Source: Nostoc carneum NIES-2107
Lineage (GTDB): Bacteria > Cyanobacteriota > Cyanobacteriia > Cyanobacteriales > Nostocaceae
Direction: 5' to 3'
Length of the DNA stretch: 64,000 bases
NCBI GenBank assembly: GCA_002368155.1
Contig: AP018180.1
Location: 5,970,908-6,034,907 of the forward strand
Part shown: positions 1-64,000 of the stretch, in pieces
Numbering within the stretch: position 1 is the first letter of the stretch
Layout: every line of letters starts with the position of its first letter
The notes under the pieces: generated by a model
Told to the model about the DNA's origin: nothing
What the model saw: only the letters and a program-made list of their open reading frames with translations
Database searches by the model: none
Made by a program: the position numbers and the translations under genes

Positions 1-60
1 ATGCAATGTAATTGTATTACCCAATAGCCAATCTTTTACTCCCTCATCCCTCTCATCCCC

Positions 61-504
61 CTACCTCCTACCTAAACCAGATTGAGGTTGATTAATCACA
101 GGAGATGGGCGAGGTGAAACTGGATTACGCAACAACAAGATAGGAATACTGAGCAGCCCGAAAATCATCACGGCTCCTGTCATCATCCATACTGTTAGAC
201 GATGAGGTTGATAATTACCCCGTTCAATTTGCCAGAAAACCCGATTGTATTGCCATGCAGCTAAAGCGATGGTGATAATCCCAAAAATGACTAACACAAT
301 CCCTAAATTTTCTGAATTGAATAAGGGATGTATATCAGGTTTTCTTTGTGTGATGGCTACATCCAGCTGATTTAAAAATAAACCAAATCTAGCGATCGCA
401 AATCCAAACCCAATTAGTGCGATCGAAGTACGCAGCCAAGCTAAAAAAGTGCGTTCATTGGCTTGATGCTCTCGTTGACGGTCTATTTTTGGTATTTTAT
501 TCAT
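61..504 (-). CDS. DUF202 (YidH-like) small membrane protein
   Basis: The 147-aa product begins with a charged segment containing the NERTFLAWLRTSIALIGFGF signature that typifies DUF202 proteins. It has three hydrophobic segments, at about residues 19-45, 66-85 and 105-127. These are small inner-membrane proteins of unknown biochemical role. The start is an ATG at 504, and the proline-rich C-terminus (VSPRPSPVINQPQ) is variable in the family. The gene stands alone, next to a palindromic repeat. Family assignment is confident; function is unknown. Confidence 0.85.
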   Translation of the reverse strand: MNKIPKIDRQREHQANERTFLAWLRTSIALIGFGFAIARFGLFLNQLDVAITQRKPDIHPLFNSENLGIVLVIFGIITIALAAWQYNRVFWQIERGNYQPHRLTVWMMTGAVMIFGLLSIPILLLRNPVSPRPSPVINQPQSGLGRR

Positions 505-527
505 CAGTGTCCCATATCAAAAATTGT

Positions 528-551
528 AGAGACGCGATTCATCGCGTCTGT
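528..551. repeat. Dispersed palindrome (AGACGCGATT.ATCGCGTCT type), copy 1
   Basis: A near-perfect hairpin with arms AGACGCGAT and ATCGCGTCT, in the spacer between the DUF202 gene and the next gene. It is followed by a degenerate second half (attcgcgattgatctcgtctg). The same palindrome recurs near 12786, 14064, 18123 and 43343, always in spacers. The rest of the 505-737 spacer shows nothing else I can name. Confidence 0.75.
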
Positions 552-737
552 ATTCGCGATTGATCTCGTCTGTCAAGTGGCGTTCAGTAGTACAAATATT
601 ACCCCGTTGTCTTCCTTGCCTCCTTTTAGCCTTTCCGCACCGCAAAACACATCTACTGACAGAGACGTTTAGCCATATCATGCGATCATCATAAAATTAG
701 ATCAAAATTTCTTAAATAATCAATTTAGGGGGCTACT

Positions 738-1043
738 ATGTCTCGTTTAACACAAATTCTCCAGAACTTGTACCTTCGTGTTGAAGGTTTTGTTTCTGTC
801 ATTTGGAATAAATTTGCCAATGTTTTCAAAAGTTTCTTTGGTTTTTTTGCCAAACTCTTGGGATTAACTGAGTCTGGTTACTTTTTAGAATCCGATGCGG
901 CACAAGGTACAAAGCGGGTTGAACCTCCACAACAATTAGAAACTAAGCAAAATACTCCAGTAGAAACTCCCGCTAACCGCCGTCGGTCTAATGCCAAAAT
1001 GGATTACTACCTCAACATGGCTCGTGATATGAAAAAGAGTTAA
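738..1043 (+). CDS. Conserved cyanobacterial-type hypothetical protein, 101 aa
   Basis: ATG start, preceded by a purine-rich TTAGGGGGCT stretch. The N-terminal 45 residues form an amphipathic to hydrophobic aromatic-rich segment (FVSVIWNKFANVFKSFFGFF), consistent with membrane association. The middle is polar and Pro/Thr-rich. The C-terminus is basic (NRRRSNAKMDYYLNMARDMKKS). I do not recognise a catalytic motif and assign no function. Ordinary codon use and a clean start and stop support a real gene. Confidence 0.6.
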   Translation: MSRLTQILQNLYLRVEGFVSVIWNKFANVFKSFFGFFAKLLGLTESGYFLESDAAQGTKRVEPPQQLETKQNTPVETPANRRRSNAKMDYYLNMARDMKKS

Positions 1044-1127
1044 TGACTAGTTTTCAGCGAACAAACCTTTGGGCGATCGCATAACACAAGCGGTAATTAA
1101 TTCCAATTCAAAAACCTTTGTAATATA

Positions 1128-1231
1128 TAGCAATCCTACAATGAGTTGTGAAATTGCTCTTTAAAGTAGGAAACAGGAAATCAGGAATTAGAAATGTAGT
1201 TTGTTTTTTCACAAATCAAATAGGAATGCTA
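1128..1231. mobile_element. MITE, 104 bp, with ends like the resident IS630 element
   Basis: The left end TAGCAATCCTACAATGAG and the inverted right end TAGCATTCCTATTTGATTTG are terminal inverted repeats, flanked by TA at 1126-1127 and 1232-1233. The right end closely matches the terminal repeat of the IS630-family element at 37984 (TAGCAATCCGATTTGATTTG), including the following TGTGA.AAAA. No coding capacity remains. It looks like a non-autonomous derivative that the related transposase could move. Confidence 0.75.
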
Positions 1232-1283
1232 TATCAATCATCTGTAGGTGGAATAGCACTTACTTAAGTAAACATGACTTCAC

Positions 1284-1316
1284 AGAAGCCCAGCTTTTTG
1301 AAAAAGTTGGGCTTCT
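1284..1316. terminator. Strong hairpin between convergent genes
   Basis: The arms AGAAGCCCAGCTTTTT and AAAAAGTTGGGCTTCT pair over 16 bp with one G:U pair and almost no loop. It lies between a rightward gene ending at 1043 and a leftward kinase ending at 1395. There is no clear T-run, so it may be a bidirectional terminator or a repeat hairpin. Together with the MITE at 1128 it accounts for most of this 350-bp spacer. Confidence 0.45.
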
Positions 1317-1394
1317 AAATATCGCTAAAGTAAGTAACATTCTGTTGTAGGGGAGCAAGCTCCCCTACATAAGATTTAGTTTATAAATTGTCTC

Positions 1395-2453
1395 TTAGTG
1401 GCTTGGTTTATTAAGACAATTTACAATTACATTAAATGCATGACATTCTCTTGCTTCTAGTGCTTGCTTATTAGTATTTTCAGATTGAGCTATCATCAAT
1501 GTTTTCCCAGCAGTAGCGATTGTGCCAATAGTTGCTAATCCCAATACAAACATTTTCTTTCTACTTTTTACTGAAGTTACCAAATTTTCCAACGTTGTAG
1601 GCTTACCCAATACTGGAATTGTTTTTAATACTTCTAAAGCAACTGCTGCATTAGCATATCGATGTTGGCGTTTATGTTCTACCATTTTCATCAGCCAGCG
1701 CTTGAAATATGGGTTAATTTGATGCATTTTTTTTTGTAACTTGAAGCGATATCTATCATCAATCAACTGACTAATATTTACAGAACGAGTATTAGTCAGT
1801 AAGCAAATCAATGTTGCTCCTAAACTATATAAATCTGATGCTTCCGTTAAGGGATAACCAAATTGTTCTTCTGGTGGCATAAAACCTGGTGTGCCAACAG
1901 CAAAACTGCTGAGAGTCATTTTTGCACCTTTGTTACGAGCTAAACCAAAATCTACTAAATAAGCATTTAGTTGCCGATCAACTAACAAATTTTCTGGTTT
2001 TATATCCCGATGGATAATTGGAGAAACTCGCTTTTGTAAATCAACCAAAATTTCTAATACTGAGATAGCAATTTTTTTGATTTCTTCTGGATGAAAGCTA
2101 TATTGTGAAACTAAAGAAGGAGCATTTTTATATTCCTGCAACATATAAAAACCCGCTGATGTTGCAAAAGAATTGACATAGCGGGGAACGCGTGCATGAT
2201 TTATTTGTTGCAGAATTGCAATTTCACTTTTATAAGCTTTTACAACTGACGAATCAGGAATCGCATTGGCAAAACGGAACTCTTTAATTACGATTTTTTG
2301 CTCAGTTTTAAGCGCATGAGCTAAATAAGTAGTACGTCCTGCTTGTCGATTGCGTCCTAGTTCTCGGATAACTTGATAGCCTTGCTGAGAAAAATCTGGA
2401 TATTTATTGACGGGAATATTCCCTTGATATCCATTTTGCACATCAAGTCCCAT
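1395..2453 (-). CDS. Ser/Thr protein kinase (Hanks type) with C-terminal membrane anchor
   Basis: A 352-aa kinase. The catalytic lysine lies in KIVIKEFRF, the HRD loop in IIHRDIKPENLL, DFG in YLVDFGLAR, and the APE equivalent in GFMPPEEQFG. A C-terminal hydrophobic segment (MFVLGLATIGTIATA) is followed by a short tail with three cysteines. The glycine loop is unusual (ELGRNRQAGRTTYLA). The reading frame opens with TTG two codons earlier, but the ATG at 2453 (MGLDVQNG) is the better start. Multiple small Hanks kinases are typical of Nostocales. The substrate is unknown. Confidence 0.88.
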   Translation of the reverse strand: MGLDVQNGYQGNIPVNKYPDFSQQGYQVIRELGRNRQAGRTTYLAHALKTEQKIVIKEFRFANAIPDSSVVKAYKSEIAILQQINHARVPRYVNSFATSAGFYMLQEYKNAPSLVSQYSFHPEEIKKIAISVLEILVDLQKRVSPIIHRDIKPENLLVDRQLNAYLVDFGLARNKGAKMTLSSFAVGTPGFMPPEEQFGYPLTEASDLYSLGATLICLLTNTRSVNISQLIDDRYRFKLQKKMHQINPYFKRWLMKMVEHKRQHRYANAAVALEVLKTIPVLGKPTTLENLVTSVKSRKKMFVLGLATIGTIATAGKTLMIAQSENTNKQALEARECHAFNVIVNCLNKPSH

Positions 2454-2568
2454 AGACAATTACCACACAATTTGATTTGGTCAAATGAAGGCTGAAGGCT
2501 AAAGGATGAAGTATGAGGTATGAAGTGTGAAATTACCTCTACTATGACTCTGAATCGTCATAGATGTA

Positions 2569-2668
2569 ATACCAATTCAAATAATGTTGGCGACACATCA
2601 ATATATTCTAGAGAGCAAGGCAATTCCTTGCCCCTACAATCTGTCGCATTCTTTTTTCAAATTGGTAT
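2569..2668. mobile_element. MITE-like element, ATACCAATT family, copy 1
   Basis: A 100-bp element with inverted ends ATACCAATTCAAA and TTTCAAATTGGTAT and an internal hairpin around ggcaattccttgcccc. A second copy in the opposite orientation lies at 52591, sharing the ends and an internal CTCTAGAATATATTGAT segment. No coding capacity. The exact target duplication is not clear. The surrounding 2454-2805 spacer otherwise holds short direct repeats (tatgaagtatgaggtatgaag). Confidence 0.7.
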
Positions 2669-2805
2669 AACTTGCATTTTGTTTCATCCTTTATCCTTTA
2701 TCCTTTACACTCCAGACTTCTGGAAGTGATGTGGATTGCTAACAAGTTAATAGCACCTTGTCACAAAGGCGCATAGACATCTAAAGATGCCCATGCGCGA
2801 AATCA

Positions 2806-3696
2806 TCACCTTTGCGCTAGCCAATCCACAATTTGGGAATTGACAATATCTGGAACTTCATCATGAGGACAATGACCAGCGTGGGGAATGGGGATAACTT
2901 TGATGGCTTTACCATTCTCACGCGCTTCTTCGTAAATCTTTGCCCCCGTAATTGGTGTCCAAGGATCGTCAGCACCCCAAATTACTAATAAAGGACGTTC
3001 AACCTTGGGCAAAAGTTCCCCAGGAGTAGGCCCAGCAGGGGCTGTAAGAATTGATGCAAAAACTTTCTGCGCGCCAGGGTCACAAGCTGGGGTATAAAGT
3101 AAATCAACTAATTCATCCGTAACAGCTTCCCGGTTGCGATAAACCTGATAAAGTGTGCGGCGAATTTGGGATTTTTGACGGATGCGGTTAAAGACAAACT
3201 TGCCTGTGAGGGGCGATCGCACTACTCTGTTAAATGCTGCCATCACAACTCTTAATGGTGGGTTCAATTCATGGGGACGATGGCTTAAACCACCAGCAGA
3301 GTTAATTAAAACACCACCTGTAGCAATTTCTGGATGTTCTGCCAGTACCATTAAGCTGATTAATGCACCAATGGAGTTACCGATAAATACGGCAGGTTGT
3401 TTGATGTGTGCAGACCAAAAATCTTTGAGCAGTTCTACCCAAATTTCCAGGCTGTAATCAATTGGTGCTTTCTCGGAACCACCAAAACCCAACAAATCTA
3501 CAGCGAAAACTTGATAACCAGCCTTTGCTAAAACTGGGATATTTTTGCGCCAATGTCCCATAGAAGCGCCAAAGCCATGCACTAGTACAAGGGGTTCTCC
3601 TGTACCCATGACAGTGTACTGAATTTTATAGCCCCGCCAAGTCCAAAGGAATTTTTCTAAAGTGGCTGAAGGTAACTGTTGGGTAGTTAAATTCAT
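2806..3696 (-). CDS. Alpha/beta-fold hydrolase
   Basis: The 296-aa product has the alpha/beta hydrolase signatures: the oxyanion HG motif in LVLVHGFGASMGHW, the nucleophile elbow GNSIGA, a late Asp in LVIWGADDPW, and the catalytic His in PHAGHCPHDE. This resembles the cyanobacterial and plant chloroplast hydrolase group near epoxide hydrolases and haloalkane dehalogenases. The substrate cannot be read from sequence. The frame is open upstream to 3774, but the ATG at 3696 (MNLTTQQLP) fits the family start better. Confidence 0.85.
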   Translation of the reverse strand: MNLTTQQLPSATLEKFLWTWRGYKIQYTVMGTGEPLVLVHGFGASMGHWRKNIPVLAKAGYQVFAVDLLGFGGSEKAPIDYSLEIWVELLKDFWSAHIKQPAVFIGNSIGALISLMVLAEHPEIATGGVLINSAGGLSHRPHELNPPLRVVMAAFNRVVRSPLTGKFVFNRIRQKSQIRRTLYQVYRNREAVTDELVDLLYTPACDPGAQKVFASILTAPAGPTPGELLPKVERPLLVIWGADDPWTPITGAKIYEEARENGKAIKVIPIPHAGHCPHDEVPDIVNSQIVDWLAQR

Positions 3697-3832
3697 TATT
3701 AAGATTCCTAAAGTATTGTTTTTATAGTAATACCTCCCACTAGTCAGAATCTTAGAGACAATGCTATTTCTCAACCCTTTCGGTCGTCTTGAGGGCTGCG
3801 TTATTATTTGTCGGGTTGTGATTTGTCATATC

Positions 3833-3966
3833 TAGGACTTACGCAAGTCTCATATTTTTTTCGTTTAGGCTGTCAAGAGTCAAAAGTCAAAAAAACCTAA
3901 ATTTTTGACCCTTGACCTTTGACTCTTGACTCTTAAACCAGAAGTGTACCAGTTGCGTAAGTCCTA
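3833..3966. mobile_element. MITE-like element with TAGGACTTACGCAA ends
   Basis: A perfect 14-bp terminal inverted repeat (TAGGACTTACGCAA and TTGCGTAAGTCCTA) bounds 134 bp. Inside, GTCAAGAGTCAAAAGTCAAA and its inverse form a second hairpin, so the whole element could fold into one long stem. No coding capacity. The rest of the 3697-4257 spacer (about 290 bp downstream of the element) shows no clear motif; I looked for a yybP-ykoY leader before terC and did not find one. Confidence 0.65.
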
Positions 3967-4257
3967 AAAACTTTTTGCCTAGATCCTAGCTTTTTGCAAC
4001 AAGTCGGTAGATAGGAATTGATTTGGGTATTTCCGTACTTGATTTATAGAGAGTTTTTTTAAGAGAATATTAAGACTTCTGGTGTGTCATGCTACACTCA
4101 ACAGACTCTAACTACCCTGTGATTGCGGCAATTTCAGAGTCTTTAGAATCAACCACAGCCACGTTAAGCTGGATAAAAGTAGCAATTGCTTGCACTTTAG
4201 AGGATGAAATTCGTTGCTCTTGTTAATTTTTAATTTTCGCTGCTTGAGATACTTGGA

Positions 4258-4983
4258 ATGCTAGACAAAATTTTTGATTATCTTCATTTTCACTTTAGCG
4301 TTGAAGCTCCTATAGTTCTGCTTATCCTGGTGTTTTTAGAAGCAGTGCTATCTGCTGATAATGCGATCGCTCTTGCTGCGATCGCTCAAGGATTGGAAGA
4401 TAAAAAGGTTGAGCGACAAGCGCTAAACTTGGGATTGGTTGTTGCCTATGTGCTCAGGATTACATTAATCCTGACGGCTACCTGGGTACAAAATTTATGG
4501 CAATTTGAACTTCTGGGTGCGGCTTATCTACTATGGCTAGTATTCCAACATTTCACGTCCCAAGAAACAGATGAAGAGCATCACCATCACGGGCCGCGTT
4601 TTAAATCTTTGTGGCAAGCAATACCAGTAATTGCTTTTACAGACTTGGCATTTTCTTTGGATAGCGTGACAACTGCGATCGCAGTTTCTCAAGAAAGGTG
4701 GTTAGTACTAACAGGTGCAACCATTGGGATCATTACCCTGCGCTTCATGGCAGAATTATTTATCCGTTGGCTAGACGAATTTGAAAACCTAGAAGACGCA
4801 GGCTATATCACTGTGGCATTTGTAGGTTTGCGTCTGTTATTGAAGGTGGTAAACGATAGCTTAGTCCCACCCGAATGGTTAATGATTACTGCGATCGGTC
4901 TCATCCTAGCTTGGGGTTTTTCCAAACGCACAAATATAGAAGTACCCCAAGAATTGACAGAAAAAACGGAAGTGCAGAAGTAG
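4258..4983 (+). CDS. TerC-family integral membrane protein
   Basis: A 241-aa TerC protein with about seven hydrophobic segments. The two acidic family motifs are present: [13 protein letters not shown] in the first helix and [16 protein letters not shown] in a later one; these are proposed to bind or conduct divalent metal. A short His-rich loop ([10 protein letters not shown], about residue 105) separates the two halves. The family is linked to Mn2+ export or tellurite resistance. In phototrophs TerC relatives have been tied to thylakoid protein insertion, but I cannot choose between these roles here. Confidence 0.88.
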
Positions 4984-5157
4984 GGCATGGGGCATGGGGC
5001 ATTGGGCATTGGGTAATTGGTAATTGGTAATCGGTAATGGGTAATTGGTAATTGGAATATCTTCCAGTCCCCAATCCCCAGTCCCCAGTCCCCAGTCCCC
5101 AATCCCCAGTCCCCAATCCCCAATCCCCAATCCCCAATCCCCAGTCCCCAGTCCCTA
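4984..5157. repeat. Heptameric tandem repeats (GGGCATG, GGTAATT and CCCCAGT/CCCCAAT types)
   Basis: Degenerate 7-bp repeats fill the spacer between convergent terC and ndk. They switch unit from GGGCATG through TGGTAAT to about 15 copies of CCCCAGT/CCCCAAT. This is the short tandemly repeated repetitive sequence class characteristic of filamentous cyanobacteria. They generate spurious open frames reading [11 protein letters not shown], which are not genes. Confidence 0.9.
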
Positions 5158-5162
5158 ACTCT

Positions 5163-5612
5163 CTACTCGTGCAACCAGGGAGTCACTTCTGGTTTCCAGT
5201 TAACTAATTCTTCATCCTTAAACCACAGAGCAACTTCTTTTTGCGCTGTTTCCGGAGCATCGGAACCGTGGATGATGTTGCGACCAATGTTGATCCCCAA
5301 ATCGCCGCGAATGGTTCCGGGTTCGGCGTTGAGGGGGTTGGTTGCACCAATCAGCTTTCTTGCAGAAGCGATTACACCTTCACCTTCCCATACCATCGCT
5401 ACTACAGGGCCGGAGGTGATAAATTCGACTAATCCTGCAAAGAAGGGTCTTTCGCGGTGAACGTCATAATGTTGTTCAGCTAATTCCCGACTGGGGTGAA
5501 GCAGCTTCAAACCCACGAGGGTAAAGCCTTTTTTTTCAAAGCGACCGATAATTTCGCTGACTAGTCCGCGTTGTACGCCGTCGGGTTTAATTGCCAAAAA
5601 TGTGCGTTCCAA
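5163..5612 (-). CDS. ndk: Nucleoside diphosphate kinase
   Basis: A 149-aa protein of normal family length. It starts [18 protein letters not shown], has the catalytic histidine in [15 protein letters not shown] and the expected C-terminal [11 protein letters not shown]. It transfers the gamma-phosphate between nucleoside triphosphates and diphosphates through the phospho-His intermediate, in the cytoplasm. The start codon is TTG, supported by a GGAG Shine-Dalgarno about 8 bases upstream and by the exact match of residue 1 to the family N-terminus. It converges on terC. Confidence 0.97.
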
Positions 5613-5864
5613 AGCTATCTCCGAAAACTTAATAAATTTTTCAAGATCAATTATCTTTTGTTCTTTGTCCTTAGTTCTTTGTCATTTGTTGATAGTTGAG
5701 GGATTTTGACCCTAATGACGAATGACTAAATAATTAATGACTAGTAACACACGACTCTTGACCAATCAGAGTTTATCTCAGAAATTATCTCTGGGTGCAT
5801 ATGCGATCGCAAATGAATGCGTTAAATTGAAAATTCGTGGGTGAAACACAGAGGTCAGGAATAA

Positions 5865-7883
5865 ATGGGTGTTGAGTCAACTGCTACATCGGAAGAGATA
5901 GTTAAGCTGCCGTCTAATGGACACAAACCAGAAGTGAAAAACCATAAGCCAAAAAAGCTGTTAGCGCCTAGTACTATCACTGATGATTCGCCTCGCTCTT
6001 GGAAAATTGAGGACAGCGAAGCGCTATATCGAATTGAAGGCTGGGGACAACCTTATTTTTCGATTAACGCGGCTGGTCATGTCACGGTTTCCCCCAAAGG
6101 CGATCGCGGTGGTTCTTTGGATTTGTTTGAATTGGTCAACGCTTTGAAGCAGCGTAATTTAGGTCTGCCGATGTTGATTCGCTTTTCGGACATTTTGGAA
6201 GACCGGATTGAGCGTTTAAATGCTTGTTTTGCGAAGGCGATCGCTCGCTATAACTATCCTGGTGTTTATCGTGGTGTATTTCCTGTTAAATGTAACCAGC
6301 AACGCCATTTAATTGAGGATTTGGTCAGGTTTGGTAAGCCTCATCAATTTGGTTTAGAAGCTGGCTCTAAGCCAGAATTAATGATTGCTCTGGCTATCTT
6401 GGATACTCCAGGCGCATTATTAATTTGCAACGGCTACAAAGACCAAGAATATATCGAAACAGCAATGTTGGCTCAACGGCTAGGACAAACACCGATTATT
6501 GTCTTAGAGCAAATTGAAGAGGTAGATTTAGTCATTGCGGCTAACCGTCAGTTAGGTATCAAACCTATCTTAGGGGTACGGGCTAAACTCAGCACCCAAG
6601 GTATGGGACGCTGGGGTAGCTCAAGTGGCGATCGCGCTAAATTTGGTCTAACTATGCCTGAGGTCATTGAGGCAGTTGACAAGTTACGCGAAGCTGATTT
6701 GCTCGATTCCTTGCAGTTGATGCATTTCCACATCGGCTCGCAGATTTCAGCCATTAACGTGATTAAAGATGCCATCCAAGAAGCCAGCCGTATCTACGTA
6801 GAGTTGGCGATGTTGGGGGCTGATATGAAATATCTCGATGTCGGTGGTGGCTTGGGTGTAGATTACGACGGCTCTCAAACCAACTTCTACGCCTCGAAAA
6901 ACTATAATATGCAAAACTATGCCAACGACATCGTGGCAGAGTTAAAAGATACCTGTGCTGAACGGCAAATTCCTGTACCTACACTGATTAGTGAAAGTGG
7001 GAGAGCGATCGCATCCCATCAATCGGTATTGATTTTTGATGTTCTCAGTACCAGCGATGTCCCCCTCGATACCCCAGAACCGCCACAAGAAGGCGAATCT
7101 CCAATTATTAATTACCTCTGGGAAACCTACCAATCGATTAACAAAGAAAATTATCAGGAGTTTTACCACGACGCAGCCCAATTTAAAGAAGAAGCTATCA
7201 GCCGTTTCAACTTGGGTATCTTGCGTCTGAGAGAACGGGCGAAAGCTGAACGTCTGTACTGGGCTTGTTGTCAGAAAATTTTAAACATCACTAGACAGCA
7301 GGAATACGTGCCCGACGAACTGGAAGACCTAGAAAAAATCATGGCTTCCATCTACTACGCTAATTTATCTGTGTTTCAATCAGCACCAGATTGCTGGGCG
7401 ATTGATCAATTATTCCCGATTATGCCCATCCACCGTTTAGATGAAGAACCAATTCGGCGGGGAATTTTGGCAGACCTGACCTGCGATAGTGATGGCAAAA
7501 TTGACCGCTTTATAGATTTGCGTGATGTTAAATCTGTTTTAGAACTGCACACCTTCAAACCAGGAGAACCCTATTATTTGGGAATGTTCCTCAGTGGAGC
7601 CTACCAAGAAATCATGGGTAATTTACACAACCTATTTGGCGACACTAACGCAGTTCACATTCAATTGACACCCAAAGGTTACCAAATTGAACATGTCGTC
7701 AAAGGCGATACCATGAGCGAAGTAGTCAGCTACGTGCAGTATGATTCGGAAGACATGGTAGAAAACATCCGCCAGCGTTGTGAAAAAGCCTTGGAGGAAA
7801 AGCGCATCACCTTAGCAGAATCTCAGCGACTCCTACAAACTTACGAGCAAAGTCTGAGAAGATATACGTATTTGAATAGTTAG
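5865..7883 (+). CDS. speA: Biosynthetic arginine decarboxylase
   Basis: A 672-aa PLP enzyme of the SpeA family, converting arginine to agmatine for polyamine synthesis. The PLP lysine is K142 in FPVKCNQQRHL. The glycine-rich phosphate-binding stretch (YLDVGGGLGVDYDG) and the later DLTCDSDGKID and EPYYLGMFLSGAYQE motifs are present. Length is normal for the family. A 60-residue polar N-terminal extension (SNGHKPEVKNHKPKK) precedes the conserved start SWKIEDSEALY. It is preceded by a 250-bp spacer without a clear element and followed by heptameric repeats. Confidence 0.96.
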   Translation: MGVESTATSEEIVKLPSNGHKPEVKNHKPKKLLAPSTITDDSPRSWKIEDSEALYRIEGWGQPYFSINAAGHVTVSPKGDRGGSLDLFELVNALKQRNLGLPMLIRFSDILEDRIERLNACFAKAIARYNYPGVYRGVFPVKCNQQRHLIEDLVRFGKPHQFGLEAGSKPELMIALAILDTPGALLICNGYKDQEYIETAMLAQRLGQTPIIVLEQIEEVDLVIAANRQLGIKPILGVRAKLSTQGMGRWGSSSGDRAKFGLTMPEVIEAVDKLREADLLDSLQLMHFHIGSQISAINVIKDAIQEASRIYVELAMLGADMKYLDVGGGLGVDYDGSQTNFYASKNYNMQNYANDIVAELKDTCAERQIPVPTLISESGRAIASHQSVLIFDVLSTSDVPLDTPEPPQEGESPIINYLWETYQSINKENYQEFYHDAAQFKEEAISRFNLGILRLRERAKAERLYWACCQKILNITRQQEYVPDELEDLEKIMASIYYANLSVFQSAPDCWAIDQLFPIMPIHRLDEEPIRRGILADLTCDSDGKIDRFIDLRDVKSVLELHTFKPGEPYYLGMFLSGAYQEIMGNLHNLFGDTNAVHIQLTPKGYQIEHVVKGDTMSEVVSYVQYDSEDMVENIRQRCEKALEEKRITLAESQRLLQTYEQSLRRYTYLNS

Positions 7884-8100
7884 GGGCTGGGGACTAGGGA
7901 CTGGGGACTAGGGATTGGGTACTGGGGATTGGGGAAAAGGGGAAAGGGAAAAGGGGAATAACAAACAGCAAATGACAAATGACGAATGACAAATGACAAA
8001 TGACAAACCCCAATTACCCATTACCCATTACCAATGCCCCATGACGGCAGTTGCTACAACGGAGGAGACCTCCGCAACGCACTGCCTCCCCAATGCCCCA
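7884..8100. repeat. Heptameric repeat cluster
   Basis: Runs of GGGGACT/GGGGATT, CAAATGA and CCCATTA-type heptamers lie between convergent speA and the nucleotidyltransferase gene. An insert reads cggcagttgctacaacggaggagacctccgcaacgcactgc, which contains the hairpin GGAGGagaCCTCC. No gene is visible. Confidence 0.8.
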
Positions 8101-8104
8101 TGCC

Positions 8105-9271
8105 CTATATAGCCGTCGTATTCAGCAATTCTGCGATCGCTTGTCTTTCTACTGGCGTATGAGATGGTGGGGATTGACGTGCATCAGTAATCAACCAGTC
8201 TAAGGCTGCTGCTTGCACATCAATGGTGGCTCCAGTTTTATCGACGCAGTAACGCCCAAACACTAATTTATCTATAAGGCGAACTTCGGGGCCGAGGCGC
8301 GACCATTCAAAAATCACGCTATTCTCTACTGTCGCCCCGCTACAAATCCAGCAATTGGGGCCAATCATCGCCGGGCCGACGATTTTCGCGCCGTCTTCGA
8401 TTCTGGTCATGCCACCAATGTAAACTGGGCCTGTAATATCGACTTTGTCCCAATTGACAGCAACATTTAAGCCAGTATAAATTCCAGGTGCAACTTCATG
8501 TCCGGGGATTTGCACGTTTTTAATTTCACCTAGCAGTACACCACGAATTGCCCGCCAGTAGTCTGGTACTTTACCAATATCTACCCATTCAAAATCCATT
8601 GCGATCGCATGGAAAGGCGCACCAATTTCTACCAGTTTGGGGAATAGCTGACTACCAATGTCGTACTCAATGCCAGAGGGGATATATTTAAATACTTCCG
8701 GCTCAAAGATGTAAATCCCGGTGTTGATGTTGGTGCTGAGGGCTTCTTCGGTTGAGGGTTTTTCTTGGAAAGCTTTTACACGCCCATCATCATCAGTCAC
8801 GACGACACCATAGCTAGAAACCTCTTCCTTGGGAACAGATTTCGTAATAATTGTCGCGATCGACCCTTTAGCTCGATGCCACTTGACTGCTTCGGTTAAA
8901 TCTAAGTCAATCAAAGCATCACCGCACAATACCACAAAGGTATCATCGAAAAACGGCGAAAAGTCTTGGATACGCCGCATTCCTCCAGCAGATCCGACTG
9001 CTTCCCCTACCAGTGTACCGTCCACAATTTGCCCTTCAAAGGAATAGGCAATTTGTACGCCAAACCGCTGACCATCACGGAAATAGTTTTCGATTTCCTC
9101 TGCTAAATGGCTCACATTGACCATAATTTGGTCAAAGCCATGCTGACGCAACAGTTCAAGTAAAAATTCCATTACTGGTTTTTGCAGTATAGGAATCATC
9201 GGTTTGGGGATTGTATAGGTAATCGGACGGACTCGAGTACCTTTACCCGCTGCAAGAATCATCGCCTTCAT
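8105..9271 (-). CDS. Nucleotidyltransferase with left-handed beta-helix domain (sugar-phosphate nucleotidylyltransferase)
   Basis: A 388-aa protein. The N-terminal nucleotidyltransferase domain (about residues 1-235) opens with MILAAGKGTRVRPITYTIPK and has the catalytic-type Asp in VVLCGDALIDLDL, plus FQEKP and the metal-binding FEWVDIG. The C-terminal hexapeptide-like beta-helix (about 255-350) includes GPVYIGGMTRIEDGAKIVGP. This is the GDP-mannose or glucose-1-phosphate nucleotidylyltransferase layout, used for activated sugars in polysaccharide synthesis. The exact sugar and nucleotide are not decidable from sequence alone. It stands alone and leftward. Confidence 0.88.
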   Translation of the reverse strand: MKAMILAAGKGTRVRPITYTIPKPMIPILQKPVMEFLLELLRQHGFDQIMVNVSHLAEEIENYFRDGQRFGVQIAYSFEGQIVDGTLVGEAVGSAGGMRRIQDFSPFFDDTFVVLCGDALIDLDLTEAVKWHRAKGSIATIITKSVPKEEVSSYGVVVTDDDGRVKAFQEKPSTEEALSTNINTGIYIFEPEVFKYIPSGIEYDIGSQLFPKLVEIGAPFHAIAMDFEWVDIGKVPDYWRAIRGVLLGEIKNVQIPGHEVAPGIYTGLNVAVNWDKVDITGPVYIGGMTRIEDGAKIVGPAMIGPNCWICSGATVENSVIFEWSRLGPEVRLIDKLVFGRYCVDKTGATIDVQAAALDWLITDARQSPPSHTPVERQAIAELLNTTAI

Positions 9272-9497
9272 AAAGATTATTCCTCAACCACAAGCCAGTT
9301 TACTTTCAACAAGTTATACTTCATTGGTTTATTGTTTTTATTCATCCCTGATAGCACAGATTAGGGGAATTTGCTGATTTTTGCATCTATCGGCATCGTC
9401 ATTTAACGAGCAATGGCTTACTTTTTAAATTTACCTAGACTTTGGGTTTGATGGCACCGTACTCTATAAATTATCTAAATAAGTTGATAGATATTTC

Positions 9498-10328
9498 TCA
9501 ATTCATAGGCTGCTCCACAGGTTTGTGAGTGTTCGCTGAATCTATCAGTAACCGAATTTTAATTTCTTGGTAAAACTCCTCTTGCAATAGCTCTACTTTG
9601 GATTGAGCTGATAGCAGTAGCAGTGCCCAGAATACGCTAACTAAGTGGCTATGTGGTGATGTATGAGCAGAGCCATTTTCGTATGGCTGTTTACTCTCGA
9701 CCCATAACTCCACAAGCTGTTCCAAATTCAAATAATTTTGTTCCAAATGTAATTTTTGTGCCGACAGATGTAATACTTGCTCTAGTTCTCCAGCTACTTC
9801 CGTCAAATTTTCTTGGTGTGCCAGTTCTAGCGCGGCTCGCATACTTTGCACGGTAGGCTGACGGCGAGGACGGACTGGTTTATTCGTTTTTTGGACAAGT
9901 TTGAGCTGGTTCGCCATGATCTGCAATTGCTCAATTAATTCTTGCAGAGTCACACGACGTTTGGGTGGTGGCATTGCAGCTGGACGACGACGCAAGTGAT
10001 GCTCTAAAGGCAGACGGTTAACGGGGTGTAATAACCCATTTTCGTTTTCTAGCAGTGCGTCATCAAGTATCAGTTCTTGTTCATCTGCGGCTGATTGTAA
10101 TTGCATCAAGGTGTTGGCTTTGAATAACACCAACATTGATGCTGATAAAAAAGCTTGTCCAGATTGAGATAAATCGGCTTCATAGCCTCTAGCTGTGGCC
10201 TGCGGTGCCATTAGTTCTAAATAACGGTCAATTACCTCAATTACCTGAACATCCCAAGGATCAATTTCTCCTTGTTCAGCTTGCTTGATCAGAAGTGTAA
10301 TTGTTTCTAATAGCTCGGACGCATCCAT
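9498..10328 (-). CDS. scpA: Segregation and condensation protein A
   Basis: A 276-aa ScpA (kleisin) protein. The N-terminal helix LLETITLLIKQAEQGEIDPWDVQVIEVIDRYL is the SMC-neck binding region, and SQSGQAFLSASMLVLFKANTLM follows. The C-terminal winged-helix segment (VFWALLLLSAQSKVELLQEEFYQEIKI) is the site that binds the SMC head. It links the SMC heads and binds ScpB in chromosome condensation. No scpB or smc is adjacent. Length and motif order are normal for cyanobacterial ScpA. Confidence 0.9.
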   Translation of the reverse strand: MDASELLETITLLIKQAEQGEIDPWDVQVIEVIDRYLELMAPQATARGYEADLSQSGQAFLSASMLVLFKANTLMQLQSAADEQELILDDALLENENGLLHPVNRLPLEHHLRRRPAAMPPPKRRVTLQELIEQLQIMANQLKLVQKTNKPVRPRRQPTVQSMRAALELAHQENLTEVAGELEQVLHLSAQKLHLEQNYLNLEQLVELWVESKQPYENGSAHTSPHSHLVSVFWALLLLSAQSKVELLQEEFYQEIKIRLLIDSANTHKPVEQPMN

Positions 10329-10805
10329 TAATTAATTTTGAGTAATTAAGTTAAAAAGTGCCTAACTTTAGCACTGGATTTATTGGGCAAGAATTACTTG
10401 CTGGTATTGTAGATAAAAATTAGCACAGGTCTTACCTATCTCATTCAATTAGAATATTTTGTAATAAATGATACTTAATAACTAGCAAGCAATTACTTTT
10501 ATTCTCATTGTGAATGGTAATTTTCGATTGTGCAAGTTTGGTTTTGTAGAATTTTGGATAATACATTTATTGCACCCGGAAAGTCAAATAGTATAATTCT
10601 CACCATAATCGATGAAGTATAACATGAGGTTTTTAGACTTTCAAATAAGTAAATAACGTAATTTAAAATACTTTATTTATCTAAAATTTTCAGTAAATAT
10701 GGCAGTTTTTTTAATTTTTTAAATAATTTGATATTTTACCTCTTCGATATTTTCCACACTCTGAGGTTTACCAATTACCAATTACCAATTACCCATGACC
10801 CATTT
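10329..10805. other. AT-rich spacer, 477 bp, no gene seen
   Basis: An AT-rich spacer between two leftward genes. Near its left end are several A/T tracts. Near 10768-10800 are CAATTACC heptamers. I see no open frame, tRNA fold or clear terminator. Confidence 0.6.
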
Positions 10806-11912
10806 CTAACTTTTACTTTCTTCATCAAAGTCAGATGTGTAATTATTAATAGAAAAATGTGATACAAAGTTACCAGATTCACCACTTTTTAGCGCATCAA
10901 ATGTGCCTTTAATAGTGCCAGCAATAGGAACAGCGACGAGCGTTCCTAGTAAACCAGCTATTTCAAAACCCATTAAGATTGCTACAAAAATCCAGATGGG
11001 ATTGAGTCCAATAAAATCACCTAGTAATTTAGGCGCTAATAAGTTATCTTTAACCTGCTGTAAGAGAATTGCTGACAAAGCAACTTGCAATGCTAACCAC
11101 CAATTTTGGAGCAGTACTAGGATTGTGACTAAACCAATGCCAAGAGTTGCACCCACAAAGGGAATCAGTTCGCCTATGCCAATAACTATGGCAAATAGTA
11201 AGGCGAATGGTACCCTCAGAACTAGAAAAATTGGTGTTAGAGTCACTACCATAAATAGACCTAACAACAACTGACTAAGGAAAAAGTTCTGAAAATTTAA
11301 TCGTAAGGATGTTGTTAAAGGAATTCTAATATTAGATGGTAACAGACTGACCAAACCAGCCCAGACGCGATCGCCATAGATCAGCATATAAAACGCTAGC
11401 ACGACCACGAGTACAACATTGAGTATTCCGGAGAGCAGTGTGCCGGCAAATCCCACCGCACCCGAAGCTAACTGCTGCACCAAATTTTGGATATTAGCAT
11501 TAATTTGATTAGCCACTATTTGCAAATTTATGGGTAATCGCCGCTGTTTTGCCAAAGCCTCAACATGTTCGAGATTTCTTTGACTGCTAGTTAACCAATC
11601 AGGAATTTTATTTAAAAGTTGAATTGTTTGGTCAAGTAGCATGGGTACTAATGTGACACCCAAAATCACTACTAATGTAAAGGTGACCAGCAAAACAATA
11701 ATCACCGCCTGAGTGTGGGTGATGCGTGCGCGTTTAAAGAACTGCACCGGATAATTTAATAAAAAAGCCAGAATTGCCGCAGAACTGAGGATAGTGATGG
11801 GATGCTGGAAATAGTGAAACACTACCGACAATAACCACACATTAAGAGCGATAATCGGGCCGCTCAGACCATAAATTAATAAACTTTGAAGGGAGGCTGA
11901 ACGGCGGATCAT
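10806..11912 (-). CDS. AI-2E family transporter (PerM-like permease)
   Basis: A 368-aa integral membrane protein with about eight hydrophobic segments. It has the family layout of two N-terminal helices, a hydrophilic stretch (residues ~95-145) and a C-terminal membrane block containing IGELIPFVGATLGIG and the VKDNLLAPKLLGDFIGLNPIWIF motif. Members have been linked to autoinducer-2 export or to Na+/H+ antiport. Cyanobacterial members are uncharacterised to my knowledge, so only the family is assigned. Confidence 0.88.
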   Translation of the reverse strand: MIRRSASLQSLLIYGLSGPIIALNVWLLSVVFHYFQHPITILSSAAILAFLLNYPVQFFKRARITHTQAVIIVLLVTFTLVVILGVTLVPMLLDQTIQLLNKIPDWLTSSQRNLEHVEALAKQRRLPINLQIVANQINANIQNLVQQLASGAVGFAGTLLSGILNVVLVVVLAFYMLIYGDRVWAGLVSLLPSNIRIPLTTSLRLNFQNFFLSQLLLGLFMVVTLTPIFLVLRVPFALLFAIVIGIGELIPFVGATLGIGLVTILVLLQNWWLALQVALSAILLQQVKDNLLAPKLLGDFIGLNPIWIFVAILMGFEIAGLLGTLVAVPIAGTIKGTFDALKSGESGNFVSHFSINNYTSDFDEESKS

Positions 11913-12131
11913 ATCAATTTTGGATTTTGGATATTAGATTGAAAGTCTTTACCAAAAAGCTGCTCTGGCAATCTCAGACAATATTATTTATCCCAATTTG
12001 GTATCAGATGCAATATTTTTTCCCAATTTCTCGAAAAAAGTTGTTCAAAAGGTGTTGGCGCTGATTATAAAAGATATTTTGAATAAAGACATCTACAAAA
12101 GCTGATCTTAATACCAGGGACGTACATCACC

Positions 12132-12776
12132 ATGAATCAAACCATTGCTGACCTTCGCAAAGACTACACTTTACAAGATTTGAGCGAAACTGAGGTTAGC
12201 CCTAATCCTTTTATACAATTTAAACAATGGTTCGATCAGGCGCTAGCGGCCCAACTTCCTGAACCTAATGCCATGACTTTGGCTACAGCTATGCCAGACG
12301 GTAAGCCGTCGGCCAGAATGGTACTACTGAAAAATTTTGATGAGCAAGGCTTTGTCTTCTTTACCAACTATAACAGCCGTAAAGGTCAAGAACTAGCAGA
12401 AAACCCGCAAGCTGCATTAGTGTTTTGGTGGGCGGAATTAGAACGCCAAGTTCGCATTACAGGACAGGTAGAGAGAGTTTCGGAGGCTGAGTCAGATCAA
12501 TATTTTTACAGCCGTCCTGAAAATAGTCGTTTAGGTGCATGGGCTTCTAATCAAAGTGAGGTTATAGAAAGCCGAGAAGTTTTAGAGCAGCGCTTGCAAG
12601 AATTGCAGGACAAGTATGAAAATCAGGAGATTCCTCGGCCTGGGAATTGGGGAGGCTTACGTGTCATTCCCACAGAAATTGAGTTTTGGCAAGGCCGCCC
12701 CAGTCGCTTACACGATCGCCTGCTTTATACTCGTTTAGATAATGGCGATTGGAAAATTGAGCGTTTATCTCCTTAA
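12132..12776 (+). CDS. pdxH: Pyridoxamine 5'-phosphate oxidase
   Basis: A 214-aa FMN enzyme that oxidises pyridoxine or pyridoxamine phosphate to pyridoxal phosphate. Motifs: the N-terminal [22 protein letters not shown]-binding [42 protein letters not shown] and the C-terminal [16 protein letters not shown]...WKIERLSP with the substrate-binding arginines. Length is standard. It stands alone, with a dispersed palindrome 10 bp past the stop that may act as its terminator. Confidence 0.95.
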
Positions 12777-12785
12777 TTAAGTAGG

Positions 12786-12809
12786 AGAGACGCGATTAAT
12801 CGCGTCTCT
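12786..12809. repeat. Dispersed palindrome, copy 2
   Basis: A perfect 24-bp palindrome (AGAGACGCGATT then AATCGCGTCTCT) just after pdxH. It belongs to the same family as the copies at 528, 14064, 18123 and 43343. Confidence 0.8.
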
Positions 12810-12906
12810 ACAAGAGTCCAAAGTTAAAAACTCACTTGGACTTGTCAACACTAGTCGCCTCTCTCGCTAGAGACTCTATTCTCATCTCAGAACTCAGCAC
12901 TCAGCA

Positions 12907-13830
12907 CTATTCTGATACTGCTGGTTTTGGCGCAAACTGCAGTCTGGGATCGGGCATAAATGTATATCTGAGATAGATTCCACCCCAGACAAACAAAGCA
13001 ATTAGCAACGCACCAATACCAAGGGGGCTAGGAAGCCAAAAAACGACTTCTATGTGGTTGAGTTCACCAGTTCTTAGCTTCCACACGAGTTGATTATTAA
13101 TCTTTTCTGGCTCAATAGGATTTTCACCAATGGGGATGTTTTGCGCTCCTAGTGGGGTTTTTAAACTAAAATCCAAATCGAGAATTGAACCTGCGTTGGC
13201 TAAAACATTACCATCACTAGCAATTAGCGAGAGCGATCGCAAATCTAAATCATAAATTAAGCGATCACGTACCAATAGTAAAAAGTTGTTCTCCTCAATG
13301 AGTAAGTTAGATTCAACTTTTGGCAGTTCTGAGTCAGATTCAGCGGCTACAGGCTCAGTGTTTTGATTGATGTGGGAGCTAAAAAACTCATTAAATTTTG
13401 CTTGTAATTCTTGCCCATTAGTGAAAGGAATTGTCACAATCACTTCTTCAGGCGAAATCCGCTTGGTTTTGCCTTCCAGTTTCCGGGCGCGACGTTCTAT
13501 ACTATTTAACCATTCATAAACATAGTCGCCACTAAAACTGGTGAGCCTTTCTCCTAATTTAATATGCTGCACCAATTCTCCATGATTGGAGTTGCTAAAG
13601 TTCATGCCCACGTCATACTGCACACAACCAGTTAACAGTAAGGATGCTAAGACGACTACCCACAAAATCGGTTTTGGTGTTTTGGCGTTGCTGCTGTTTT
13701 GGGACAAAGAAAAGATGGAGTTAATTGATTTATGACCAGCAAATTCTGTTAACAATTCTCTTGTTTTTATAACAAAACTTAATGGTCTCATTAACAAGTT
13801 GAGAACTTTTCCTAGATATGAAGAATTCAT
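12907..13830 (-). CDS. DUF3153-type membrane-anchored lipoprotein
   Basis: A 307-aa protein with an N-terminal hydrophobic segment ending in a lipobox-like LLLTGC at about residue 69. An extracytoplasmic domain follows (VQYDVGMNFSNSNHGELVQHIKLGERL). A C-terminal transmembrane helix is near residues 270-290 (LPSPLGIGALLIALFVWGGIYL). This is the layout of cyanobacterial DUF3153 proteins, of unknown function. The start used is the ATG at 13830; the frame opens one codon earlier with TTG. The unusually long cytoplasmic N-terminus before the lipobox suggests the true start could be further in. Confidence 0.75.
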   Translation of the reverse strand: MNSSYLGKVLNLLMRPLSFVIKTRELLTEFAGHKSINSIFSLSQNSSNAKTPKPILWVVVLASLLLTGCVQYDVGMNFSNSNHGELVQHIKLGERLTSFSGDYVYEWLNSIERRARKLEGKTKRISPEEVIVTIPFTNGQELQAKFNEFFSSHINQNTEPVAAESDSELPKVESNLLIEENNFLLLVRDRLIYDLDLRSLSLIASDGNVLANAGSILDLDFSLKTPLGAQNIPIGENPIEPEKINNQLVWKLRTGELNHIEVVFWLPSPLGIGALLIALFVWGGIYLRYTFMPDPRLQFAPKPAVSE

Positions 13831-14063
13831 CAATAATTAGTCTCCGCGAGTATCAGATTTTCAAGGAAGAAGGATAAAGTATGAGGGCTAAAGTATGAAA
13901 TTAACCCAAAGATAAATGAATAGAGCCTAAATATTGAAAAAATTTCATCTTTCATCCTTTAAACTTCATCCTTTTCAATCCCAATCGATATTTTCCCACC
14001 TGAGAGATCCAGATAGAAAATCAACATCCAAAAGTTTTAAACTTTGGACTTTTGACTTTTGTA

Positions 14064-14085
14064 CAGACGCGATTAATCGCGTCTC
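14064..14085. repeat. Dispersed palindrome, copy 3
   Basis: AGACGCGATT and AATCGCGTCT arms in the spacer between two leftward genes. It belongs to the same family as copies at 528, 12786, 18123 and 43343. Confidence 0.8.
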
Positions 14086-14100
14086 GGTGACTTTTGACAA

Positions 14101-14619
14101 TTAAACATTTAGCCAAACCAAGTATCCCAGAATTACCCCGATGACAATTAACGCCAGCCAAATAAAGCGGTTATCTTTGGTATTGACTTGGCTGAGATCC
14201 ACAAATTCCGGTTCCGGTTTTTTGGTGCTAGCAGCTGGGCGTGGCTTGACAGATATCCGTACTTGTGATTCGTTTTCGGGTAATTTACCCAAATCGGGAA
14301 TTTCTGTCATCCACTCGCTGGGTCTTTTCAGCTTCGGTGCTTTTAAGATGTAGAGTAAATGCCGGGCTTGTTTGTTGGTTTCTGAGTAGGGATGGCGTTT
14401 GAGTTGTTCGCAAAGAGCGATCGCATCCTCTGTTCTTCCCGCAGCTTCATAAGCGGTTACCAGCCAAATTTGCACTTCGCCCCCAAAGCGAGAATTACCA
14501 GACAAGAGGGCGCTGGCTTTTTCCAGATTCTCCACAGCTTCTCGGTATTGCCCATTTTCAAAAGCAACTCTCCCTGCTTGGTAGCGAGATCTGGCTAGTT
14601 CTAAACTTTCTGCATTCAC
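14101..14619 (-). CDS. TPR-containing membrane-anchored protein, 172 aa
   Basis: Residues about 5-75 form two tetratricopeptide-like helical hairpins (ARSRYQAGRVAFENGQYREA; then IWLVTAYEAAGRTEDAIALC). A Pro/Lys-rich linker and a C-terminal transmembrane helix (FIWLALIVIGVILGYLVWLNV) follow. It probably scaffolds protein contacts at a membrane, with the TPR on the cytoplasmic face. The start codon is GTG. No partner gene is adjacent. The following 376-bp spacer (14620-14995) shows no named element. Confidence 0.75.
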   Translation of the reverse strand: MNAESLELARSRYQAGRVAFENGQYREAVENLEKASALLSGNSRFGGEVQIWLVTAYEAAGRTEDAIALCEQLKRHPYSETNKQARHLLYILKAPKLKRPSEWMTEIPDLGKLPENESQVRISVKPRPAASTKKPEPEFVDLSQVNTKDNRFIWLALIVIGVILGYLVWLNV

Positions 14620-14995
14620 GTTCTGTACACACTTCAGTAGTTCTTAAATTTATTGTGCCAATGTCAGCAATCATTGGGAAATGTTTTCGGGGTATATAGC
14701 ACAGATGAACTACCCCTATCTTTAGATGGATGTGGAATTTCACGAGACTAGCTAAAATTTTTATGAAAATAGTTACCTGTGCTTTTTCAATATTTCTTAA
14801 TCACCGCAGCAGTACTAAAGATGCACTACTGAGGTATGTTAAAAATTGCACACTAACATTGATGGAAAAATCATTTTCTTAGTCAGCACTGAAGTACTGA
14901 TCAGAAATCCATAAAAAGTTAGTAAATCAATCATTCAGATACCAACAATCAGCAGCTACTGAAAATTTCAGTCGATCAAACTGGGGAAGCAAAAT

Positions 14996-15433
14996 ATGGC
15001 TAATATTAAAGATTTACAACGGAATTGGCTGGGTGCAGGCCTCACTCTGGCATTACTCGGCGCTACTATTGCCCCTGCTGCTGCTCAGTCGGTGATTATT
15101 ATTAATGGTGGAAGGCAAACACACTTAGATGATTCATTTGGATATAGGAATAATAGGTATAATCATATACGTGTAAATCCTGTGAGAGGGAGAACGCATT
15201 GGGATAATAATTACCGCTATCGCCAACGCACTGATTACCGTTATCCCACAACTACCATCTACACTTATCCACAATATCGTCAGAATAATATCTATCCGGG
15301 TGTAAATACGCCTTCTGTAGTTAACCCCATCTTCCGCAACTCAACAATCAGAAATCCAGTATTTGACCGTCATCCTGGATATAATCAACCATTCAGAGGG
15401 CGATCGCAAGTCAATATACTTTATCCTTGGTAA
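14996..15433 (+). CDS. Secreted Asn/Tyr/Arg-rich hypothetical protein
   Basis: A 145-aa protein with a clear signal peptide (hydrophobic LGAGLTLALLGATIAPAAAQ, cleavage after AAA or AQ). The mature part is rich in N, Y, R and T with loosely repeated segments (RYNHIRVNPVRGRTHWDNNYRY) and no cysteines. It is likely periplasmic or exported. I recognise no family. A GGGGAAG sequence lies shortly before the ATG. Confidence 0.7.
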   Translation: MANIKDLQRNWLGAGLTLALLGATIAPAAAQSVIIINGGRQTHLDDSFGYRNNRYNHIRVNPVRGRTHWDNNYRYRQRTDYRYPTTTIYTYPQYRQNNIYPGVNTPSVVNPIFRNSTIRNPVFDRHPGYNQPFRGRSQVNILYPW

Positions 15434-15439
15434 TTTTAT

Positions 15440-15460
15440 GGTTGGGCAAACTGCCCAACC
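15440..15460. terminator. Bidirectional hairpin between convergent genes
   Basis: GGTTGGGCAaacTGCCCAACC is a perfect 9-bp stem with a 3-base loop in the 36-bp gap between the secreted-protein gene and argB, which converge here. A TTTTA stretch precedes it. Confidence 0.7.
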
Positions 15461-15469
15461 AATAGCTAA

Positions 15470-16363
15470 TCAACCTCTAAATTGGGAACCAAGAATCATA
15501 GTTCCAATCCCCACATCAGTAAAGATTTCCAATAGCAAAGCATGGGGAATACGACCATCAATTATATGTGCAGCCTTGACTCCTTGAGCAAGCGATCGCA
15601 CACAACAATTGACCTTCGGAATCATCCCCCCACTAACTACACCCGTGGCGATTAAATCTCTCGCTTCGGGTATATCCACTTTGGGAATCAAAGTCGAAGG
15701 ATCTTTGTAATCTTTTAAAATACCCCTGGTATCAGTCAGTAAAATCAACTTTTCTGCACCTAAAGCGGCGGCTATTTCCCCAGCGATGGTATCAGCATTA
15801 ATGTTATAAGCTTGTCCTGTCTCGTCGGCGGCGACACTAGACACAACCGGAATATAGCCATTACTAGCTAGAGTTTCTAAAATTTTGATATTGACATTAC
15901 TGACTTCCCCAACAAAACCGATACCCTCTTGACCTTGGGGGCGGGCTGTGATGAGATTACCATCTTTACCGCAGAGTCCCACAGCCAAACCACCAGCTTG
16001 GTTAATCAGTTCAACAATTTCCTTATTAACTCGGCCCACCAATACCATTTCCACAACATCCATTGTGGGCGCATCAGTGACTCGCAAACCATTCTTAAAT
16101 TGCGGTTCAATTCCCAGCTTATCTAACCAACTGTTAATTTCCGGGCCGCCACCGTGGACTAAAATCGGGCGCAAGCCGACGCAGGATAAGAAGACAATAT
16201 CGCGGATTACCTGATCTTTGAGGGTGCTATCTTTCATCGCCGCACCGCCATATTTTACAACAACAGTACGTCCAGTGAACTGTTGAATATAAGGCAGAGC
16301 TTCGCTAAGCACCTGTACACGAGTGGCTTCAGTTTGCCTAATATACTCAGTATCGTTGACCAT
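15470..16363 (-). CDS. argB: Acetylglutamate kinase
   Basis: A 297-aa amino-acid kinase family protein that phosphorylates N-acetylglutamate in arginine synthesis. Motifs: [11 protein letters not shown] (ATP site), [13 protein letters not shown] (substrate loop), [18 protein letters not shown] and [10 protein letters not shown]. In cyanobacteria this enzyme is the target of PII (GlnB), which relieves arginine inhibition. The N-terminal helix before residue 25, typical of the arginine-sensitive hexameric form, is present. The start is the ATG at 16363. Confidence 0.96.
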
Positions 16364-16429
16364 TACGAGGAGCTTGTAAGACTTAAAACCTATGCAGTCA
16401 GTGTAGAAGACTTTGGAACTGGTAACAAT

Positions 16430-16590
16430 GGGGAATGGGTAATGGGTAATGGGTAATGGGTAATGGGTAATGGGTAATGGGTAATGGGTAATGGGTAATT
16501 GGTAATTGGTGTTTCTTCTTAATCCCCAGTCCCCAGTCCTCAGTCCCTAATCCCCAGTCCCCAGTCCCCAATCCCTAATCCCCAGTCCCC
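16430..16590. repeat. Heptameric repeats (AATGGGT)n then (CCCCAGT)n
   Basis: About ten near-identical tandem TGGGTAA units run from 16430 to 16505, followed by CCCCAGT/CCCTAAT-type heptamers to 16590. They lie in the divergent spacer between argB and the solute-binding protein gene. This array is the most regular of the window and likely varies in copy number between strains. Confidence 0.9.
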
Positions 16591-16699
16591 GCGATCGCGG
16601 TAAGCTGTTATTGAGTTGCAGGTTTGCCTATTCTCTTCGTTCTGATTGTATTTAGTAGAGAAAATGCCAACTCTACTGAGCAATCTATATCAATAACTT

Positions 16700-18103
16700 A
16701 TGAATTCTCAGAAAGAAATTAAGCTGCTAATTTTATCTCTGCTGTGTACTGTTGGTGTATTAGGTTTGGGCTTGTGGTTGTGGAATCAATTTTCTGGTAA
16801 CAGCTTGACTTCCTTAATACCTGGGAATAGTTCGCAACCAGGTAACGGAGGTTCTCAATCACAGCGGATCAGTTTAGGCGGGAAAATTTTAGTGGCTGCT
16901 GATACGAGTGCTGATAAAGAAGCTGGAGTACAAGCTTTTGCGAAAGGCGATTTTGCTACTGCTAGCAATAAGTTAAAATCATCACTGCAAAAACACCGCA
17001 ACGATCCAGAAAGCTTAATTTATTTAAATAATTCACAGATAAAAAATACTAATTCCTTGAAAATTGCCGTGAGTGTACCTATCGGCGGGAATTTAGATGT
17101 GGCAAAAGAAATTCTGCGGGGTGTCGCTCAGGCTCAAGATGAAGTCAATCGTAGCGGTGGCATCAATGGTAAACTTTTGCAGGTAGCGATCGCTAACGAT
17201 GATAATGAGGCTAACCAAGCTCAACAGATTGCCAAGCAATTTGTCCAAGACACCACTATTCTGGCTGTAGTAGGACATAACTCTAGTAATGCTTCGATTG
17301 CGGCTGCACCAATTTACCAAGAGGGGGGATTAGTGATGATTTCTCCCAGCAGCACAGCGCAAAATCTTTCTGGTATTGGTAATTATATATTTCGCACTGT
17401 TCCTAGTAATGGCTCATTTGCTGCTAGCCTGGCGAATTACACTATTAAAACGGCACGTAAAAACAATATTGCTATTTGTGCAGACTCAAAATCAATTGAT
17501 ACTCAATCTTTCAAGGATGAGTTTATCAAAGGTATAGTTGCTGGCGGTGGTAAAGTTAACCCTACAAATTGCGATGTTGCTGCGGCTGATTTTAATCCCA
17601 GCGCCTTGATTTCCCAATTCATCAGCAGTGGTGCAGATAGCTTAGTTTTAGCGCCTCATGTCGATAGAATTAACAAAGCTTTAGATTTAGCAGCGGCAAA
17701 TAACGGTAAATTAACACTATTCGCTAGCCCCACACTGTACACATTCCAAACGCTACAGGTGGGAAAAAGTGATGTGAATGGCTTAGTTTTAGCTATACCT
17801 TGGCATCCGCAAGCAATTCCAGGTAATCCTTTTCCGCAAAATGCAGTGAAACTTTGGGGCGGAAATGTGAATTGGCGAACCGCTACAGCTTATGATGCGA
17901 CAATTGCGATCGCTAAAGGTTTACAACAAGATAGCACCCGCGATGGCTTAGAAAAAGCGCTGCATAGTCCCAGCCTAGTTGCTAATGGTGCTACAGGTAA
18001 AATTCAATTTTTACCATCAGGCGATCGCAATGGCACAGCAGTTTTAGTTAAAATCCAACCTAGCAATAAATCTGCGACTGGTTATGACTTTATACCATTG
18101 TAG
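16700..18103 (+). CDS. ABC-type branched-chain amino-acid-like solute-binding protein
   Basis: The 467-aa product has an N-terminal membrane anchor (LLILSLLCTVGVLGLGLWLW), a short TPR-like segment (about 75-105: GVQAFAKGDFATASNKLKSS) and a type I periplasmic binding fold (about 120-460). The latter includes VSVPIGGNLDVAKEILRGVAQAQDEVN, VVGHNSSNASIAAAPIYQEGG and VMISPSSTAQNL. This is the LivJ/Leu-Ile-Val receptor-like family. No permease or ATPase genes are adjacent, so it may be a sensor or an orphan binding protein. The ligand is unknown. Confidence 0.85.
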   Translation: MNSQKEIKLLILSLLCTVGVLGLGLWLWNQFSGNSLTSLIPGNSSQPGNGGSQSQRISLGGKILVAADTSADKEAGVQAFAKGDFATASNKLKSSLQKHRNDPESLIYLNNSQIKNTNSLKIAVSVPIGGNLDVAKEILRGVAQAQDEVNRSGGINGKLLQVAIANDDNEANQAQQIAKQFVQDTTILAVVGHNSSNASIAAAPIYQEGGLVMISPSSTAQNLSGIGNYIFRTVPSNGSFAASLANYTIKTARKNNIAICADSKSIDTQSFKDEFIKGIVAGGGKVNPTNCDVAAADFNPSALISQFISSGADSLVLAPHVDRINKALDLAAANNGKLTLFASPTLYTFQTLQVGKSDVNGLVLAIPWHPQAIPGNPFPQNAVKLWGGNVNWRTATAYDATIAIAKGLQQDSTRDGLEKALHSPSLVANGATGKIQFLPSGDRNGTAVLVKIQPSNKSATGYDFIPL

Positions 18104-18122
18104 TGCTGAGTCGTGAGTTGCA

Positions 18123-18146
18123 ACAGACGCGATTAATCGCGTCTGT
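18123..18146. repeat. Dispersed palindrome, copy 4
   Basis: A perfect 24-bp palindrome (ACAGACGCGATT then AATCGCGTCTGT) 20 bp past the stop of the solute-binding protein gene. It is the best-conserved copy of the family seen at 528, 12786, 14064 and 43343. Confidence 0.8.
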
Positions 18147-18257
18147 ACAAGATTGCTGAGTAATTTAATTTATGAAAATTCTGCAAAATATTCCAACCTA
18201 TCAACCTAGATTCTGCCAGTATTTTGTAATTACGAATTACGAATTACGCATTCAAAT

Positions 18258-18905
18258 TTATTTAAATTGATCAGGTAAATCTTGAGATTTAGTCAGAATA
18301 AATAAACTACCATCTCCACCACGCCCAATTCTTAAAGTTTCATCTAAATAAGTAATATCTAGGGTTGGAAGCCTACCTTTAGGATTACTAGCTGGAACAA
18401 CTTTAAATGGGTTGAGTTGAGGGGTATTAATACCAAGAATTTTTTCAATTGATAAGTAGCGTTTTTCAAAATTGACTTGGATACGTTTGTCCGGTAGATT
18501 CGATAAATCTTCTGGGACAGGCTCAAAGCTAGCTGCAACTTTCACGTATCCTGATATAATTTTCAAAGGATGTTGCACAAAAGCTATATTGAAGAACGAT
18601 TTATTAGCAACATTAATTACTTGATATACTTTACCTACTTTTAACCCTAATGGTAGAGAAGCTAAAGCCCGAATTTCTCTAGCAGTGGAGTATTTCAATA
18701 ACCAAGTTCCATTTAGCAGAGAAATAGCATTAAGCAGAGGTTTGGGATTAGGATTAATACTTTCGAGTTCTGTTGTTAATTTTTCAATTTCTGCAGCAGT
18801 ATTTTCGTTGATCTCTACATTGGTAACGTGAGAACTATCACCGTGCTTTTGAATTTTATCAAGCTGCGCTAGAAATTGTTCTTTAAGGGTTAGTTGAGTA
18901 TTCAA
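18258..18905 (-). CDS. PAP/fibrillin (plastoglobulin-type) family protein
   Basis: A 215-aa protein with the PAP/fibrillin lipocalin-like pattern: LLNGTWLLKYSTAREIRALASLP near residues 63-85, internal strands, and the C-terminal YLDETLRIGRGGDGSLFILTK. Family members associate with thylakoid or plastoglobule lipids and are linked to photoprotection. The start is TTG at 18905 with a GGAG sequence about 11 bases upstream; no nearby ATG fits. Confidence 0.88.
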   Translation of the reverse strand: MNTQLTLKEQFLAQLDKIQKHGDSSHVTNVEINENTAAEIEKLTTELESINPNPKPLLNAISLLNGTWLLKYSTAREIRALASLPLGLKVGKVYQVINVANKSFFNIAFVQHPLKIISGYVKVAASFEPVPEDLSNLPDKRIQVNFEKRYLSIEKILGINTPQLNPFKVVPASNPKGRLPTLDITYLDETLRIGRGGDGSLFILTKSQDLPDQFK

Positions 18906-19197
18906 GGTTATTGATTCTCCTTTGATAGCACTATTAGTATGGATGATGCTTTACAGCTAAATCTCATTATCTCTAAGTCCCCAATCCTTTCATAGCCGTA
19001 ACACATCCTAACTAAGATTCACTTGATAAATACTTTATCTATTATAAATTTTGTCTGCGTTCATAAATGCTAAAACCTCGAATTTTTGAGACATCCTGAA
19101 AAATTCGAGGTTTAAATGTAGGAATAAAGACATTATATTGTTGTAAATACTGCAAGGACACAAAAAATATTACAACTCCAATAATATTGCCGAGTTT

Positions 19198-20223
19198 TTA
19201 GCGTTCAATCTTTGCAGCATTTTCAGGTATATACAATTCTCTAGCTGGAAATGGAATTTTAATTCCTTCTTCCTGATATCGTTTATGTAGTTTTTTAATA
19301 AATAAATGTCTGCCAATGCGTTGGTCAAAAAATTCATTAACGCGCATATAAAGCGTAAAATCTATACTAAAATCTCCAAACTTGTGAAATCTAATATATG
19401 GTTCATTGGCGATTAATTCTGGTGCTATTTCTGCCATCACTTCTTTAGCAACTTCTACGGTTACCCTTTCTACCTGCTCTAAATCGCTCTCGTAATCAAC
19501 TCCCACATTAAGTGTCAAAGTAATCTCTTTAACTGGCAGATGATAGTTAATAAAAATTGCTGAAGACAATTTACAATTGGGTACAATGATGACGTTATTT
19601 GAAAGTTCTCTAATAGTTGTATTTCGCCAAGAAATATCTATGACATATCCTTCATGGCTATCTGCTAGTTTGACATAATCTCCAGTTCTGACTTGCTTAG
19701 AAATTAGCAGATAAAAGCCCGCAAATAAATTCTCTAGCGTATCTTTGAGAGCTAAACCGACTGCTAAACCGCTAATACCTAAAGTCGTAATTATTGGAGT
19801 AATTTCTACGCCTACTGTTTGCAACAAAATTAGCGATCCTAAAACAAAGACAGCAGTCTTAGCAATATTTGAAATAAGTGATGCTGAAACTCCTTCAGAT
19901 CTAGTAATAAATAAATTGATAAAACCAGCAGTCAATCTAGCTAAAACTATTGTGACTGAGTAAAGTATAAATATAGTGACTATTTTTTGCAGGACAGTGG
20001 CAATATCTGGTTTGATCGGAGCGCTAAGAACTGCTGCAGAAAATCCTGCCAAAACAAACCAAATAAATGTCATGCGATGCAATGAGAGAAATATAATTTC
20101 GCTTCCTGGAAGTTTTGTCTTCAGCACAAATGTTTTCAACTTCTTGAAGAAAAATTTCTCCGCAATTATTCCTGCTAGTAAGCCAGCAAGAACAAATACA
20201 ACTGGCAGAATCCATTGCATCAT
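19198..20223 (-). CDS. MscS-family mechanosensitive ion channel
   Basis: The 341-aa product has four hydrophobic segments. The last is the pore-type helix leading into the MscS signature LGISGLAVGLALKDTLENLFAGFYLLI. A beta domain follows (VRTGDYVKLADSHEGYVIDISWRNTTIREL), then an alpha/beta vestibule. It gates on membrane tension to release solutes. The frame opens with TTG at 20229; the ATG at 20223 is chosen. The 290-bp spacer to the preceding gene holds an inverted repeat near 19076-19113 (CCTCGAATTTTTGAGACATCC and its partner AAAATTCGAGG). Confidence 0.9.
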   Translation of the reverse strand: MMQWILPVVFVLAGLLAGIIAEKFFFKKLKTFVLKTKLPGSEIIFLSLHRMTFIWFVLAGFSAAVLSAPIKPDIATVLQKIVTIFILYSVTIVLARLTAGFINLFITRSEGVSASLISNIAKTAVFVLGSLILLQTVGVEITPIITTLGISGLAVGLALKDTLENLFAGFYLLISKQVRTGDYVKLADSHEGYVIDISWRNTTIRELSNNVIIVPNCKLSSAIFINYHLPVKEITLTLNVGVDYESDLEQVERVTVEVAKEVMAEIAPELIANEPYIRFHKFGDFSIDFTLYMRVNEFFDQRIGRHLFIKKLHKRYQEEGIKIPFPARELYIPENAAKIER

Positions 20224-20289
20224 AATCAACTTAAAATGAAGTATTTAAGATTAGGGTACTCAGTAAGGGTAACGTATGTTGGCTTAATT

Positions 20290-20811
20290 TTACCTTGTGA
20301 GTTGCCGAAGTAGCTGTTTGAGATTTTCTGGACTCATGCTAACTTTGACTTCTAGCTGTTGCGATGCATCCTGCAAAGTGAGAATGTAGTTTTCACCAGA
20401 TGAATTATATAAATATTGGGGATTTGTTAGTGAAATTGTTTCATAAACAATCGATGGAAAACCTACACGGATGACTAGTTCTTTTTGTGACTTAGGAAAA
20501 ATATATAAATATTGGTTGAGGCTATCAAGTATTAATTGATGTGGCGTGGTGTTACGTTCAACTGAAGAGTCAGGTTTACGCCAATACAGTGTAATACCAC
20601 GAATATCTGGGTTAGCGATCGCAAACGCCTCATCAAACCGCTTGGGTTCCCAATCTAATTGATCGACTTCACTATTCTCAGTAATTATCCTCTGTTGCCA
20701 AGTAACTTTTTTACTATTAAGACTTGCCCACCATTGGCGAATAGTAGCTAGGTGATGGTGATTTTCTGGGTTAGTGCTACCTAGTTGCCATACAGTTTTT
20801 AGTTGCATCAT
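20290..20811 (-). CDS. Hypothetical protein, about 173 aa
   Basis: A soluble protein with no signal peptide or membrane helix. It contains a His cluster (ENHHHLATIRQWWASL) and alternating strand-like segments (LILDSLNQYLYIFPKSQKEL). I recognise no family. The frame opens with GTG at 20829; the ATG at 20811 or the adjacent ATG at 20808 are both plausible. It lies 67 bp from the MscS gene in the same direction, so they could be co-transcribed, with this gene first. Confidence 0.65.
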   Translation of the reverse strand: MMQLKTVWQLGSTNPENHHHLATIRQWWASLNSKKVTWQQRIITENSEVDQLDWEPKRFDEAFAIANPDIRGITLYWRKPDSSVERNTTPHQLILDSLNQYLYIFPKSQKELVIRVGFPSIVYETISLTNPQYLYNSSGENYILTLQDASQQLEVKVSMSPENLKQLLRQLTR

Positions 20812-20879
20812 CGGATACAAATCAAGCACGCAGGCTTCCTTACTATGTTTTCATTGTCACTTCTTAGTGTAGACAACTG

Positions 20880-21012
20880 TGGGGGATTGGGGATTGGGAA
20901 CTGGGGACTGGGGATTTGGGAGATGAGGTGACAAGGGGAAATAACAAACACCAATTACCAATTACCCATTACCCATTACCCATTACCAAACACCAAACAC
21001 CCAACACCCAAC
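20880..21012. repeat. Heptameric repeat cluster
   Basis: GGGGATT/GGGGACT then CAATTAC/CCATTAC and CAACACC-type heptamers fill the divergent spacer before the histone-deacetylase-family gene, ending only a few bases before its ATG. The ribosome-binding site of that gene therefore lies within repeat DNA. Confidence 0.85.
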
Positions 21013-21018
21013 ACAAAA

Positions 21019-21936
21019 ATGCATTTACCAATTATTTATCATCCAGATTACGTTGCACCGCTACCGGAGGGACATCGGTTTCCGATGGCGAAGTTTCAGC
21101 AATTATACGAATTGTTAATAAATGATGGGGTGGCGCAAATTGAGCAATTTTATACGCCTGTGCTTCCGCCAACAGAATTGATTGAGTTGGTTCACACGGG
21201 TGACTATGTTCGCGCTTACTGTGAAGGAACATTAGACTCAAAAGCACAGCGGCGTATAGGCTTGCCGTGGAGTCCGGCATTGGCAAATCGTACCTGTGTA
21301 GCGGTCGGTGGTACAATATTGACTGCCCAATTAGCACTGAGTCAGGGTTTAGCTTGCAATACGGCTGGTGGGACTCATCATGCTTTTCCCAGTTATGGAT
21401 CTGGTTTTTGTATTTTCAATGATTTAGCGATCGCATCTCGCGTTTTACAAAAACTCGGACTTGCTCAAAAAATCTTAATAGTGGATTTAGATGTACATCA
21501 AGGTGATGGTACGGCTTTTATCTTCCAAGATGATGACAGCGTTTTCACATTTTCGATGCATTGTGAAGTGAATTTTCCTGGTACTAAGCAAACTAGCGAT
21601 TTGGATGTACCCTTACCAGAAGGGATGGAAGATGATGCCTACTTGCAAACTTTAGCAAAGTATTTACCTGATTTATTGTCAGAGGTAAAGCCAGATATCG
21701 TTTTTTATGACGCAGGTGTCGATCCACATATAGGCGATCGCCTGGGAAAATTAGCTTTAACCGATACTGGGATTTTCCGTCGCGAAATGCAGGTTTTGAG
21801 TACTTGTGTCAGTGCTGGTTATCCCGTCGCCTGTGTTATTGGTGGCGGTTACGCCGACGATTTGTCATCCCTGGTTTGGCGACATTCTTTAGTACATCGT
21901 GCTGCTAGTGAAGTCTACAGACAATATAAACTATAA
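21019..21936 (+). CDS. Histone deacetylase family hydrolase
   Basis: A 305-aa zinc hydrolase of the HDAC/acetoin-utilisation/acetylpolyamine amidohydrolase superfamily. Motifs: the tandem His pair in AGGTHHAFPSYGSGFCIFND, the metal ligands in VDLDVHQGDGTAFIF, the Asp ligand in FYDAGVDPHIGDRLGKL and CVIGGGYADD. Bacterial members deacetylate polyamines or proteins; the substrate here is unknown. The ATG is chosen because MHLPIIYHPDY matches the family start. Confidence 0.9.
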   Translation: MHLPIIYHPDYVAPLPEGHRFPMAKFQQLYELLINDGVAQIEQFYTPVLPPTELIELVHTGDYVRAYCEGTLDSKAQRRIGLPWSPALANRTCVAVGGTILTAQLALSQGLACNTAGGTHHAFPSYGSGFCIFNDLAIASRVLQKLGLAQKILIVDLDVHQGDGTAFIFQDDDSVFTFSMHCEVNFPGTKQTSDLDVPLPEGMEDDAYLQTLAKYLPDLLSEVKPDIVFYDAGVDPHIGDRLGKLALTDTGIFRREMQVLSTCVSAGYPVACVIGGGYADDLSSLVWRHSLVHRAASEVYRQYKL

Positions 21937-22009
21937 ACTTATAGTCATTACTAAATTCTCCGAGGAATTATCACACACCCCAATCTACAACATTAAAATC
22001 TCCATCTTG

Positions 22010-22045
22010 CTCTCTGCGCCTCCGCGTCTCTGCGTGCAATTTTTA
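22010..22045 (+). repeat. Dispersed cyanobacterial spacer repeat (CTCTGCGCCTCCGCGTCTCT)
   Basis: The motif CTCTGCGCCTCCGCGTCTCT followed by GCGTG is a commonly dispersed spacer sequence in cyanobacterial genomes. It lies upstream of the helicase gene. The rest of the 21937-22199 spacer is AT-rich and holds that gene's promoter region, which I cannot resolve. Confidence 0.5.
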
Positions 22046-22199
22046 TACTTAAAATCTCCGCGCAATTTATCAAAAATGAACTACAAATCATCCAAAAGTA
22101 ACAAAAGAATAAGAGTTTGAGAGAAATTTTGCGGACATCATCTTTAGCTTTAGCAATAGTTTTATTCTCATAAATATCAAATATTACAGACGATACTGG

Positions 22200-25100
22200 A
22201 TGAACAAAACAAAAGTTAGAATTTACGAACTTTCAAAGGAAATAAATGTAGATAGCAAAAAGCTATTAGTAATATGCCAGCAACTCAATATTGTCGCCAA
22301 AAGTCCTAGCAGCACCATTTCAGAATTTGAAGCAGAACGTGTTCGCAAAGCTGCTCAACCAGCAGTTACTAAAGTTGCTACTACCCGCAAAACTAGTTCC
22401 TTAAAAATGAAAATGGCCTCAGAAGATTGGGGCTATATGTTCGTAAATTCAACGATTGATAGTTTAATCCGGCATTTAGCAGGCGCGGATGCAGTTGCAG
22501 AATATCCCGATTTTAGCGAACGTCGAGAATATGCCCATGAATTAATGTGGGAATGCGTTGGACAAAATCCTTGTCTTTTTTATTTGCGTCGTAAAGGTGC
22601 AGGAAGAGCAGCTAAAGAAGAAATTTGGGAATTAATTATCGCTACTGATTCTGAAAATAGTAAGTTACCTCTGAGGCTGCAAAAGTTAGGCAAAACTCTA
22701 GGATTTAAAGCTGCAGTACATCCTAATGGCTACGAAGGTATAAGAATTTTATCTGCTTATTTACTCCCAATTACACGGGGAAATAATGATGCTTATGCTG
22801 TACCATTGCGCTTGCGACTTCTGCCTAACCATGAGCATCATATCGGTATTCCCTCAACTATATTTACACAATTAAAAAATACGCCTATTTGTGGTGACTT
22901 TGTACCTACAGAAGAGCAACTTAAAGCATGGAAAGCATTTTTGCAGATAGAAGAAAAAATTGCTCAAGCGCGTCAGTTTTGTGTACCTTACCGCAATCAT
23001 AACTATAACTTTAAAAGACGTATCAGTTTTCAAATTGATATCAACTCAGCTACCCTTGATGGTTCACCAGAAAATCTTTTGGATGTAGAAAACTTCTGGG
23101 AACGGGTAAGGAAAGCAAAAAACGAAGATTTGAAATTATTTGAAACAGCACCCACAGGGAGAAATTGGCAACAAAGTCGGTTATTAGGTTCACTCGAAGA
23201 AATTGACATTAAAAATCGCATCATTAGTGTGAGGCTGGAACGCGATTTTGCTGATTACATCACCAGCGGACGTTATCAACTTCCTGATACTGGGTTTTTA
23301 TGTTTTGAAGCAGTTGGCGATATTAAACAAATTCAGCGCAAGAAAAAAGCTTTAGATGATTTAAATAATGGACGCACACAAAATCCTTATTTAGGTAATT
23401 TCTTATTTGATGCTGCTCAGGCTCGACCTATTCATAAAACTGTAGAATTACCAGTAGAAGATTTATTATTATCATCTGCTAATCCTGGTCAAAAAGCAGC
23501 AGTAGAAACAGTACTTTCCGCCGAAGATTTAGTTTTAATTCAGGGGCCACCGGGTACAGGGAAAACAACTGTAATTGCTGAGATTTGCTATCAAGTCGCC
23601 TTGCGCGGTGGGCGGACTTTGATTGCTTCCCAAGCGAATTTAGCAGTAGATAATGCCCTGAGTAGATTAGTTCATAACCCTGTAATTCGGGCGATACGTA
23701 AGGGACGTGCTGAGAAAGTTGGCGAAGAAGGACAAGCGTTTTTAGAAGACCAAGTTATTGGCACATGGTTAGATAATACTGCTAGTGACTGCGAAACTCG
23801 TCTCAGTAATCGCCGCCAAAATTTAGAAAATTATCGTCAATTATTGGCATTTTATCCAAGATTTAAAGCTTATATCCAATTAGAGGAAGAATTCCAAGTA
23901 AATCAGGAAGAATTAACGCATAAAGAAGCTAAATTACAAGTTAATCTGCAACAGCAAGAAGCACTTTATCATGATGCATTAGCTAAGAAGACTGAAATTG
24001 AAACTTTAATTTCTGGTTTAGAAAATCTTTTAGATTCTCCATCAATAGTTAATTGGGAAGCTCCAGAAATTACTAACTTTTTACCACATTTACGCCCATA
24101 TACTGAAGGGAATACTTTAGTTAAAGACTTTTTGGTAAATGTCGCTAAAGCTATAACATTGACTGATAAACTTGGCTTTCTTCGTCCTCAATGTGGTGCT
24201 TTTGGATTGGCTGTGTGGTTACGTGAAACTGTCGCCAAGGGAATTCCTGACTTTAAAACTGCATTAATTTATGCTCAAAGTGCAACTGTAGCAATGTTAG
24301 AAGTTGCAGCCGCAGTTCAGGTTTTTAAACAACATTCCAGCAATTTACAACAGTTACAAAAAGATAATCAGCAATTTTTTAGTAAACAGCACAGTCTACA
24401 GCAAACTATTCAAAATTGGGAAACTCGCAAGCAGGAACTTGAGACAGTTATCGTTGCTGTCAAGGAATGGAAGGCTACAGCTAATACGCGTCTATCGGAA
24501 ATTTTAAATAATTCTCGGCAGACTAATCAACCTTTAACCTTAGAACTAATGCAATTACCGCCAGGATTGGTAATGCTAGCTAATTCTTTAAAAATATCAT
24601 TAATGCCAAGCAATTATACAGTGAATCTACCAGACTGGGATTTATTGACAAAGGCGATCGCTTACGAAATTGAGGGAGAATATAGTGATAGAAAAGGTAG
24701 ACAGCATAGTTTTAGCTATTTTCTCCAGCAGAATTTTAGCAAAATTCCTGTAGTGTTGAAAACGAGCGATTGTACTCAATGGCAGGAAATTGCTCAACAG
24801 CTTAATAACTATCAATATTTAACGCAAAATCAGCGAAAAACTATAGTTGATGCTACTCAACTTTTATTGAATAGAATTCAACAAACCTATGGCGCATTAT
24901 GGGAAGCCAATAATAGTGAAACAACTCTCACTAAAATTACCCAAGAACTTATAGAAAGCATCCTTAACAATGCGCGTCAATGCGTTTTTAAAGTCAAAAC
25001 TGAAATAGAACAGCATTTACAAAATCTAGAACGACAGTTAAATGAACTGCACAATCATGAAACTGCGCCGCAGCAAATATTGAATATTCAAAATAACATA

Positions 25101-26708
25101 GAAGCAGCCAGGCAAGATGCTAATGTGAAACTGGCAAGAGCAATCAATACTTTGCAAGAACTCAACCAACAGCCAAATATTCCTCAGCAATTACGTACTT
25201 TAGTTGACCAATATCTCACCACCCAAGCTAAAATTTGGGAGCATCCACAGGAATTCTCTAAACACGTCCATGCTTGGATTAATCAGCTAAGTCAGCTAGA
25301 AAATTTAATTACATCTCTAGAACCGTTTGCGGTATTAGAAAATATCAAATTTTCTTTGATTGAACAGCTAACAATATTGCAAGAGGAAACAACGATTGTT
25401 CAACAACAGATTGAAACTTTAAAAGTCAAACTAGCTAAAATATCCGAACAGACACAACCAGAAGAATTATCAGCAACTTTATTATTAGAGCGTAACTGGT
25501 GGCAGATAGAATGGCAAGGGATATCTGATAAATTTAAAATTCAAACTTCTACTACTGATTTATATAATTTAGAATTTTTACGCAGCATTAAATCTCAATT
25601 TGATGCTTTTCAAGAGCAACTTACTCAAGATGAAGCTTATCTCAACCGATATGGTAATTTTATTCAAGATTGGATTGAAAAAGTACGCAATCCATCAGAA
25701 CGCGATCGCCACGATTTAAGACAGGTATATTTAGATAATGCTAACGTTGTCGGTATCACCTGCGTACAAGCAGCAAATCGTGATTTTTCCGAAGAATTTC
25801 AATGCTTTGATGTGGTGATTGTTGATGAAGTTAGTAAATGTACGCCACCAGAATTGCTGATTCCTGCTTTGAAGGGTAAAAAATTAGTCATGGTGGGCGA
25901 TCATAAACAATTACCACCAATGCTAGATACTAGTACTTTAGAAGAAGTTGTGCAAGAAATTGGCAGTAGTAGAGAAGAATTGCAATTTTTAGAAGAATCT
26001 CTCTTCAAAAGCCAATTTGAAGATGCGGATCAAAGCATCAAACAAATGTTAACTACCCAATATCGAATGCACCCCAATATTATGGGCGCAATCAATCAAT
26101 TTTATGAGGGTAAATTAGAATGTGGAATTTTACAGCCAGATATTAAACGCGCCCATGATTTAGCTGGGGAAATAGTTCAACCTCAACACCATTTACTTTG
26201 GGTTAAAATGCCCAAAGAAGATACATTTCAAGAACAGCGTGAAGGTACTTCTTTATTTAACCTTCAGGAAATAGATGTCATTGAAGCTTTATGTCAGCAA
26301 TTTGAAAATTCTTGGGCTGCAAAAGTTGCCTGTGGTGAACCCAAAAAAGAAATAGCTGTAATTACATTTTATGGCGCTCAACTGAGAAAAATTGATGAAC
26401 GTCTCCAATCAGAACTTTTCCCTTCACTGCAAATTCGTACTGGTACAGTTGATAGATTTCAGGGTATGGAACGCCCGGTTGTAATTGTCAGCATGGTTCG
26501 CAACAATAATAAAGGAGATGTGGGATTTGCGAAAAAACCAGAACGGGTAAATGTGGCTTTTTCTCGCGCCCAAGAATTGCTAGTAATTGTAGGCTGTCAC
26601 GATTTATTTACCAAGCAACCTGGTAAAGTTGGCAATATGTACTCAGAAGTTGCTAATGTTGTTAGTCATCATGGAGGTTTTGTTGATGTTTCTCACATCC
26701 TCAAATAA
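22200..26708 (+). CDS. SF1 DNA2/UPF1-type helicase with IF-2 N-terminal domain (Mokosh-like defence helicase)
   Basis: A 1502-aa protein. Residues 5-48 ([20 protein letters not shown]) match the IF2_N domain of translation initiation factor IF-2. Residues about 60-440 are a conserved but unnamed region. Walker A is [15 protein letters not shown] (about 447-461). A long Gln/Leu/Glu-rich coiled-coil region (about 530-1180) is inserted before motif II ([12 protein letters not shown], about 1203). Then come motif [15 protein letters not shown] (about 1230), QYRMHPNIM (about 1285), [15 protein letters not shown] (about 1418) and motif [18 protein letters not shown] (about 1449). This is the COG1112 layout. 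It overlaps the PLD gene by 23 bp, so the two are almost surely translated together. A helicase of this class paired with a separate PLD protein is the type I Mokosh arrangement; the usual kinase domain is absent. The defence role is inferred. Confidence 0.9.
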
Positions 26709-28584
26709 ACCCATAGATGATAGTCTGAAGAATTTAGTTGAAGAAATTACAGCCCAAAATCCGCATTTATCAGTTTTAGCTGCTCGTCAATTGCGCTATA
26801 GTTTGCAGCAAACAACTGTAGAATTAACCATCACAGAACCCCGTCCGTTAAATGTCTTAGAAGAGTTTATCATTCGCGCTGGAATAGAATTTGATCCGTC
26901 ACCAACAGCCAAGGAATTAGCCTCTATTTTGGGGCTAGATAGCATATTTGTGGAAAGTACAATCAAAACTTTGCAAAGGTTACAAACTCTTGCAGCTAAA
27001 TCGCCAATTACAGTGACAGAACAAGGACGTTTATTTTATGAGAAAGGTTCTGTACCACAACCACCCTATGCTGTACAGATTTATGCAATTACAGATGTTT
27101 TCAGCGACAATATTACCTTTCAGACTGAACCATTAAATGAAATAAATCTCAATTTACCCAATCTGGCAAATTTTTTAAATATCAATTTGCCAAATAAAGA
27201 TATATCTTCCGTAAGTTTAGAGGATATACAAAAGAGCCTCCAAGCTTCAGATGTGGCGCTTCATGTACCCGAAGCCGGGAAGATTGTCACAGCTTTTAGG
27301 GTATTACAAAACCCGCAAATTATTTGGCGCAAAATATCAATATTTGTAATTTATGATGCCAATGAAGATAAAATTACTATTCAACTGCGACGCGGAAAGG
27401 AAATTTTAGATTCTAGTTCAAAATGGCTGGATAAATTGCTAGATGAAGGGAAAGTATCTTTAGCTGAATTGTGCAAATCATCAAACACAGCCACCAATTT
27501 TGAGATAGAAGCGACTCTAAATCATAAAAATGACGAAATAGAATCCAGATTTAAAAATATTCGGCAGCAAGCTTTAGAAAGTAATCTCAAACCTAGCTCG
27601 AGACGCAGAAAATCTAGCGACTCAGGTAATGTTATACAATTAAGCGATCGCCAAATTTATCAAATTTGTTTAGAAATTCTTAATGCCGCAAAATTTCAGA
27701 TAATTATATATTCACCTTGGATAAATCATGTAATTGCCAATAACGAAATTTTAGCTGTGTTAGAACAAGCAGCAAAACGCGGAGTTTCCATTTTAATTGG
27801 CTATGGAATATTGCTGCAAATAGAACAACCAATATCAACCGAAATACGAGCTATCAAAACATCCGAAGGTTTACCGTATATACAGTTAGCTGAGTTAGCT
27901 GATTCACATATTAAAGAAATAATAGTTGATAAAGAAATTTATCTTTGTAGTTCTTACCAATGGCTTGATTATAACGGCGAAGAAATACCATTAAGTGAGT
28001 TCGTTTATCAAGTGACAATTCTCCAGGAAGTTAATGATGCTTATGAATTTATCACCCAGCGCTTCCATAACCATGCTCAACAATTATGGACAAAGGCTTT
28101 AGAAAATCGTGACACTCAATTAGCTATAAATTCTCTGTCTTTATGGGGTGCTATGGGAATGGAAAATATAGCACTGAAAGAAATAGAGAAAAATAATTGG
28201 CTAGAATTACTTCCTTTATGGCTAAATATTCTCTTGCCAAAGTTAAATTCCCACAACTTACCTGATGATTTAGTAAGTGTGAACTTAGCACTTTCATTGC
28301 TGAGTCAGGTAGCACCAGAAGCACCCTTCATTGATTCATTACAACAGGGATTGCGTCAATTTATGAATGCGATCGCCACACACAACCGTGACACTGCTGT
28401 CAATTTGCTCAATAATGAAGTATGGTCAGAGTTGCTTCGTCTTCAGATAGCTCAAGAAAATGATTCAGTCGATGATTTTATCTCGCAACAGACTTTACCT
28501 CAACAACCTTCTAAAAAGGAACCAGCAACAAAAATAAAAAAAGCAGCAACAGAAAAGAAGACGAGGAAAAAAGTCAAGGAGTAA
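26686..28584 (+). CDS. Single-HKD phospholipase-D-superfamily protein, partner of the helicase
   Basis: A 632-aa protein. The PLD motif is complete: H408, K410 and D415 in [10 protein letters not shown]. It is preceded by the strand [12 protein letters not shown] (about 337-348), a common PLD-family feature. Only one HKD is present, so a homodimer would be needed for a full active site. The N-terminal half has a winged-helix-like part ([21 protein letters not shown]). The C-terminus is a Lys-rich tail ([20 protein letters not shown]) suited to nucleic-acid binding. The start ATG at 26686 has GGAGG at 26673-26677 and lies inside the helicase gene's last codons; the open frame extends to a TTG at 26629. 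Likely a nuclease acting with the helicase (inference). Confidence 0.85.
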
Positions 28585-29043
28585 ATACAATATTTCACAA
28601 CTTTATAACAAGTTAAAGACCCAAAACCTCTGCGTCAATTGGGCATTAAAAATACGATTTTCTGACGCAAAGCAGTACTAACTTTATGGGAATATATCAA
28701 TATGGGCTAACTATTTGCCTGTAAACAAAATTAGTGTTCATCCTATATAAGCGAGCACCTGGGAATCATAGGCTTAACTGTTACATACTCCCTAATGCAG
28801 AAGACTGCTCATGAGGTCTATCAGCAGATATGGATCGCTGAGCAATATTTATTATGAATCACTAATACTAAGGGCATAAATTATTTATGCCTTGAGGATT
28901 CCTGGTTGTTATACAAACAGATGAAATCCTTGTGGTTCTTAGTTTCTGGGTAAAAAATTTGAATTGGACTAGGCTGCAACATCCATGCAGAAAATCGTCG
29001 TGTTCGATACAATTTATAGGCTAGGAGAGCCGAGGAGAAAAAG
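28585..29043. other. 459-bp spacer with one hairpin
   Basis: It contains an inverted repeat GGCATAAAT/ATTTATGCC at about 28872-28891 and a GC-richer stretch near 28740-28850 (GCGAGCACCTGGGAATC, CTGCTCATGAGGTCTATCAGCAG) that could fold. I see no gene. It is long enough to hold a terminator for the helicase/PLD unit and the gshA promoter. I cannot match a known RNA family. Confidence 0.4.
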
Positions 29044-30183
29044 GTGAGGTTATTAAAAGGCTTTGAAATTGAAATGTATACTGGCACACCTCAGGGTGAA
29101 ATCGTCGGTCTCTCTGACAAGATTGTTGAGGCTATGCCAGGATTTATGCGAGAACCAGATAGCCGCAACGTTGAATATGTCACAAAACCTTTACAAAGTT
29201 ATGAGCAACTATTGTGTGCCTTGCTGCGTCCTCGCCACGAACTGAGAAAATACCTCCAGCAGCTAGGCGACTATACTTTAATTCCAGGTAGTACGCTGTC
29301 TTTGGGTAGGAGCGATCGCTTCTTCCGTTCCGACCCTAAAAATCCCTATCACGATTATATAGAAAACACCTACGGCACAAAAGTAGTGACCGCTAGCGTA
29401 CATATTAATGTAGGGATTAGCGATCCAGAAACATTAATGCGGGCTTGTCGCGTCATTCGCACCGAAGCACCTTTGTTCCTCGCCCTCAGCGCCTCATCCC
29501 CCTTCATAGATGGCAAAGCTACTGGCTATCACTCGACTCGTTGGGGACTCTTCCCCCAAACTCCTAGCCATGTACCTTTATTTGCTAGCCATGCCGATCA
29601 TATTCAATGGGTAGAACAACAGCTAGCTGCTGGAACCATGCAAAATGTCCGTCATTTGTGGACATCAGTGCGCCCTAATGGTGATCGCCGTCCTTACGAT
29701 TTAAATCGCCTAGAACTGCGAATTTGCGATTTAGTCTCAGATCCCATCGCTTTACTCGCAATTACCGCATTGCTGGAAGCTCGTCTGTTGCAGATAATAG
29801 AAAACACCCACATCGATCCGTTAACCCAAAGCACCTTTACCCCCGAAGAACTAATTGCTGTCACTGCTAGCAACGAAGCCGCGGCTGCAGCAAATAGTTT
29901 GGATGCTCAATTGACACATTGGCAAGATGGCAAAACTATTATTGCCAGAGATTGGATCGCTCAAATGTATGAAGAACTTTGGGCGATCGCTAAAGAACGA
30001 GGATTTAATTGCTTCCTTTCTCCTTTACAGAAAATTTTGCGCGAAGGTAATGAAGCCCAACAGTGGCTACAATTACACGCAGTTGGGGTTGATGCTCAAC
30101 GTGTCATTACCCAAGCAATTGTTACTGCTAAAGAACGGGAAGTTGAATTAGAAGATAAATTGTGTTCCCCCTCAATGGCGTAA
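29044..30183 (+). CDS. gshA: Glutamate-cysteine ligase, cyanobacterial type
   Basis: A 379-aa GCS2-superfamily ligase, forming gamma-glutamylcysteine from Glu and Cys with ATP as the first step of glutathione synthesis. It begins MRLLKGFEIEMYTGTPQGEIV, with the acidic metal/ATP residues in FEIE. Later motifs are YHDYIENTYGTKVVTASVHINVG and RPYDLNRLELRICDLVSDP. The start codon is GTG with AGGAG about 10 bases upstream; the family N-terminus begins exactly here. gshB is not adjacent. Confidence 0.9.
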   Translation: MRLLKGFEIEMYTGTPQGEIVGLSDKIVEAMPGFMREPDSRNVEYVTKPLQSYEQLLCALLRPRHELRKYLQQLGDYTLIPGSTLSLGRSDRFFRSDPKNPYHDYIENTYGTKVVTASVHINVGISDPETLMRACRVIRTEAPLFLALSASSPFIDGKATGYHSTRWGLFPQTPSHVPLFASHADHIQWVEQQLAAGTMQNVRHLWTSVRPNGDRRPYDLNRLELRICDLVSDPIALLAITALLEARLLQIIENTHIDPLTQSTFTPEELIAVTASNEAAAAANSLDAQLTHWQDGKTIIARDWIAQMYEELWAIAKERGFNCFLSPLQKILREGNEAQQWLQLHAVGVDAQRVITQAIVTAKEREVELEDKLCSPSMA

Positions 30184-30513
30184 CACCCCATCCCCTCCCC
30201 AGTTACAAATGGTAGATTTTTCAGAATACTTGGGAGACCCAGGAACACGAACAACTAGCGCCTCATGGAAAAAATCTCAGTAATTTGATTTTCGCGTGAT
30301 GGCACTAGTTGCTCATAAAAATTTAATAATTGATTGTTTTATCTTATGAATACTCTTAGATTTCCTTTTAAGAGTTTATTTTTTTATGTTTTAAAAAACT
30401 AATCAATAGAATTAGCTTCACAATTATTAAGAAAACCTATAGATAATCAACATAGATTGGTAAAATGTGTCGAATTGATACGTTGTTTCTACTACATTTT
30501 TACCACTGAGAAA
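30184..30513. other. 330-bp spacer, no gene seen
   Basis: An AT-rich spacer between gshA and trmL. It begins with a C-rich stretch (CACCCCATCCCCTCCCC) and continues as A/T tracts. The trmL frame is open back to 30457, but the family start is at 30514. Confidence 0.5.
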
Positions 30514-30975
30514 ATGCCCCAGGTAGTTTTAGTTAATCCCCAAATTCCGCCGAATACAGGCAATATTGCCCGGACTTGTGCTGCTACGGGTACAGAATTA
30601 CATTTGGTAGGGCCTTTGGGTTTTGAAATTAGCGATCGCTACCTCAAAAGAGCAGGTTTAGACTACTGGCCCTATGTCAAACTTAACTATCATGAAACGC
30701 TAGAAGACTTTAAAACCGTACATCAGCAACGTGGCGGTAGATGTTTGGGCTTCTCTGTGCGTGGCAGTGCCAATTATGCTCAATTTCAGTTTCAAGATAA
30801 TGACTGGCTGCTATTTGGTAGCGAAACCACAGGATTACCACCCACAGCTTTGTCAGCCTGTGATACCACTCTCTATATTCCTATGGCACAACCCAATGTT
30901 CGCAGCTTAAATCTTTCTGTAAGTGTTGCTGTCAGCTTATTTGAAGCCCGCCGCCAATTGGGATATTTACAATAG
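30514..30975 (+). CDS. trmL: tRNA (cytidine(34)-2'-O)-methyltransferase
   Basis: A 153-aa SPOUT methyltransferase of TrmL type that methylates the wobble ribose of tRNA-Leu. Motifs: VLVNPQIPPNTGNIARTCAATG at the N-terminus, LFGSETTGLP and the C-terminal IPMAQPNVRSLNLSVSVAVSL, which forms the trefoil-knot SAM site. The ATG at 30514 (MPQVVLVNP) gives the normal family length; the frame extends to 30457 without a convincing start. Confidence 0.93.
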   Translation: MPQVVLVNPQIPPNTGNIARTCAATGTELHLVGPLGFEISDRYLKRAGLDYWPYVKLNYHETLEDFKTVHQQRGGRCLGFSVRGSANYAQFQFQDNDWLLFGSETTGLPPTALSACDTTLYIPMAQPNVRSLNLSVSVAVSLFEARRQLGYLQ

Positions 30976-31125
30976 GGCATGGGGCATGGGGCATGGGGCA
31001 TGGTAATTGGTAATAGTATTTATCTCCTTGTCCCTTTACTCCCTCATCTCCCCAGTCCCCATTACCCCTTATCCCCAGTCCCCAATCCCCAGTCCCCAAT
31101 CCCCAGTCCCCTTTCCCCCCAAATT
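30976..31125. repeat. Heptameric repeat cluster
   Basis: GGGCATG units, then CCCCAGT/CCCCAAT heptamers follow trmL directly. They create spurious frames ([11 protein letters not shown]) on the minus strand. Confidence 0.85.
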
Positions 31126-31624
31126 CGCCCAAATATATCCATTGTTACAGCTTCAATAAAGTGAATGGATATACTTGATTCTGAAAGCTTTTTCCAAGCT
31201 CGGTAAACAATACTTACGAATGTAGGTGAGCTTATATAAGAAATTTGTATCGAAAAGTAGCGACGATTCCGCAAATGAATGATAGATTTTGATGAACTTC
31301 AATTATCTTAATCTTGGGAACAAAATCGTCACAAGCTAGTCCTATGAGGCATTTAAACGTTTTTTGCTCGATCAAGATAAAAAAGGAGCGCAAAAGTAGC
31401 TGCGAGATAATACGGTTGTCTTTTAGGGAATAATCAACGTAAAGTCTCGTGTTGGGTAGACGGATTGGATAGAAATCTCTTGAAGATATCTACAGCAGGG
31501 GATTTGCTTTTCTAGAAGTCGTAGCGAATTAATTGCTGATCGCAACCAGTGGAAATGGCACAGTATATATGTTTGTCCAGCCCCGGTTAATTTAGCAAAG
31601 CAAGCGCAGACAGCTGCAAACAGC

Positions 31625-31856
31625 AAAAAATCCTAAAGGTGTGAGGAACGGAGCGGACAAGTCAGCACAGCAATTTTAAAGTTTTGCTAATAGGTGTGAA
31701 CTTGTCTAAATCAGAGAAGCAGGTTAATCTTGCGTAAGTATCTCTGGTGGGTGTGATCTTGATCAATCTTTGGATGTGATCTAAATCATTGACTAGTATC
31801 AGACTGAAAAAAAATCAAGGTCAGTTAAGCGCTAGTGAACATTTAGGAGGTCGTCT
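31625..31856 (+). promoter_or_regulatory. Long structured 5' leader of the M23 peptidase gene; candidate c-di-AMP (ydaO-yuaA) riboswitch
   Basis: About 690 bp separate the heptamers from the peptidase start. The last 230 bp can form nested helices: GACAAGT/ACTTGTC (31656 and about 31703), AGCAA/TTGCT inside it, and CAGAGA/TCTCTG enclosing GCAGGTTAATCTTGCG. AATCC.TAAAGGT.AGGAACGGAG and GGTTAATCTTGCG resemble conserved parts of the ydaO-yuaA motif, and GGTCAGTTAAGCGC near 31821 could be the GUCAGCUAA segment. That riboswitch class is known upstream of cell-wall hydrolases. The match is by eye and partial. The 31126-31624 part shows no gene. Confidence 0.35.
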
Positions 31857-34184
31857 TTGAAACGAGCATTGAAAAAGAGAGTAAAGGCTGTGCTGAACAA
31901 TACTCCCAGCAGTGATGGTGTCCCAGTAGAACCGTCAATTAATGCAAATTCTGTAGCTAACCGCCGGGCGCGGACACAAGCCGCCATGATCGGTTTGGCT
32001 CTGTCAATGGGAGCAACCAGCCTCTTGGTGACTCGGCAAAGCGATCAAGCCCAAGCAGCGGCTCCTGTAGGCAGCCAAAAGGCAGCCTCAACAATGCCAG
32101 CTGCTCCTGACACTGAGATGAAATTTGCTCCCACAACGCTGGAAAACCAAACCGTCTCCCTCGTGAGCGTGCCGGAAAATCCTGTGATTGTGGAACCAAC
32201 AGCAATTTCACAAGTGCCTGGGCTTGAAGCTAAACTACAGGTTGCAGCCAGTGGAATGTCTTTGCCAGTTCCAGCATCAGAAGCAACTGCTAAAGCTACA
32301 ACAACTTATAAAACTTCTCTCTACCAGCAGTCTCAAGTAGTAAATGGTTTACAAACAACCAACAAGCTACCTGAAGTACAAAAACTTTCTATTGGTAATA
32401 GTGCAGTTAGCTCACCCAATGCATCCCTAACAGCAGTAACAGACACTAAAGGTGTGGATAGTGCAGTTACCGCTCAACTGAAAGCACAGCAAGAATTTGC
32501 GCTGAATCGCTTACAAGAAAAATCGAACCGTTTAAAAGAAAGTCTGGCGGAGTTGCGGTCTGAGGAGACCCAGAATTTATCAGAAGCTAACAAGGGGTTG
32601 GCTGAACCAACAGCTGCTGTAGTTGAAAAAGCTCCACAAATCAACGCCAGCAACCTGACAACAGAACAGTCACCAACCACCACAAATGCTAGCCAAGCAA
32701 GCTTGATCGCCAAGCTAAAACAGGCAAAAGCGAATACAGCTCCTGTAGCTACACCTGTACCAGCTACACTCAAAGCTGCTGCACCATTAAATAATGCTGC
32801 TTACGAAGTTAAGCCAGGAGATACACTAGCTGCGATCGCTAGTAAGTACGGTACATCTGTCTCAGATTTAGCTAAAGTTAACCATCTGAGCAATCCCAAT
32901 CAACTGCAAATCAGTCAAAAATTGGTTGTGCCGTCTACTGGAGTTGATAGCAGCATAGCTAACCCATCCAAGTTAGCAATTAACCCCACTGTAGAGCAGT
33001 CTGAAGTGGCTACCCCCAAAGTAGTTCCATCTCCTGTGAATACAGCTATTGTTAGCCCAACTGTACCTGTGGCACCACAGTTACCAGTCGCTGCTAACAA
33101 TAACAGTGTTACTTTACCTGTAACACCACAATTACCCACTGTTGCTAACAATAACAGTGTCACTGTACCGACACCAGCAACAGCGAACAATCAAATTCCT
33201 GCAAATACTGCAGCTGCGGAAACAGCCCCCACTCCTGGTATTTCTTATGGTATGGGTGGTGATGCGCCAGTACCAAAAATATTTGCAGAATTGCAAAATC
33301 AAAAACCACAGAAGCTTGCAAGCGCTAAGAGTAATGAGCGCCTTCAGAGCTTACAAGCAGAAATCCAAAGATTGCGGGAGAAATATCGCGCTCAACAAGC
33401 TGGAGTTGTTGTACCAGTAGTTAGCGAAAATAATCAGCCTGCGGCAGTGCTTCCTGTAGCTAATATCAATAATTTGGCTACTAGCCCGACTTTCTCACGG
33501 AGTGCAATCCAGATTCCTGTGCCTTCACCAAGGGCTAATGCAGTCCAACCAATGAAGCCTCTGTTCCGTGCAACTCAACCAACTAACGAGCCAGTAAATC
33601 CAGAGTTCTTGTCCAACCAAGCACCTGGACGCAAATTACCTGTACCTCGGATTGCTACACCTCCCAGGGGCGTTAATGCTTCTGATTCTTTAGGCAAGAT
33701 GCGGGGAACTACCGTTTCTCCCAGTTTGCCGCCTTTGTCAGCAGTAGATCAATATCTACCCAAACCTCTTGATGAGGCTATTCCTCCTCCATCCACAGGA
33801 ACAGCAAGTTATATTTGGCCAGCTAAAGGTGTTCTTACCTCTGGCTATGGCTGGCGCTGGGGAAGAATGCACAGAGGAATTGATGTTGCCAACTCCACAG
33901 GTACACCAATTTACGCATCCGCTGATGGCGTGGTTGTCAAAGCAGGTTGGAACAACGGTGGCTACGGTAATCTTGTAGATATCCGCCATAGTGACGGTAG
34001 TATGACTCGCTATGGTCATAACAGCAAGATTTTAGTGCAGGCAGGTCAGCAAGTACGACAAGGAGACACAATTGCTCTTATGGGTAGTACTGGTTTTAGC
34101 ACTGGGCCACACAGCCATTTTGAAATTCATCCTACAGGTAAGGGCGCAGTTAACCCCATTACTTTATTGGCAAACCGGATCTAA
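31857..34184 (+). CDS. LysM + M23 murein endopeptidase (NlpD/EnvC-like)
   Basis: A 775-aa protein. A basic N-terminus and a hydrophobic segment (AAMIGLALSMGATSLL, about 42-57) act as anchor or signal. A long Ala/Pro/Thr/Gln-rich region follows, with a coiled-coil stretch (LNRLQEKSNRLKESLAELRS, about 213-233). LysM is at about 313-357 (YEVKPGDTLAAIASKYGTSV), and a second coiled coil near 490. The C-terminal M23 domain has Zn ligands in MHRGIDVA (H672) and GPHSHFEI (about 751-758). It cleaves peptidoglycan cross-links. The start is TTG with AGGAGG about 8 bases upstream. A long candidate riboswitch leader precedes it. Confidence 0.88.
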   Translation: MKRALKKRVKAVLNNTPSSDGVPVEPSINANSVANRRARTQAAMIGLALSMGATSLLVTRQSDQAQAAAPVGSQKAASTMPAAPDTEMKFAPTTLENQTVSLVSVPENPVIVEPTAISQVPGLEAKLQVAASGMSLPVPASEATAKATTTYKTSLYQQSQVVNGLQTTNKLPEVQKLSIGNSAVSSPNASLTAVTDTKGVDSAVTAQLKAQQEFALNRLQEKSNRLKESLAELRSEETQNLSEANKGLAEPTAAVVEKAPQINASNLTTEQSPTTTNASQASLIAKLKQAKANTAPVATPVPATLKAAAPLNNAAYEVKPGDTLAAIASKYGTSVSDLAKVNHLSNPNQLQISQKLVVPSTGVDSSIANPSKLAINPTVEQSEVATPKVVPSPVNTAIVSPTVPVAPQLPVAANNNSVTLPVTPQLPTVANNNSVTVPTPATANNQIPANTAAAETAPTPGISYGMGGDAPVPKIFAELQNQKPQKLASAKSNERLQSLQAEIQRLREKYRAQQAGVVVPVVSENNQPAAVLPVANINNLATSPTFSRSAIQIPVPSPRANAVQPMKPLFRATQPTNEPVNPEFLSNQAPGRKLPVPRIATPPRGVNASDSLGKMRGTTVSPSLPPLSAVDQYLPKPLDEAIPPPSTGTASYIWPAKGVLTSGYGWRWGRMHRGIDVANSTGTPIYASADGVVVKAGWNNGGYGNLVDIRHSDGSMTRYGHNSKILVQAGQQVRQGDTIALMGSTGFSTGPHSHFEIHPTGKGAVNPITLLANRI

Positions 34185-34220
34185 TTTCTGGCTGTCTAGA
34201 ATTCAATTCTTGCCTTTTTC

Positions 34221-34248
34221 AAAGAGGGAGGTTAATCTCCCTCTTTTG
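34221..34248 (+). terminator. Rho-independent terminator of the M23 peptidase gene
   Basis: AAAGAGGGAG, loop GTTAAT, CTCCCTCTTT, followed by TTGC. The stem is a perfect 10 bp ending in a T-run, 36 bp past the stop codon. Confidence 0.8.
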
Positions 34249-34349
34249 CTTTGCAGCAATTCACCAAGCCCAAACAGAAAATTAATTTGCAATTGGACTA
34301 GAAATTGTGAAGTTTTTCTGCTATATTTAGAAATCATTGGATAAAGCAA

Positions 34350-34423
34350 GGCTCAGTAGCTCAGTTGGTTAGAGCACGGGACTCATAAGCCTGGGGTCGT
34401 CTGTTCAAGTCAGACCTGAGCCA
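34350..34423 (+). tRNA. tRNA-Met (CAT), elongator type
   Basis: A 74-nt cloverleaf. Acceptor GGCTCAG/CTGAGCC with A as discriminator; D stem GCTC/GAGC; anticodon loop CTCATAA with CAT at 34384-34386; T stem GTCTG/CAGAC with loop TTCAAGT. CCA is not encoded. The anticodon stem CGGGA/GCCTG has a G:T pair and an A:G mismatch next to the loop. The acceptor stem is not the initiator type. A tRNA-Ile with lysidine-modified CAT cannot be fully excluded. Confidence 0.9.
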
Positions 34424-34669
34424 TTAAAAAACTAAAATTAGTTAAGAATTTATAACTCCACCTCTGAGTCTGGTAACTTCGTTCAGTGGTGGAGTTAATG
34501 ACGTTTAAATACCGAAATTGTTCATGACCAAGAGAATTTATTTTTTGGGAATTCCTGAAAAGTAGCGGTTGAACTCAAAATAGCTTTTGGGAAAAAGGTT
34601 AAAGGATATTTCTTTCCCTTTTCCCCTTCCCCTTTTTTCCCTTAACCTAAAAGTATTGAGTAGCGATCG

Positions 34670-35704
34670 CTAAACGCTCACCATGACTTTAATAGCTTGG
34701 CGATCGTTCATTGCCTGATAGCCATCAGGAACACCATTGATATCGACGGTAACGTCGAGGACTAACGATGGATCAATTTTGTCAGCCAGGACATCAATCA
34801 ATAGTTCTGGGATATAAGCACGTGCAGGAGCAACACCGCCTCGCAATGCGATGTTGGACTGAAACATCCTCGACAAATTAATTGTCTCGCTACCATGAGG
34901 AACCCCGACATAGCCAATTGCTCCACCTGGGCGACAAATACCGATCGCTGTTTTCATTGAGGATTCTGTACCAACGCATTCCAAAACTGATTCGGCTCCG
35001 CCTTTTGTCATTTCTTGCACTTCTTGAATAGCTTGTTCGTCTCGGCTGGTGACAAAATCTGTTGCACCAAATTTACGCGCGATCGCCAGCCGATTTTCAT
35101 GGCGACCAAGCATAATAATCCTGGCTGCTCCTAATCGGTGAGCAGCTAACACCCCGCACAATCCCACGGCTCCATCACCAATTACTGCGACTGTACTTCC
35201 AGGTTTCACGCCTGCTGATACTGCTGCATGGTGACCTGTGGACATCACATCCGTTAGCGGTAAAATTTTCTTGAGCATGGCAGCATCATTTTCCACAGCA
35301 TCGGGAATTTTTACCAGCGTACCATCAGCAAACTGGGCGCGAACGGCTTCAGCTTGTCCGCCATCATTTTTACCGCCCCAAAAACCGCCTTGTAGACAAG
35401 AAGTTTGCAGGTTTTTACCACAAAATTCACACGCACCATCAGAAAAAGCAAACGGAGCTAAAACGCGATCGCCTCGCTTGAAATTTCGCACCTCCGATCC
35501 CACTTCTTCGACAATACCCATCCATTCGTGTCCAGTACGCCAACCTGGTTGCCATTGGTCTTTACCTTGATAAAACCACAAATCCGATCCACAGATACAA
35601 GCATGAGTAATCCGCACGATCGCATCTGTTGGCTGTTGAATTTGCGGATCGGGAACATTCTCCACCCGCACATCACCTGCTCCGTAATACACAGTTGCTT
35701 TCAT
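34670..35704 (-). CDS. Zinc-dependent alcohol dehydrogenase (MDR family)
   Basis: A 344-aa medium-chain dehydrogenase. The catalytic-zinc Cys is in CICGSDLWFY, followed by GHEWMGIVEEVGSEV. The structural-zinc region (ACEFCGKNLQTSC) has three visible cysteines rather than four. The Rossmann motif is VAVIGDGAVGLCGVLAAHRLG. It oxidises alcohols or reduces aldehydes with NAD(P)(H). The preferred substrate is unknown. The spacer before it (34424-34669) has an inverted repeat near 34457-34495 (AACTCCACC and GGTGGAGTT). Confidence 0.9.
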   Translation of the reverse strand: MKATVYYGAGDVRVENVPDPQIQQPTDAIVRITHACICGSDLWFYQGKDQWQPGWRTGHEWMGIVEEVGSEVRNFKRGDRVLAPFAFSDGACEFCGKNLQTSCLQGGFWGGKNDGGQAEAVRAQFADGTLVKIPDAVENDAAMLKKILPLTDVMSTGHHAAVSAGVKPGSTVAVIGDGAVGLCGVLAAHRLGAARIIMLGRHENRLAIARKFGATDFVTSRDEQAIQEVQEMTKGGAESVLECVGTESSMKTAIGICRPGGAIGYVGVPHGSETINLSRMFQSNIALRGGVAPARAYIPELLIDVLADKIDPSLVLDVTVDINGVPDGYQAMNDRQAIKVMVSV

Positions 35705-35924
35705 AATTTACCTTTCACTAGTTTTGGATGACATTTCCACTCACTGTCTCGCAATCAAGCTGTAAAATCCTCCTCATTTAGAGGGGTTTTCAGCTAAATT
35801 CAAGACAAATCGGCAATTTTGACACAGCTTCCTAGTGAAACCAGAGAGCAAGGCGAGAAATTGGGTAACAGGTAATGGGTAATTGGATGATTATTCCTTA
35901 CCAAAAGATGGAGATAAAACTACA

Positions 35925-35968
35925 AATTCCAAATTACGAATTACGAATTACGAATTACGAATTAGTAA
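35925..35968. repeat. Heptameric ACGAATT repeat
   Basis: About five tandem units of TACGAAT run from 35930 to 35965 in the spacer between two leftward genes. It is the same class as the CAATTAC and TGGGTAA arrays elsewhere. A GGTAATGGGTAATTGG stretch lies just before it. Confidence 0.8.
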
Positions 35969-35972
35969 TTAT

Positions 35973-36848
35973 TTATTTAACGGCTTCCATCAACTCAATA
36001 CACTTGTGCATTTGCTGGTGCATAGTCTCAACATCAGCGTGAAATCTCCGTCCATGACCTGGTAAAACCCATTCAAATGAGTAATTAGCTAATTTCCGCA
36101 TTGATTTAATTTGCTCTGTCCAAGAATACCAACAGAAATCACGAAATGCATTCAATTGATGCAAGTTTTCTGACCAAGCAAGATGGTCACCAGTAAACAG
36201 AAACTTATTTTTATAGAGTAAAACTGTATGCCCTTTTGAGTGACCGGGAACTGGAATAATTAATATATCCTCAGTTAAAGTAAATGTTTCTAACCCAGTT
36301 AATTGTATTTCTACATTGCGAGTATCTGCCGAAATATCATCAGCGTGCAGAATGCGTTGACATTGAAAATGTTCTGTAAACTTTTGATGATCGGCAATAT
36401 CATCTCTGTGAGTCAAATACATATAACGAATTCCGCCCATCTCTTCTAAACGCTTGACCAAAGGCGGTGTGAATCGAGGTGAATCTACTAAAATATTGCC
36501 TTCAGTATGTTGAATAAAATAGCTAGCAGCAGCATAAGATTTTTCTGAGTGATAGCCACAATGGTAAACATTATCTTCAACTAAAATCGGAAAAGTTTCT
36601 TGAGCATTTTTGATATCTTGTGGCTTTTCAACTGTACCAATAGAGCTAGTCGGACAGGCTAAAAGTGCTTGTAATGCTGCTAATCTTTCTGTTTCATTTG
36701 TAGGTTGGTGATAAACTGCCGACTGTTCATCAACACGATAAAATACATCGGGAGTCATCCAGCGACAAGTATCACAATCAATACAGCTAGAATCTACATA
36801 AAAATCGCCGTTGACATTTTCGGTGCGACGCAGTTTTAAATTAGCCAT
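35973..36848 (-). CDS. Ferredoxin-like + metallo-beta-lactamase-fold fusion protein
   Basis: The 291-aa product has an N-terminal iron-sulfur module (residues ~1-75) with CIDCDTC and a distant ACPTSS, suited to one cluster. A metallo-beta-lactamase domain follows. The usual HxHxDH motif reads THRDDIADH, so the second His is Asp. Later metal motifs are VPGHSKGHT, FTGDHLAW and LPGHGRRFH. Related cyanobacterial and plant proteins have this fusion. The reaction is unknown; electron transfer from the cluster to a metal-site substrate is a reasonable guess. Confidence 0.82.
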   Translation of the reverse strand: MANLKLRRTENVNGDFYVDSSCIDCDTCRWMTPDVFYRVDEQSAVYHQPTNETERLAALQALLACPTSSIGTVEKPQDIKNAQETFPILVEDNVYHCGYHSEKSYAAASYFIQHTEGNILVDSPRFTPPLVKRLEEMGGIRYMYLTHRDDIADHQKFTEHFQCQRILHADDISADTRNVEIQLTGLETFTLTEDILIIPVPGHSKGHTVLLYKNKFLFTGDHLAWSENLHQLNAFRDFCWYSWTEQIKSMRKLANYSFEWVLPGHGRRFHADVETMHQQMHKCIELMEAVK

Positions 36849-38061
36849 GTTATACCCCTGTGTCTCTTAGCTAATTGCTGAGGAACAATAAACCTTATAT
36901 CACCACGCTAGCAAAATTCACTTCAGACAACCAAAGCCAGTAGAGGTAAATCTGTTCAAAACTTTGGTGGTTTGTCAACCCAGCAAATAGAAATGGGAAA
37001 ACTTAACATATACACACTCTGCTGATATCTACCCAGATATGCTTTACTGTCCCAATCCTAATTGTTCAAATACCTTTAATCCTGATAGCAATAAGTTTTG
37101 TCTTCGCTGTGGACAAATACTTACACCTCTATTCCGTAATCGTTTCCGTGTGATTAGACTTTTAGGCGAAGGTGGATTTGGTAAGACTTATGAAGCCAGA
37201 GATGTGGATAAGATGGATGAACCTTGCGTGATTAAGCAATTTTTACCGCAAGTTCAAGGAACAGCAGCTTTAGAAAAAGCAACCGAATTGTTTAAGCAAG
37301 AAGCAAAGCGTCTATATGATTTGGGAGAACATCCGCAAATTCCCCGCCTCATTGCTTATTTTGAACAGGATCAGCGTTTGTATCTCGTACAAGAGTTCAT
37401 TGATGGTCACAATTTACTACAAGAATTACAGCAGCAAGGAACATTTAGTGAAGCGAAGATAATACAGCTTTTAAAGAATTTATTACCAGTTCTTCAATTT
37501 ATCCATGAGCAAGGAGTAATTCATCGAGATATCAAGCCAGAAAATATTATGCGTCGCCATAAAGATGGTCAGTTAATGCTAATTGATTTTGGCGTTTCTA
37601 AACAAGCTATCGGAACAATTATTGGTAAAGTTGGAACTACTGTTGGTACACATGGCTATGCACCATTAGAGCAAATGCGTGGTCAGGTATTTCCTGCTAG
37701 TGACCTTTATAGCTTGGGTGTAACTTGTATTAGATTATTAACCGGATGTTTGCCAAATCAAGTAGGTAATGATGAGCTTTATTCTGCGTTAAGAAGTGGA
37801 TCGATATGGAGAATATACTTCCCATCTAGCAAAAGTATTACTTTAGTACCAGTTTTAGATAATCTGCTTCAGGATGATGTTACAGCACGCTATCAATCTG
37901 CTGCTCAAGTAAGACAAGTTCTTGATGCTTCAAATTTTAGATCTGCAGTAGGGATAGATTATAAAGTTCTACAAGAGCTACTATAGCAATCCGATTTGAT
38001 TTGTGAGAAAATACTGAGACGGCAATAAAGTATGATTTATAACAAGTTTTGAGTTGTAGCG

Positions 38062-39020
38062 ATGTGGATGCAATTATTAGAAGATTTTATCAGACAAAGC
38101 TTGGATAAACGTGAAATTACACGGGCAATGGCAGTCAAAATGCTGCTGTGTGGATATAAACATAAAGAGATAATGCCAATATTGGGGGTTTCATCAGGCT
38201 TTATAAGTACATGGAAAAAAGCATTTTTTCAAAACGGAGTTGAGGGTTTAAAGTTAGCACATAAAGGCAGCAAGGGATTTTTGGATGCACAACAACATCG
38301 GTCTGTCATTGAATGGTTGCAAACCAAGGAGCAATGGACTCTTAATGAGTTGGAGTATCAAATTGCATCTAAGTATGGAGTGATATTTGAGTCCAAACAA
38401 AGCTACTATGATTTGTTTAAAGAAGCACGTATTAGTTGGAAGAAAGCTCAAGCTAATAATCCAAAGCATGATCCAGAATTAGTTGCCTTAAAAAAAAAGA
38501 AATTAGTAAATTGTTGGAGACGCGAAGAGCCGAAATCGAGTCTGGCAAACTAGTTGTGTTCATGGTTGATGAATGCCATTTACTCTGGGGAGATATCTGT
38601 GGATATATCTGGGGTCAAATGAGTGAGCGCATATTAATTCCAGTTGTCAATGCTCGTGATAAACAAACATACTTTGGTGCATTAGACTATAAAACAAAGG
38701 AATTTCTCACCTATTCTGCCAATAAAGGTAACTCGGAAAACACAATTAATTTCTTGGATTATCTTCGTTCACAACGCCCTGGTGCAAAACTTTTAATCAT
38801 TTGGGATGGAGCTAGTTATCATCGGTCGCAAAAAATCAAAGATTATTTAGACTCTTTGAATGCGGATTTAGAAAAAGAAGAATGGGTGATAACTTGTGAA
38901 AGATTTGCCCCACATGCACCCCAACAAAATCCTGTAGAAGATATTTGGTTACAAGGAAAAAGACTGATTCGAGAGTTTTATTTTCTCTGTCATTCTTTTT
39001 CTGTTGTTAAGGCCTTATAG
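38062..39020 (+). CDS. IS630-family transposase, two frames joined by -1 frameshift, 3' end cut by a MITE
   Basis: Frame 1 (38062-38553) encodes the helix-turn-helix half (ITRAMAVKMLLCGYKHKEI). Frame 2 (from 38499 to 39020) encodes the DDE catalytic half: FMVDECHLLWGD, LIIWDGASYHRS and PQQNPVEDIW. They overlap at a nine-A run, 38490-38498, containing the canonical A-AAA-AAG slip site at 38493-38499. A -1 shift there yields about 319 aa. The last codons, KAL then stop, come from the MITE at 39018. Without it the frame continues 22 codons (FELSVHGQIFNFPKLHEYGV) to a TGA at 39177, a normal family C-terminus. Activity after the insertion is doubtful. Confidence 0.9.
38490..38499 (+). promoter_or_regulatory. 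Programmed -1 frameshift site A-AAA-AAG
   Basis: A run of nine A then G. In frame 1 it reads TTA AAA AAA AAG, so the last seven bases fit the X-XXY-YYZ heptamer. The -1 frame continues directly into the catalytic half. Transcriptional slippage on the A-run is an alternative mechanism. Confidence 0.7.
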
Positions 39021-39108
39021 CGTTTCTCAATCTAGTGAGGTACGTTTTTGAAGCTGATTGTTTTGATATAAAAGGTTCGTGTGTACTTCAGTTGCCTGGG
39101 AAACGCTA
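39018..39108. mobile_element. MITE, 91 bp, nested inside the IS630 transposase gene
   Basis: The ends TAGCGTTTC and GAAACGCTA extend imperfectly to about 27 bp (through GAGGTAC on the left and GTACTTC on the right). TA is duplicated at 39016-39017 and 39109-39110. Removing it restores the transposase frame. Its ends differ from those of the host IS, so another TA-targeting transposase must have moved it. Confidence 0.92.
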
Positions 39109-39774
39109 TATTTGAGTTGTCAGTGCATGGTCAAATTTTTAACTTCCCTAAGCTTCATGAATATGGTGTTTTCTCATGAATGATTTAGGATTGCTATAGT
39201 ATCTCAAAAATGGCGAGAGGCTGATCAAGAAACTAGGAATATTATGCTGCAAATAGCTCATCGAGAAAAAGAAGGTTACCTAAGAGTAGAAGATATTAAA
39301 AGTTTTCCTCGCCAAGACTTATTAACTATTGATAGCCTGTGGTTACTAAACAGTAATGGACGCTTTGGTTTTAGTATCCAGAAACAAATATGGGAAAGTA
39401 TTGGGGGAAAAGCTGACTTAGATTTGAAAACCTGGGAACATTTTGGAGAGTATCTAGGATGGCGGATTAAAAATAAGTGGGAGCCTTATAAAGATTTAAT
39501 ATTTGTATTGGCTTCTCCATCTGGACAGCTACCTAGAGCAATATGGAGTATGAGATTCAATGGCAGAAGAAAAAGAATTTCTGCTCTTACATCACGACTT
39601 AAGGAAGCAATTCAATTTTATTTAAAGCCGGAATCATCTGATTAGCAAAAATTGCCTAAGTCTGAATCTAAAGGGTGAGGTATTAGAAATGCGATCGTAA
39701 TTTATAATATTGCTTACGGTGGGCATTGCCCACCCTACAAAACTATTAAAATCAGTTGTTGTAGTTGGCAAAAA

Positions 39775-42700
39775 TTATAATAATTCTGCCTTTTCTTTAT
39801 CTTGCTGTTTAACTTTATCTTTCTGCTTTCTACCTTGTTTATTCAACCGCTTCCGCAACGATTCCATGTATATGTAGAAAACTGGAGTGATATAAAGCGT
39901 TAGTAGTTGCGAGAACAGTAAACCACCGACAACTGCTAAACCCAAAGGACGGCGAGATTCTGCGCCTGCACCTAAACCAAGTGCAATTGGTAGAGTACCC
40001 ATCAATGCTGCCATTGTGGTCATCATAATTGGACGGAAACGGACTACACAAGCTTCATAGATGGCATCAAAGGGGGTTTTACCTTGATTTTGCTGGGCAT
40101 CCATTGCAAAGTCAATCATCATAATGCCGTTTTTCTTAACGATACCAACTAGCATGATAATCCCTACAAAAGCGTAGATATTTAAATCAACGCCAAATAC
40201 CATTAAGGTGAGTAACGCACCAAATCCTGCTGAAGGTAAGCTAGAAAGAATTGTGATGGGGTGGATAAAATCTTCGTAGAGAATTCCCAACACAATGTAA
40301 ATTACTAAAATCGCAATTATTAGTAAAAATCCTAAGCTAGAAAGCGAAGATTGAAATACCTGTGCTGTACCTTGAAAGCTAGTACTAATAGTTGGCGGTA
40401 ATGTTTCACGAGCTAGTTGTTCAATCTTTCCGGTAACATTTCCTAAAGAAACTTCAGGTTTGAGGTTAAAGGAAATAGTCACAGCAGAAAGTTGTCCGTA
40501 ATGGTTAACAGTTAATGGCCCAACACCTTTAGTTAGAGTTGCTACAGCATTTAAAGGTACTTCTTGACCACTAGTAGAACGAACTGTTAATAAATCAAGG
40601 TCATTGGGACTTAGCTGATACTGGGGATCTACTCCCATAATTACTTGATATTGACCATCAGATGCATAGATAGTGGAAACTTGGCGAGTACCATAAGCAT
40701 TATTTAAAGTGCTTTCAATTTGATTAGCTGTTAAACCCAAAGTTGCTGCTTGTTCGCGGTTAACTTGGACATTAATTTGGGGATTTTTGATTTGCAAGTC
40801 GCTATTAACATCTTGCAATTCTGGCATTTGTCGCAACTTTGTTTCTAAAGCTGGGGCGTATTGATATAAATCTTGTAAATTTGGGCTAGAAAGTCCAAAT
40901 TGATATAGTGCTTTTGTTTGTTGTCCACCTAAGCGGATAGATGGAGGGTTTTGGACGAACGCTCTAATTCCGGGAATTCCTGTTAGTTTAGGGCGTAATT
41001 CATTCGCTATTTCATCAGCGCTTTCGTGGCGTTGGGAATGGGGTTTTAATTTTACGAAAATACGTCCAGCATTAGATGTGGAATTAGCTCCACCTGCACC
41101 TACACTAGAGTTAATTGCTTCTACATTAGGGTTGCGACGGACAATATTGGCTACGACTTGTTGATGTTTTACCATCTCATCAAAGGAAATATCTTGAGCC
41201 GCTTCTGTATTAACGCTCAACTGTCCAGTATCATCATTGGGAATAAAGCCTTTAGGAACAACAATAAATAAATATATGGTTGCAACTAAAATCGCGCCTG
41301 AAAGTATCATCGTTGTACGGTGATATTTCATTGATATCTTTAGTGTGGCTTCGTAAGCGCGCAGCATGGTATCAAATACCCATTCGGAAGCATTATAAAG
41401 GCGACGTTTCCAATTTTTAGCTTTCTGTTTTTTGGATTTATTTATTTGATGTCCATTCCCATCATTAGAGATGGCGTGACCATTTTCTCCATGATGATTT
41501 CCATTGTTGGATGTAAGATGACCATTGCCTGTATGATCAAATCCATCTTGGGATAATGCATGACCATTTTCTGCATGGTTAAATCCATCATTAGAGATGA
41601 CATAATCACTTTTTAAATCATGATTTCCATTGCTAGATATAACATGACCATTATTTAGATGATGTCCATTGTCTGAATCTTGATGCTCACCTTCATGTTT
41701 GAGAAAACGACTACAAAGCATTGGTGTGAGGGTGAGAGAAATAAATCCAGATACTAAAATTGAAACGCTAATAGTAACAGCAAACTCACTGAATAGCCTT
41801 CCCAAAATACCACCCATAAACATGATGGGGATGAATACAGCTACCAGCGAAATGGTCATTGATAAAATGGTAAATCCAATTTCTCTGGAACCATTGAGGG
41901 CAGCTTGCAAACGATTTTCGCCCATTTCCATGTGACGCACAATGTTTTCTAACATTACGACTGCGTCGTCTACGACGAATCCCACGGCTAAGGTAAGCGC
42001 CATTAAGGACAGGTTATCTAGAGAGTAACCTAGTAATAGCATTACCCCAAATGTTGCTACTAGTGATAAAGGTACTGCCAAGCTGGGAATGATGGTAGCT
42101 GAAATGTTACGTAAAAAGAGAAAAATAACCAAAACTACCAAGCAAATTGTCAGAAACAAGGTAAATTTGACATCATTTACTGACTCGCGAATTGATTGGG
42201 AGCGATCATATAAAATAGTCATATCTACCGCCGCCGGAATTTGCTCACGGAAGCTCGGTAAAATCTTTTTAATTCCATCTACAACCGCTACAGTATTGCT
42301 TCCTGGTTGTCTTTGAATTGCTAAGACAATCGCCCTTGTACCGTTAAACCAACTAGCTACTTTATCATTTTCTACGCTATCAAATACTTTACCCAATTCT
42401 CCTAATTGAACAGGCGCACCGTTACGATAAGAAATCACTAAAGAACGGTAAGCTTCAGCATTGTTTAATTGCCCATTGGATTCAATAGTGAAGTTTTGGT
42501 TTTTGCCGTACAGGTTACCAGTTGGTAAATTAGAATTTCCTTGAGAAACAGCAGTTGCGACTTCATCAATTCCTAGACCTTTTGCACTTAAAGATTGTGG
42601 ATCTAGGTAAATTCGCACGGCGTACTTTTGCGAACCATAAACCTGTACCTGCGCCACACCATCAACCATCGAAAGACGCTGCGCGAGGATTGTTTCCCCA

Positions 42701-43170
42701 TATTTATCGACCTCCGATAAGGGCAATGCTGATGAGCTTAAAGCTACATATAAAATAGGCGAATCTGCTGGATTGACTTTGCGGTATGACGGCGGATTCG
42801 GCATACTACTTGGTAACTGACGCGCTGCTTTGGCGATCGCAGATTGCACATCTTGAGCCGCACTATCTATATCCCGACTCAAGTTGAATTGCAGCGTAAT
42901 TTGTGCCGAACCCAGAGAACTTGTAGAGTTCATCGAATCCAAACCAGCAATACTGGAAAATTGCTGTTCTAATGGCGTTGCAACTGACGAAGCCACCGTC
43001 TCAGGACTGGCTCCTGGCAAGCTAGCCGATACCTGAATTGTGGGAAAATCCACAGTTGGCAAGTCACTCACTGGCAGCAATTGATAACTCATCAACCCAA
43101 ACAGCATGATGGCTAGCATCACCAGTGTGGTCATTATCGGTCGGCGGATGAATAACGCAGAGATGTTCAT
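39775..43170 (-). CDS. RND-family efflux pump inner-membrane subunit (AcrB/MdtB-like)
   Basis: A 1131-aa HAE1-type transporter with twelve expected membrane helices. N-terminal MNISALFIRRPIMTTLVMLAIMLFG; proton-relay region ALTLAVGFVVDDAVVMLENIVRHME with the paired Asp residues; C-terminal VGIVKKNGIMMIDFA and RFRPIMMTTMAALMGTLPIALG. It is about 90 residues longer than usual: residues ~488-580, in the cytoplasmic loop after helix 6, hold Asn/Gly/His-rich repeats (ISNDG.NH.ENGHA). It works with the adaptor encoded upstream, 257 bp away and in the same direction. The substrate is unknown. Confidence 0.93.
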   Translation of the reverse strand: MNISALFIRRPIMTTLVMLAIMLFGLMSYQLLPVSDLPTVDFPTIQVSASLPGASPETVASSVATPLEQQFSSIAGLDSMNSTSSLGSAQITLQFNLSRDIDSAAQDVQSAIAKAARQLPSSMPNPPSYRKVNPADSPILYVALSSSALPLSEVDKYGETILAQRLSMVDGVAQVQVYGSQKYAVRIYLDPQSLSAKGLGIDEVATAVSQGNSNLPTGNLYGKNQNFTIESNGQLNNAEAYRSLVISYRNGAPVQLGELGKVFDSVENDKVASWFNGTRAIVLAIQRQPGSNTVAVVDGIKKILPSFREQIPAAVDMTILYDRSQSIRESVNDVKFTLFLTICLVVLVIFLFLRNISATIIPSLAVPLSLVATFGVMLLLGYSLDNLSLMALTLAVGFVVDDAVVMLENIVRHMEMGENRLQAALNGSREIGFTILSMTISLVAVFIPIMFMGGILGRLFSEFAVTISVSILVSGFISLTLTPMLCSRFLKHEGEHQDSDNGHHLNNGHVISSNGNHDLKSDYVISNDGFNHAENGHALSQDGFDHTGNGHLTSNNGNHHGENGHAISNDGNGHQINKSKKQKAKNWKRRLYNASEWVFDTMLRAYEATLKISMKYHRTTMILSGAILVATIYLFIVVPKGFIPNDDTGQLSVNTEAAQDISFDEMVKHQQVVANIVRRNPNVEAINSSVGAGGANSTSNAGRIFVKLKPHSQRHESADEIANELRPKLTGIPGIRAFVQNPPSIRLGGQQTKALYQFGLSSPNLQDLYQYAPALETKLRQMPELQDVNSDLQIKNPQINVQVNREQAATLGLTANQIESTLNNAYGTRQVSTIYASDGQYQVIMGVDPQYQLSPNDLDLLTVRSTSGQEVPLNAVATLTKGVGPLTVNHYGQLSAVTISFNLKPEVSLGNVTGKIEQLARETLPPTISTSFQGTAQVFQSSLSSLGFLLIIAILVIYIVLGILYEDFIHPITILSSLPSAGFGALLTLMVFGVDLNIYAFVGIIMLVGIVKKNGIMMIDFAMDAQQNQGKTPFDAIYEACVVRFRPIMMTTMAALMGTLPIALGLGAGAESRRPLGLAVVGGLLFSQLLTLYITPVFYIYMESLRKRLNKQGRKQKDKVKQQDKEKAELL

Positions 43171-43171
43171 G

Positions 43172-43275
43172 GGGTGGGGATTGGGGACTGGGGATTGGGG
43201 ATTGGGGACTGGGGATTGGGGAACTCGGGGCCCCCTCTGGGGATAAGGGGTAATGGGGATTGGGGATTGGGATGA
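43172..43275. repeat. Heptameric repeats (GGGGATT/GGGGACT) within the RND operon spacer
   Basis: CCCCAAT/CCCCAGT heptamers on the minus strand sit between adaptor and pump genes, interrupted by a short GGGGCCCCCTCTGGGG hairpin. They lie directly upstream of the pump's start codon, leaving little room for a ribosome-binding site. Confidence 0.85.
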
Positions 43276-43342
43276 GGGAGCAGGTGAGGAATAACGATGA
43301 CAAGTGCCTTATGCCTCATGCTCTATGGGCTTTGGCTCTTGT

Positions 43343-43366
43343 ACAGACGCGATTCATCGCGTCTCT
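43343..43366. repeat. Dispersed palindrome, copy 5
   Basis: ACAGACGCGATT and CATCGCGTCTCT arms, between the adaptor and the pump gene. It belongs to the same family as the copies at 528, 12786, 14064 and 18123. Confidence 0.75.
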
Positions 43367-43427
43367 TTGTCTCTTTAAGCCTTGACTGTTGACTATAAAA
43401 GTATAAATATTTACAAAAAAACTATAA

Positions 43428-44789
43428 TTAGGGGCTTTGATTTCCTTGGTTAACGTTTCCTGTTCTTTGTCCAGTGCCTACTGCTTGCTTAATTTGGACT
43501 TTGGCTTTGGGTCTAAGGTTAAATTGTCCGTCTGTGACGACTTGCTCACCTTCTTTTAACCCTTCTTGAATGACTGACTCATTGCCAACTGCATTACCCA
43601 CAACAACGGGACGCATATCTACAGTTTGCTCGGCAGGATTCAATACATAGACAAACTGCCCTTTTTGTCCTGTCTGGATGGCTGTGGTTGGTACAATTAT
43701 GGCGTTGGGTTCTTGGGTGAGTCTGACAACGACGTTGACAAATTGACCTGGCGATAAGCGTCCATCGCTGTTAGTAAAGCTGCTTTTGAGCTGAATCGTT
43801 CCTGTGGTGGGGTCTACACCACTGTCTATGAAGGAAAGTTCGCCATGTTCGGGACGCTGTTCATCCTTGGGGATGTAAGCATCAACTTGTATTTTTCCCT
43901 GTGCCCGATATTTGTTGAGTTCTGGCAGTAAGCGTTGCGGTAGGGAAGTAGTAACGTAAATTGGGCTAATTTGGCTGATTGTCACTAACGGATTGGTATC
44001 GTTATCTTTGACCAAGTTGCCTTGATTGACTTTCAAGCTACCTGTACGTCCGGTAATTGGGGAATAAATTGAACTATAGGAAAGGGTGATTTTAGCGCTA
44101 TCAATTGCTGCGTCTGCGGCTGTTACTGTGGCTTTAGCGTTATTTAAATCTGCTTTTGCTGCTTCTACTGCGGCCACGGCATTGCTAATACCTTCGTTAT
44201 CTGCGATTACTGTGGCTTTTTGGGCATCTGATGCAGTGCGAAATTGGTCTGCTTGCTCTTTGCTAATCGCACCTTGGTTTAATAGCGTACTATATCGTTG
44301 TGCTTGAACTTGGGCGTTTTTAGCTTGGGTTTGGTCTTTGAGGAGATTTGCTTTAGCTTGATTGACTTGGGCTACAGCCTTTGAGAGGTTAGCTTGCGCT
44401 TGTTTTACCTGGGCGATCGCTTTTTCTTTATTGGCTTGCGCTTGCATTAACGCCGCTTCTTGCGGTCGAGAATCTATTTTGAATAATAGTTGCCCTTTTT
44501 TAACATTCTGCCCTTCTTGGAAATAAACACCTGTGAGTGGCCCGGCAACTTGTGACTTTACCCCTACTGTCGAATACGCCACGACGGTTCCGGTTTGTCG
44601 TAACTCAACAGGTATGGTTTTACGTGTTACTGTCGCTACTACAACAGCTACAGCGCGCTGCTGATTTTTGCCTTGTTGCTTATTAGACTGTGCCTCGGTA
44701 GCCGTACAACCACATACAGCAATTAAGCTCAATAGCAAGATGTTTCTACCGATCTGTTTTGGTATTAATGGTAAAAGTCCTGGCAACAT
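43428..44789 (-). CDS. RND efflux periplasmic adaptor (membrane fusion) lipoprotein
   Basis: From the ATG at 44789 the product is 453 aa: a signal peptide (NILLLSLIAVCGC, with a lipobox-like VCGC), a beta-barrel and lipoyl half (VVAYSTVGVKSQVAGPLTGVYFQEGQNVKKGQLLF), a long helical hairpin (about 110-215), the second lipoyl half (SSIYSPITGRTGSLKVNQGNLV) and a membrane-proximal domain. It bridges the pump and an outer-membrane channel; none is encoded here. The frame is open upstream, with other possible starts at 44846, 44864 and a TTG at 44882. A palindromic candidate operator lies upstream at 44944. Confidence 0.88.
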   Translation of the reverse strand: MLPGLLPLIPKQIGRNILLLSLIAVCGCTATEAQSNKQQGKNQQRAVAVVVATVTRKTIPVELRQTGTVVAYSTVGVKSQVAGPLTGVYFQEGQNVKKGQLLFKIDSRPQEAALMQAQANKEKAIAQVKQAQANLSKAVAQVNQAKANLLKDQTQAKNAQVQAQRYSTLLNQGAISKEQADQFRTASDAQKATVIADNEGISNAVAAVEAAKADLNNAKATVTAADAAIDSAKITLSYSSIYSPITGRTGSLKVNQGNLVKDNDTNPLVTISQISPIYVTTSLPQRLLPELNKYRAQGKIQVDAYIPKDEQRPEHGELSFIDSGVDPTTGTIQLKSSFTNSDGRLSPGQFVNVVVRLTQEPNAIIVPTTAIQTGQKGQFVYVLNPAEQTVDMRPVVVGNAVGNESVIQEGLKEGEQVVTDGQFNLRPKAKVQIKQAVGTGQRTGNVNQGNQSP

Positions 44790-44921
44790 ATATTTTTGCG
44801 TATTTAAAGAAAGTCTAGTCTTGAAATTACGAGATAAATATCTCATCCTGACTAGCAGCAGCATTAATTCCGAGCCTCTCAATAAAGGTTTAACAGATAT
44901 TTGAAAAATACAAACACAATA

Positions 44922-44956
44922 TTAGCTAAAATTAATTAGCTTTGCTAACTGTTAGC
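44922..44956. promoter_or_regulatory. Candidate MarR operator between divergent adaptor and regulator genes
   Basis: GCTAACTGTTAGC (44944-44956) is a perfect 6-1-6 inverted repeat. Next to it are TTAGCTAA (44922-44929) and AATTAGC, so four TTAGC half-sites occur within 35 bp. The position in the divergent spacer and the symmetry suit a winged-helix MarR dimer. No binding data are implied. Confidence 0.5.
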
Positions 44957-45115
44957 GTAACATCTATCTTGAGAAATATTTTTGGATTTGATGTTTGTCA
45001 TTTGTAAGAGGTAGCAGGAAATTCTCATAATTAATAAGGAGTCTGCTAATCTTCTTTAATCTCTGGCGTTCTCATCCATTTGTCTCCCTACTTCCTGCCC
45101 ATTACTGCGTGAAAT

Positions 45116-45592
45116 ATGAATACCAAAAAACTAGCTACAGAAATCACACCAGAGCAATGCGCTGCCAAAATGATGGAAACTATTCCCACAATCATCAAGT
45201 TCTTTCGCGCAGAAATGAGACGGAATGCTTCATTCTTGCCGGAATCGCTTTCTATTCCGCAGTTTCGGACGCTTGCTTTCCTCGATCGCAATCCTGGTGC
45301 TTCTCTTTCGCAAGTTGCAGAAAATTTAGGGGTAACTAGGGCTACAGCCTCAAATTTGACAGACCGTCTAGTACAGAAGAATTTGGTTAGTAGAGTAGAG
45401 AATCCTCAAGAACGTCGTCATGTTCTCCTGAATTTGACTGATACAGGCAAGTATCATCTGCAACAGGTTAGGGCGTTGACAAGTGCAAGAATTGCTTCTG
45501 TATTGGCTAATCTACCAGAAGAGCAAATCCAGAGTGTAGCGGCAGGATTAACAGCGCTGAGTAGTATTTTTGAAGATTTAATTACTGAATAA
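45116..45592 (+). CDS. MarR-family transcriptional regulator
   Basis: A 158-aa winged-helix regulator: recognition helix region GASLSQVAENLGVTRATASNLTDRLVQKNLVSRVENPQERR, wing DRRH-like LVSRVENPQERRHVLLNLT, and C-terminal dimer helices. It is divergent from the RND pump operon and most likely represses it until a substrate binds. The gene's own promoter shares the same spacer, so autoregulation is likely. The start is ATG. Confidence 0.92.
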   Translation: MNTKKLATEITPEQCAAKMMETIPTIIKFFRAEMRRNASFLPESLSIPQFRTLAFLDRNPGASLSQVAENLGVTRATASNLTDRLVQKNLVSRVENPQERRHVLLNLTDTGKYHLQQVRALTSARIASVLANLPEEQIQSVAAGLTALSSIFEDLITE

Positions 45593-45819
45593 AGCTAATT
45601 CAATAAGTAGAGCGATGCAATTACAGATAGTTGGTTATTGGTGATTGGTCATTGGTCATGGGTAAGGGTTTCAAGTCTAATTAGGTTTTGTAACATATAG
45701 GAATCCGATTTTATTTCTGAAAAAATTTCAGTAACGCACGAAAAGCTTTGGGGCTGATGCCGTACTCTCGCTGCTAACGCATCCTACGTAAACTTGTGAA
45801 AAAAATTTGTAGTATGCCA
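45593..45819. other. Spacer with a solo IS630-like end
   Basis: The sequence near 45699 (TATAGGAATCCGATTTTATT) resembles the terminal repeat of the IS630 element at 37984 (TATAGCAATCCGATTTGATT). I do not see a matching right end, so it could be the remnant of a decayed copy. Short GGTTATTGGTGATTGGTCATT repeats lie before it. Confidence 0.4.
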
Positions 45820-45854
45820 TTGACACAATGTAGGTTTTGTATTACAAATGTAAT
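45820..45854 (+). promoter_or_regulatory. Promoter-like sequence upstream of the tmRNA-like RNA
   Basis: A perfect TTGACA (45820-45825), 17 bases, then TACAAA (45843-45848). An inverted repeat ATTACAaaTGTAAT (45841-45854) overlaps the -10 region and could be an operator. Transcription would start about 95 bases before the RNA candidate. Confidence 0.35.
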
Positions 45855-45948
45855 ATAGATACTAAAAAATCTTTCCAGTTTGAAATCGATACAGATATCA
45901 CTTTTGGGAGTGTATCTGAGCAATTTCTCTCGGCACTATCAAATTATT

Positions 45949-46029
45949 GGGGCCGCGATTGGTGTTCGACTGCTCTGAAACCAACAAACGGACAGCTGCA
46001 GGCTTTGGGTTCGATTCCCAACGGTTCCA
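45949..46029 (+). ncRNA. tRNA-like RNA candidate resembling a tmRNA tRNA-like domain without the mRNA part
   Basis: A 7-bp acceptor stem, GGGGCCG (45949-45955) with CGGTTCC (46022-46028), with G3:U70 and discriminator A73, the alanine identity elements. The T arm is perfect (TTGGG, loop TTCGATT, CCCAA). The D-arm region has no stem but contains TTCGAC (45965-45970), a hallmark of tmRNA. The anticodon-side stem CTG(c)TCTG/CGGACAG has an 11-base loop whose ACCAA can pair with TTGGT in the D region. CCA is not encoded (ACTT). It could be a deleted tmRNA, a tmRNA decoy or a pseudogene. The expected normal tmRNA would lie elsewhere in the genome. Confidence 0.45.
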
Positions 46030-46174
46030 CTTGGATTAATTCGTAATACCCTGCGGGAAGCCGCTACGCGTCTACGTAATTTGTAATTCGTAATTGAAAG
46101 ACAAGCGATCGCAATGTTTTGTATGTTATGGGAAGGTGGCATCTAATTCTCGATGCGATCATAAATTGTCAGTC

Positions 46175-46426
46175 GATGCAATCGTAATGTGACCGGATGC
46201 ATTGGCATTGTCAGGCGATGCAATCGTAATGTGACCGGATGCATTGGCATTGTCAGGCGATGCAATCGTAATGTGACCGGATGCATTGGCATTGTCAGGC
46301 GATACAATCGACATTCGACTTGCTGCATTGGCATTGTCAGGCAATACAATCGTAATGCGACCCGATGCATTGGCATTGTCAAGCGATACAATCGACATTT
46401 GACCGGATGCGATCGCAATCTTATTC
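46175..46426. repeat. 42-bp tandem repeat, six copies
   Basis: Unit GATGCAATCGTAATGTGACC followed by GGATGCATTGGCATTGTCAG and GC, starting at 46175, 46217, 46259, 46301, 46343 and 46385. The first three are nearly identical; the last three diverge. 42 is divisible by 3, so both strands read as 14-residue repeats: ASGHITIASPDNAN on minus (frame 46159-46494) and TGCIGIVRRCNRNV on plus. No start, ribosome-binding site or partner persuades me that either is expressed. Confidence 0.9.
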
Positions 46427-46553
46427 TCACAAGTAAAATACGTTTTAAGTTTGAAAACACTTCCTAGTCCCGATTTTGAAGGCAATCCAATCACGGGATG
46501 TTTATCTAGATTTAGAATATGATTTTTTTAGAGCTAGAAACTAAAAACTGAAA

Positions 46554-46937
46554 ATGACAGCATATGCCCTAAATCTACCTGACCAGTTGAAACAAGAAAT
46601 TGAGCAATTAGCTCAGATTCAGGGGATTTCGCTTGACCAATTTATTCTGTTGGCTGTAACAGAAAAAGTAAGTACTCTGAAAGCATCGTTTCCACAGATT
46701 GCTTATCGTCAGGGATCAAATGGGCAACTTGTACCAATCATCAAAGGGACGGGAATTCGAGTGCAGACTGTGGCGATCGCTTCCCAAAAATGGGGTATGA
46801 GTTTAAGTCAGATAAAGAATGAGTACGATCTGACTGAAATACAGGTCAGAGAAGCTTTGAGTTTTTATGCAGTCAATAAAGAGCAGATTGACACAGCGAT
46901 CGCTTCTGAAGAATCCTTAGAGATTGCGAATGGTTAA
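46554..46937 (+). CDS. DUF433-domain protein (antitoxin-like)
   Basis: A 127-aa protein. The N-terminus (YALNLPDQLKQEIEQLAQIQGISLDQFILLAV) resembles a ribbon-helix-helix/CopG DNA-binding region. The C-terminal half is a DUF433 domain (GTGIRVQTVAIASQKWGMSLSQIKNEYDLTEIQVREALSFY). DUF433 is a small winged-helix domain found in antitoxins, usually next to a DUF5615 nuclease; no such partner is adjacent. It precedes the VapBC-like pair by 96 bp. Confidence 0.8.
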   Translation: MTAYALNLPDQLKQEIEQLAQIQGISLDQFILLAVTEKVSTLKASFPQIAYRQGSNGQLVPIIKGTGIRVQTVAIASQKWGMSLSQIKNEYDLTEIQVREALSFYAVNKEQIDTAIASEESLEIANG

Positions 46938-47033
46938 GCTTAAGCTTCATCTAGAGACAGAAGATGTAAATAAAATATACAGCAGATAAAGCCGATTGCT
47001 CATTTATTTAGATTCTGAACTAGCAGAGTAACA

Positions 47034-47255
47034 ATGAAAGCACATCGAATTGAAGCAACCTTAACCGAAGACGGAACTTTGCTCATCAAAGACTTACCAT
47101 TTCAGGCTGGGGAAACTGTTGAAATTATCATTTTAGAAAGCCACACTCATAGCCAAAAAGCGAATCCTTATCCTTTGCGTGGTAAAGAACCTTACCGTTA
47201 TGACGAGCCTTTTGAACCTGCTGTGCCTTTGGAAGATTGGGAAGTCTTGCAATGA
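47034..47255 (+). CDS. VapB-type antitoxin-like small protein
   Basis: A 73-aa protein. The N-terminal strand pattern (HRIEATLTEDGTLLIKDLPFQAGETVEIIIL) is AbrB/SpoVT-like or DUF2281-like, followed by an acidic/Pro tail (PYRYDEPFEPAVPLEDWEV) that would bind the toxin. The stop overlaps the toxin start (ATGA at 47252-47255), so translation is coupled. It is the expected first gene of a VapBC pair and likely autoregulates. Confidence 0.8.
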   Translation: MKAHRIEATLTEDGTLLIKDLPFQAGETVEIIILESHTHSQKANPYPLRGKEPYRYDEPFEPAVPLEDWEVLQ

Positions 47256-47641
47256 TCGTATTAGATACTCATATATGGGTTTGGTGGGTTCAAGGTGATA
47301 CAAGACTGACTAAACAATATCAAAACTGGCTGCAACAATATGAATCCCAAGGTTTAGGAATCAGCATCATGTCTTGTTGGGAAGTTGCCAAATTGGTAGA
47401 GATTGGCAAATTAACTGTACCGTCTCCAATTGAGGAGTGGTTAACTACAGCTTTAGCTTACCCAGGAGTACAGCTACTCGAACTAACAATTCCCATTATC
47501 GTTGAATCAACCAAACTCCCAGGTTTTCACAAAGATCCATTTGACCAAGTTATTGTAGCTACTGCCAGAATTTACGGCTGTCCCTTACTAACTGCTGATG
47601 CAAAAATCCTGGCATATTCTGGCGTACAAACTCTTAAATAA
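47252..47641 (+). CDS. vapC: PIN-domain toxin (VapC family)
   Basis: A 129-aa PIN ribonuclease. The acidic metal ligands are visible in MIVLDTHIW (D5), SCWEVAKL (Glu), KDPFDQVIVATA (Asp) and LTADAKI (Asp). It would cleave RNA or tRNA when free of the antitoxin encoded just upstream. The ATG at 47252 overlaps the antitoxin stop; the frame opens 15 bp earlier at an alternative start, but this start matches the family. Confidence 0.9.
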   Translation: MIVLDTHIWVWWVQGDTRLTKQYQNWLQQYESQGLGISIMSCWEVAKLVEIGKLTVPSPIEEWLTTALAYPGVQLLELTIPIIVESTKLPGFHKDPFDQVIVATARIYGCPLLTADAKILAYSGVQTLK

Positions 47642-47729
47642 ATATCAACAACGTTTCTCATCCCATCATATACGCCAAACCCGACTACAATATATACGCA
47701 ACTCGCGCTTCCTTAAGGAGTATCCAGCA

Positions 47730-48395
47730 GTGCAGCCGGATTTATTAGGTTTGGAAATTAGTAAAGGAGAATTGAGACGCTTAACTGGATTCGATCCAGA
47801 AGACGTTTTCCGACCTTCTATTATGGCAGACCGCGAGAAGCGAATAGGGTTTTTTATGAATGAGGGGTTGGTGGCGCTGGCGCTAACACCGATTATTGTG
47901 GGGGGAATTTATGCTTTTATTATTCTGCCAACTATAGGTTCTTCGATTAAATTAGGCATTCTGTTATTAATTTTAGTGCCCATTGCGGTGATCATTGGGC
48001 GATCGCTCTGGCGAAGATTCACTTGTCCCCACGGGTTGACAATCCTGTTAGATGAAGTCGATAAATATCATTCTGTAATCAATGCTATCGATATTAACGA
48101 CCAATTAGCAACATCTGGCAATACCCACAGCATCAATGACAGAGATAAAGTGGTCTCCGCATTACAACTGATTCGCGAAGATTTGGTGCGTGCTTTAAAA
48201 ACCGAACGAATTTTACGGGATAATAAAAAATTGCTTGCTAATAATCAAGAGTTATTTGTCAATAATTTAGCCAATCTCCAAGCCTTGCAAGTAAGTAGTC
48301 AGGCTGGTGATTACGCTGAATTTCTCAATCAATCATTGCAGATTGCTTTAGATGTGCAAGCAGAAATTAGCAAATTACAGTCTCCCCGACGCTGA
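47730..48395 (+). CDS. Membrane protein of unknown function, 221 aa
   Basis: The start is GTG at 47730 with AAGGAG at 47715-47720, rather than the longer open frame that overlaps vapC. It has a soluble N-terminal segment (PDLLGLEISKGELRRLTGFD), two transmembrane helices (GLVALALTPIIVGGIYAFIIL and IKLGILLLILVPIAVIIG, about 56-100), then a helical cytoplasmic or periplasmic part. No family recognised. It is one base from the next gene in the same direction, so they form an operon. Confidence 0.75.
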   Translation: MQPDLLGLEISKGELRRLTGFDPEDVFRPSIMADREKRIGFFMNEGLVALALTPIIVGGIYAFIILPTIGSSIKLGILLLILVPIAVIIGRSLWRRFTCPHGLTILLDEVDKYHSVINAIDINDQLATSGNTHSINDRDKVVSALQLIREDLVRALKTERILRDNKKLLANNQELFVNNLANLQALQVSSQAGDYAEFLNQSLQIALDVQAEISKLQSPRR

Positions 48396-48396
48396 C

Positions 48397-49728
48397 ATGA
48401 CAAACAAACCAAAAATTATTGTCCTGGATGATGATCCTACGGGTTCCCAAACAGTCCACAGTTGTTTGCTGCTGATGCATTGGGATGTGGAGACTTTACG
48501 CCTGGGTTTGCGAGATGATTCACCAATTTTCTTTATTTTGACAAATACGCGATCGCTGCCACCAGAGTCGGCTGCATCTGTAACAAAAGAAGTCTGCCAA
48601 AATTTAAAAGTAGCTTTAAAAGCCGAAAATATTACCGACTTTTTGGTGGTTAGCCGTTCTGATTCCACCTTACGCGGACATTATCCCATCGAAACAGATG
48701 CGATCGCCCAAGAACTCGGCCCTTTTGATGCTCATTTTCTTGTCCCGGCATTTTTTGAGGGGGGACGCATCACTATCGATAGCATCCACTATTTAATCAT
48801 TGATGGTAAACCGAAGCCAGTGCATGAAACTGAGTTCGCTCGTGATTCAGTCTTCAGTTACCATCACAGTTATTTACCCAAATATGTAGAAGAAAAAACT
48901 CAAGGACAAATCAAGGCTGAGTCTGTCACCAGATTCTTGCTGGATGATATCCGTACAGGTAGTTTGCAGAGGTTGTTACAACTTAGTGGTAATCAGTGCG
49001 TTGTTGTTGATGGGGAAACCCAAGCCGACCTCAACACCTTTGCATCTGATATTTTAACAGCCGCCAGTCAGGGAAAACGCTTTTTATTCCGCAGTGCGGC
49101 CAGTATCTTAACCGCTTTGGCTGCTTTACCTCCCCAACCCATCGCCGCCGAAAATATGGCAGAGTATGTACGTGATGGTAAACCAGGTGCGGTGATTGTC
49201 GGTTCCCATGTCAAAAAGACGACGCAACAGCTAGAAGCACTGTTACAAGCAGATGGCATAGTGGGAATTGAAGTCGAGGTAGGACGATTACTTAACGAGC
49301 AAGAGGATCAATCTGCTACACTGCTAACCGAAATCCTGGAAAGTATCAAGACGGTACATGACGCTGGCAAAACACCAGTAGTTTATACCAGCCGTCAAGA
49401 ACTTACCTTTGAGGATGTGAATACCAGGCTAGAGTTTGGCAAAAGAGTTTCTAGTTTGTTAATGGATATTGTTAGGGGTTTACCATCTGATATAGGATTC
49501 TTAATCAGCAAAGGCGGCATTACCTCTAATGATGTTTTAAGTACCGGACTGGCTTTAACTTCAGCTCGGTTAATGGGTCAAATTTTAGCTGGTTGTTCGA
49601 TGGTGCGAACATCCTCAGATCATCCCCAATTTCCTAATTTGCCAGTAGTATTATTTCCTGGTAATGTTGGCGATGCTGATGCCTTGGCAACAAGTTATCG
49701 CAGATTGGTTAAGAAGGGTGAAGGGTGA
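48397..49728 (+). CDS. Four-carbon acid sugar kinase family protein
   Basis: A 443-aa protein. The N-terminal domain begins IIVLDDDPTGSQTVHSCLL, followed by FFILTNTRSLP and SRSDSTLRGHYPIETDAIA. The C-terminal nucleotide-binding domain includes VIVGSHVKKTTQQL, ISKGGITSNDVL and LFPGNVGDADAL. This is the YgbK/OtnK family (phosphorylating four-carbon acid sugars or 3-dehydro variants). The neighbours give no substrate clue. The ATG at 48397 is chosen over an upstream frame; it follows the previous stop by one base. Confidence 0.88.
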   Translation: MTNKPKIIVLDDDPTGSQTVHSCLLLMHWDVETLRLGLRDDSPIFFILTNTRSLPPESAASVTKEVCQNLKVALKAENITDFLVVSRSDSTLRGHYPIETDAIAQELGPFDAHFLVPAFFEGGRITIDSIHYLIIDGKPKPVHETEFARDSVFSYHHSYLPKYVEEKTQGQIKAESVTRFLLDDIRTGSLQRLLQLSGNQCVVVDGETQADLNTFASDILTAASQGKRFLFRSAASILTALAALPPQPIAAENMAEYVRDGKPGAVIVGSHVKKTTQQLEALLQADGIVGIEVEVGRLLNEQEDQSATLLTEILESIKTVHDAGKTPVVYTSRQELTFEDVNTRLEFGKRVSSLLMDIVRGLPSDIGFLISKGGITSNDVLSTGLALTSARLMGQILAGCSMVRTSSDHPQFPNLPVVLFPGNVGDADALATSYRRLVKKGEG

Positions 49729-49965
49729 AGGGGGAAAGGGGAAAGGTGAAGGATGTAAATGCAATTAGCTACTTGTTGCTTCTCTAGAAGCAGAGGTAGT
49801 GTGCGCTGGCGATGATGAATATTTTAATTTCATGCTTCATACTTCATCCTTCTTCTGATATACTCTGCACTCAGTAGTTTCTGGGGTGAGGATGTTATTG
49901 CGCGTTGCAACTAATCTATTATTGATCGTTGCTCAGTTTGTTCTTTGTTTTTTGGCTGGTGCTGT

Positions 49966-51207
49966 ATGACTTCTGATTCTGCCGATTTAGAGTCAAATTC
50001 TGCACTTTCTGATGCAGATTCACAATCTAACCTCTCTCGTATAGAGTTAAATTCTATTCTTCCAGACGCAGAACTAAATTCTGTTCTTCAGTATTTAAAG
50101 ACACATTCTGCTGCCTCAAAGTTGCATAACTCTGAGGATGAGGTAAATTCTATACCTAATAATGTGGAATCAAATTTAGAACACCCGGATGAGGAGGTAA
50201 ATTCTGCACCTGCTGATGAGGTAGCGAATTTAGAAACCCTGGATGGGGATGCAAATTCTCCATCTACAGAAGCGATTACCAACTCAGAAAATCCTGAGGG
50301 GGATACCAATGCTGTGACTCCAGAAGCGATGCCTACGGCGGGCAAAGCCTACGCCAATGCAGAGAATCCTGATAAAGCGGAAAATTCTGCTATTATGTCA
50401 GATTTAGACTCAATTTCTACCCTTTCGGATTTAGATGCCCTAGAGCCAGTATCACCAGATAATAAAGCCAAAAATGATCTTCAAGTCCAATGGAAAACTG
50501 AGGAGGGAAGACTATTATTAATTTTACCGACCGAAGCACAAGTACCTGCTGCAGAATTTAACTGGTATGAAATTTGGCAACAGATGCGCCAACGCTTACA
50601 AGCCGACCGCTTCCGCGTACCAAATACACCAGTGCATCTACTAGCAAAAGACCGCTTGTTAGATAGCAGACAACTGCAAGAACTAGCAGAGGTCTTAAAT
50701 GAAATCCAACTCCAGCTAAAATCTGTAGCTACCAGTCGCCGTCAAACTGCGATCGCAGCTGTTTCCTCTGGCTATTCTGTAGAACAGTTACCACTAGAAA
50801 CTTCCTTAAGTTCAGAACCAAAAGTTGCACCAACTCCCTTAGCAGATGCACTTTATCTAGAAATGACGGTACGTTCTGGTGTAGAAATTCGCCATCCCGG
50901 AAGCGTCATCATCTTGGGAGATTTAAATCCAGGTGGTATCGTAGTTGCAGATGGAGATATTTTAGTGTGGGGAAGGTTACGTGGTATCGCCCATGCTGGT
51001 GCTAGTGGCAATCGCGATTGTTTGATTATGTCCCTGCAAATGGAACCAACCCAACTGCGGATTGCCGATGCTGTAGCCAGGGCCCCAGAAAAGTCGCCTA
51101 CACAGTTTTCACCTGAAGTAGCGCACATGACACCGCAAGGCATTCGCATCGCTAGGGCTATTGATTTTTCCCGAAGTCAATTAAATAGGATGAATCTGGA
51201 GCCATAA
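49966..51207 (+). CDS. minC: Septum site-determining protein MinC
   Basis: A 413-aa MinC. The C-terminal beta-helix domain is clear (about 295-395: VRSGVEIRHPGSVIILGDLNPGG, DILVWGRLRGIAHAG), and the N-terminal MinC fold lies near 180-270. The first 165 residues are an unusual acidic, Asn/Ser/Glu-rich low-complexity repeat (ESNSALSDADSQSNL and relatives). The frame extends upstream to a TTG at 49945; the ATG at 49966 is preferred. It inhibits FtsZ polymerisation away from mid-cell. It heads the minCDE cluster. Confidence 0.93.
   Translation: MTSDSADLESNSALSDADSQSNLSRIELNSILPDAELNSVLQYLKTHSAASKLHNSEDEVNSIPNNVESNLEHPDEEVNSAPADEVANLETLDGDANSPSTEAITNSENPEGDTNAVTPEAMPTAGKAYANAENPDKAENSAIMSDLDSISTLSDLDALEPVSPDNKAKNDLQVQWKTEEGRLLLILPTEAQVPAAEFNWYEIWQQMRQRLQADRFRVPNTPVHLLAKDRLLDSRQLQELAEVLNEIQLQLKSVATSRRQTAIAAVSSGYSVEQLPLETSLSSEPKVAPTPLADALYLEMTVRSGVEIRHPGSVIILGDLNPGGIVVADGDILVWGRLRGIAHAGASGNRDCLIMSLQMEPTQLRIADAVARAPEKSPTQFSPEVAHMTPQGIRIARAIDFSRSQLNRMNLEP
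50326..50356 (+). repeat. Dispersed repeat (GCGATGCCTACGGCGGGCAA) embedded in minC
   Basis: The sequence GCGATGCCTACGGCGGGCAA followed by AGCCTACGCC is a palindromic dispersed repeat common in Nostocales, here read in frame as AMPTAGKAYANA within the low-complexity N-terminus of MinC. Confidence 0.6.
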
Positions 51208-51251
51208 GTAATTACTATATTTTCTAAACCCTAATTGAGCGTGTTTCGATC

Positions 51252-52058
51252 ATGACTCGCATTATTGTCATTACCTCCGGTAAAGGAGGAGTGGGTAAAA
51301 CCACAGTTTCAGCAAATTTAGGCATGGCGATCGCAAAAATTGGTCGTCAAGTAGCCTTAGTGGATGCGGATTTTGGACTGAGAAATTTAGACTTGCTGCT
51401 AGGACTAGAAAACCGCATCGTGTATACGGCGGTAGAAGTTTTAGCTAGAGAATGTCGCTTAGAACAAGCCTTAGTCAAAGATAAGCGGCAAACAAATCTC
51501 GTACTCTTACCAGCCGCCCAAAATCGTACCAAAGAATCAGTTACCCCCGACCAAATGAAATTATTGGTGAACGCACTGGCGCAAAAATACCAGTACGTGA
51601 TCATCGATAGCCCGGCGGGTATTGAAATGGGATTCAAAAATGCGATCGCACCCGCAAAAGAAGCCCTCATTGTCACCACACCAGAAATTTCTGCTGTCCG
51701 TGATGCTGACCGTGTAGTTGGGTTATTAGAAGCACAAGGCATTAAGCGAATTCATCTAATAATCAACCGCATCAGACCCGCAATGGTGCGAGCCAATGAT
51801 ATGATGTCTGTTCAAGATGTTCAGGAACTTCTTGCCATCCCTTTAATTGGAGTCATCCCTGACGACGAGCGTGTAATTGTTTCTACCAACCGTGGCGAAC
51901 CTCTAGTACTCTCAGAAAACCCTTCTATAGCTGCCACCGCCTTCGAGAACATTGCACGGAGATTAGAAGGGGAAACTGTCGATTTTCTTGAACTCGACTC
52001 CCATCACGACAACATTTTTACTCGTTTGAGAAAGTTGTTGTGGACAAAACTTGCTTAA
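51252..52058 (+). CDS. minD: Septum site-determining ATPase MinD
   Basis: A 268-aa deviant Walker ATPase. The deviant P-loop is GKGGVGKTTVSANLG, followed by LVDADFGLRNLDLLLGLE and YVIIDSPAGIEMGFKNAI. The C-terminal amphipathic helix (FTRLRKLLWTKL) is the membrane-targeting sequence. It recruits MinC to the membrane and is released by MinE. It lies 44 bp after minC. Confidence 0.97.
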   Translation: MTRIIVITSGKGGVGKTTVSANLGMAIAKIGRQVALVDADFGLRNLDLLLGLENRIVYTAVEVLARECRLEQALVKDKRQTNLVLLPAAQNRTKESVTPDQMKLLVNALAQKYQYVIIDSPAGIEMGFKNAIAPAKEALIVTTPEISAVRDADRVVGLLEAQGIKRIHLIINRIRPAMVRANDMMSVQDVQELLAIPLIGVIPDDERVIVSTNRGEPLVLSENPSIAATAFENIARRLEGETVDFLELDSHHDNIFTRLRKLLWTKLA

Positions 52059-52091
52059 CCATATTTTCCCGTCTCCGCAGACCTACTAGCA

Positions 52092-52403
52092 ATGATTCTC
52101 GAACTACTAGAAAGACTTTTTGTTCGTTCACCAGATACCAGTCGTACCCACGTTAAACGCCGCCTGCAATTGGTGATAGCCCACGATCGCGCCGACATCG
52201 ACCCCCAAAAATTAGAAAAAATGCGAGAAGAAATCCTCGAGATTGTCTGTCGCTACGTAGAAGTTGATACAGAGGGGTTGGAGTTTTCCTTAGAAAGTAA
52301 CCAAAGAACCACAGCTTTGATTGCCAACTTACCAATTCGGAGAGTTAAAGAATCTGAAAATGAAGAAGAAGAATTAGAAAGTAGCGAAACAACTTTTTTA
52401 TAG
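52092..52403 (+). CDS. minE: Cell division topological specificity factor MinE
   Basis: A 103-aa MinE. The N-terminal amphipathic MinD-binding part ([33 protein letters not shown]) is followed by the beta-sheet dimer domain ([25 protein letters not shown]). An acidic tail ([13 protein letters not shown]) is longer than in E. coli. It stimulates MinD ATPase to set pole-to-pole exclusion. It lies 33 bp after minD. Confidence 0.95.
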
Positions 52404-52590
52404 TTGTTGATTGAGTATTGTTTTACTTCATAGCGATTAGCTAACTGCTAATAGCTAATATTTTTATGAGGAAATCAATTTAAAAGGCTAACAATAATTG
52501 ACTGCTAGGTAAAATCAATATCTTTAACAGGCAATTGGAACCTTTGTGTTAATCGCAATCATCTTTGTTAAACTATTTTGGATTTTATAC

Positions 52591-52695
52591 ATACCAATTT
52601 AAAAAAAGAATGCGACAGATGGTAGGGGCATGGCATTGCCATGCCCTCTAGAATATATTGATTTGATGTGCCGTAAAAACTATTTAAATTGGTGT
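52591..52695. mobile_element. MITE-like element, ATACCAATT family, copy 2
   Basis: A 105-bp element inverted relative to the copy at 2569. It shares the ends (ATACCAATTT, AAATTGGTGT), GAATGCGACAGAT and CTCTAGAATATATTGAT. An internal hairpin GGGGCATGGCATTGCCATGCCC is perfect here. It ends 38 bp before the next frame, so it may have separated the small gene at 52734 from its original start. Confidence 0.75.
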
Positions 52696-52733
52696 TAGAT
52701 TTTCTTCTTATTTTGTGATTTCTGCTGAAAATT

Positions 52734-53075
52734 TTGAAGTTGGTACAAACAGTAACAATTTATAAAGCTCCTCAGAAAGGAAAAGGACAGAAATTTCTCA
52801 AAGATGGATTTCAGGCTGCCGATTTTCCGTACAGTCCTCCTCATGCTGATGGTAAATGTTACTTTGCTGCTCCCAACAGCAGAAGCCTTGCTGAGGAGTA
52901 TTGTAAGTATTACAAAGATGGAGTTCTGGAGGTTACAATTGAACAAGAAACTTACAATAAGTACTTTAAGCCCCTCGAAAAGCCCTATCAAGGTGGCGTG
53001 TACATTGAGCTAGCAATTCCTCATAGCTTATTTCCTATTTTGAACCAATTTCCCAGATTTCTAAAGCCGGAGTAG
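52734..53075 (+). CDS. Small protein resembling the C-terminus of a polymorphic toxin
   Basis: A 113-aa frame opening at TTG with no clear ribosome-binding site, so the 5' end may be missing. The segments DGKCYFAAPNSRSLAEEYCK, GVLEVTIEQETYNKYFKP and YQGGVYIELAIPHSLFPILN have the pattern seen in Rhs or polymorphic toxin tips, in which a strand and YxGG loop precede IPH. Four bp from the following S1-domain gene. Function is inferred; it could be an unrelated hypothetical protein. Confidence 0.5.
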   Translation: MKLVQTVTIYKAPQKGKGQKFLKDGFQAADFPYSPPHADGKCYFAAPNSRSLAEEYCKYYKDGVLEVTIEQETYNKYFKPLEKPYQGGVYIELAIPHSLFPILNQFPRFLKPE

Positions 53076-53079
53076 TTTC

Positions 53080-53403
53080 ATGAACAATGATTTTTGGAAC
53101 CAAGTAAAGTTTAAGTACCGTCTTGGAACACTCATTCATGGAAAAGTTGAGCATCATGCCCCCTTTGGAATCTTTGTTGATCTTGGTGAAGAAAATTTAA
53201 AAGGCATTGTTCAGATTACAGATTTTGTGGATACAGGAGTTATGACACCAGAGATGTATCCTGATATTGGTTCACCGATAGGGGCAGTTGTTCTTGGCTA
53301 CACAGAAGATGAGCGTAACCAAGTTTGGCTAAGTGTAAAACCCAGTGTATTGCAAAAGGCACTTGTACATCTCAAGGTTCCAACTACAAGTGAGCGATCA
53401 TAA
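53080..53403 (+). CDS. Small S1-domain RNA-binding protein (possible immunity partner)
   Basis: A 107-aa protein consisting almost entirely of one S1 domain: RLGTLIHGKVEHHAPFGIFVDLGEENLKGIVQITDF, VGSPIGAVVLGYTEDERNQVWLSVKPS-like. S1 domains bind RNA in ribosomal protein S1 and PNPase, but a free-standing domain directly behind a toxin-like gene could act as its immunity protein. The start is ATG, immediately after the preceding stop. Confidence 0.75.
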   Translation: MNNDFWNQVKFKYRLGTLIHGKVEHHAPFGIFVDLGEENLKGIVQITDFVDTGVMTPEMYPDIGSPIGAVVLGYTEDERNQVWLSVKPSVLQKALVHLKVPTTSERS

Positions 53404-53427
53404 TAGTTTTGTAAAGTTTTTGCGAAT

Positions 53428-53477
53428 ACCAATTACCAATTACCAATTACCAATTACCAATTACCAATTACCAATTA
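53428..53477. repeat. Heptameric (CAATTAC)n repeat
   Basis: About seven perfect tandem units of ACCAATT separate convergent genes and reach the stop of the leftward ATPase gene. Confidence 0.9.
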
Positions 53478-56189
53478 CCTATGATGTTTTTGCAAAACCC
53501 AACGGCGAAACAGTTCTACAATAATTCGCCAACGTCCCTCATTTTCTGCAACCACATCATGACGCATTAAAACACCAAGCGCCGCTTGTAACTGTTCCCT
53601 ACCCATACCTGTAGACTCAGCTAAAACATCTAAACTTAACCCATCAGGATGCGGTGCAAGTACCTGTATTATCGCCTGCTGACCATCAGCACCCCGCACC
53701 GCCTGACCCCAAACTCCATCAAAATAGTAGCGTCCCCGCTTAAAAAACTCAGAATCGTTAATAACTGCTGCTACATCTTCCACCGTAAAAACCGGACTGC
53801 GGTTACGCCCTTGTTCAAACACAAAATCATTGTAGCGCCGCACTAGCTGGAATCCCAGCAGTTGGACTAAATAAGGTTGACCAGATGTTAAAGCATAAAT
53901 CTCATCTAAAGCCTCTGGGGTATAGTCAAGAAGAAAATCTTCACCTGGGTTAGCTAAGATTTGCCTAGTAGCTGCACGTTTCAAAAACCCTACAGGAATA
54001 GCAATGACGCTAGCAAAGAAAGGTTGAAAATAATCTGCTGTCATTTCCTCCAAAGTGTGCAAACCAGCAAAAGCAAAGGCAACTTTAGAACTCATTTGCA
54101 CCAACCCCCGCATAAAACCCATAAAATCTTGGGGGATTTTTCCGGCTTCAATTAGTTCTTCAATTTTCTCGAACTCATCTAAGGCGATGATTAATCCACC
54201 TTCTAACTGTGCTTCTACCTGTTTGAAATAGCGTTCAAAAGTCCGGTAGGGAAGGTTAAGCAAATCTGCATCAGCTGGCGGTGAAATTTTCACAGCTTGG
54301 GAAATTTCATCAGTTATTGCCATTAGTACCTCGCCAACCCCTTGCGGAGTATCTCCCAACCGCAGCAGGTTGACATAAATTAGCTGAAGCCCTGAACCTA
54401 GAGAATTAGCGGCGTTAACTAAGATAGAAGTTTTACCCATACGCCTGTGACCGTAGAGAACTACAGACTGGAGTTGATGACCCATAACCCAGAGTTCTTC
54501 TAACTGTCTAATAATGTCTTCTCGGCCAACAAAGAGATTACCTCGAACCGGGTCGCCTACTATATAAGGATTAACTACAGGCTTGGTGATGGTAACTTCC
54601 CCCACCTCACCAGCGATTTGTAACAAGCTTTCTTGCCAAGTTTGGGCAATATTTACAATTAGTCCGCGTTCTGCTTGCGGCAAAGTATCGGCTTGATTGA
54701 GGATGTTAGTAAGTTCTCCTAAAGCGCGATTGAGAGCTAAAGACTTAGCTGAACGAGATACACTGCGATTAACAAATTGGACATCTTCAACAACTCGACG
54801 CAGGCTTGTAATTGTTTGCCAAGTGACTGGACGTAAAAGTGGTTCTGGCGGGAAAGTAGGTAATTGCACAGCAGCAATCGAGGCTGGTTCTTGAAGGTAG
54901 TAAAACTCCGCTAAAGTTTGGGCAAGAGTATACATTTCCTCGCCATATAGAAGAGAACGCACTACAGCAAAAGCCTCAGTTGCTTCTACTGGTTCTTGTT
55001 CATGCAGATACCAAAAACCAGCAGCAGCAGCACGAGCAGGAGTATCTAAACGGGTGTCTGTAAGCAAACGAACCTGCAAACTTTCCCGCCAAGAGTGAGG
55101 GAAGAAAAAGAAACCATCTATTGCTCTTGACTTTAGCTTTTCATGTAGAGCAGCTGAGGCAAAACGTACTAAATCCCAATCAAAAGGATTTGCAGCTAGC
55201 TGAGAAATGCGCCAAATTATTTGCTCTGATGGTGTTTTGGCAAGTACTTTATTAACTGCTTGTACAACAGGAATAAATTGCAGAGTATAAGCTAGCAATT
55301 CATTAGTATTATGCAAAGCTGTTTCCCAATCTTGTTGCAGCCAATTCTGCAACCACTTATCCAGATTCGGTAAGGGAATTGAAGTGATATGGGGAAGTAA
55401 AAAACTACCATTTGGGATTTTTTGTAAATTTAAAGGTAAGCCAACTAGCCAATTCTCTGGGCGCATAACCGCCACGCCTACCGCTACGCCGAACGCCATG
55501 CCGAACGCCACCAACGCCACGCCGAGCGCCATGCCGAGCGCCATGCCTACAGCCACGCCGAGCGCCACGCCGAGCGCCATGCCGAGCGCCACGCCGAACG
55601 CCATGCCTCCCGCCACGCCGAGCGCCACGCCGAACGCCACGCGTACAGCCACGCCTCCCACCACGCCTTGTGTCACGCCTACCGCCACGCCGAACGCCAT
55701 GCCTCCCGCCACGCCTACCGCCACGCCTACCGCCACGCCTACCGCCACGCCGAACGCCACGCCGAACACCACGCCTACCGGCACGCCCCACGCCATGCCT
55801 ACCGCCACGCCCCACGCCACGCCCCACGCCACGCCGAACGCCATGCCGAACGCCACGCCTACTGCCACACCGAACCAGTTAACACGAACGCCTATTGTCT
55901 GAAACATTAGACTTACAACCACTGGTGTAACAGATGTCAACACTAACCCTTGGAAAAGTAATTGACGCTGGATAGGATTTTGACGCAACAACTCTAATCC
56001 CTTTCGCCAATTCATTTCACTTTCAGGTATGTACCCACCCCCGAAAGTATCTACATACCATCGCAAAGCTTGGGGAAAATAAAATACCCAGTACAACAGG
56101 CGTAGATAATCCAAAGGATTCCACAGCGACAGGGGACGGCGTAATTTAGGCGCTAAATTTAAACGCGGTACAGGCTGGTGTTGACTCAT
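53475..56189 (-). CDS. AAA/STAND-type P-loop ATPase with GVAx-repeat membrane region
   Basis: A 904-aa protein. N-terminal basic stretch; hydrophobic segment LVLTSVTPVVVSLMFQTIG (about 80-100); about 33 tandem tetrapeptides GVAx/GMAx (residues ~106-241), which are glycine-zipper-like and probably membrane-embedded; a helical region (about 260-540); Walker A VVLYGHRRMGKTSILVN (about 573-589); Walker B GLIIALDEFEKIEEL (about 663); and a C-terminal winged-helix-like part (LDVLAESTGMGREQLQAAL...WRIIVELFRRWV). This is the membrane-associated AAA-like (STAND-related) group frequent in cyanobacteria. It overlaps the upstream gene by ATGA, so both are co-translated. Function is unknown; conflict or signalling is an inference. 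Confidence 0.85.
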   Translation of the reverse strand: MSQHQPVPRLNLAPKLRRPLSLWNPLDYLRLLYWVFYFPQALRWYVDTFGGGYIPESEMNWRKGLELLRQNPIQRQLLFQGLVLTSVTPVVVSLMFQTIGVRVNWFGVAVGVAFGMAFGVAWGVAWGVAVGMAWGVPVGVVFGVAFGVAVGVAVGVAVGVAGGMAFGVAVGVTQGVVGGVAVRVAFGVALGVAGGMAFGVALGMALGVALGVAVGMALGMALGVALVAFGMAFGVAVGVAVMRPENWLVGLPLNLQKIPNGSFLLPHITSIPLPNLDKWLQNWLQQDWETALHNTNELLAYTLQFIPVVQAVNKVLAKTPSEQIIWRISQLAANPFDWDLVRFASAALHEKLKSRAIDGFFFFPHSWRESLQVRLLTDTRLDTPARAAAAGFWYLHEQEPVEATEAFAVVRSLLYGEEMYTLAQTLAEFYYLQEPASIAAVQLPTFPPEPLLRPVTWQTITSLRRVVEDVQFVNRSVSRSAKSLALNRALGELTNILNQADTLPQAERGLIVNIAQTWQESLLQIAGEVGEVTITKPVVNPYIVGDPVRGNLFVGREDIIRQLEELWVMGHQLQSVVLYGHRRMGKTSILVNAANSLGSGLQLIYVNLLRLGDTPQGVGEVLMAITDEISQAVKISPPADADLLNLPYRTFERYFKQVEAQLEGGLIIALDEFEKIEELIEAGKIPQDFMGFMRGLVQMSSKVAFAFAGLHTLEEMTADYFQPFFASVIAIPVGFLKRAATRQILANPGEDFLLDYTPEALDEIYALTSGQPYLVQLLGFQLVRRYNDFVFEQGRNRSPVFTVEDVAAVINDSEFFKRGRYYFDGVWGQAVRGADGQQAIIQVLAPHPDGLSLDVLAESTGMGREQLQAALGVLMRHDVVAENEGRWRIIVELFRRWVLQKHHR
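55465..55870 (-). repeat. 12-bp tandem repeat encoding GVAx
   Basis: Units of GGCGTGGCG plus three variable bases (plus strand GCCACGCCGAAC and variants) recur about 33 times. All three frames on both strands are long open, giving spurious frames such as TPTATPNAMP and RHAERHA. Repeats are degenerate at the x position (A, F, V, W, L, G). Confidence 0.9.
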
Positions 56190-57265
56190 AATTCAGTTTT
56201 CATCCTCTCTATATACCGCGAGTAGATTCGATGACACAAATACATAAGCCGTTGCGGGTGTCCGTTGCTTTCTTGGATAAGTTGAATAATTTCCTCTTCT
56301 GTAAAATTAACTTGAGAATTTGCTAACCGACTGTCAATAAAACCACGCACAATATTTTCGTCCCAAGGCTGGATAAGTTCTTCAATGCAAACACCTTGAA
56401 AGGGTGAAGGATTATCTCGGCTATCAGGAAACAGAACATCTAAGTGTTCGCTAGCTGCAATTACCAAGCGCAAAGGTGGGTTAGCTTGTCCGTCAGCCAA
56501 ACCGCGCAGTTGTTGGCGTAATTCCCTAGTGAAACCATCCCAAGTCATTTGTTGTACTTCATCTAATAACAACAATAATTGCTGTTTTTGTAACTCCCGA
56601 ATTAATTGCCGACCTTTGCTAACAGCAATTCCCACCTGATAGCAGAGTTCATCATAAAAATCATCATCATTAAAAATTAGGCTTAAATTTAGATAAATTG
56701 GCTTGCGTGGTTTTAGTAGCCGATGTTGTGCTTGTTGGCAAATAGCCTGAAGTAAAGAAGACTTGCCAATTTTTTTCTCACCAATCAGCGCTACGCTACT
56801 GCCACTATTTAAGGTTTCAAATACTCTTGCAATTTCTCTTTCCCGACCAAACAATTGATGCTGTTCGGTGATGATATCATTCAGGGGAATAAATGGGTTA
56901 TCTGTGAAAGTTTTAACAGAAGGAGCAACGTAAGAATTTTGGGTTCTCAACCATGCCGAATATTTAGGTTGAAGCCAAGCTAGAAATCTGGAATCTTTGT
57001 CTCTACTTCTCTGATTGTAATCTGGGAACCCTTCACGGTCTTGCTGCGGAGAAAAGCGTTCATTGTATATCGTCCACATTTGTCTTCTCACAGTTTCAGC
57101 CGAGATGGGAAGTTCAGAGTTTTCTAATGATTTCTCCGCAACCTGATTATTATCATTAACAGTATTCTCATTAGGAAACTTCGCCAGAATAATTGCTTGT
57201 TCCTTCTGGCTCAAACCATATTTACGACATACCTCCATCACCAGAAAAGCTTCCCAAGAGTTCAT
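56186..57265 (-). CDS. P-loop ATPase with N-terminal helix-turn-helix-like effector region
   Basis: A 359-aa protein. The N-terminal part (MNSWEAFLVMEVCRKYGLSQ, and later ISAETVRRQMWTIYNERFSP) looks helical and DNA- or protein-binding, consistent with an effector-associated region. The P-loop domain has SVALIGEKKIGKSSLLQAI (about 155-173) and the Walker B LLLLLDEVQQM (about 226). The C-terminal helical lid (IQLIQESNGHPQRLMYLCHRIY) matches the STAND/AAA-like group. It is the first gene of the two-gene unit and precedes the 904-aa ATPase by overlapping ATGA. An upstream palindrome may regulate both. Confidence 0.85.
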   Translation of the reverse strand: MNSWEAFLVMEVCRKYGLSQKEQAIILAKFPNENTVNDNNQVAEKSLENSELPISAETVRRQMWTIYNERFSPQQDREGFPDYNQRSRDKDSRFLAWLQPKYSAWLRTQNSYVAPSVKTFTDNPFIPLNDIITEQHQLFGREREIARVFETLNSGSSVALIGEKKIGKSSLLQAICQQAQHRLLKPRKPIYLNLSLIFNDDDFYDELCYQVGIAVSKGRQLIRELQKQQLLLLLDEVQQMTWDGFTRELRQQLRGLADGQANPPLRLVIAASEHLDVLFPDSRDNPSPFQGVCIEELIQPWDENIVRGFIDSRLANSQVNFTEEEIIQLIQESNGHPQRLMYLCHRIYSRYIERMKTEL

Positions 57266-57330
57266 CGTTCTGCCACATTCCTCGACACCATCACAAGCGA
57301 GGCTAAATTTAGCTGCATCTCAATATAGCG

Positions 57331-57391
57331 TTTTTCCGATTATCTGAAAATACGGAAAAATTTTTCCGGTATTTTGATAAATCACCGGAAA
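57331..57391. promoter_or_regulatory. Long imperfect palindrome upstream of the ATPase pair
   Basis: A perfect core CGGAAAAATTTTTCCG (57353-57368) lies inside a longer imperfect inverted repeat: TTTTTCCGATTATCTGAAAA on the left and TTTTGATAAATCACCGGAAA on the right. It lies in the 320-bp divergent spacer between the leftward ATPase pair and the rightward 185-aa gene. It could be an operator, a transcript hairpin or a small mobile repeat. Confidence 0.5.
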
Positions 57392-57585
57392 GCCCTTTCT
57401 GGGACTTCTTTAAAAGATAAATATATGATTTTTATATTCAAAAGTTCAGCCCAAAGTTGCAGAACTTGGGCGGCTAAGGTGCCCACCGCAAAATAAATTT
57501 ACAAAACTTGTGGTGTAAATTCAATGTGCAACCGCCGCTCAATACAGTGATATCAGAAAAAAGTTTATTGGTGGAGGTAAATAAT

Positions 57586-58143
57586 ATGAGATTTTCAATG
57601 GAAAAAGTAATTGTTCCTGTAGTAGTAGCTTTAATAGGTTTTGCAGGTGTTGTAGTTCCTGCGTTAATTAATAAAAATTCCCAGAGTAACTCGGAAGTAA
57701 AATCAGTTGTCATCTCTCACACTACCACTGCTTTAGAATGTAGTCCAAATGTTGCATCTAAAGTATGTATTGCTAATCTTACTGTGCAGATTAATAGCGA
57801 TGAACCTCTACAAGTGAATAAGCATCAACGGATTCCACTTAAAGCAGGAGATAATTTAAAGGTTTTGAGTCTCAACTATTGCGTACCTAATGAAATCAGC
57901 CTGAATAAATTAGAGGCAAAAGCTTTTCTTTTCAAAAATGGAGTTGAGAGTTATCAAAAGTTTCTATCCACTCCTAGCCAGTTTCCAATTAACGCAGGTG
58001 TTTGTCACAAAGTTGGTAATTTCTCCCAAAGCTGGAAAGTTGAACCAGGAATGCATCAAGCTATAATTCCTATTATTAAATATGATGGCAGCAATAAAGT
58101 TGTTGATAAGAGTTTCTACTTTACTTTAGATGTTGGGCAGTAA
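57586..58143 (+). CDS. Membrane-anchored secreted-domain protein, 185 aa, unknown
   Basis: The start is ATG at 57586 with GGAGG about 9 bases upstream; the frame extends to 57508 without support. One N-terminal transmembrane helix (VIVPVVVALIGFAGVVVPALI) is followed by a predicted beta-rich extracytoplasmic domain with four cysteines (CSPN...VCIAN, NYCVPN, GVCHKVG) that could form two disulfides. No family recognised. It is divergent from the ATPase pair and shares its control region. Confidence 0.75.
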   Translation: MRFSMEKVIVPVVVALIGFAGVVVPALINKNSQSNSEVKSVVISHTTTALECSPNVASKVCIANLTVQINSDEPLQVNKHQRIPLKAGDNLKVLSLNYCVPNEISLNKLEAKAFLFKNGVESYQKFLSTPSQFPINAGVCHKVGNFSQSWKVEPGMHQAIIPIIKYDGSNKVVDKSFYFTLDVGQ

Positions 58144-58892
58144 TACCAATTCTTTATGAGGCTGCATAGAATTAGATCCCCCCTAACCCCCCTTGAAAAA
58201 AGGGGGGAACTAGAAAACATCTATCAAAGTCCCCCTTTTGAAGGGCGCTGATTTTCAATATGATTTGTCACGAAATAACTATCTTATCGCCTAATGCACC
58301 GTTGCATAGATGGTGCGTTACGGCTAAATTTCATTGTGTCTGTGTCTCATATCTTGTCACAGCCGTAACACACCCTACTGAAGATTTCCTTATAACCTTA
58401 AGCACTATTGAATTAGATTAGTTAAATATACTTGTTGCAAAATTAACTACGTCCTTAAGCGTTAGGAATTATACTTTTTCTTTTCGTCAACTTCACTAAT
58501 GTATCTCCAATTTAATACTCAGTAATTAAACTGAATTAGCACAAAATTCACGTAAAACCGAGAATTTTGGCTTTATTGCAAATTCAGTTTAAATAACAGT
58601 GTCACTAATGAAATATCATTGTTACAATCTTGAGATTAGATAGTTAATCCCTTAGCTTCCCAAGACTAGCTACGGCTTTTTTGGATTTTTCTTATATCAG
58701 TGTTATCTACATCTTGTCGTTCTCTAGCCATATTTGGAACTTTCAATTAACTTCAAAACGTAGTGTTATCAAAAATGAAAGATTCTCTTCTATAACAACT
58801 ATTAATTAATAAAAAAGCATTTTTGTAGCTAGACCACTAATAGATATTGCTGGCAAATACTGTCAAAATTCATTTACAACCAAATCAAAATC
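58144..58892. other. 749-bp spacer with dispersed repeats
   Basis: It starts with ATACCAATTC (solo end of the MITE family at 2569 and 52591). A C-rich hairpin (CCCCCCTTG AAAAAAGGGGGG) lies near 58187, a frequent cyanobacterial spacer sequence. Near 58308-58378, GTGCGTTACGGCT and AGCCGTAACACAC form an inverted-repeat unit about 70 bp long. The rest (58400-58892) is AT-rich with no gene seen. Confidence 0.55.
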
Positions 58893-59243
58893 ATGGCAAA
58901 CTCATTAATGGTGATTTATCCATATCGAATATCTCAAACATGGGTATTTGATGATGAATATATGGGATTAGCTCAAGAACCATTTATCAGTGGTACACCT
59001 GAAATGATTGATACTCTAGTTCAAGATGTAGCTCATGTTGATGAAGGTTTCAAACTTGTATTTTCTGCTTATCCTTTCCCTGGTTATCAAGTAGAACTGT
59101 TTTGGTTAAGAGTAGAAAATAACGGTCACTGGTATTCTTGGAGTCAGAAAAAGATGCAAGGTTGGCTATGTCCAGCGCTGTTAAATTACTTTAACCAACC
59201 TCCAAATAAAATATATTGCAGAGCTGAAAGTCTTTATTCGTAG
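58893..59243 (+). CDS. DUF6717 family protein
   Basis: A 116-aa protein with a clean ATG. The sequence SLMVIYPYRISQTWVFDDEYMGLAQEPFISG and FSAYPFPGYQVELFWLRVENNGHWYSW matches the DUF6717 family. It is rich in aromatics and has no membrane helix. Function is unknown. Confidence 0.78.
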   Translation: MANSLMVIYPYRISQTWVFDDEYMGLAQEPFISGTPEMIDTLVQDVAHVDEGFKLVFSAYPFPGYQVELFWLRVENNGHWYSWSQKKMQGWLCPALLNYFNQPPNKIYCRAESLYS

Positions 59244-59299
59244 CTCAAATTTAGCTCGATAATTCTGTGATGAATATTTCTGCTTCTAAAATGCTGAAG

Positions 59300-59344
59300 A
59301 ATTAGGAGTTAGAAAATTTTCCTCTTCACTTCTAACTCCTAATT
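59300..59344. terminator. Bidirectional hairpin between convergent genes
   Basis: AATTAGGAGTTAGAA (59300-59314) and TTCTAACTCCTAATT (59330-59344) form a perfect 15-bp stem with a 15-base loop. It lies between the DUF6717 and DUF423 genes, which converge. Confidence 0.6.
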
Positions 59345-59354
59345 GTCTAAAAAT

Positions 59355-59735
59355 CTAAAATTTCAAACCCCAAGCAGCGATCGCTAAAGCACCCCAACCC
59401 GCGATAAAAGCTGCGCCTCCGATAGGTGCGATCGCACCCAAAGATTTCACACCAGTCAAGCTCAAGGCGTACAAACTCCCTGAGAAAATAGCAATACCAA
59501 TAATAAACAGCCAACCACTTGCTACAAGAGTGGCTGGCGGTGACTCGGTACGACTCAGTAATAGCGCGACTACCAACAGTGCTAGAGCGTGGTACATTTG
59601 GTAACGAGTGCCAGTGTCAAAAATTTCGAGCGATCGCTCACTAATTTTTTCTCTTAAAGCATGGGCACCAAAGGCTCCGCCGGCAACAGATAAACCGCCT
59701 AAAATGGCAGCTATGCTTAAAAAAATCTGCGTCAT
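59355..59735 (-). CDS. DUF423 family membrane protein
   Basis: A 126-aa protein with four hydrophobic segments. The N-terminal IAAILGGLSVAGGAFGAHAL and RYQMYHALALL motifs are the DUF423 (YgdD) signature, and the C-terminal half is GVKSLGAIAPIGGAAFIAGW. Function is unknown. Confidence 0.9.
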   Translation of the reverse strand: MTQIFLSIAAILGGLSVAGGAFGAHALREKISERSLEIFDTGTRYQMYHALALLVVALLLSRTESPPATLVASGWLFIIGIAIFSGSLYALSLTGVKSLGAIAPIGGAAFIAGWGALAIAAWGLKF

Positions 59736-59803
59736 TAGACCTAGCTGTAAATTAAGGTATGAGCTAGCGGTAAATCAAAATCAACCGCTAACAGAGATTT
59801 CAG

Positions 59804-60292
59804 TTAAATCTCAAAATGATATGATATCCCGCCGTCTTCGGTTACCTTAAAATTAGCATTGAATTCTTTAGCTTTCTCATCTAAATACTGCCTAGCTGCG
59901 ATCGCAGGTAAGTCCGATTTAATTGCAAAGCCGACAAGGGTCATTCTGCCCCTATTTTCTTGTAGCATTTGATAGAAAATAGATTGTAGGCGATCGTTCA
60001 TCTGTTGATTGATTGCTTTTTTCTCTTGCCTGCTTTGACGATACAATCCTAAACTGAGCCATCCCCCCAAAATTAAAGTCGGAACTCCGAAAATTAGACC
60101 TTGCCTAGCGGTAGTATCGAGTAGATACAACGCCTCCTTATTAACAAAGTTCGGCCCATCATCGTCCTCTATTGCTGATGGGATTGGCTTCAACATATTA
60201 TGTTTCTCAATTCCTGCTGAGACTGATAGGGTTAAAAACATGAATCCGAGTGTGAGTAGCCAACCTGCGGCTAGTTTTTCAGCAGTTTTCAT
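59804..60292 (-). CDS. Two-helix membrane protein, 162 aa, unknown
   Basis: Two hydrophobic segments (LAAGWLLTLGFMFLTLSVSAG and LIFGVPTLILGGWLSLGLY) separated by an acidic stretch (IPSAIEDDDGPNF). A C-terminal winged-helix-like part follows (MLQENRGRMTLVGFAIKSDLPAIAARQYLDEKAKEF). The last part resembles a short DNA- or protein-binding fold found in other cyanobacterial membrane proteins. Function is unknown. Confidence 0.75.
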   Translation of the reverse strand: MKTAEKLAAGWLLTLGFMFLTLSVSAGIEKHNMLKPIPSAIEDDDGPNFVNKEALYLLDTTARQGLIFGVPTLILGGWLSLGLYRQSRQEKKAINQQMNDRLQSIFYQMLQENRGRMTLVGFAIKSDLPAIAARQYLDEKAKEFNANFKVTEDGGISYHFEI

Positions 60293-60461
60293 AGTTCCAT
60301 CTCAGAGTTGAACCTTGCTTGCGATTCTAACCTTACTTTGGCTGAGGTTCCAGTAATGGCATAAACCTAGCAAGAATCTTGTAAAGAGATTATAAAACTT
60401 TCTATGGCTCGCAATAATGAAGAAAACACCTAAAAATCAAATATTCCTGCCTAAAAGTTGT

Positions 60462-60503
60462 GAATTGTTGAGTGTTTACAGTTAACAGTCAACACTCAAC
60501 AAT
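60462..60503. repeat. Inverted repeat in spacer
   Basis: AATTGTTGAGTGTT (60462-60475) and AACACTCAACAATT (60490-60503) form a perfect 14-bp stem with a 14-base loop, 31 bp past chlM. It could terminate chlM transcription. Confidence 0.6.
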
Positions 60504-60533
60504 TAACAATGTATTATTTATCTTGGATGTGCC

Positions 60534-61220
60534 TTAAACACGTGTCGCTTCTAAGAGACGTGAGAAGTAAAAGCGAGTCTTAGTCAAGGATTTTCTCTGT
60601 ACAGCAAAGCCGTTACTTTCTAAAATTTTGATGACATCAGCTTCGCGGTGCAAATAGGCGCGAGTTGTCTTACTGGGGCCGGGAAAGAAGCTACCAATTT
60701 TCTTAAGTAGAGTCAACGCACAGGTTTTAGGTGCAAAGCTCAAAATTAACCGTGATTGTGCTAGCGAACATAAGTGAGAAATCATCTCATCTGCTTTATC
60801 TTGAGGATAATGAATGAGAACATCCAAACAAATCACAGTATGGTAACTACCGTTTAAGGATTCTAAATCTTGCACGGCGAAGGTGGGATTTTCAGAACTT
60901 CCCAAGGCTTCTAAGGCTCTTTCCTTGCCTTCTGTTACCATTTTTTCAGAAATATCACTGGCGTAGACTTTAGCACCTTCCTCTGCTAAAGGAATGCTGA
61001 GACTACCTACACCACACCCAGCATCGCAAATTGACAAGGTTGCTAAATTGTTATCAGCTTTTAACCAGCCGATTACTGTATCCACTGTTTGTTGATGTCC
61101 ATTGCGGATATCTAGCTGGACTTTGTTAACTTCGCCATCGCCATAAATCCGCTTCCATCGGTCAAACCCTGTGGAATTAAAATACTCACGAACAATCGTT
61201 TTATCGTCGGCTGCGTTCAT
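60534..61220 (-). CDS. chlM: Magnesium protoporphyrin IX methyltransferase
   Basis: A 228-aa SAM-dependent methyltransferase. N-terminal MNAADDKTIVREYFNSTGF and FDRWKRIYGDGEVNKVQLDI are characteristic of ChlM/BchM. The SAM motif is SICDAGCGVGSLSIPLAEEG. It adds the methyl ester to Mg-protoporphyrin IX in chlorophyll synthesis. The frame opens with TTG three codons earlier; the ATG at 61220 is preferred. The 61221-61705 spacer (485 bp) is AT-rich and shows no gene. Confidence 0.94.
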   Translation of the reverse strand: MNAADDKTIVREYFNSTGFDRWKRIYGDGEVNKVQLDIRNGHQQTVDTVIGWLKADNNLATLSICDAGCGVGSLSIPLAEEGAKVYASDISEKMVTEGKERALEALGSSENPTFAVQDLESLNGSYHTVICLDVLIHYPQDKADEMISHLCSLAQSRLILSFAPKTCALTLLKKIGSFFPGPSKTTRAYLHREADVIKILESNGFAVQRKSLTKTRFYFSRLLEATRV

Positions 61221-61705
61221 AAACTTCAATTTCTAAGGTCTCCCAATGCTTAAAATTATCATTGATAGGAACCATGCAGAACGCTTCTGTTTAAAGATTT
61301 TTCTAGATTAATATTTTACGTGTATGGGAAAATACTTGCGTAGCTAGGCAACAGTTTGGTGGAAAAAGTCTTTGGGAATTGTATTGTGTTTTTTCACAAA
61401 TTCAATAATTCTGCTATCTAATAATTGTAATTTATTACTAAAAATTTGTATTCCAAGTCTTTAAATAACTTGGATATACCAGATTCAAATAAATATTCAG
61501 TTTTACTAAATTATTTATTCCTCTAGATACAAGAAACACTATCTCCAGAGAGACTTACAAAAACTATTATACCACTTAAGCTATAAAATATTATTTTTGC
61601 AAACATCACAATTTGCAGAATATAAACATTAACTTGAGACGATTTAAGCATCCTGAAATAAAAGTTAGGATGCTGATTTTTACCAAATACCTTTCTTGTT
61701 CAAAA

Positions 61706-63787
61706 ATGAATCTCAGCTCATTCGCAGAAACTCCTATTATTGCCTTTACAATTCTTTTGGCAGTAATCTTTACAGTACCTCCAATATTTGAACGCTTGAA
61801 ATTACCTGGATTAGTGGGTTTACTAATTGCAGGTGTAGTTTTAGGACAAAACGGCTTAAAGTTGTTAGATTCTGAGTCTGATACTATCAAACTGCTCTCG
61901 GATATTGGCAAAATATATTTGATGTTCGTAGCAGGGTTAGAAATTGATTTAGAGCAGTTCCGCAAAACTAAAAATCGCTCTATAGGTTTTGGAACTTTAA
62001 CATTCTTAGTACCATTAATTGCTGGTATTGCTGCCGGGCGTTTATTTAATTTTAGCTGGAATGCTTCTGTTCTAATTGGTTCTTTACTAGCCTCACATAC
62101 TCTTTTGGCTTACCCCATTGTCAGCCGTTTAGGAGTGGTTACTAATGAAGCCGTTACAGTAACAATCGGTGCTACTATTTTTACCGATACAGGTGCTTTA
62201 TTAGTACTAGCAATTTGTGTAGGAATTCATGGTGGGGAATTCTCAGCTATTAGCTTGGCAACTTTATTAGGTGGTTTAGCTATTTACTCTGTTATAGTGC
62301 TATTTGGCTTTGATTGGGCTGGAAAACAGTTTTTTCGCCGCACTGGAGATGAACAAAGTAACCAATTTTTGTTTATTTTACTCGCATTATTCTTGGCCTC
62401 TGTAGGGGCGCAGATAATTGGAGTTGAAAAAATTGTAGGTGCATTTTTAGCAGGTTTAGCAGTTAATGATGTTCTTGGACGCAGCCCAGTCAAAGAAAAA
62501 GTAGAGTTTATTGGGAGTGTTTTGTTTATCCCTTGTTTTTTTGTAGACATGGGATTATTAATTGATATTCCAGCTTTTCTCAAAACTCTCAGTTCTATTT
62601 GGTTAACTTTAGTAATTGTAATAGCTTTAATTGGTAGTAAGTTTATAGCGGCATTTTTAGCTAAACTGCTTTACCGCTACAACACAGCAGAAATGCTAAC
62701 TATGTGGTCATTATCATTACCACAGGTAGCAGCTACTCTAGCAGCTACATTAGTTGCTTATCAAACTGTCAATCCTGCGGGTGAACGGCTAATTAATGAA
62801 GGTGTATTAAACAGTGTGATTGTGCTGATGCTAGTTACCGCAATTCTTGGCCCAGTAATCACAGCCAGGGTTGCAACTGCATTACAAGTTTCTGAATCAG
62901 ATTTTGCCACAGATAAGCTGACAAATTGGTGGGATAATTCACAGGAAAAACTAGTAGAAGATAAACACGATCCCTTTACAATCATCGTACCGATATACAA
63001 CCCCCAAACCCAACGTTATCTCATAGAAATGGCAGCCCTAATTGGTCGTCATGAATCTGGGAGAATTGTGCCATTAGCTATTACTAAAGCTCATATCCAA
63101 ATGGATGATCCGCAATTAGTCACCGCACTGGAGGAAAGTAAGCAAAGATTAAATTTAACTCGAGAAATCAGTCAAGAATTTGATGTAGAAGTTTCACCAG
63201 CAATTCGGATTGATGATGATGCAGCTTTAGGTATTAGCCGTACTAGTCGAGAACAAAACGCTAGTCTGGTGGTTATGGGTTGGTCGCGGACGACAGGTTT
63301 GCGGGCTAGGTTATTTGGTAGTGTAATTGATAGTGTCTTCTGGTCTTCTCACTGTCCAGTGGCTGTAACACGCCTTTTAAGTAGCCCTACAACTATTCAA
63401 AGAATTCTTGTACCAGTGGGAGATTTAACACGCCAAACCATAGGCGCTATCAGATTTGCTCAGATTTTAGCTGATGTCAATCAAGCAGAAGTGGTATTGT
63501 TACACGTGAGCGATCGCAAAACTCCCCCGCATTTAGTAGACAGATTTGCTGCTCAATTATCTGATATCGCTGCTAAAAGTCAGTTACAGGTAAATACCAA
63601 CATTCAAACCATTAAGGGTGATGATGTCGCTAGAGTCATCATCCGCGAAGCCGAGAAATTTGATTTAGCAGTCTTACGTTCCGTCCGTTATCGCACCGCC
63701 GGCGGATTAGCTGTCAGCCACGTCACAACCCAAGTACTTAGAGCATTAAAATGCTCAATTGTATTGTTGGGAGAACCTGGGTATTAG
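61706..63787 (+). CDS. Cation/proton antiporter with two C-terminal Usp domains
   Basis: A 693-aa protein. The N-terminal antiporter domain has about 12 membrane helices (VPPIFERLKLPGLVGLLIAG, VGAFLAGLAVNDVLGRSPVK, and others) of the CPA2/KefB type. Two universal stress protein domains follow the membrane part. The first ends in SLVVMGWSRTTGLRARLFGSVID with a typical G-2X-G-9X-G motif; the second begins ILVPVGDLTRQTIGAIRFAQ. The Usp tail may sense nucleotides. The chosen ATG at 61706 fits the family start; the frame extends to a TTG at 61613. Confidence 0.9.
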   Translation: MNLSSFAETPIIAFTILLAVIFTVPPIFERLKLPGLVGLLIAGVVLGQNGLKLLDSESDTIKLLSDIGKIYLMFVAGLEIDLEQFRKTKNRSIGFGTLTFLVPLIAGIAAGRLFNFSWNASVLIGSLLASHTLLAYPIVSRLGVVTNEAVTVTIGATIFTDTGALLVLAICVGIHGGEFSAISLATLLGGLAIYSVIVLFGFDWAGKQFFRRTGDEQSNQFLFILLALFLASVGAQIIGVEKIVGAFLAGLAVNDVLGRSPVKEKVEFIGSVLFIPCFFVDMGLLIDIPAFLKTLSSIWLTLVIVIALIGSKFIAAFLAKLLYRYNTAEMLTMWSLSLPQVAATLAATLVAYQTVNPAGERLINEGVLNSVIVLMLVTAILGPVITARVATALQVSESDFATDKLTNWWDNSQEKLVEDKHDPFTIIVPIYNPQTQRYLIEMAALIGRHESGRIVPLAITKAHIQMDDPQLVTALEESKQRLNLTREISQEFDVEVSPAIRIDDDAALGISRTSREQNASLVVMGWSRTTGLRARLFGSVIDSVFWSSHCPVAVTRLLSSPTTIQRILVPVGDLTRQTIGAIRFAQILADVNQAEVVLLHVSDRKTPPHLVDRFAAQLSDIAAKSQLQVNTNIQTIKGDDVARVIIREAEKFDLAVLRSVRYRTAGGLAVSHVTTQVLRALKCSIVLLGEPGY

Positions 63788-63905
63788 TTGGGGAATGGGG
63801 AATGGGTAATGGGGAATGGGTAATGGGTAATGGGAAGAGACAAAGCGAATAACTTTATAACTCAGCACTCAGCACTCTCCATGCCCAATGCCCCATGCCC
63901 CATGC
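63788..63905. repeat. Heptameric repeats
   Basis: GGGGAATGGGTAATGG-type heptamers follow the antiporter, then CATGCCC/CAATGCC units. No gene is visible. Confidence 0.85.
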
Positions 63906-63916
63906 CCAATTACAAT

Positions 63917-63944
63917 AAAAAACCCCAGCACTGTGAAGCTGAGG
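63917..63944 (-). terminator. Rho-independent terminator for a leftward gene beyond the window
   Basis: On the minus strand: CCTCAGC, loop TTCACAGT, GCTGGGG, then TTTTTT (plus strand 63917-63922). The 7-bp stem with one T:G pair and T-run are a good terminator. The gene it would serve begins beyond 64000. Confidence 0.6.
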
Positions 63945-64000
63945 TAACTGGGAGAATCTAAAATGACGATGGGAGTTTTCAATACTGAAGTTAAAAATAT

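Follow-up and report, generated by a model that had tools for sequence, protein, structure and literature searches.

Mokosh type I systems are defined, in the relevant passage of PMC11672841, by a separate gene for a COG1112-type helicase, and a NERD domain is given for the same type in a passage of PMC10952713. Passages on what Mokosh senses and cuts disagree: a section of the review PMC12926258 lists the mechanism as unknown, while a section of PMC11291487 has the system degrading viral transcripts. Parts of PMC11090510 describe a family of UPF1-like helicases typically found in wHTH-effector operons, the CoCoNuTs and their relatives. In these (CoCoNuT Type II/III and relatives), CnuH, which carries a large helical insertion after Walker A, is followed by CnuE, an elongated wHTH fused to variable effectors given there as HEPN, Vsr or double PLD. 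The stretch of 64,000 nucleotides from Nostoc carneum NIES-2107 analysed here (the window) contains a gene pair that resembles both arrangements. Its features and nearest neighbours are as follows.

21019..21936, + strand: upstream neighbour, histone-deacetylase family gene (HDAC; PF00850, E 1.4e-58; synteny)
22200..26708, + strand: gene A, UPF1-like SF1 helicase of 1502 aa, MkoA/CnuH-like (ORF, Pfam, PADLOC, phmmer, Foldseek)
22212..22349, + strand: IF2_N (PF04760), helicase residues 5-50 (E 1.1e-8; score 35.1 bits, cutoff 25.3)
23544..23567, + strand: Walker A, GPPGTGKT, helicase residues 449-456 (sequence motif)
25989..26600, + strand: RecA2/AAA_12, helicase residues 1264-1467 (Pfam, E 2.1e-49)
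26674..26678, + strand: GGAGG, Shine-Dalgarno-like site within gene A, 7 nt ahead of the gene B ATG
26686..28584, + strand: gene B, 632 aa, MkoB/CnuE-like, from the ATG at 26686 (PADLOC MkoB, AlphaFold model); from N- to C-terminus a predicted winged-helix-like N-domain, a linker, a PLD domain and a helical C-terminus
26686..27540, + strand: N-terminal domain of gene B, residues 1-285, retained in PLD-less relatives
27637..28050, + strand: PLD-like domain of gene B, residues 318-455 (PLDc_2, 20.2 bits, below the cutoff of 27)
27907..27930, + strand: HxKxxxxD motif, H408, K410 and D415 of gene B (sequence, alignment)
27949..27960, + strand: canonical GSxN position, SSYQ in the window, residues 422-425 of gene B
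29044..30183, + strand: downstream neighbour, GCS2 (PF04107, E 2e-57; synteny)
30457..30975, + strand: downstream neighbour, SpoU/TrmL-type methylase (PF00588, E 3.7e-35; synteny)

An earlier, sequence-only reading had described a 1502-aa SF1 helicase overlapping by 23 bp a second gene with H408, K410 and D415, all of which was confirmed in the sequence. The overlap spans positions 26686-26708, and the mechanical ORF of gene B opens earlier, at a TTG at 26629. Of 60 pairs that overlap, 56 carry GGAGG within the final 60 nt of the helicase ORF. The helicase was found in 68 of 291 genomes of the order (E ≤ 1e-60), and comparison by hand gave a gene B match as well in 66 of these 68; in one of them (G269) helicase and gene B lie 1.3 Mb apart, and both are free of internal stops.

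Pfam matched AAA_11, AAA_12 and IF2_N in gene A and, as the reading had proposed, no kinase domain appeared among the best 25 of 32 families (the remainder having E > 0.07); NERD was likewise missing from those 25. About 600 residues are inserted between Walker A and the remaining RecA1, the best AAA_11 stretch being 1065-1242. The best PDB matches by phmmer were SMUBP-2, UPF1, DNA2 and NAM7, and Foldseek matched residues 1-508 structurally to UPF1/IGHMBP2. When the helicase alignment was inspected by eye, an IF2_N-like N-terminus was present in the window and in 9 of 31 other rows, all of them from Nostocaceae or family f1. Some of the other rows carry an N-terminus of about 220 aa that looks beta-helical by eye and had no Pfam match in L050 and L060; the rest begin with the helicase part itself. 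IF2_N was absent from the five helicase homologues scanned. Judged by eye, the helicase N-terminus would exist in three or more states, of which IF2_N is one. It was rejected as a hallmark of the system because it is missing or replaced in many homologues, and a definition of the system by this domain is not supported.

The AlphaFold model of gene B has a pLDDT of 80 and a pTM of 0.54. PADLOC MkoB matches the protein over residues 43-436 with 94 bits and still recognises residues 1-271 alone (E 8.5e-9), a part that also has a weak WH_III-A match (E 0.002). From the secondary structure of the model and these weak profile matches, the N-domain is predicted to be winged-helix-like. With the whole model, Foldseek ranked TrmBL2 first and placed FAM83-type structures among the first 50; NucT, Nuc and PLD enzymes were also listed, and Zucchini lower down. 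Searches of the PDB by sequence gave nothing better than two phmmer matches at E 0.5, and a profile of the 26 PLD-bearing rows of the gene B alignment gave no match. Assignment of gene B to DISARM DrmC was also considered and rejected (PADLOC E 7.7e-5; NCBIfam E 0.055, 13 of 133 bits).

Since PADLOC MkoA (392 and 344 bits) and MkoB match both proteins, the pair is related to Mokosh type I, as had been suggested. As in that type, the SF1 helicase has a gene of its own, and the next gene encodes an N-domain with a PLD-like domain; this neighbour is an MkoB homologue. However, the window helicase differs from two kinase-bearing cyanobacterial MkoA in its length (1502 aa versus 1184 and 1138 aa), in having no Ser/Thr kinase among its best 25 Pfam families, and in its MkoA/MkoB scores (392/94 bits versus 711/226 and 878/306 for the kinase-type pairs); in gene B, the GSxN motif is changed and PLDc_2 stays below the Pfam cutoff. 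Pfam found Pkinase in the helicases of L171 and L180. NERD was missing from the Pfam families listed for these two as well, and therefore does not seem to be required for Mokosh type I. In the helicase tree, the clade of the window is separate from kinase-type MkoA (two starred clades, one with 19 rows and one with 7; the tree has long-branch warnings); two of the seven rows labelled kinase, L171 and L180, were those scanned with Pfam. The PADLOC models are unspecific: at E ≤ 1e-3 MkoB gave a match in 9 of the 14 genomes used as controls, and MkoA also matches two other window proteins, probably through its kinase part. The MkoC model of Mokosh type II matches the helicase with 112 bits, but there helicase and PLD form one protein, while here they are two genes.

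The likeness to CnuH/CnuE, as far as the parts of PMC11090510 concerned describe them, lies in the UPF1-like helicase with its large insertion after Walker A and in the layout, a helicase followed by a wHTH, here predicted from the model, with variable C-termini: those of the gene B homologues are PLD, DarT, unknown or none, instead of the effectors given in that source. Differences are the IF2_N at the N-terminus of the window helicase and, with respect to CoCoNuT proper, the absence of a McrB/McrC-type gene (CnuB/CnuC) from the window neighbours checked (HDAC, GCS2, SpoU and MscS, the last also among the nearest neighbours in the profile scan).

The effector is exchanged in two relatives, L169 and L174, in which the gene B homologue ends in DarT instead of PLD (PF14487, E 9.2e-16 and 2e-18) and is followed by an ADP-ribosylglycohydrolase gene (ADP_ribosyl_GH). 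The DarT of L174 has E. coli C7 DarT1 as its best PDB match (E 1.8e-19), and one of the two loci lies inside a BREX operon. DarT followed by such a hydrolase resembles DarTG-type ADP-ribosylation toxin-antitoxin pairs, except that here DarT forms one protein with the adaptor domain and is linked to a helicase; the window has no such arrangement. Some relatives lie near DrmD (DISARM) or near type I restriction genes, the latter recognised by profile or by reading of the ORFs. The neighbour scan covered 106 of 149 listed proteins from 20 non-syntenic loci, leaving out three gene B ORFs and the 40 proteins of L046, L062, L070, L088 and L089, with the best 25 of 80 families considered; clear defence genes were seen at only 2 of the 20 loci, and 20 of the 106 proteins were looked at singly. 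No defence island was found in the 64 kb around the pair, among the best 25 of 31 families listed. The proposed link to defence is supported for some relatives and not for the surroundings of the pair in the window.

The catalytic motif of the PLD has been altered repeatedly. H408, K410 and D415 are invariant in 26 of 26 alignment rows, which were chosen as PLD-bearing; wider sampling revealed losses of H and K. GSxN, which completes the HKD signature and went unmentioned in the earlier reading, is present in 51 of 100 sampled relatives and altered differently in several lineages. For the trees, 25 loci with no helicase ORF > 1100 aa were left out and identical helicases were entered once, so that 100 were kept. 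The partners of these are 51 canonical HKD proteins, 23 degenerate, 14 with the N-domain only, 7 without HKD (one of them, L165, ending at a contig edge) and 3 with DarT or another domain, and for 2 helicases no partner was found. The 10-row clade of the window comprises 8 degenerate partners, 2 without HKD and no canonical one; two of its members, L036 and L167, have lost both H and K. In other clades the whole domain has gone: the state (PLD, no PLD, DarT or other) changes six times on the tree when rows without HKD are left out, no PLD remnant was detected at any of the 14 N-domain-only loci, and no conserved gene was seen by eye to adjoin these partners in the neighbourhood comparison.

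Substitution rates also differ between the parts. Median dN/dS for PLD and helicase was 0.31 and 0.12 in the window group (PLD span 0.23-0.53), 0.07 and 0.24 in the canonical group f33, and 0.10 and 0.29 in the canonical Microcoleaceae-type group. In the N-domain-only groups, the helicase (0.15-0.17) and the N-domain (0.18-0.25) remain constrained. A PLD value of 0.31, well below 1, indicates that the domain is still selected in the window group. A canonical Nostoc group of 11 sequences likewise has a faster PLD (0.23) than helicase (0.145), so that raised PLD rates and low helicase rates also occur outside the degenerate lineages. The window PLD, with H/K/D and lacking GSxN, probably has little nuclease activity or is a pseudonuclease. 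A working nuclease in the window is not supported, given the changed GSxN, a PLD evolving faster than the helicase and same-clade members lacking H and K.

In the Nostocaceae the pair often occupies one largely inherited chromosomal site, the order HDAC-HEL-B-GCS2-TrmL being common to many genomes of the family. All 8 genomes of the genus have it; in the family, a count by hand gave 12 of 34 genomes with no gene B match. HDAC directly adjoins GCS2 in L186 and L190, which lack the pair, and the pair is decayed in L040 and L047. Over 46 loci, helicase and GCS2 identities correlate (Spearman 0.68; 0 of 999 permutations as high), with the same nearest neighbour for both in only 24.

The reading that we favour, and hold to be somewhat better than an even bet, is a Mokosh-I-related, CnuH/CnuE-type helicase/wHTH defence chassis with swappable effectors, in which the PLD of the window is eroded and the helicase and adaptor core carries the function. 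The UPF1-like helicase would be sensor and motor, the winged-helix-like N-domain of gene B would dock on it as an adaptor, by analogy with the CoCoNuT model, and the C-terminus would be an exchangeable effector acting on nucleic acid exposed by the helicase. In relatives this effector would be a PLD with intact HKD, presumably a nuclease as a dimer, or DarT. Since PLD and DarT are interchangeable on the same helicase and adaptor, a shared substrate is suggested, most simply ssDNA, on which both could plausibly act. In Nostocaceae the module would have turned into a largely vertically inherited locus, and the window copy may act through its helicase core. A further-reaching version, to which we give somewhat less than an even chance, takes helicase and wHTH as a general sensing chassis whose Nostocaceae copy was domesticated, its effector repeatedly disarmed or discarded and its core selected for an effector-independent role, for example the removal of foreign or stalled nucleic acid through translocation and nothing else. 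Repeated nuclease loss with retention of the helicase provides naturally occurring separation-of-function variants, with which one can ask whether the helicase core on its own is protective; the literature searched contained no phage experiment on this clade.

That the pair instead functions against phages as a Mokosh type I-like system, its PLD nuclease still live and tolerating SSYQ for GSxN, seems unlikely: the retained H408, K410 and D415, purifying selection on the PLD and an MkoB model that covers N-domain and PLD fit it, but the absence of a kinase match, the clade apart from kinase-type MkoA, the varied changes of GSxN, the losses of H and K in its own clade and of the entire PLD elsewhere do not. 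The inherited site co-varying with GCS2, the occurrence in all eight genomes of the genus and a constrained helicase with a dispensable PLD would suit a domesticated Nostocaceae housekeeping RNA/DNA helicase-adaptor unit that had given up defence for RNP remodelling or replication/transcription conflicts. We regard this as distinctly unlikely in view of the empty and decayed sites, the family genomes with no gene B match and the relatives inside BREX or near DISARM and restriction genes; the pair is syntenic in many Nostocaceae, yet the homologues are not "never near defence" genes. PLD-fold domains also serve as binding sensors, as in TrmB-type regulators and FAM83, and gene B could be a DNA-binding regulator or a regulatory subunit of the helicase, with its PLD-derived domain binding a ligand or nucleic acid. 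The TrmBL2 and FAM83-type matches, the N-domain and a fold outlasting its catalytic motif agree with such a role; nevertheless, we consider it improbable, because the single-HKD nucleases NucT and Nuc match too and gene B persists in several clades after loss of the PLD, so that the sensor would be dispensable as well.

The two-gene layout proposed in the sequence-only reading was borne out: the window's UPF1-like SF1 helicase gene (gene A) runs into an MkoB/CnuE-like gene (gene B), whose start codon is preceded by GGAGG.

22200-26708: gene A, helicase, 1502 aa
26674-26678: GGAGG ahead of the gene B ATG
26686: ATG start codon of gene B, 23 bp overlap with gene A

Of 60 overlapping pairs, 56 carry GGAGG within the final 60 nt of their helicase ORF. 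At non-overlapping loci, the two genes lie at most 2.6 kb apart, several with unrelated ORFs inside the gap; in L105, L111, L127 and others, a 292-aa membrane-transporter-like ORF or Uma2-like ORFs (by eye) separate them, and both genes are kept. Gene A matched Pfam AAA_11, AAA_12 and IF2_N, the last confirming the IF-2 N-terminal domain noted earlier. The closest PDB relatives of the helicase are SMUBP-2/IGHMBP2, UPF1, DNA2 and NAM7, and a model of residues 1-508 (pLDDT 78) gave UPF1 and IGHMBP2 as best structural matches. Gene B showed a single, sub-threshold Pfam match (PLDc_2), and H408, K410 and D415 of the HxKxxxxD motif already described are all there. Its structure model (pLDDT 80, pTM 0.54) begins with helices and strands that would fit a winged helix (N-domain), continues with a PLD-like domain and ends in helices. 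Its best 50 Foldseek matches included TrmBL2/TrmB, the single-HKD nucleases NucT and Nuc, PLD enzymes, BJ-TSA-9/FAM83 and Zucchini; BJ-TSA-9 we take to be a FAM83 protein, and FAM83 and TrmB domains are non-catalytic. Upstream of the helicase, a ctctgcgcctccgcgtctctgcg-form stretch (22005-22045) resembles a dispersed repeat.

The pair had been called Mokosh-like, with PADLOC suggested as a check; when both proteins were run, the PADLOC-DB MkoA and MkoB models matched, gene A with 392 and 344 bits and gene B with 94 bits (residues 43-436 on profile 15-427 of 610). Two cyanobacterial pairs whose helicase has a Ser/Thr kinase by Pfam scored far above these values (MkoA/MkoB 711/226 bits in L171, which adjoins genes annotated CBASS-like, and 878/306 in L180). 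Each model alone is non-specific: MkoB matched in 9 of 14 control genomes (E<=1e-3) and MkoA matched two further window proteins. In a 32-row helicase ML tree, for which the program gave a long-branch warning, the window's helicase falls in a starred 19-row cyanobacterial clade (100/99), apart from a 7-row clade (99/95) that we named kinase-type, with the kinase checked by Pfam in 2 of the 7 rows. Mokosh types are used as defined in PMC11672841 and PMC10952713. PMC11090510, in which the term Mokosh is absent, describes CnuH/CnuE and relatives as UPF1-like helicases that carry a large insertion behind Walker A and have a gene for a wHTH-effector protein next in line, a layout that the window pair seems to share. 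Mokosh I and CnuH/CnuE are already known systems. Open-literature searches (open-licence texts, queries naming neither IF2_N nor the locus) returned no account of the IF2_N-bearing kinase-less clade, of the Nostocaceae locus of the pair, or of repeated effector loss and a DarT swap in BREX; a term search of PMC12839542 gave no occurrence of DarT, UPF1 or Mokosh. A plasmid helicase annotated IF-2 domain-containing (L170:9953-14389, AP018308.1) lacks an IF2_N-like segment by eye in the alignment, and in L050, L060 and L066 a module of ~220 aa, beta-helix-like by eye, replaces IF2_N, with no Pfam match in L050 and L060, the two tested.

Of 58 relatives, 26 had a gene B match, as did 74 of the order's 291 genomes (E<=1e-10). 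The helicase was matched in 68 of the 291 (E<=1e-60), of which 66 also hold a gene B match by hand comparison. Eight genomes have gene B without such a helicase; in five (L179-L183) the partner is a more distant helicase labelled kinase-type, the kinase having been checked in L180 alone. In one genome (G269), helicase and gene B are 1.3 Mb apart, neither with internal stops. Across the phylum, 40 of 386 genomes matched an N-domain profile (E<=1e-8); all of these carry the label own, same family or same order. Ten of 72,556 plasmid records matched gene B, seven in the PLD part only. In the window's genome a single MkoB match, that of gene B itself, spans N-domain and PLD; three others are partial.

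In many Nostocaceae the pair is located between an HDAC-family gene and GCS2-TrmL-M23; L041, L042, L044, L083 and L086 carry it at other sites. At the 46 loci whose retrieved stretch includes GCS2, helicase identity was correlated with GCS2 identity (Spearman 0.68, a value reached by 0 of 999 Mantel permutations), but both genes had the same nearest neighbour at just 24, so inheritance at the locus seems largely, not strictly, vertical. L060 and L063 (family f21) each have two tandem pairs, one adjoining GCS2-TrmL, their members coming from separate branches of the helicase tree. In L071 (family f18), HDAC adjoins a helicase split over two ORFs, and L040 and L047 have fragments in place of a whole pair. 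At the GCS2 site of nine genomes without gene B (L185-L193), neither helicase nor gene B gave a match at E<=1e-3. HDAC lies immediately beside GCS2 in L186 and L190, as does a truncated HDAC in L187; L193 has a weak HDAC fragment, L189 only a distant paralogue, and L185, L188 and L191 none. In L192 (4293-6326), GCS2 is preceded by an intact HDAC gene and an additional fragment matching the 3' end of that gene (residues 241-295).

Of 100 distinct helicases, 51 have a partner with a canonical HxKxxxxD-x6-GSxN, 23 one with a degenerate HKD and 7 one without any HKD match (including L165, cut by a contig end). In 14 the partner has the N-domain only, in 3 it carries DarT or another C-terminus, and for 2 no partner was found. 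Motif changes include H to Y plus K to Q (L036, L167), H to Y (L122), K to Q (L072) and K to R (L131). Gene B of L043 lacks residues ~246-463 (linker and PLD) and retains the flanking parts, and tblastn detected no PLD or C-terminal remnant in any of the 14 N-domain-only loci. On a quick tree with SH-aLRT support only, at least 4 changes led to N-domain-only, 6 to degenerate HKD and 6 to no HKD (L165 included in the last). The window's 10-row clade contains 8 degenerate, 2 HKD-less and 0 canonical partners.

Median pairwise dN/dS (NG86, simple pairs, few sequences per group), in the order helicase, N-domain, PLD, C-terminus
Window group (n=5): 0.12, 0.22, 0.31, 0.43
Degenerate sister of window group (n=3): 0.15, 0.16, 0.30, 0.25
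One pair without HKD: 0.10, 0.18, 0.32, 0.39
Laspinema-type degenerate (n=6): 0.105, 0.146, 0.229, 0.262
Nodularia-type degenerate (n=4): 0.23, 0.24, 0.46, 0.37
Canonical f33 (n=4): 0.24, 0.19, 0.07, 0.21
Canonical Microcoleaceae-type (n=7): 0.29, 0.16, 0.10, 0.30
Canonical Nostoc (n=11): 0.145, 0.19, 0.23, 0.28

By these medians, the PLD therefore evolves most slowly of all parts in two of three canonical groups, and in the degenerate ones it outpaces both helicase and N-domain. A clean canonical/degenerate split is disfavoured, since the canonical Nostoc group sides with the degenerate ones. PLD-less groups keep constraint on helicase (0.15-0.17) and N-domain (0.18-0.25).

The effector can also be exchanged. 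Plasmid pC052_C of Nostoc sp. C052 (L169, NZ_CP040275.1, 9016-15764) carries, between pglX and pglZ of an annotated BREX operon, a helicase, an N-domain-DarT fusion (PF14487, E 9.2e-16) and an ADP-ribosylglycohydrolase (PF03747, E 3.9e-42). L174 holds a second such triad (E 2e-18 and 1.1e-45), with DarT1 as best PDB match. In L175 (5968-7386) the N-domain is fused to another C-terminus, without Pfam or PADLOC match there, which is possibly a further effector type; ORFs resembling type I RM HsdM/HsdS (by eye) adjoin this pair. The helicases of L169, L174 and L175 form one starred branch.

Most likely, the helicase would recognise or strip nucleic acid that is foreign or aberrant; gene B would dock through its N-domain and deliver an effector to the exposed strand. 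The simplest candidate for a shared effector substrate is ssDNA, since DarT (by its Pfam name) and NucT both act on it. The PLD of the window's lineage is probably weak or inactive, since in HKD enzymes the Asn of GSxN, a motif that reads SSYQ in the window, has a part in phosphate binding. The ssDNA proposal departs from PMC11291487, which reads Mokosh as RNA-directed.

Among the window's other 44 proteins, the best 25 of 31 matched families were chiefly kinase-type (PD-T4-6, mad6) plus the two MkoA matches, with no further defence system. The neighbour scan covered 106 proteins from 20 non-syntenic loci; 20 proteins scanned singly revealed DrmD close to the pair in L059 and L050, the latter with a type I REase nearby as well. 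On a Hymenobacter plasmid (L196, NZ_CP043645.1), a more distant helicase gene precedes one whose 1691-aa product has a DarT-family annotation, and helicase-DarT pairing may thus occur beyond cyanobacteria.
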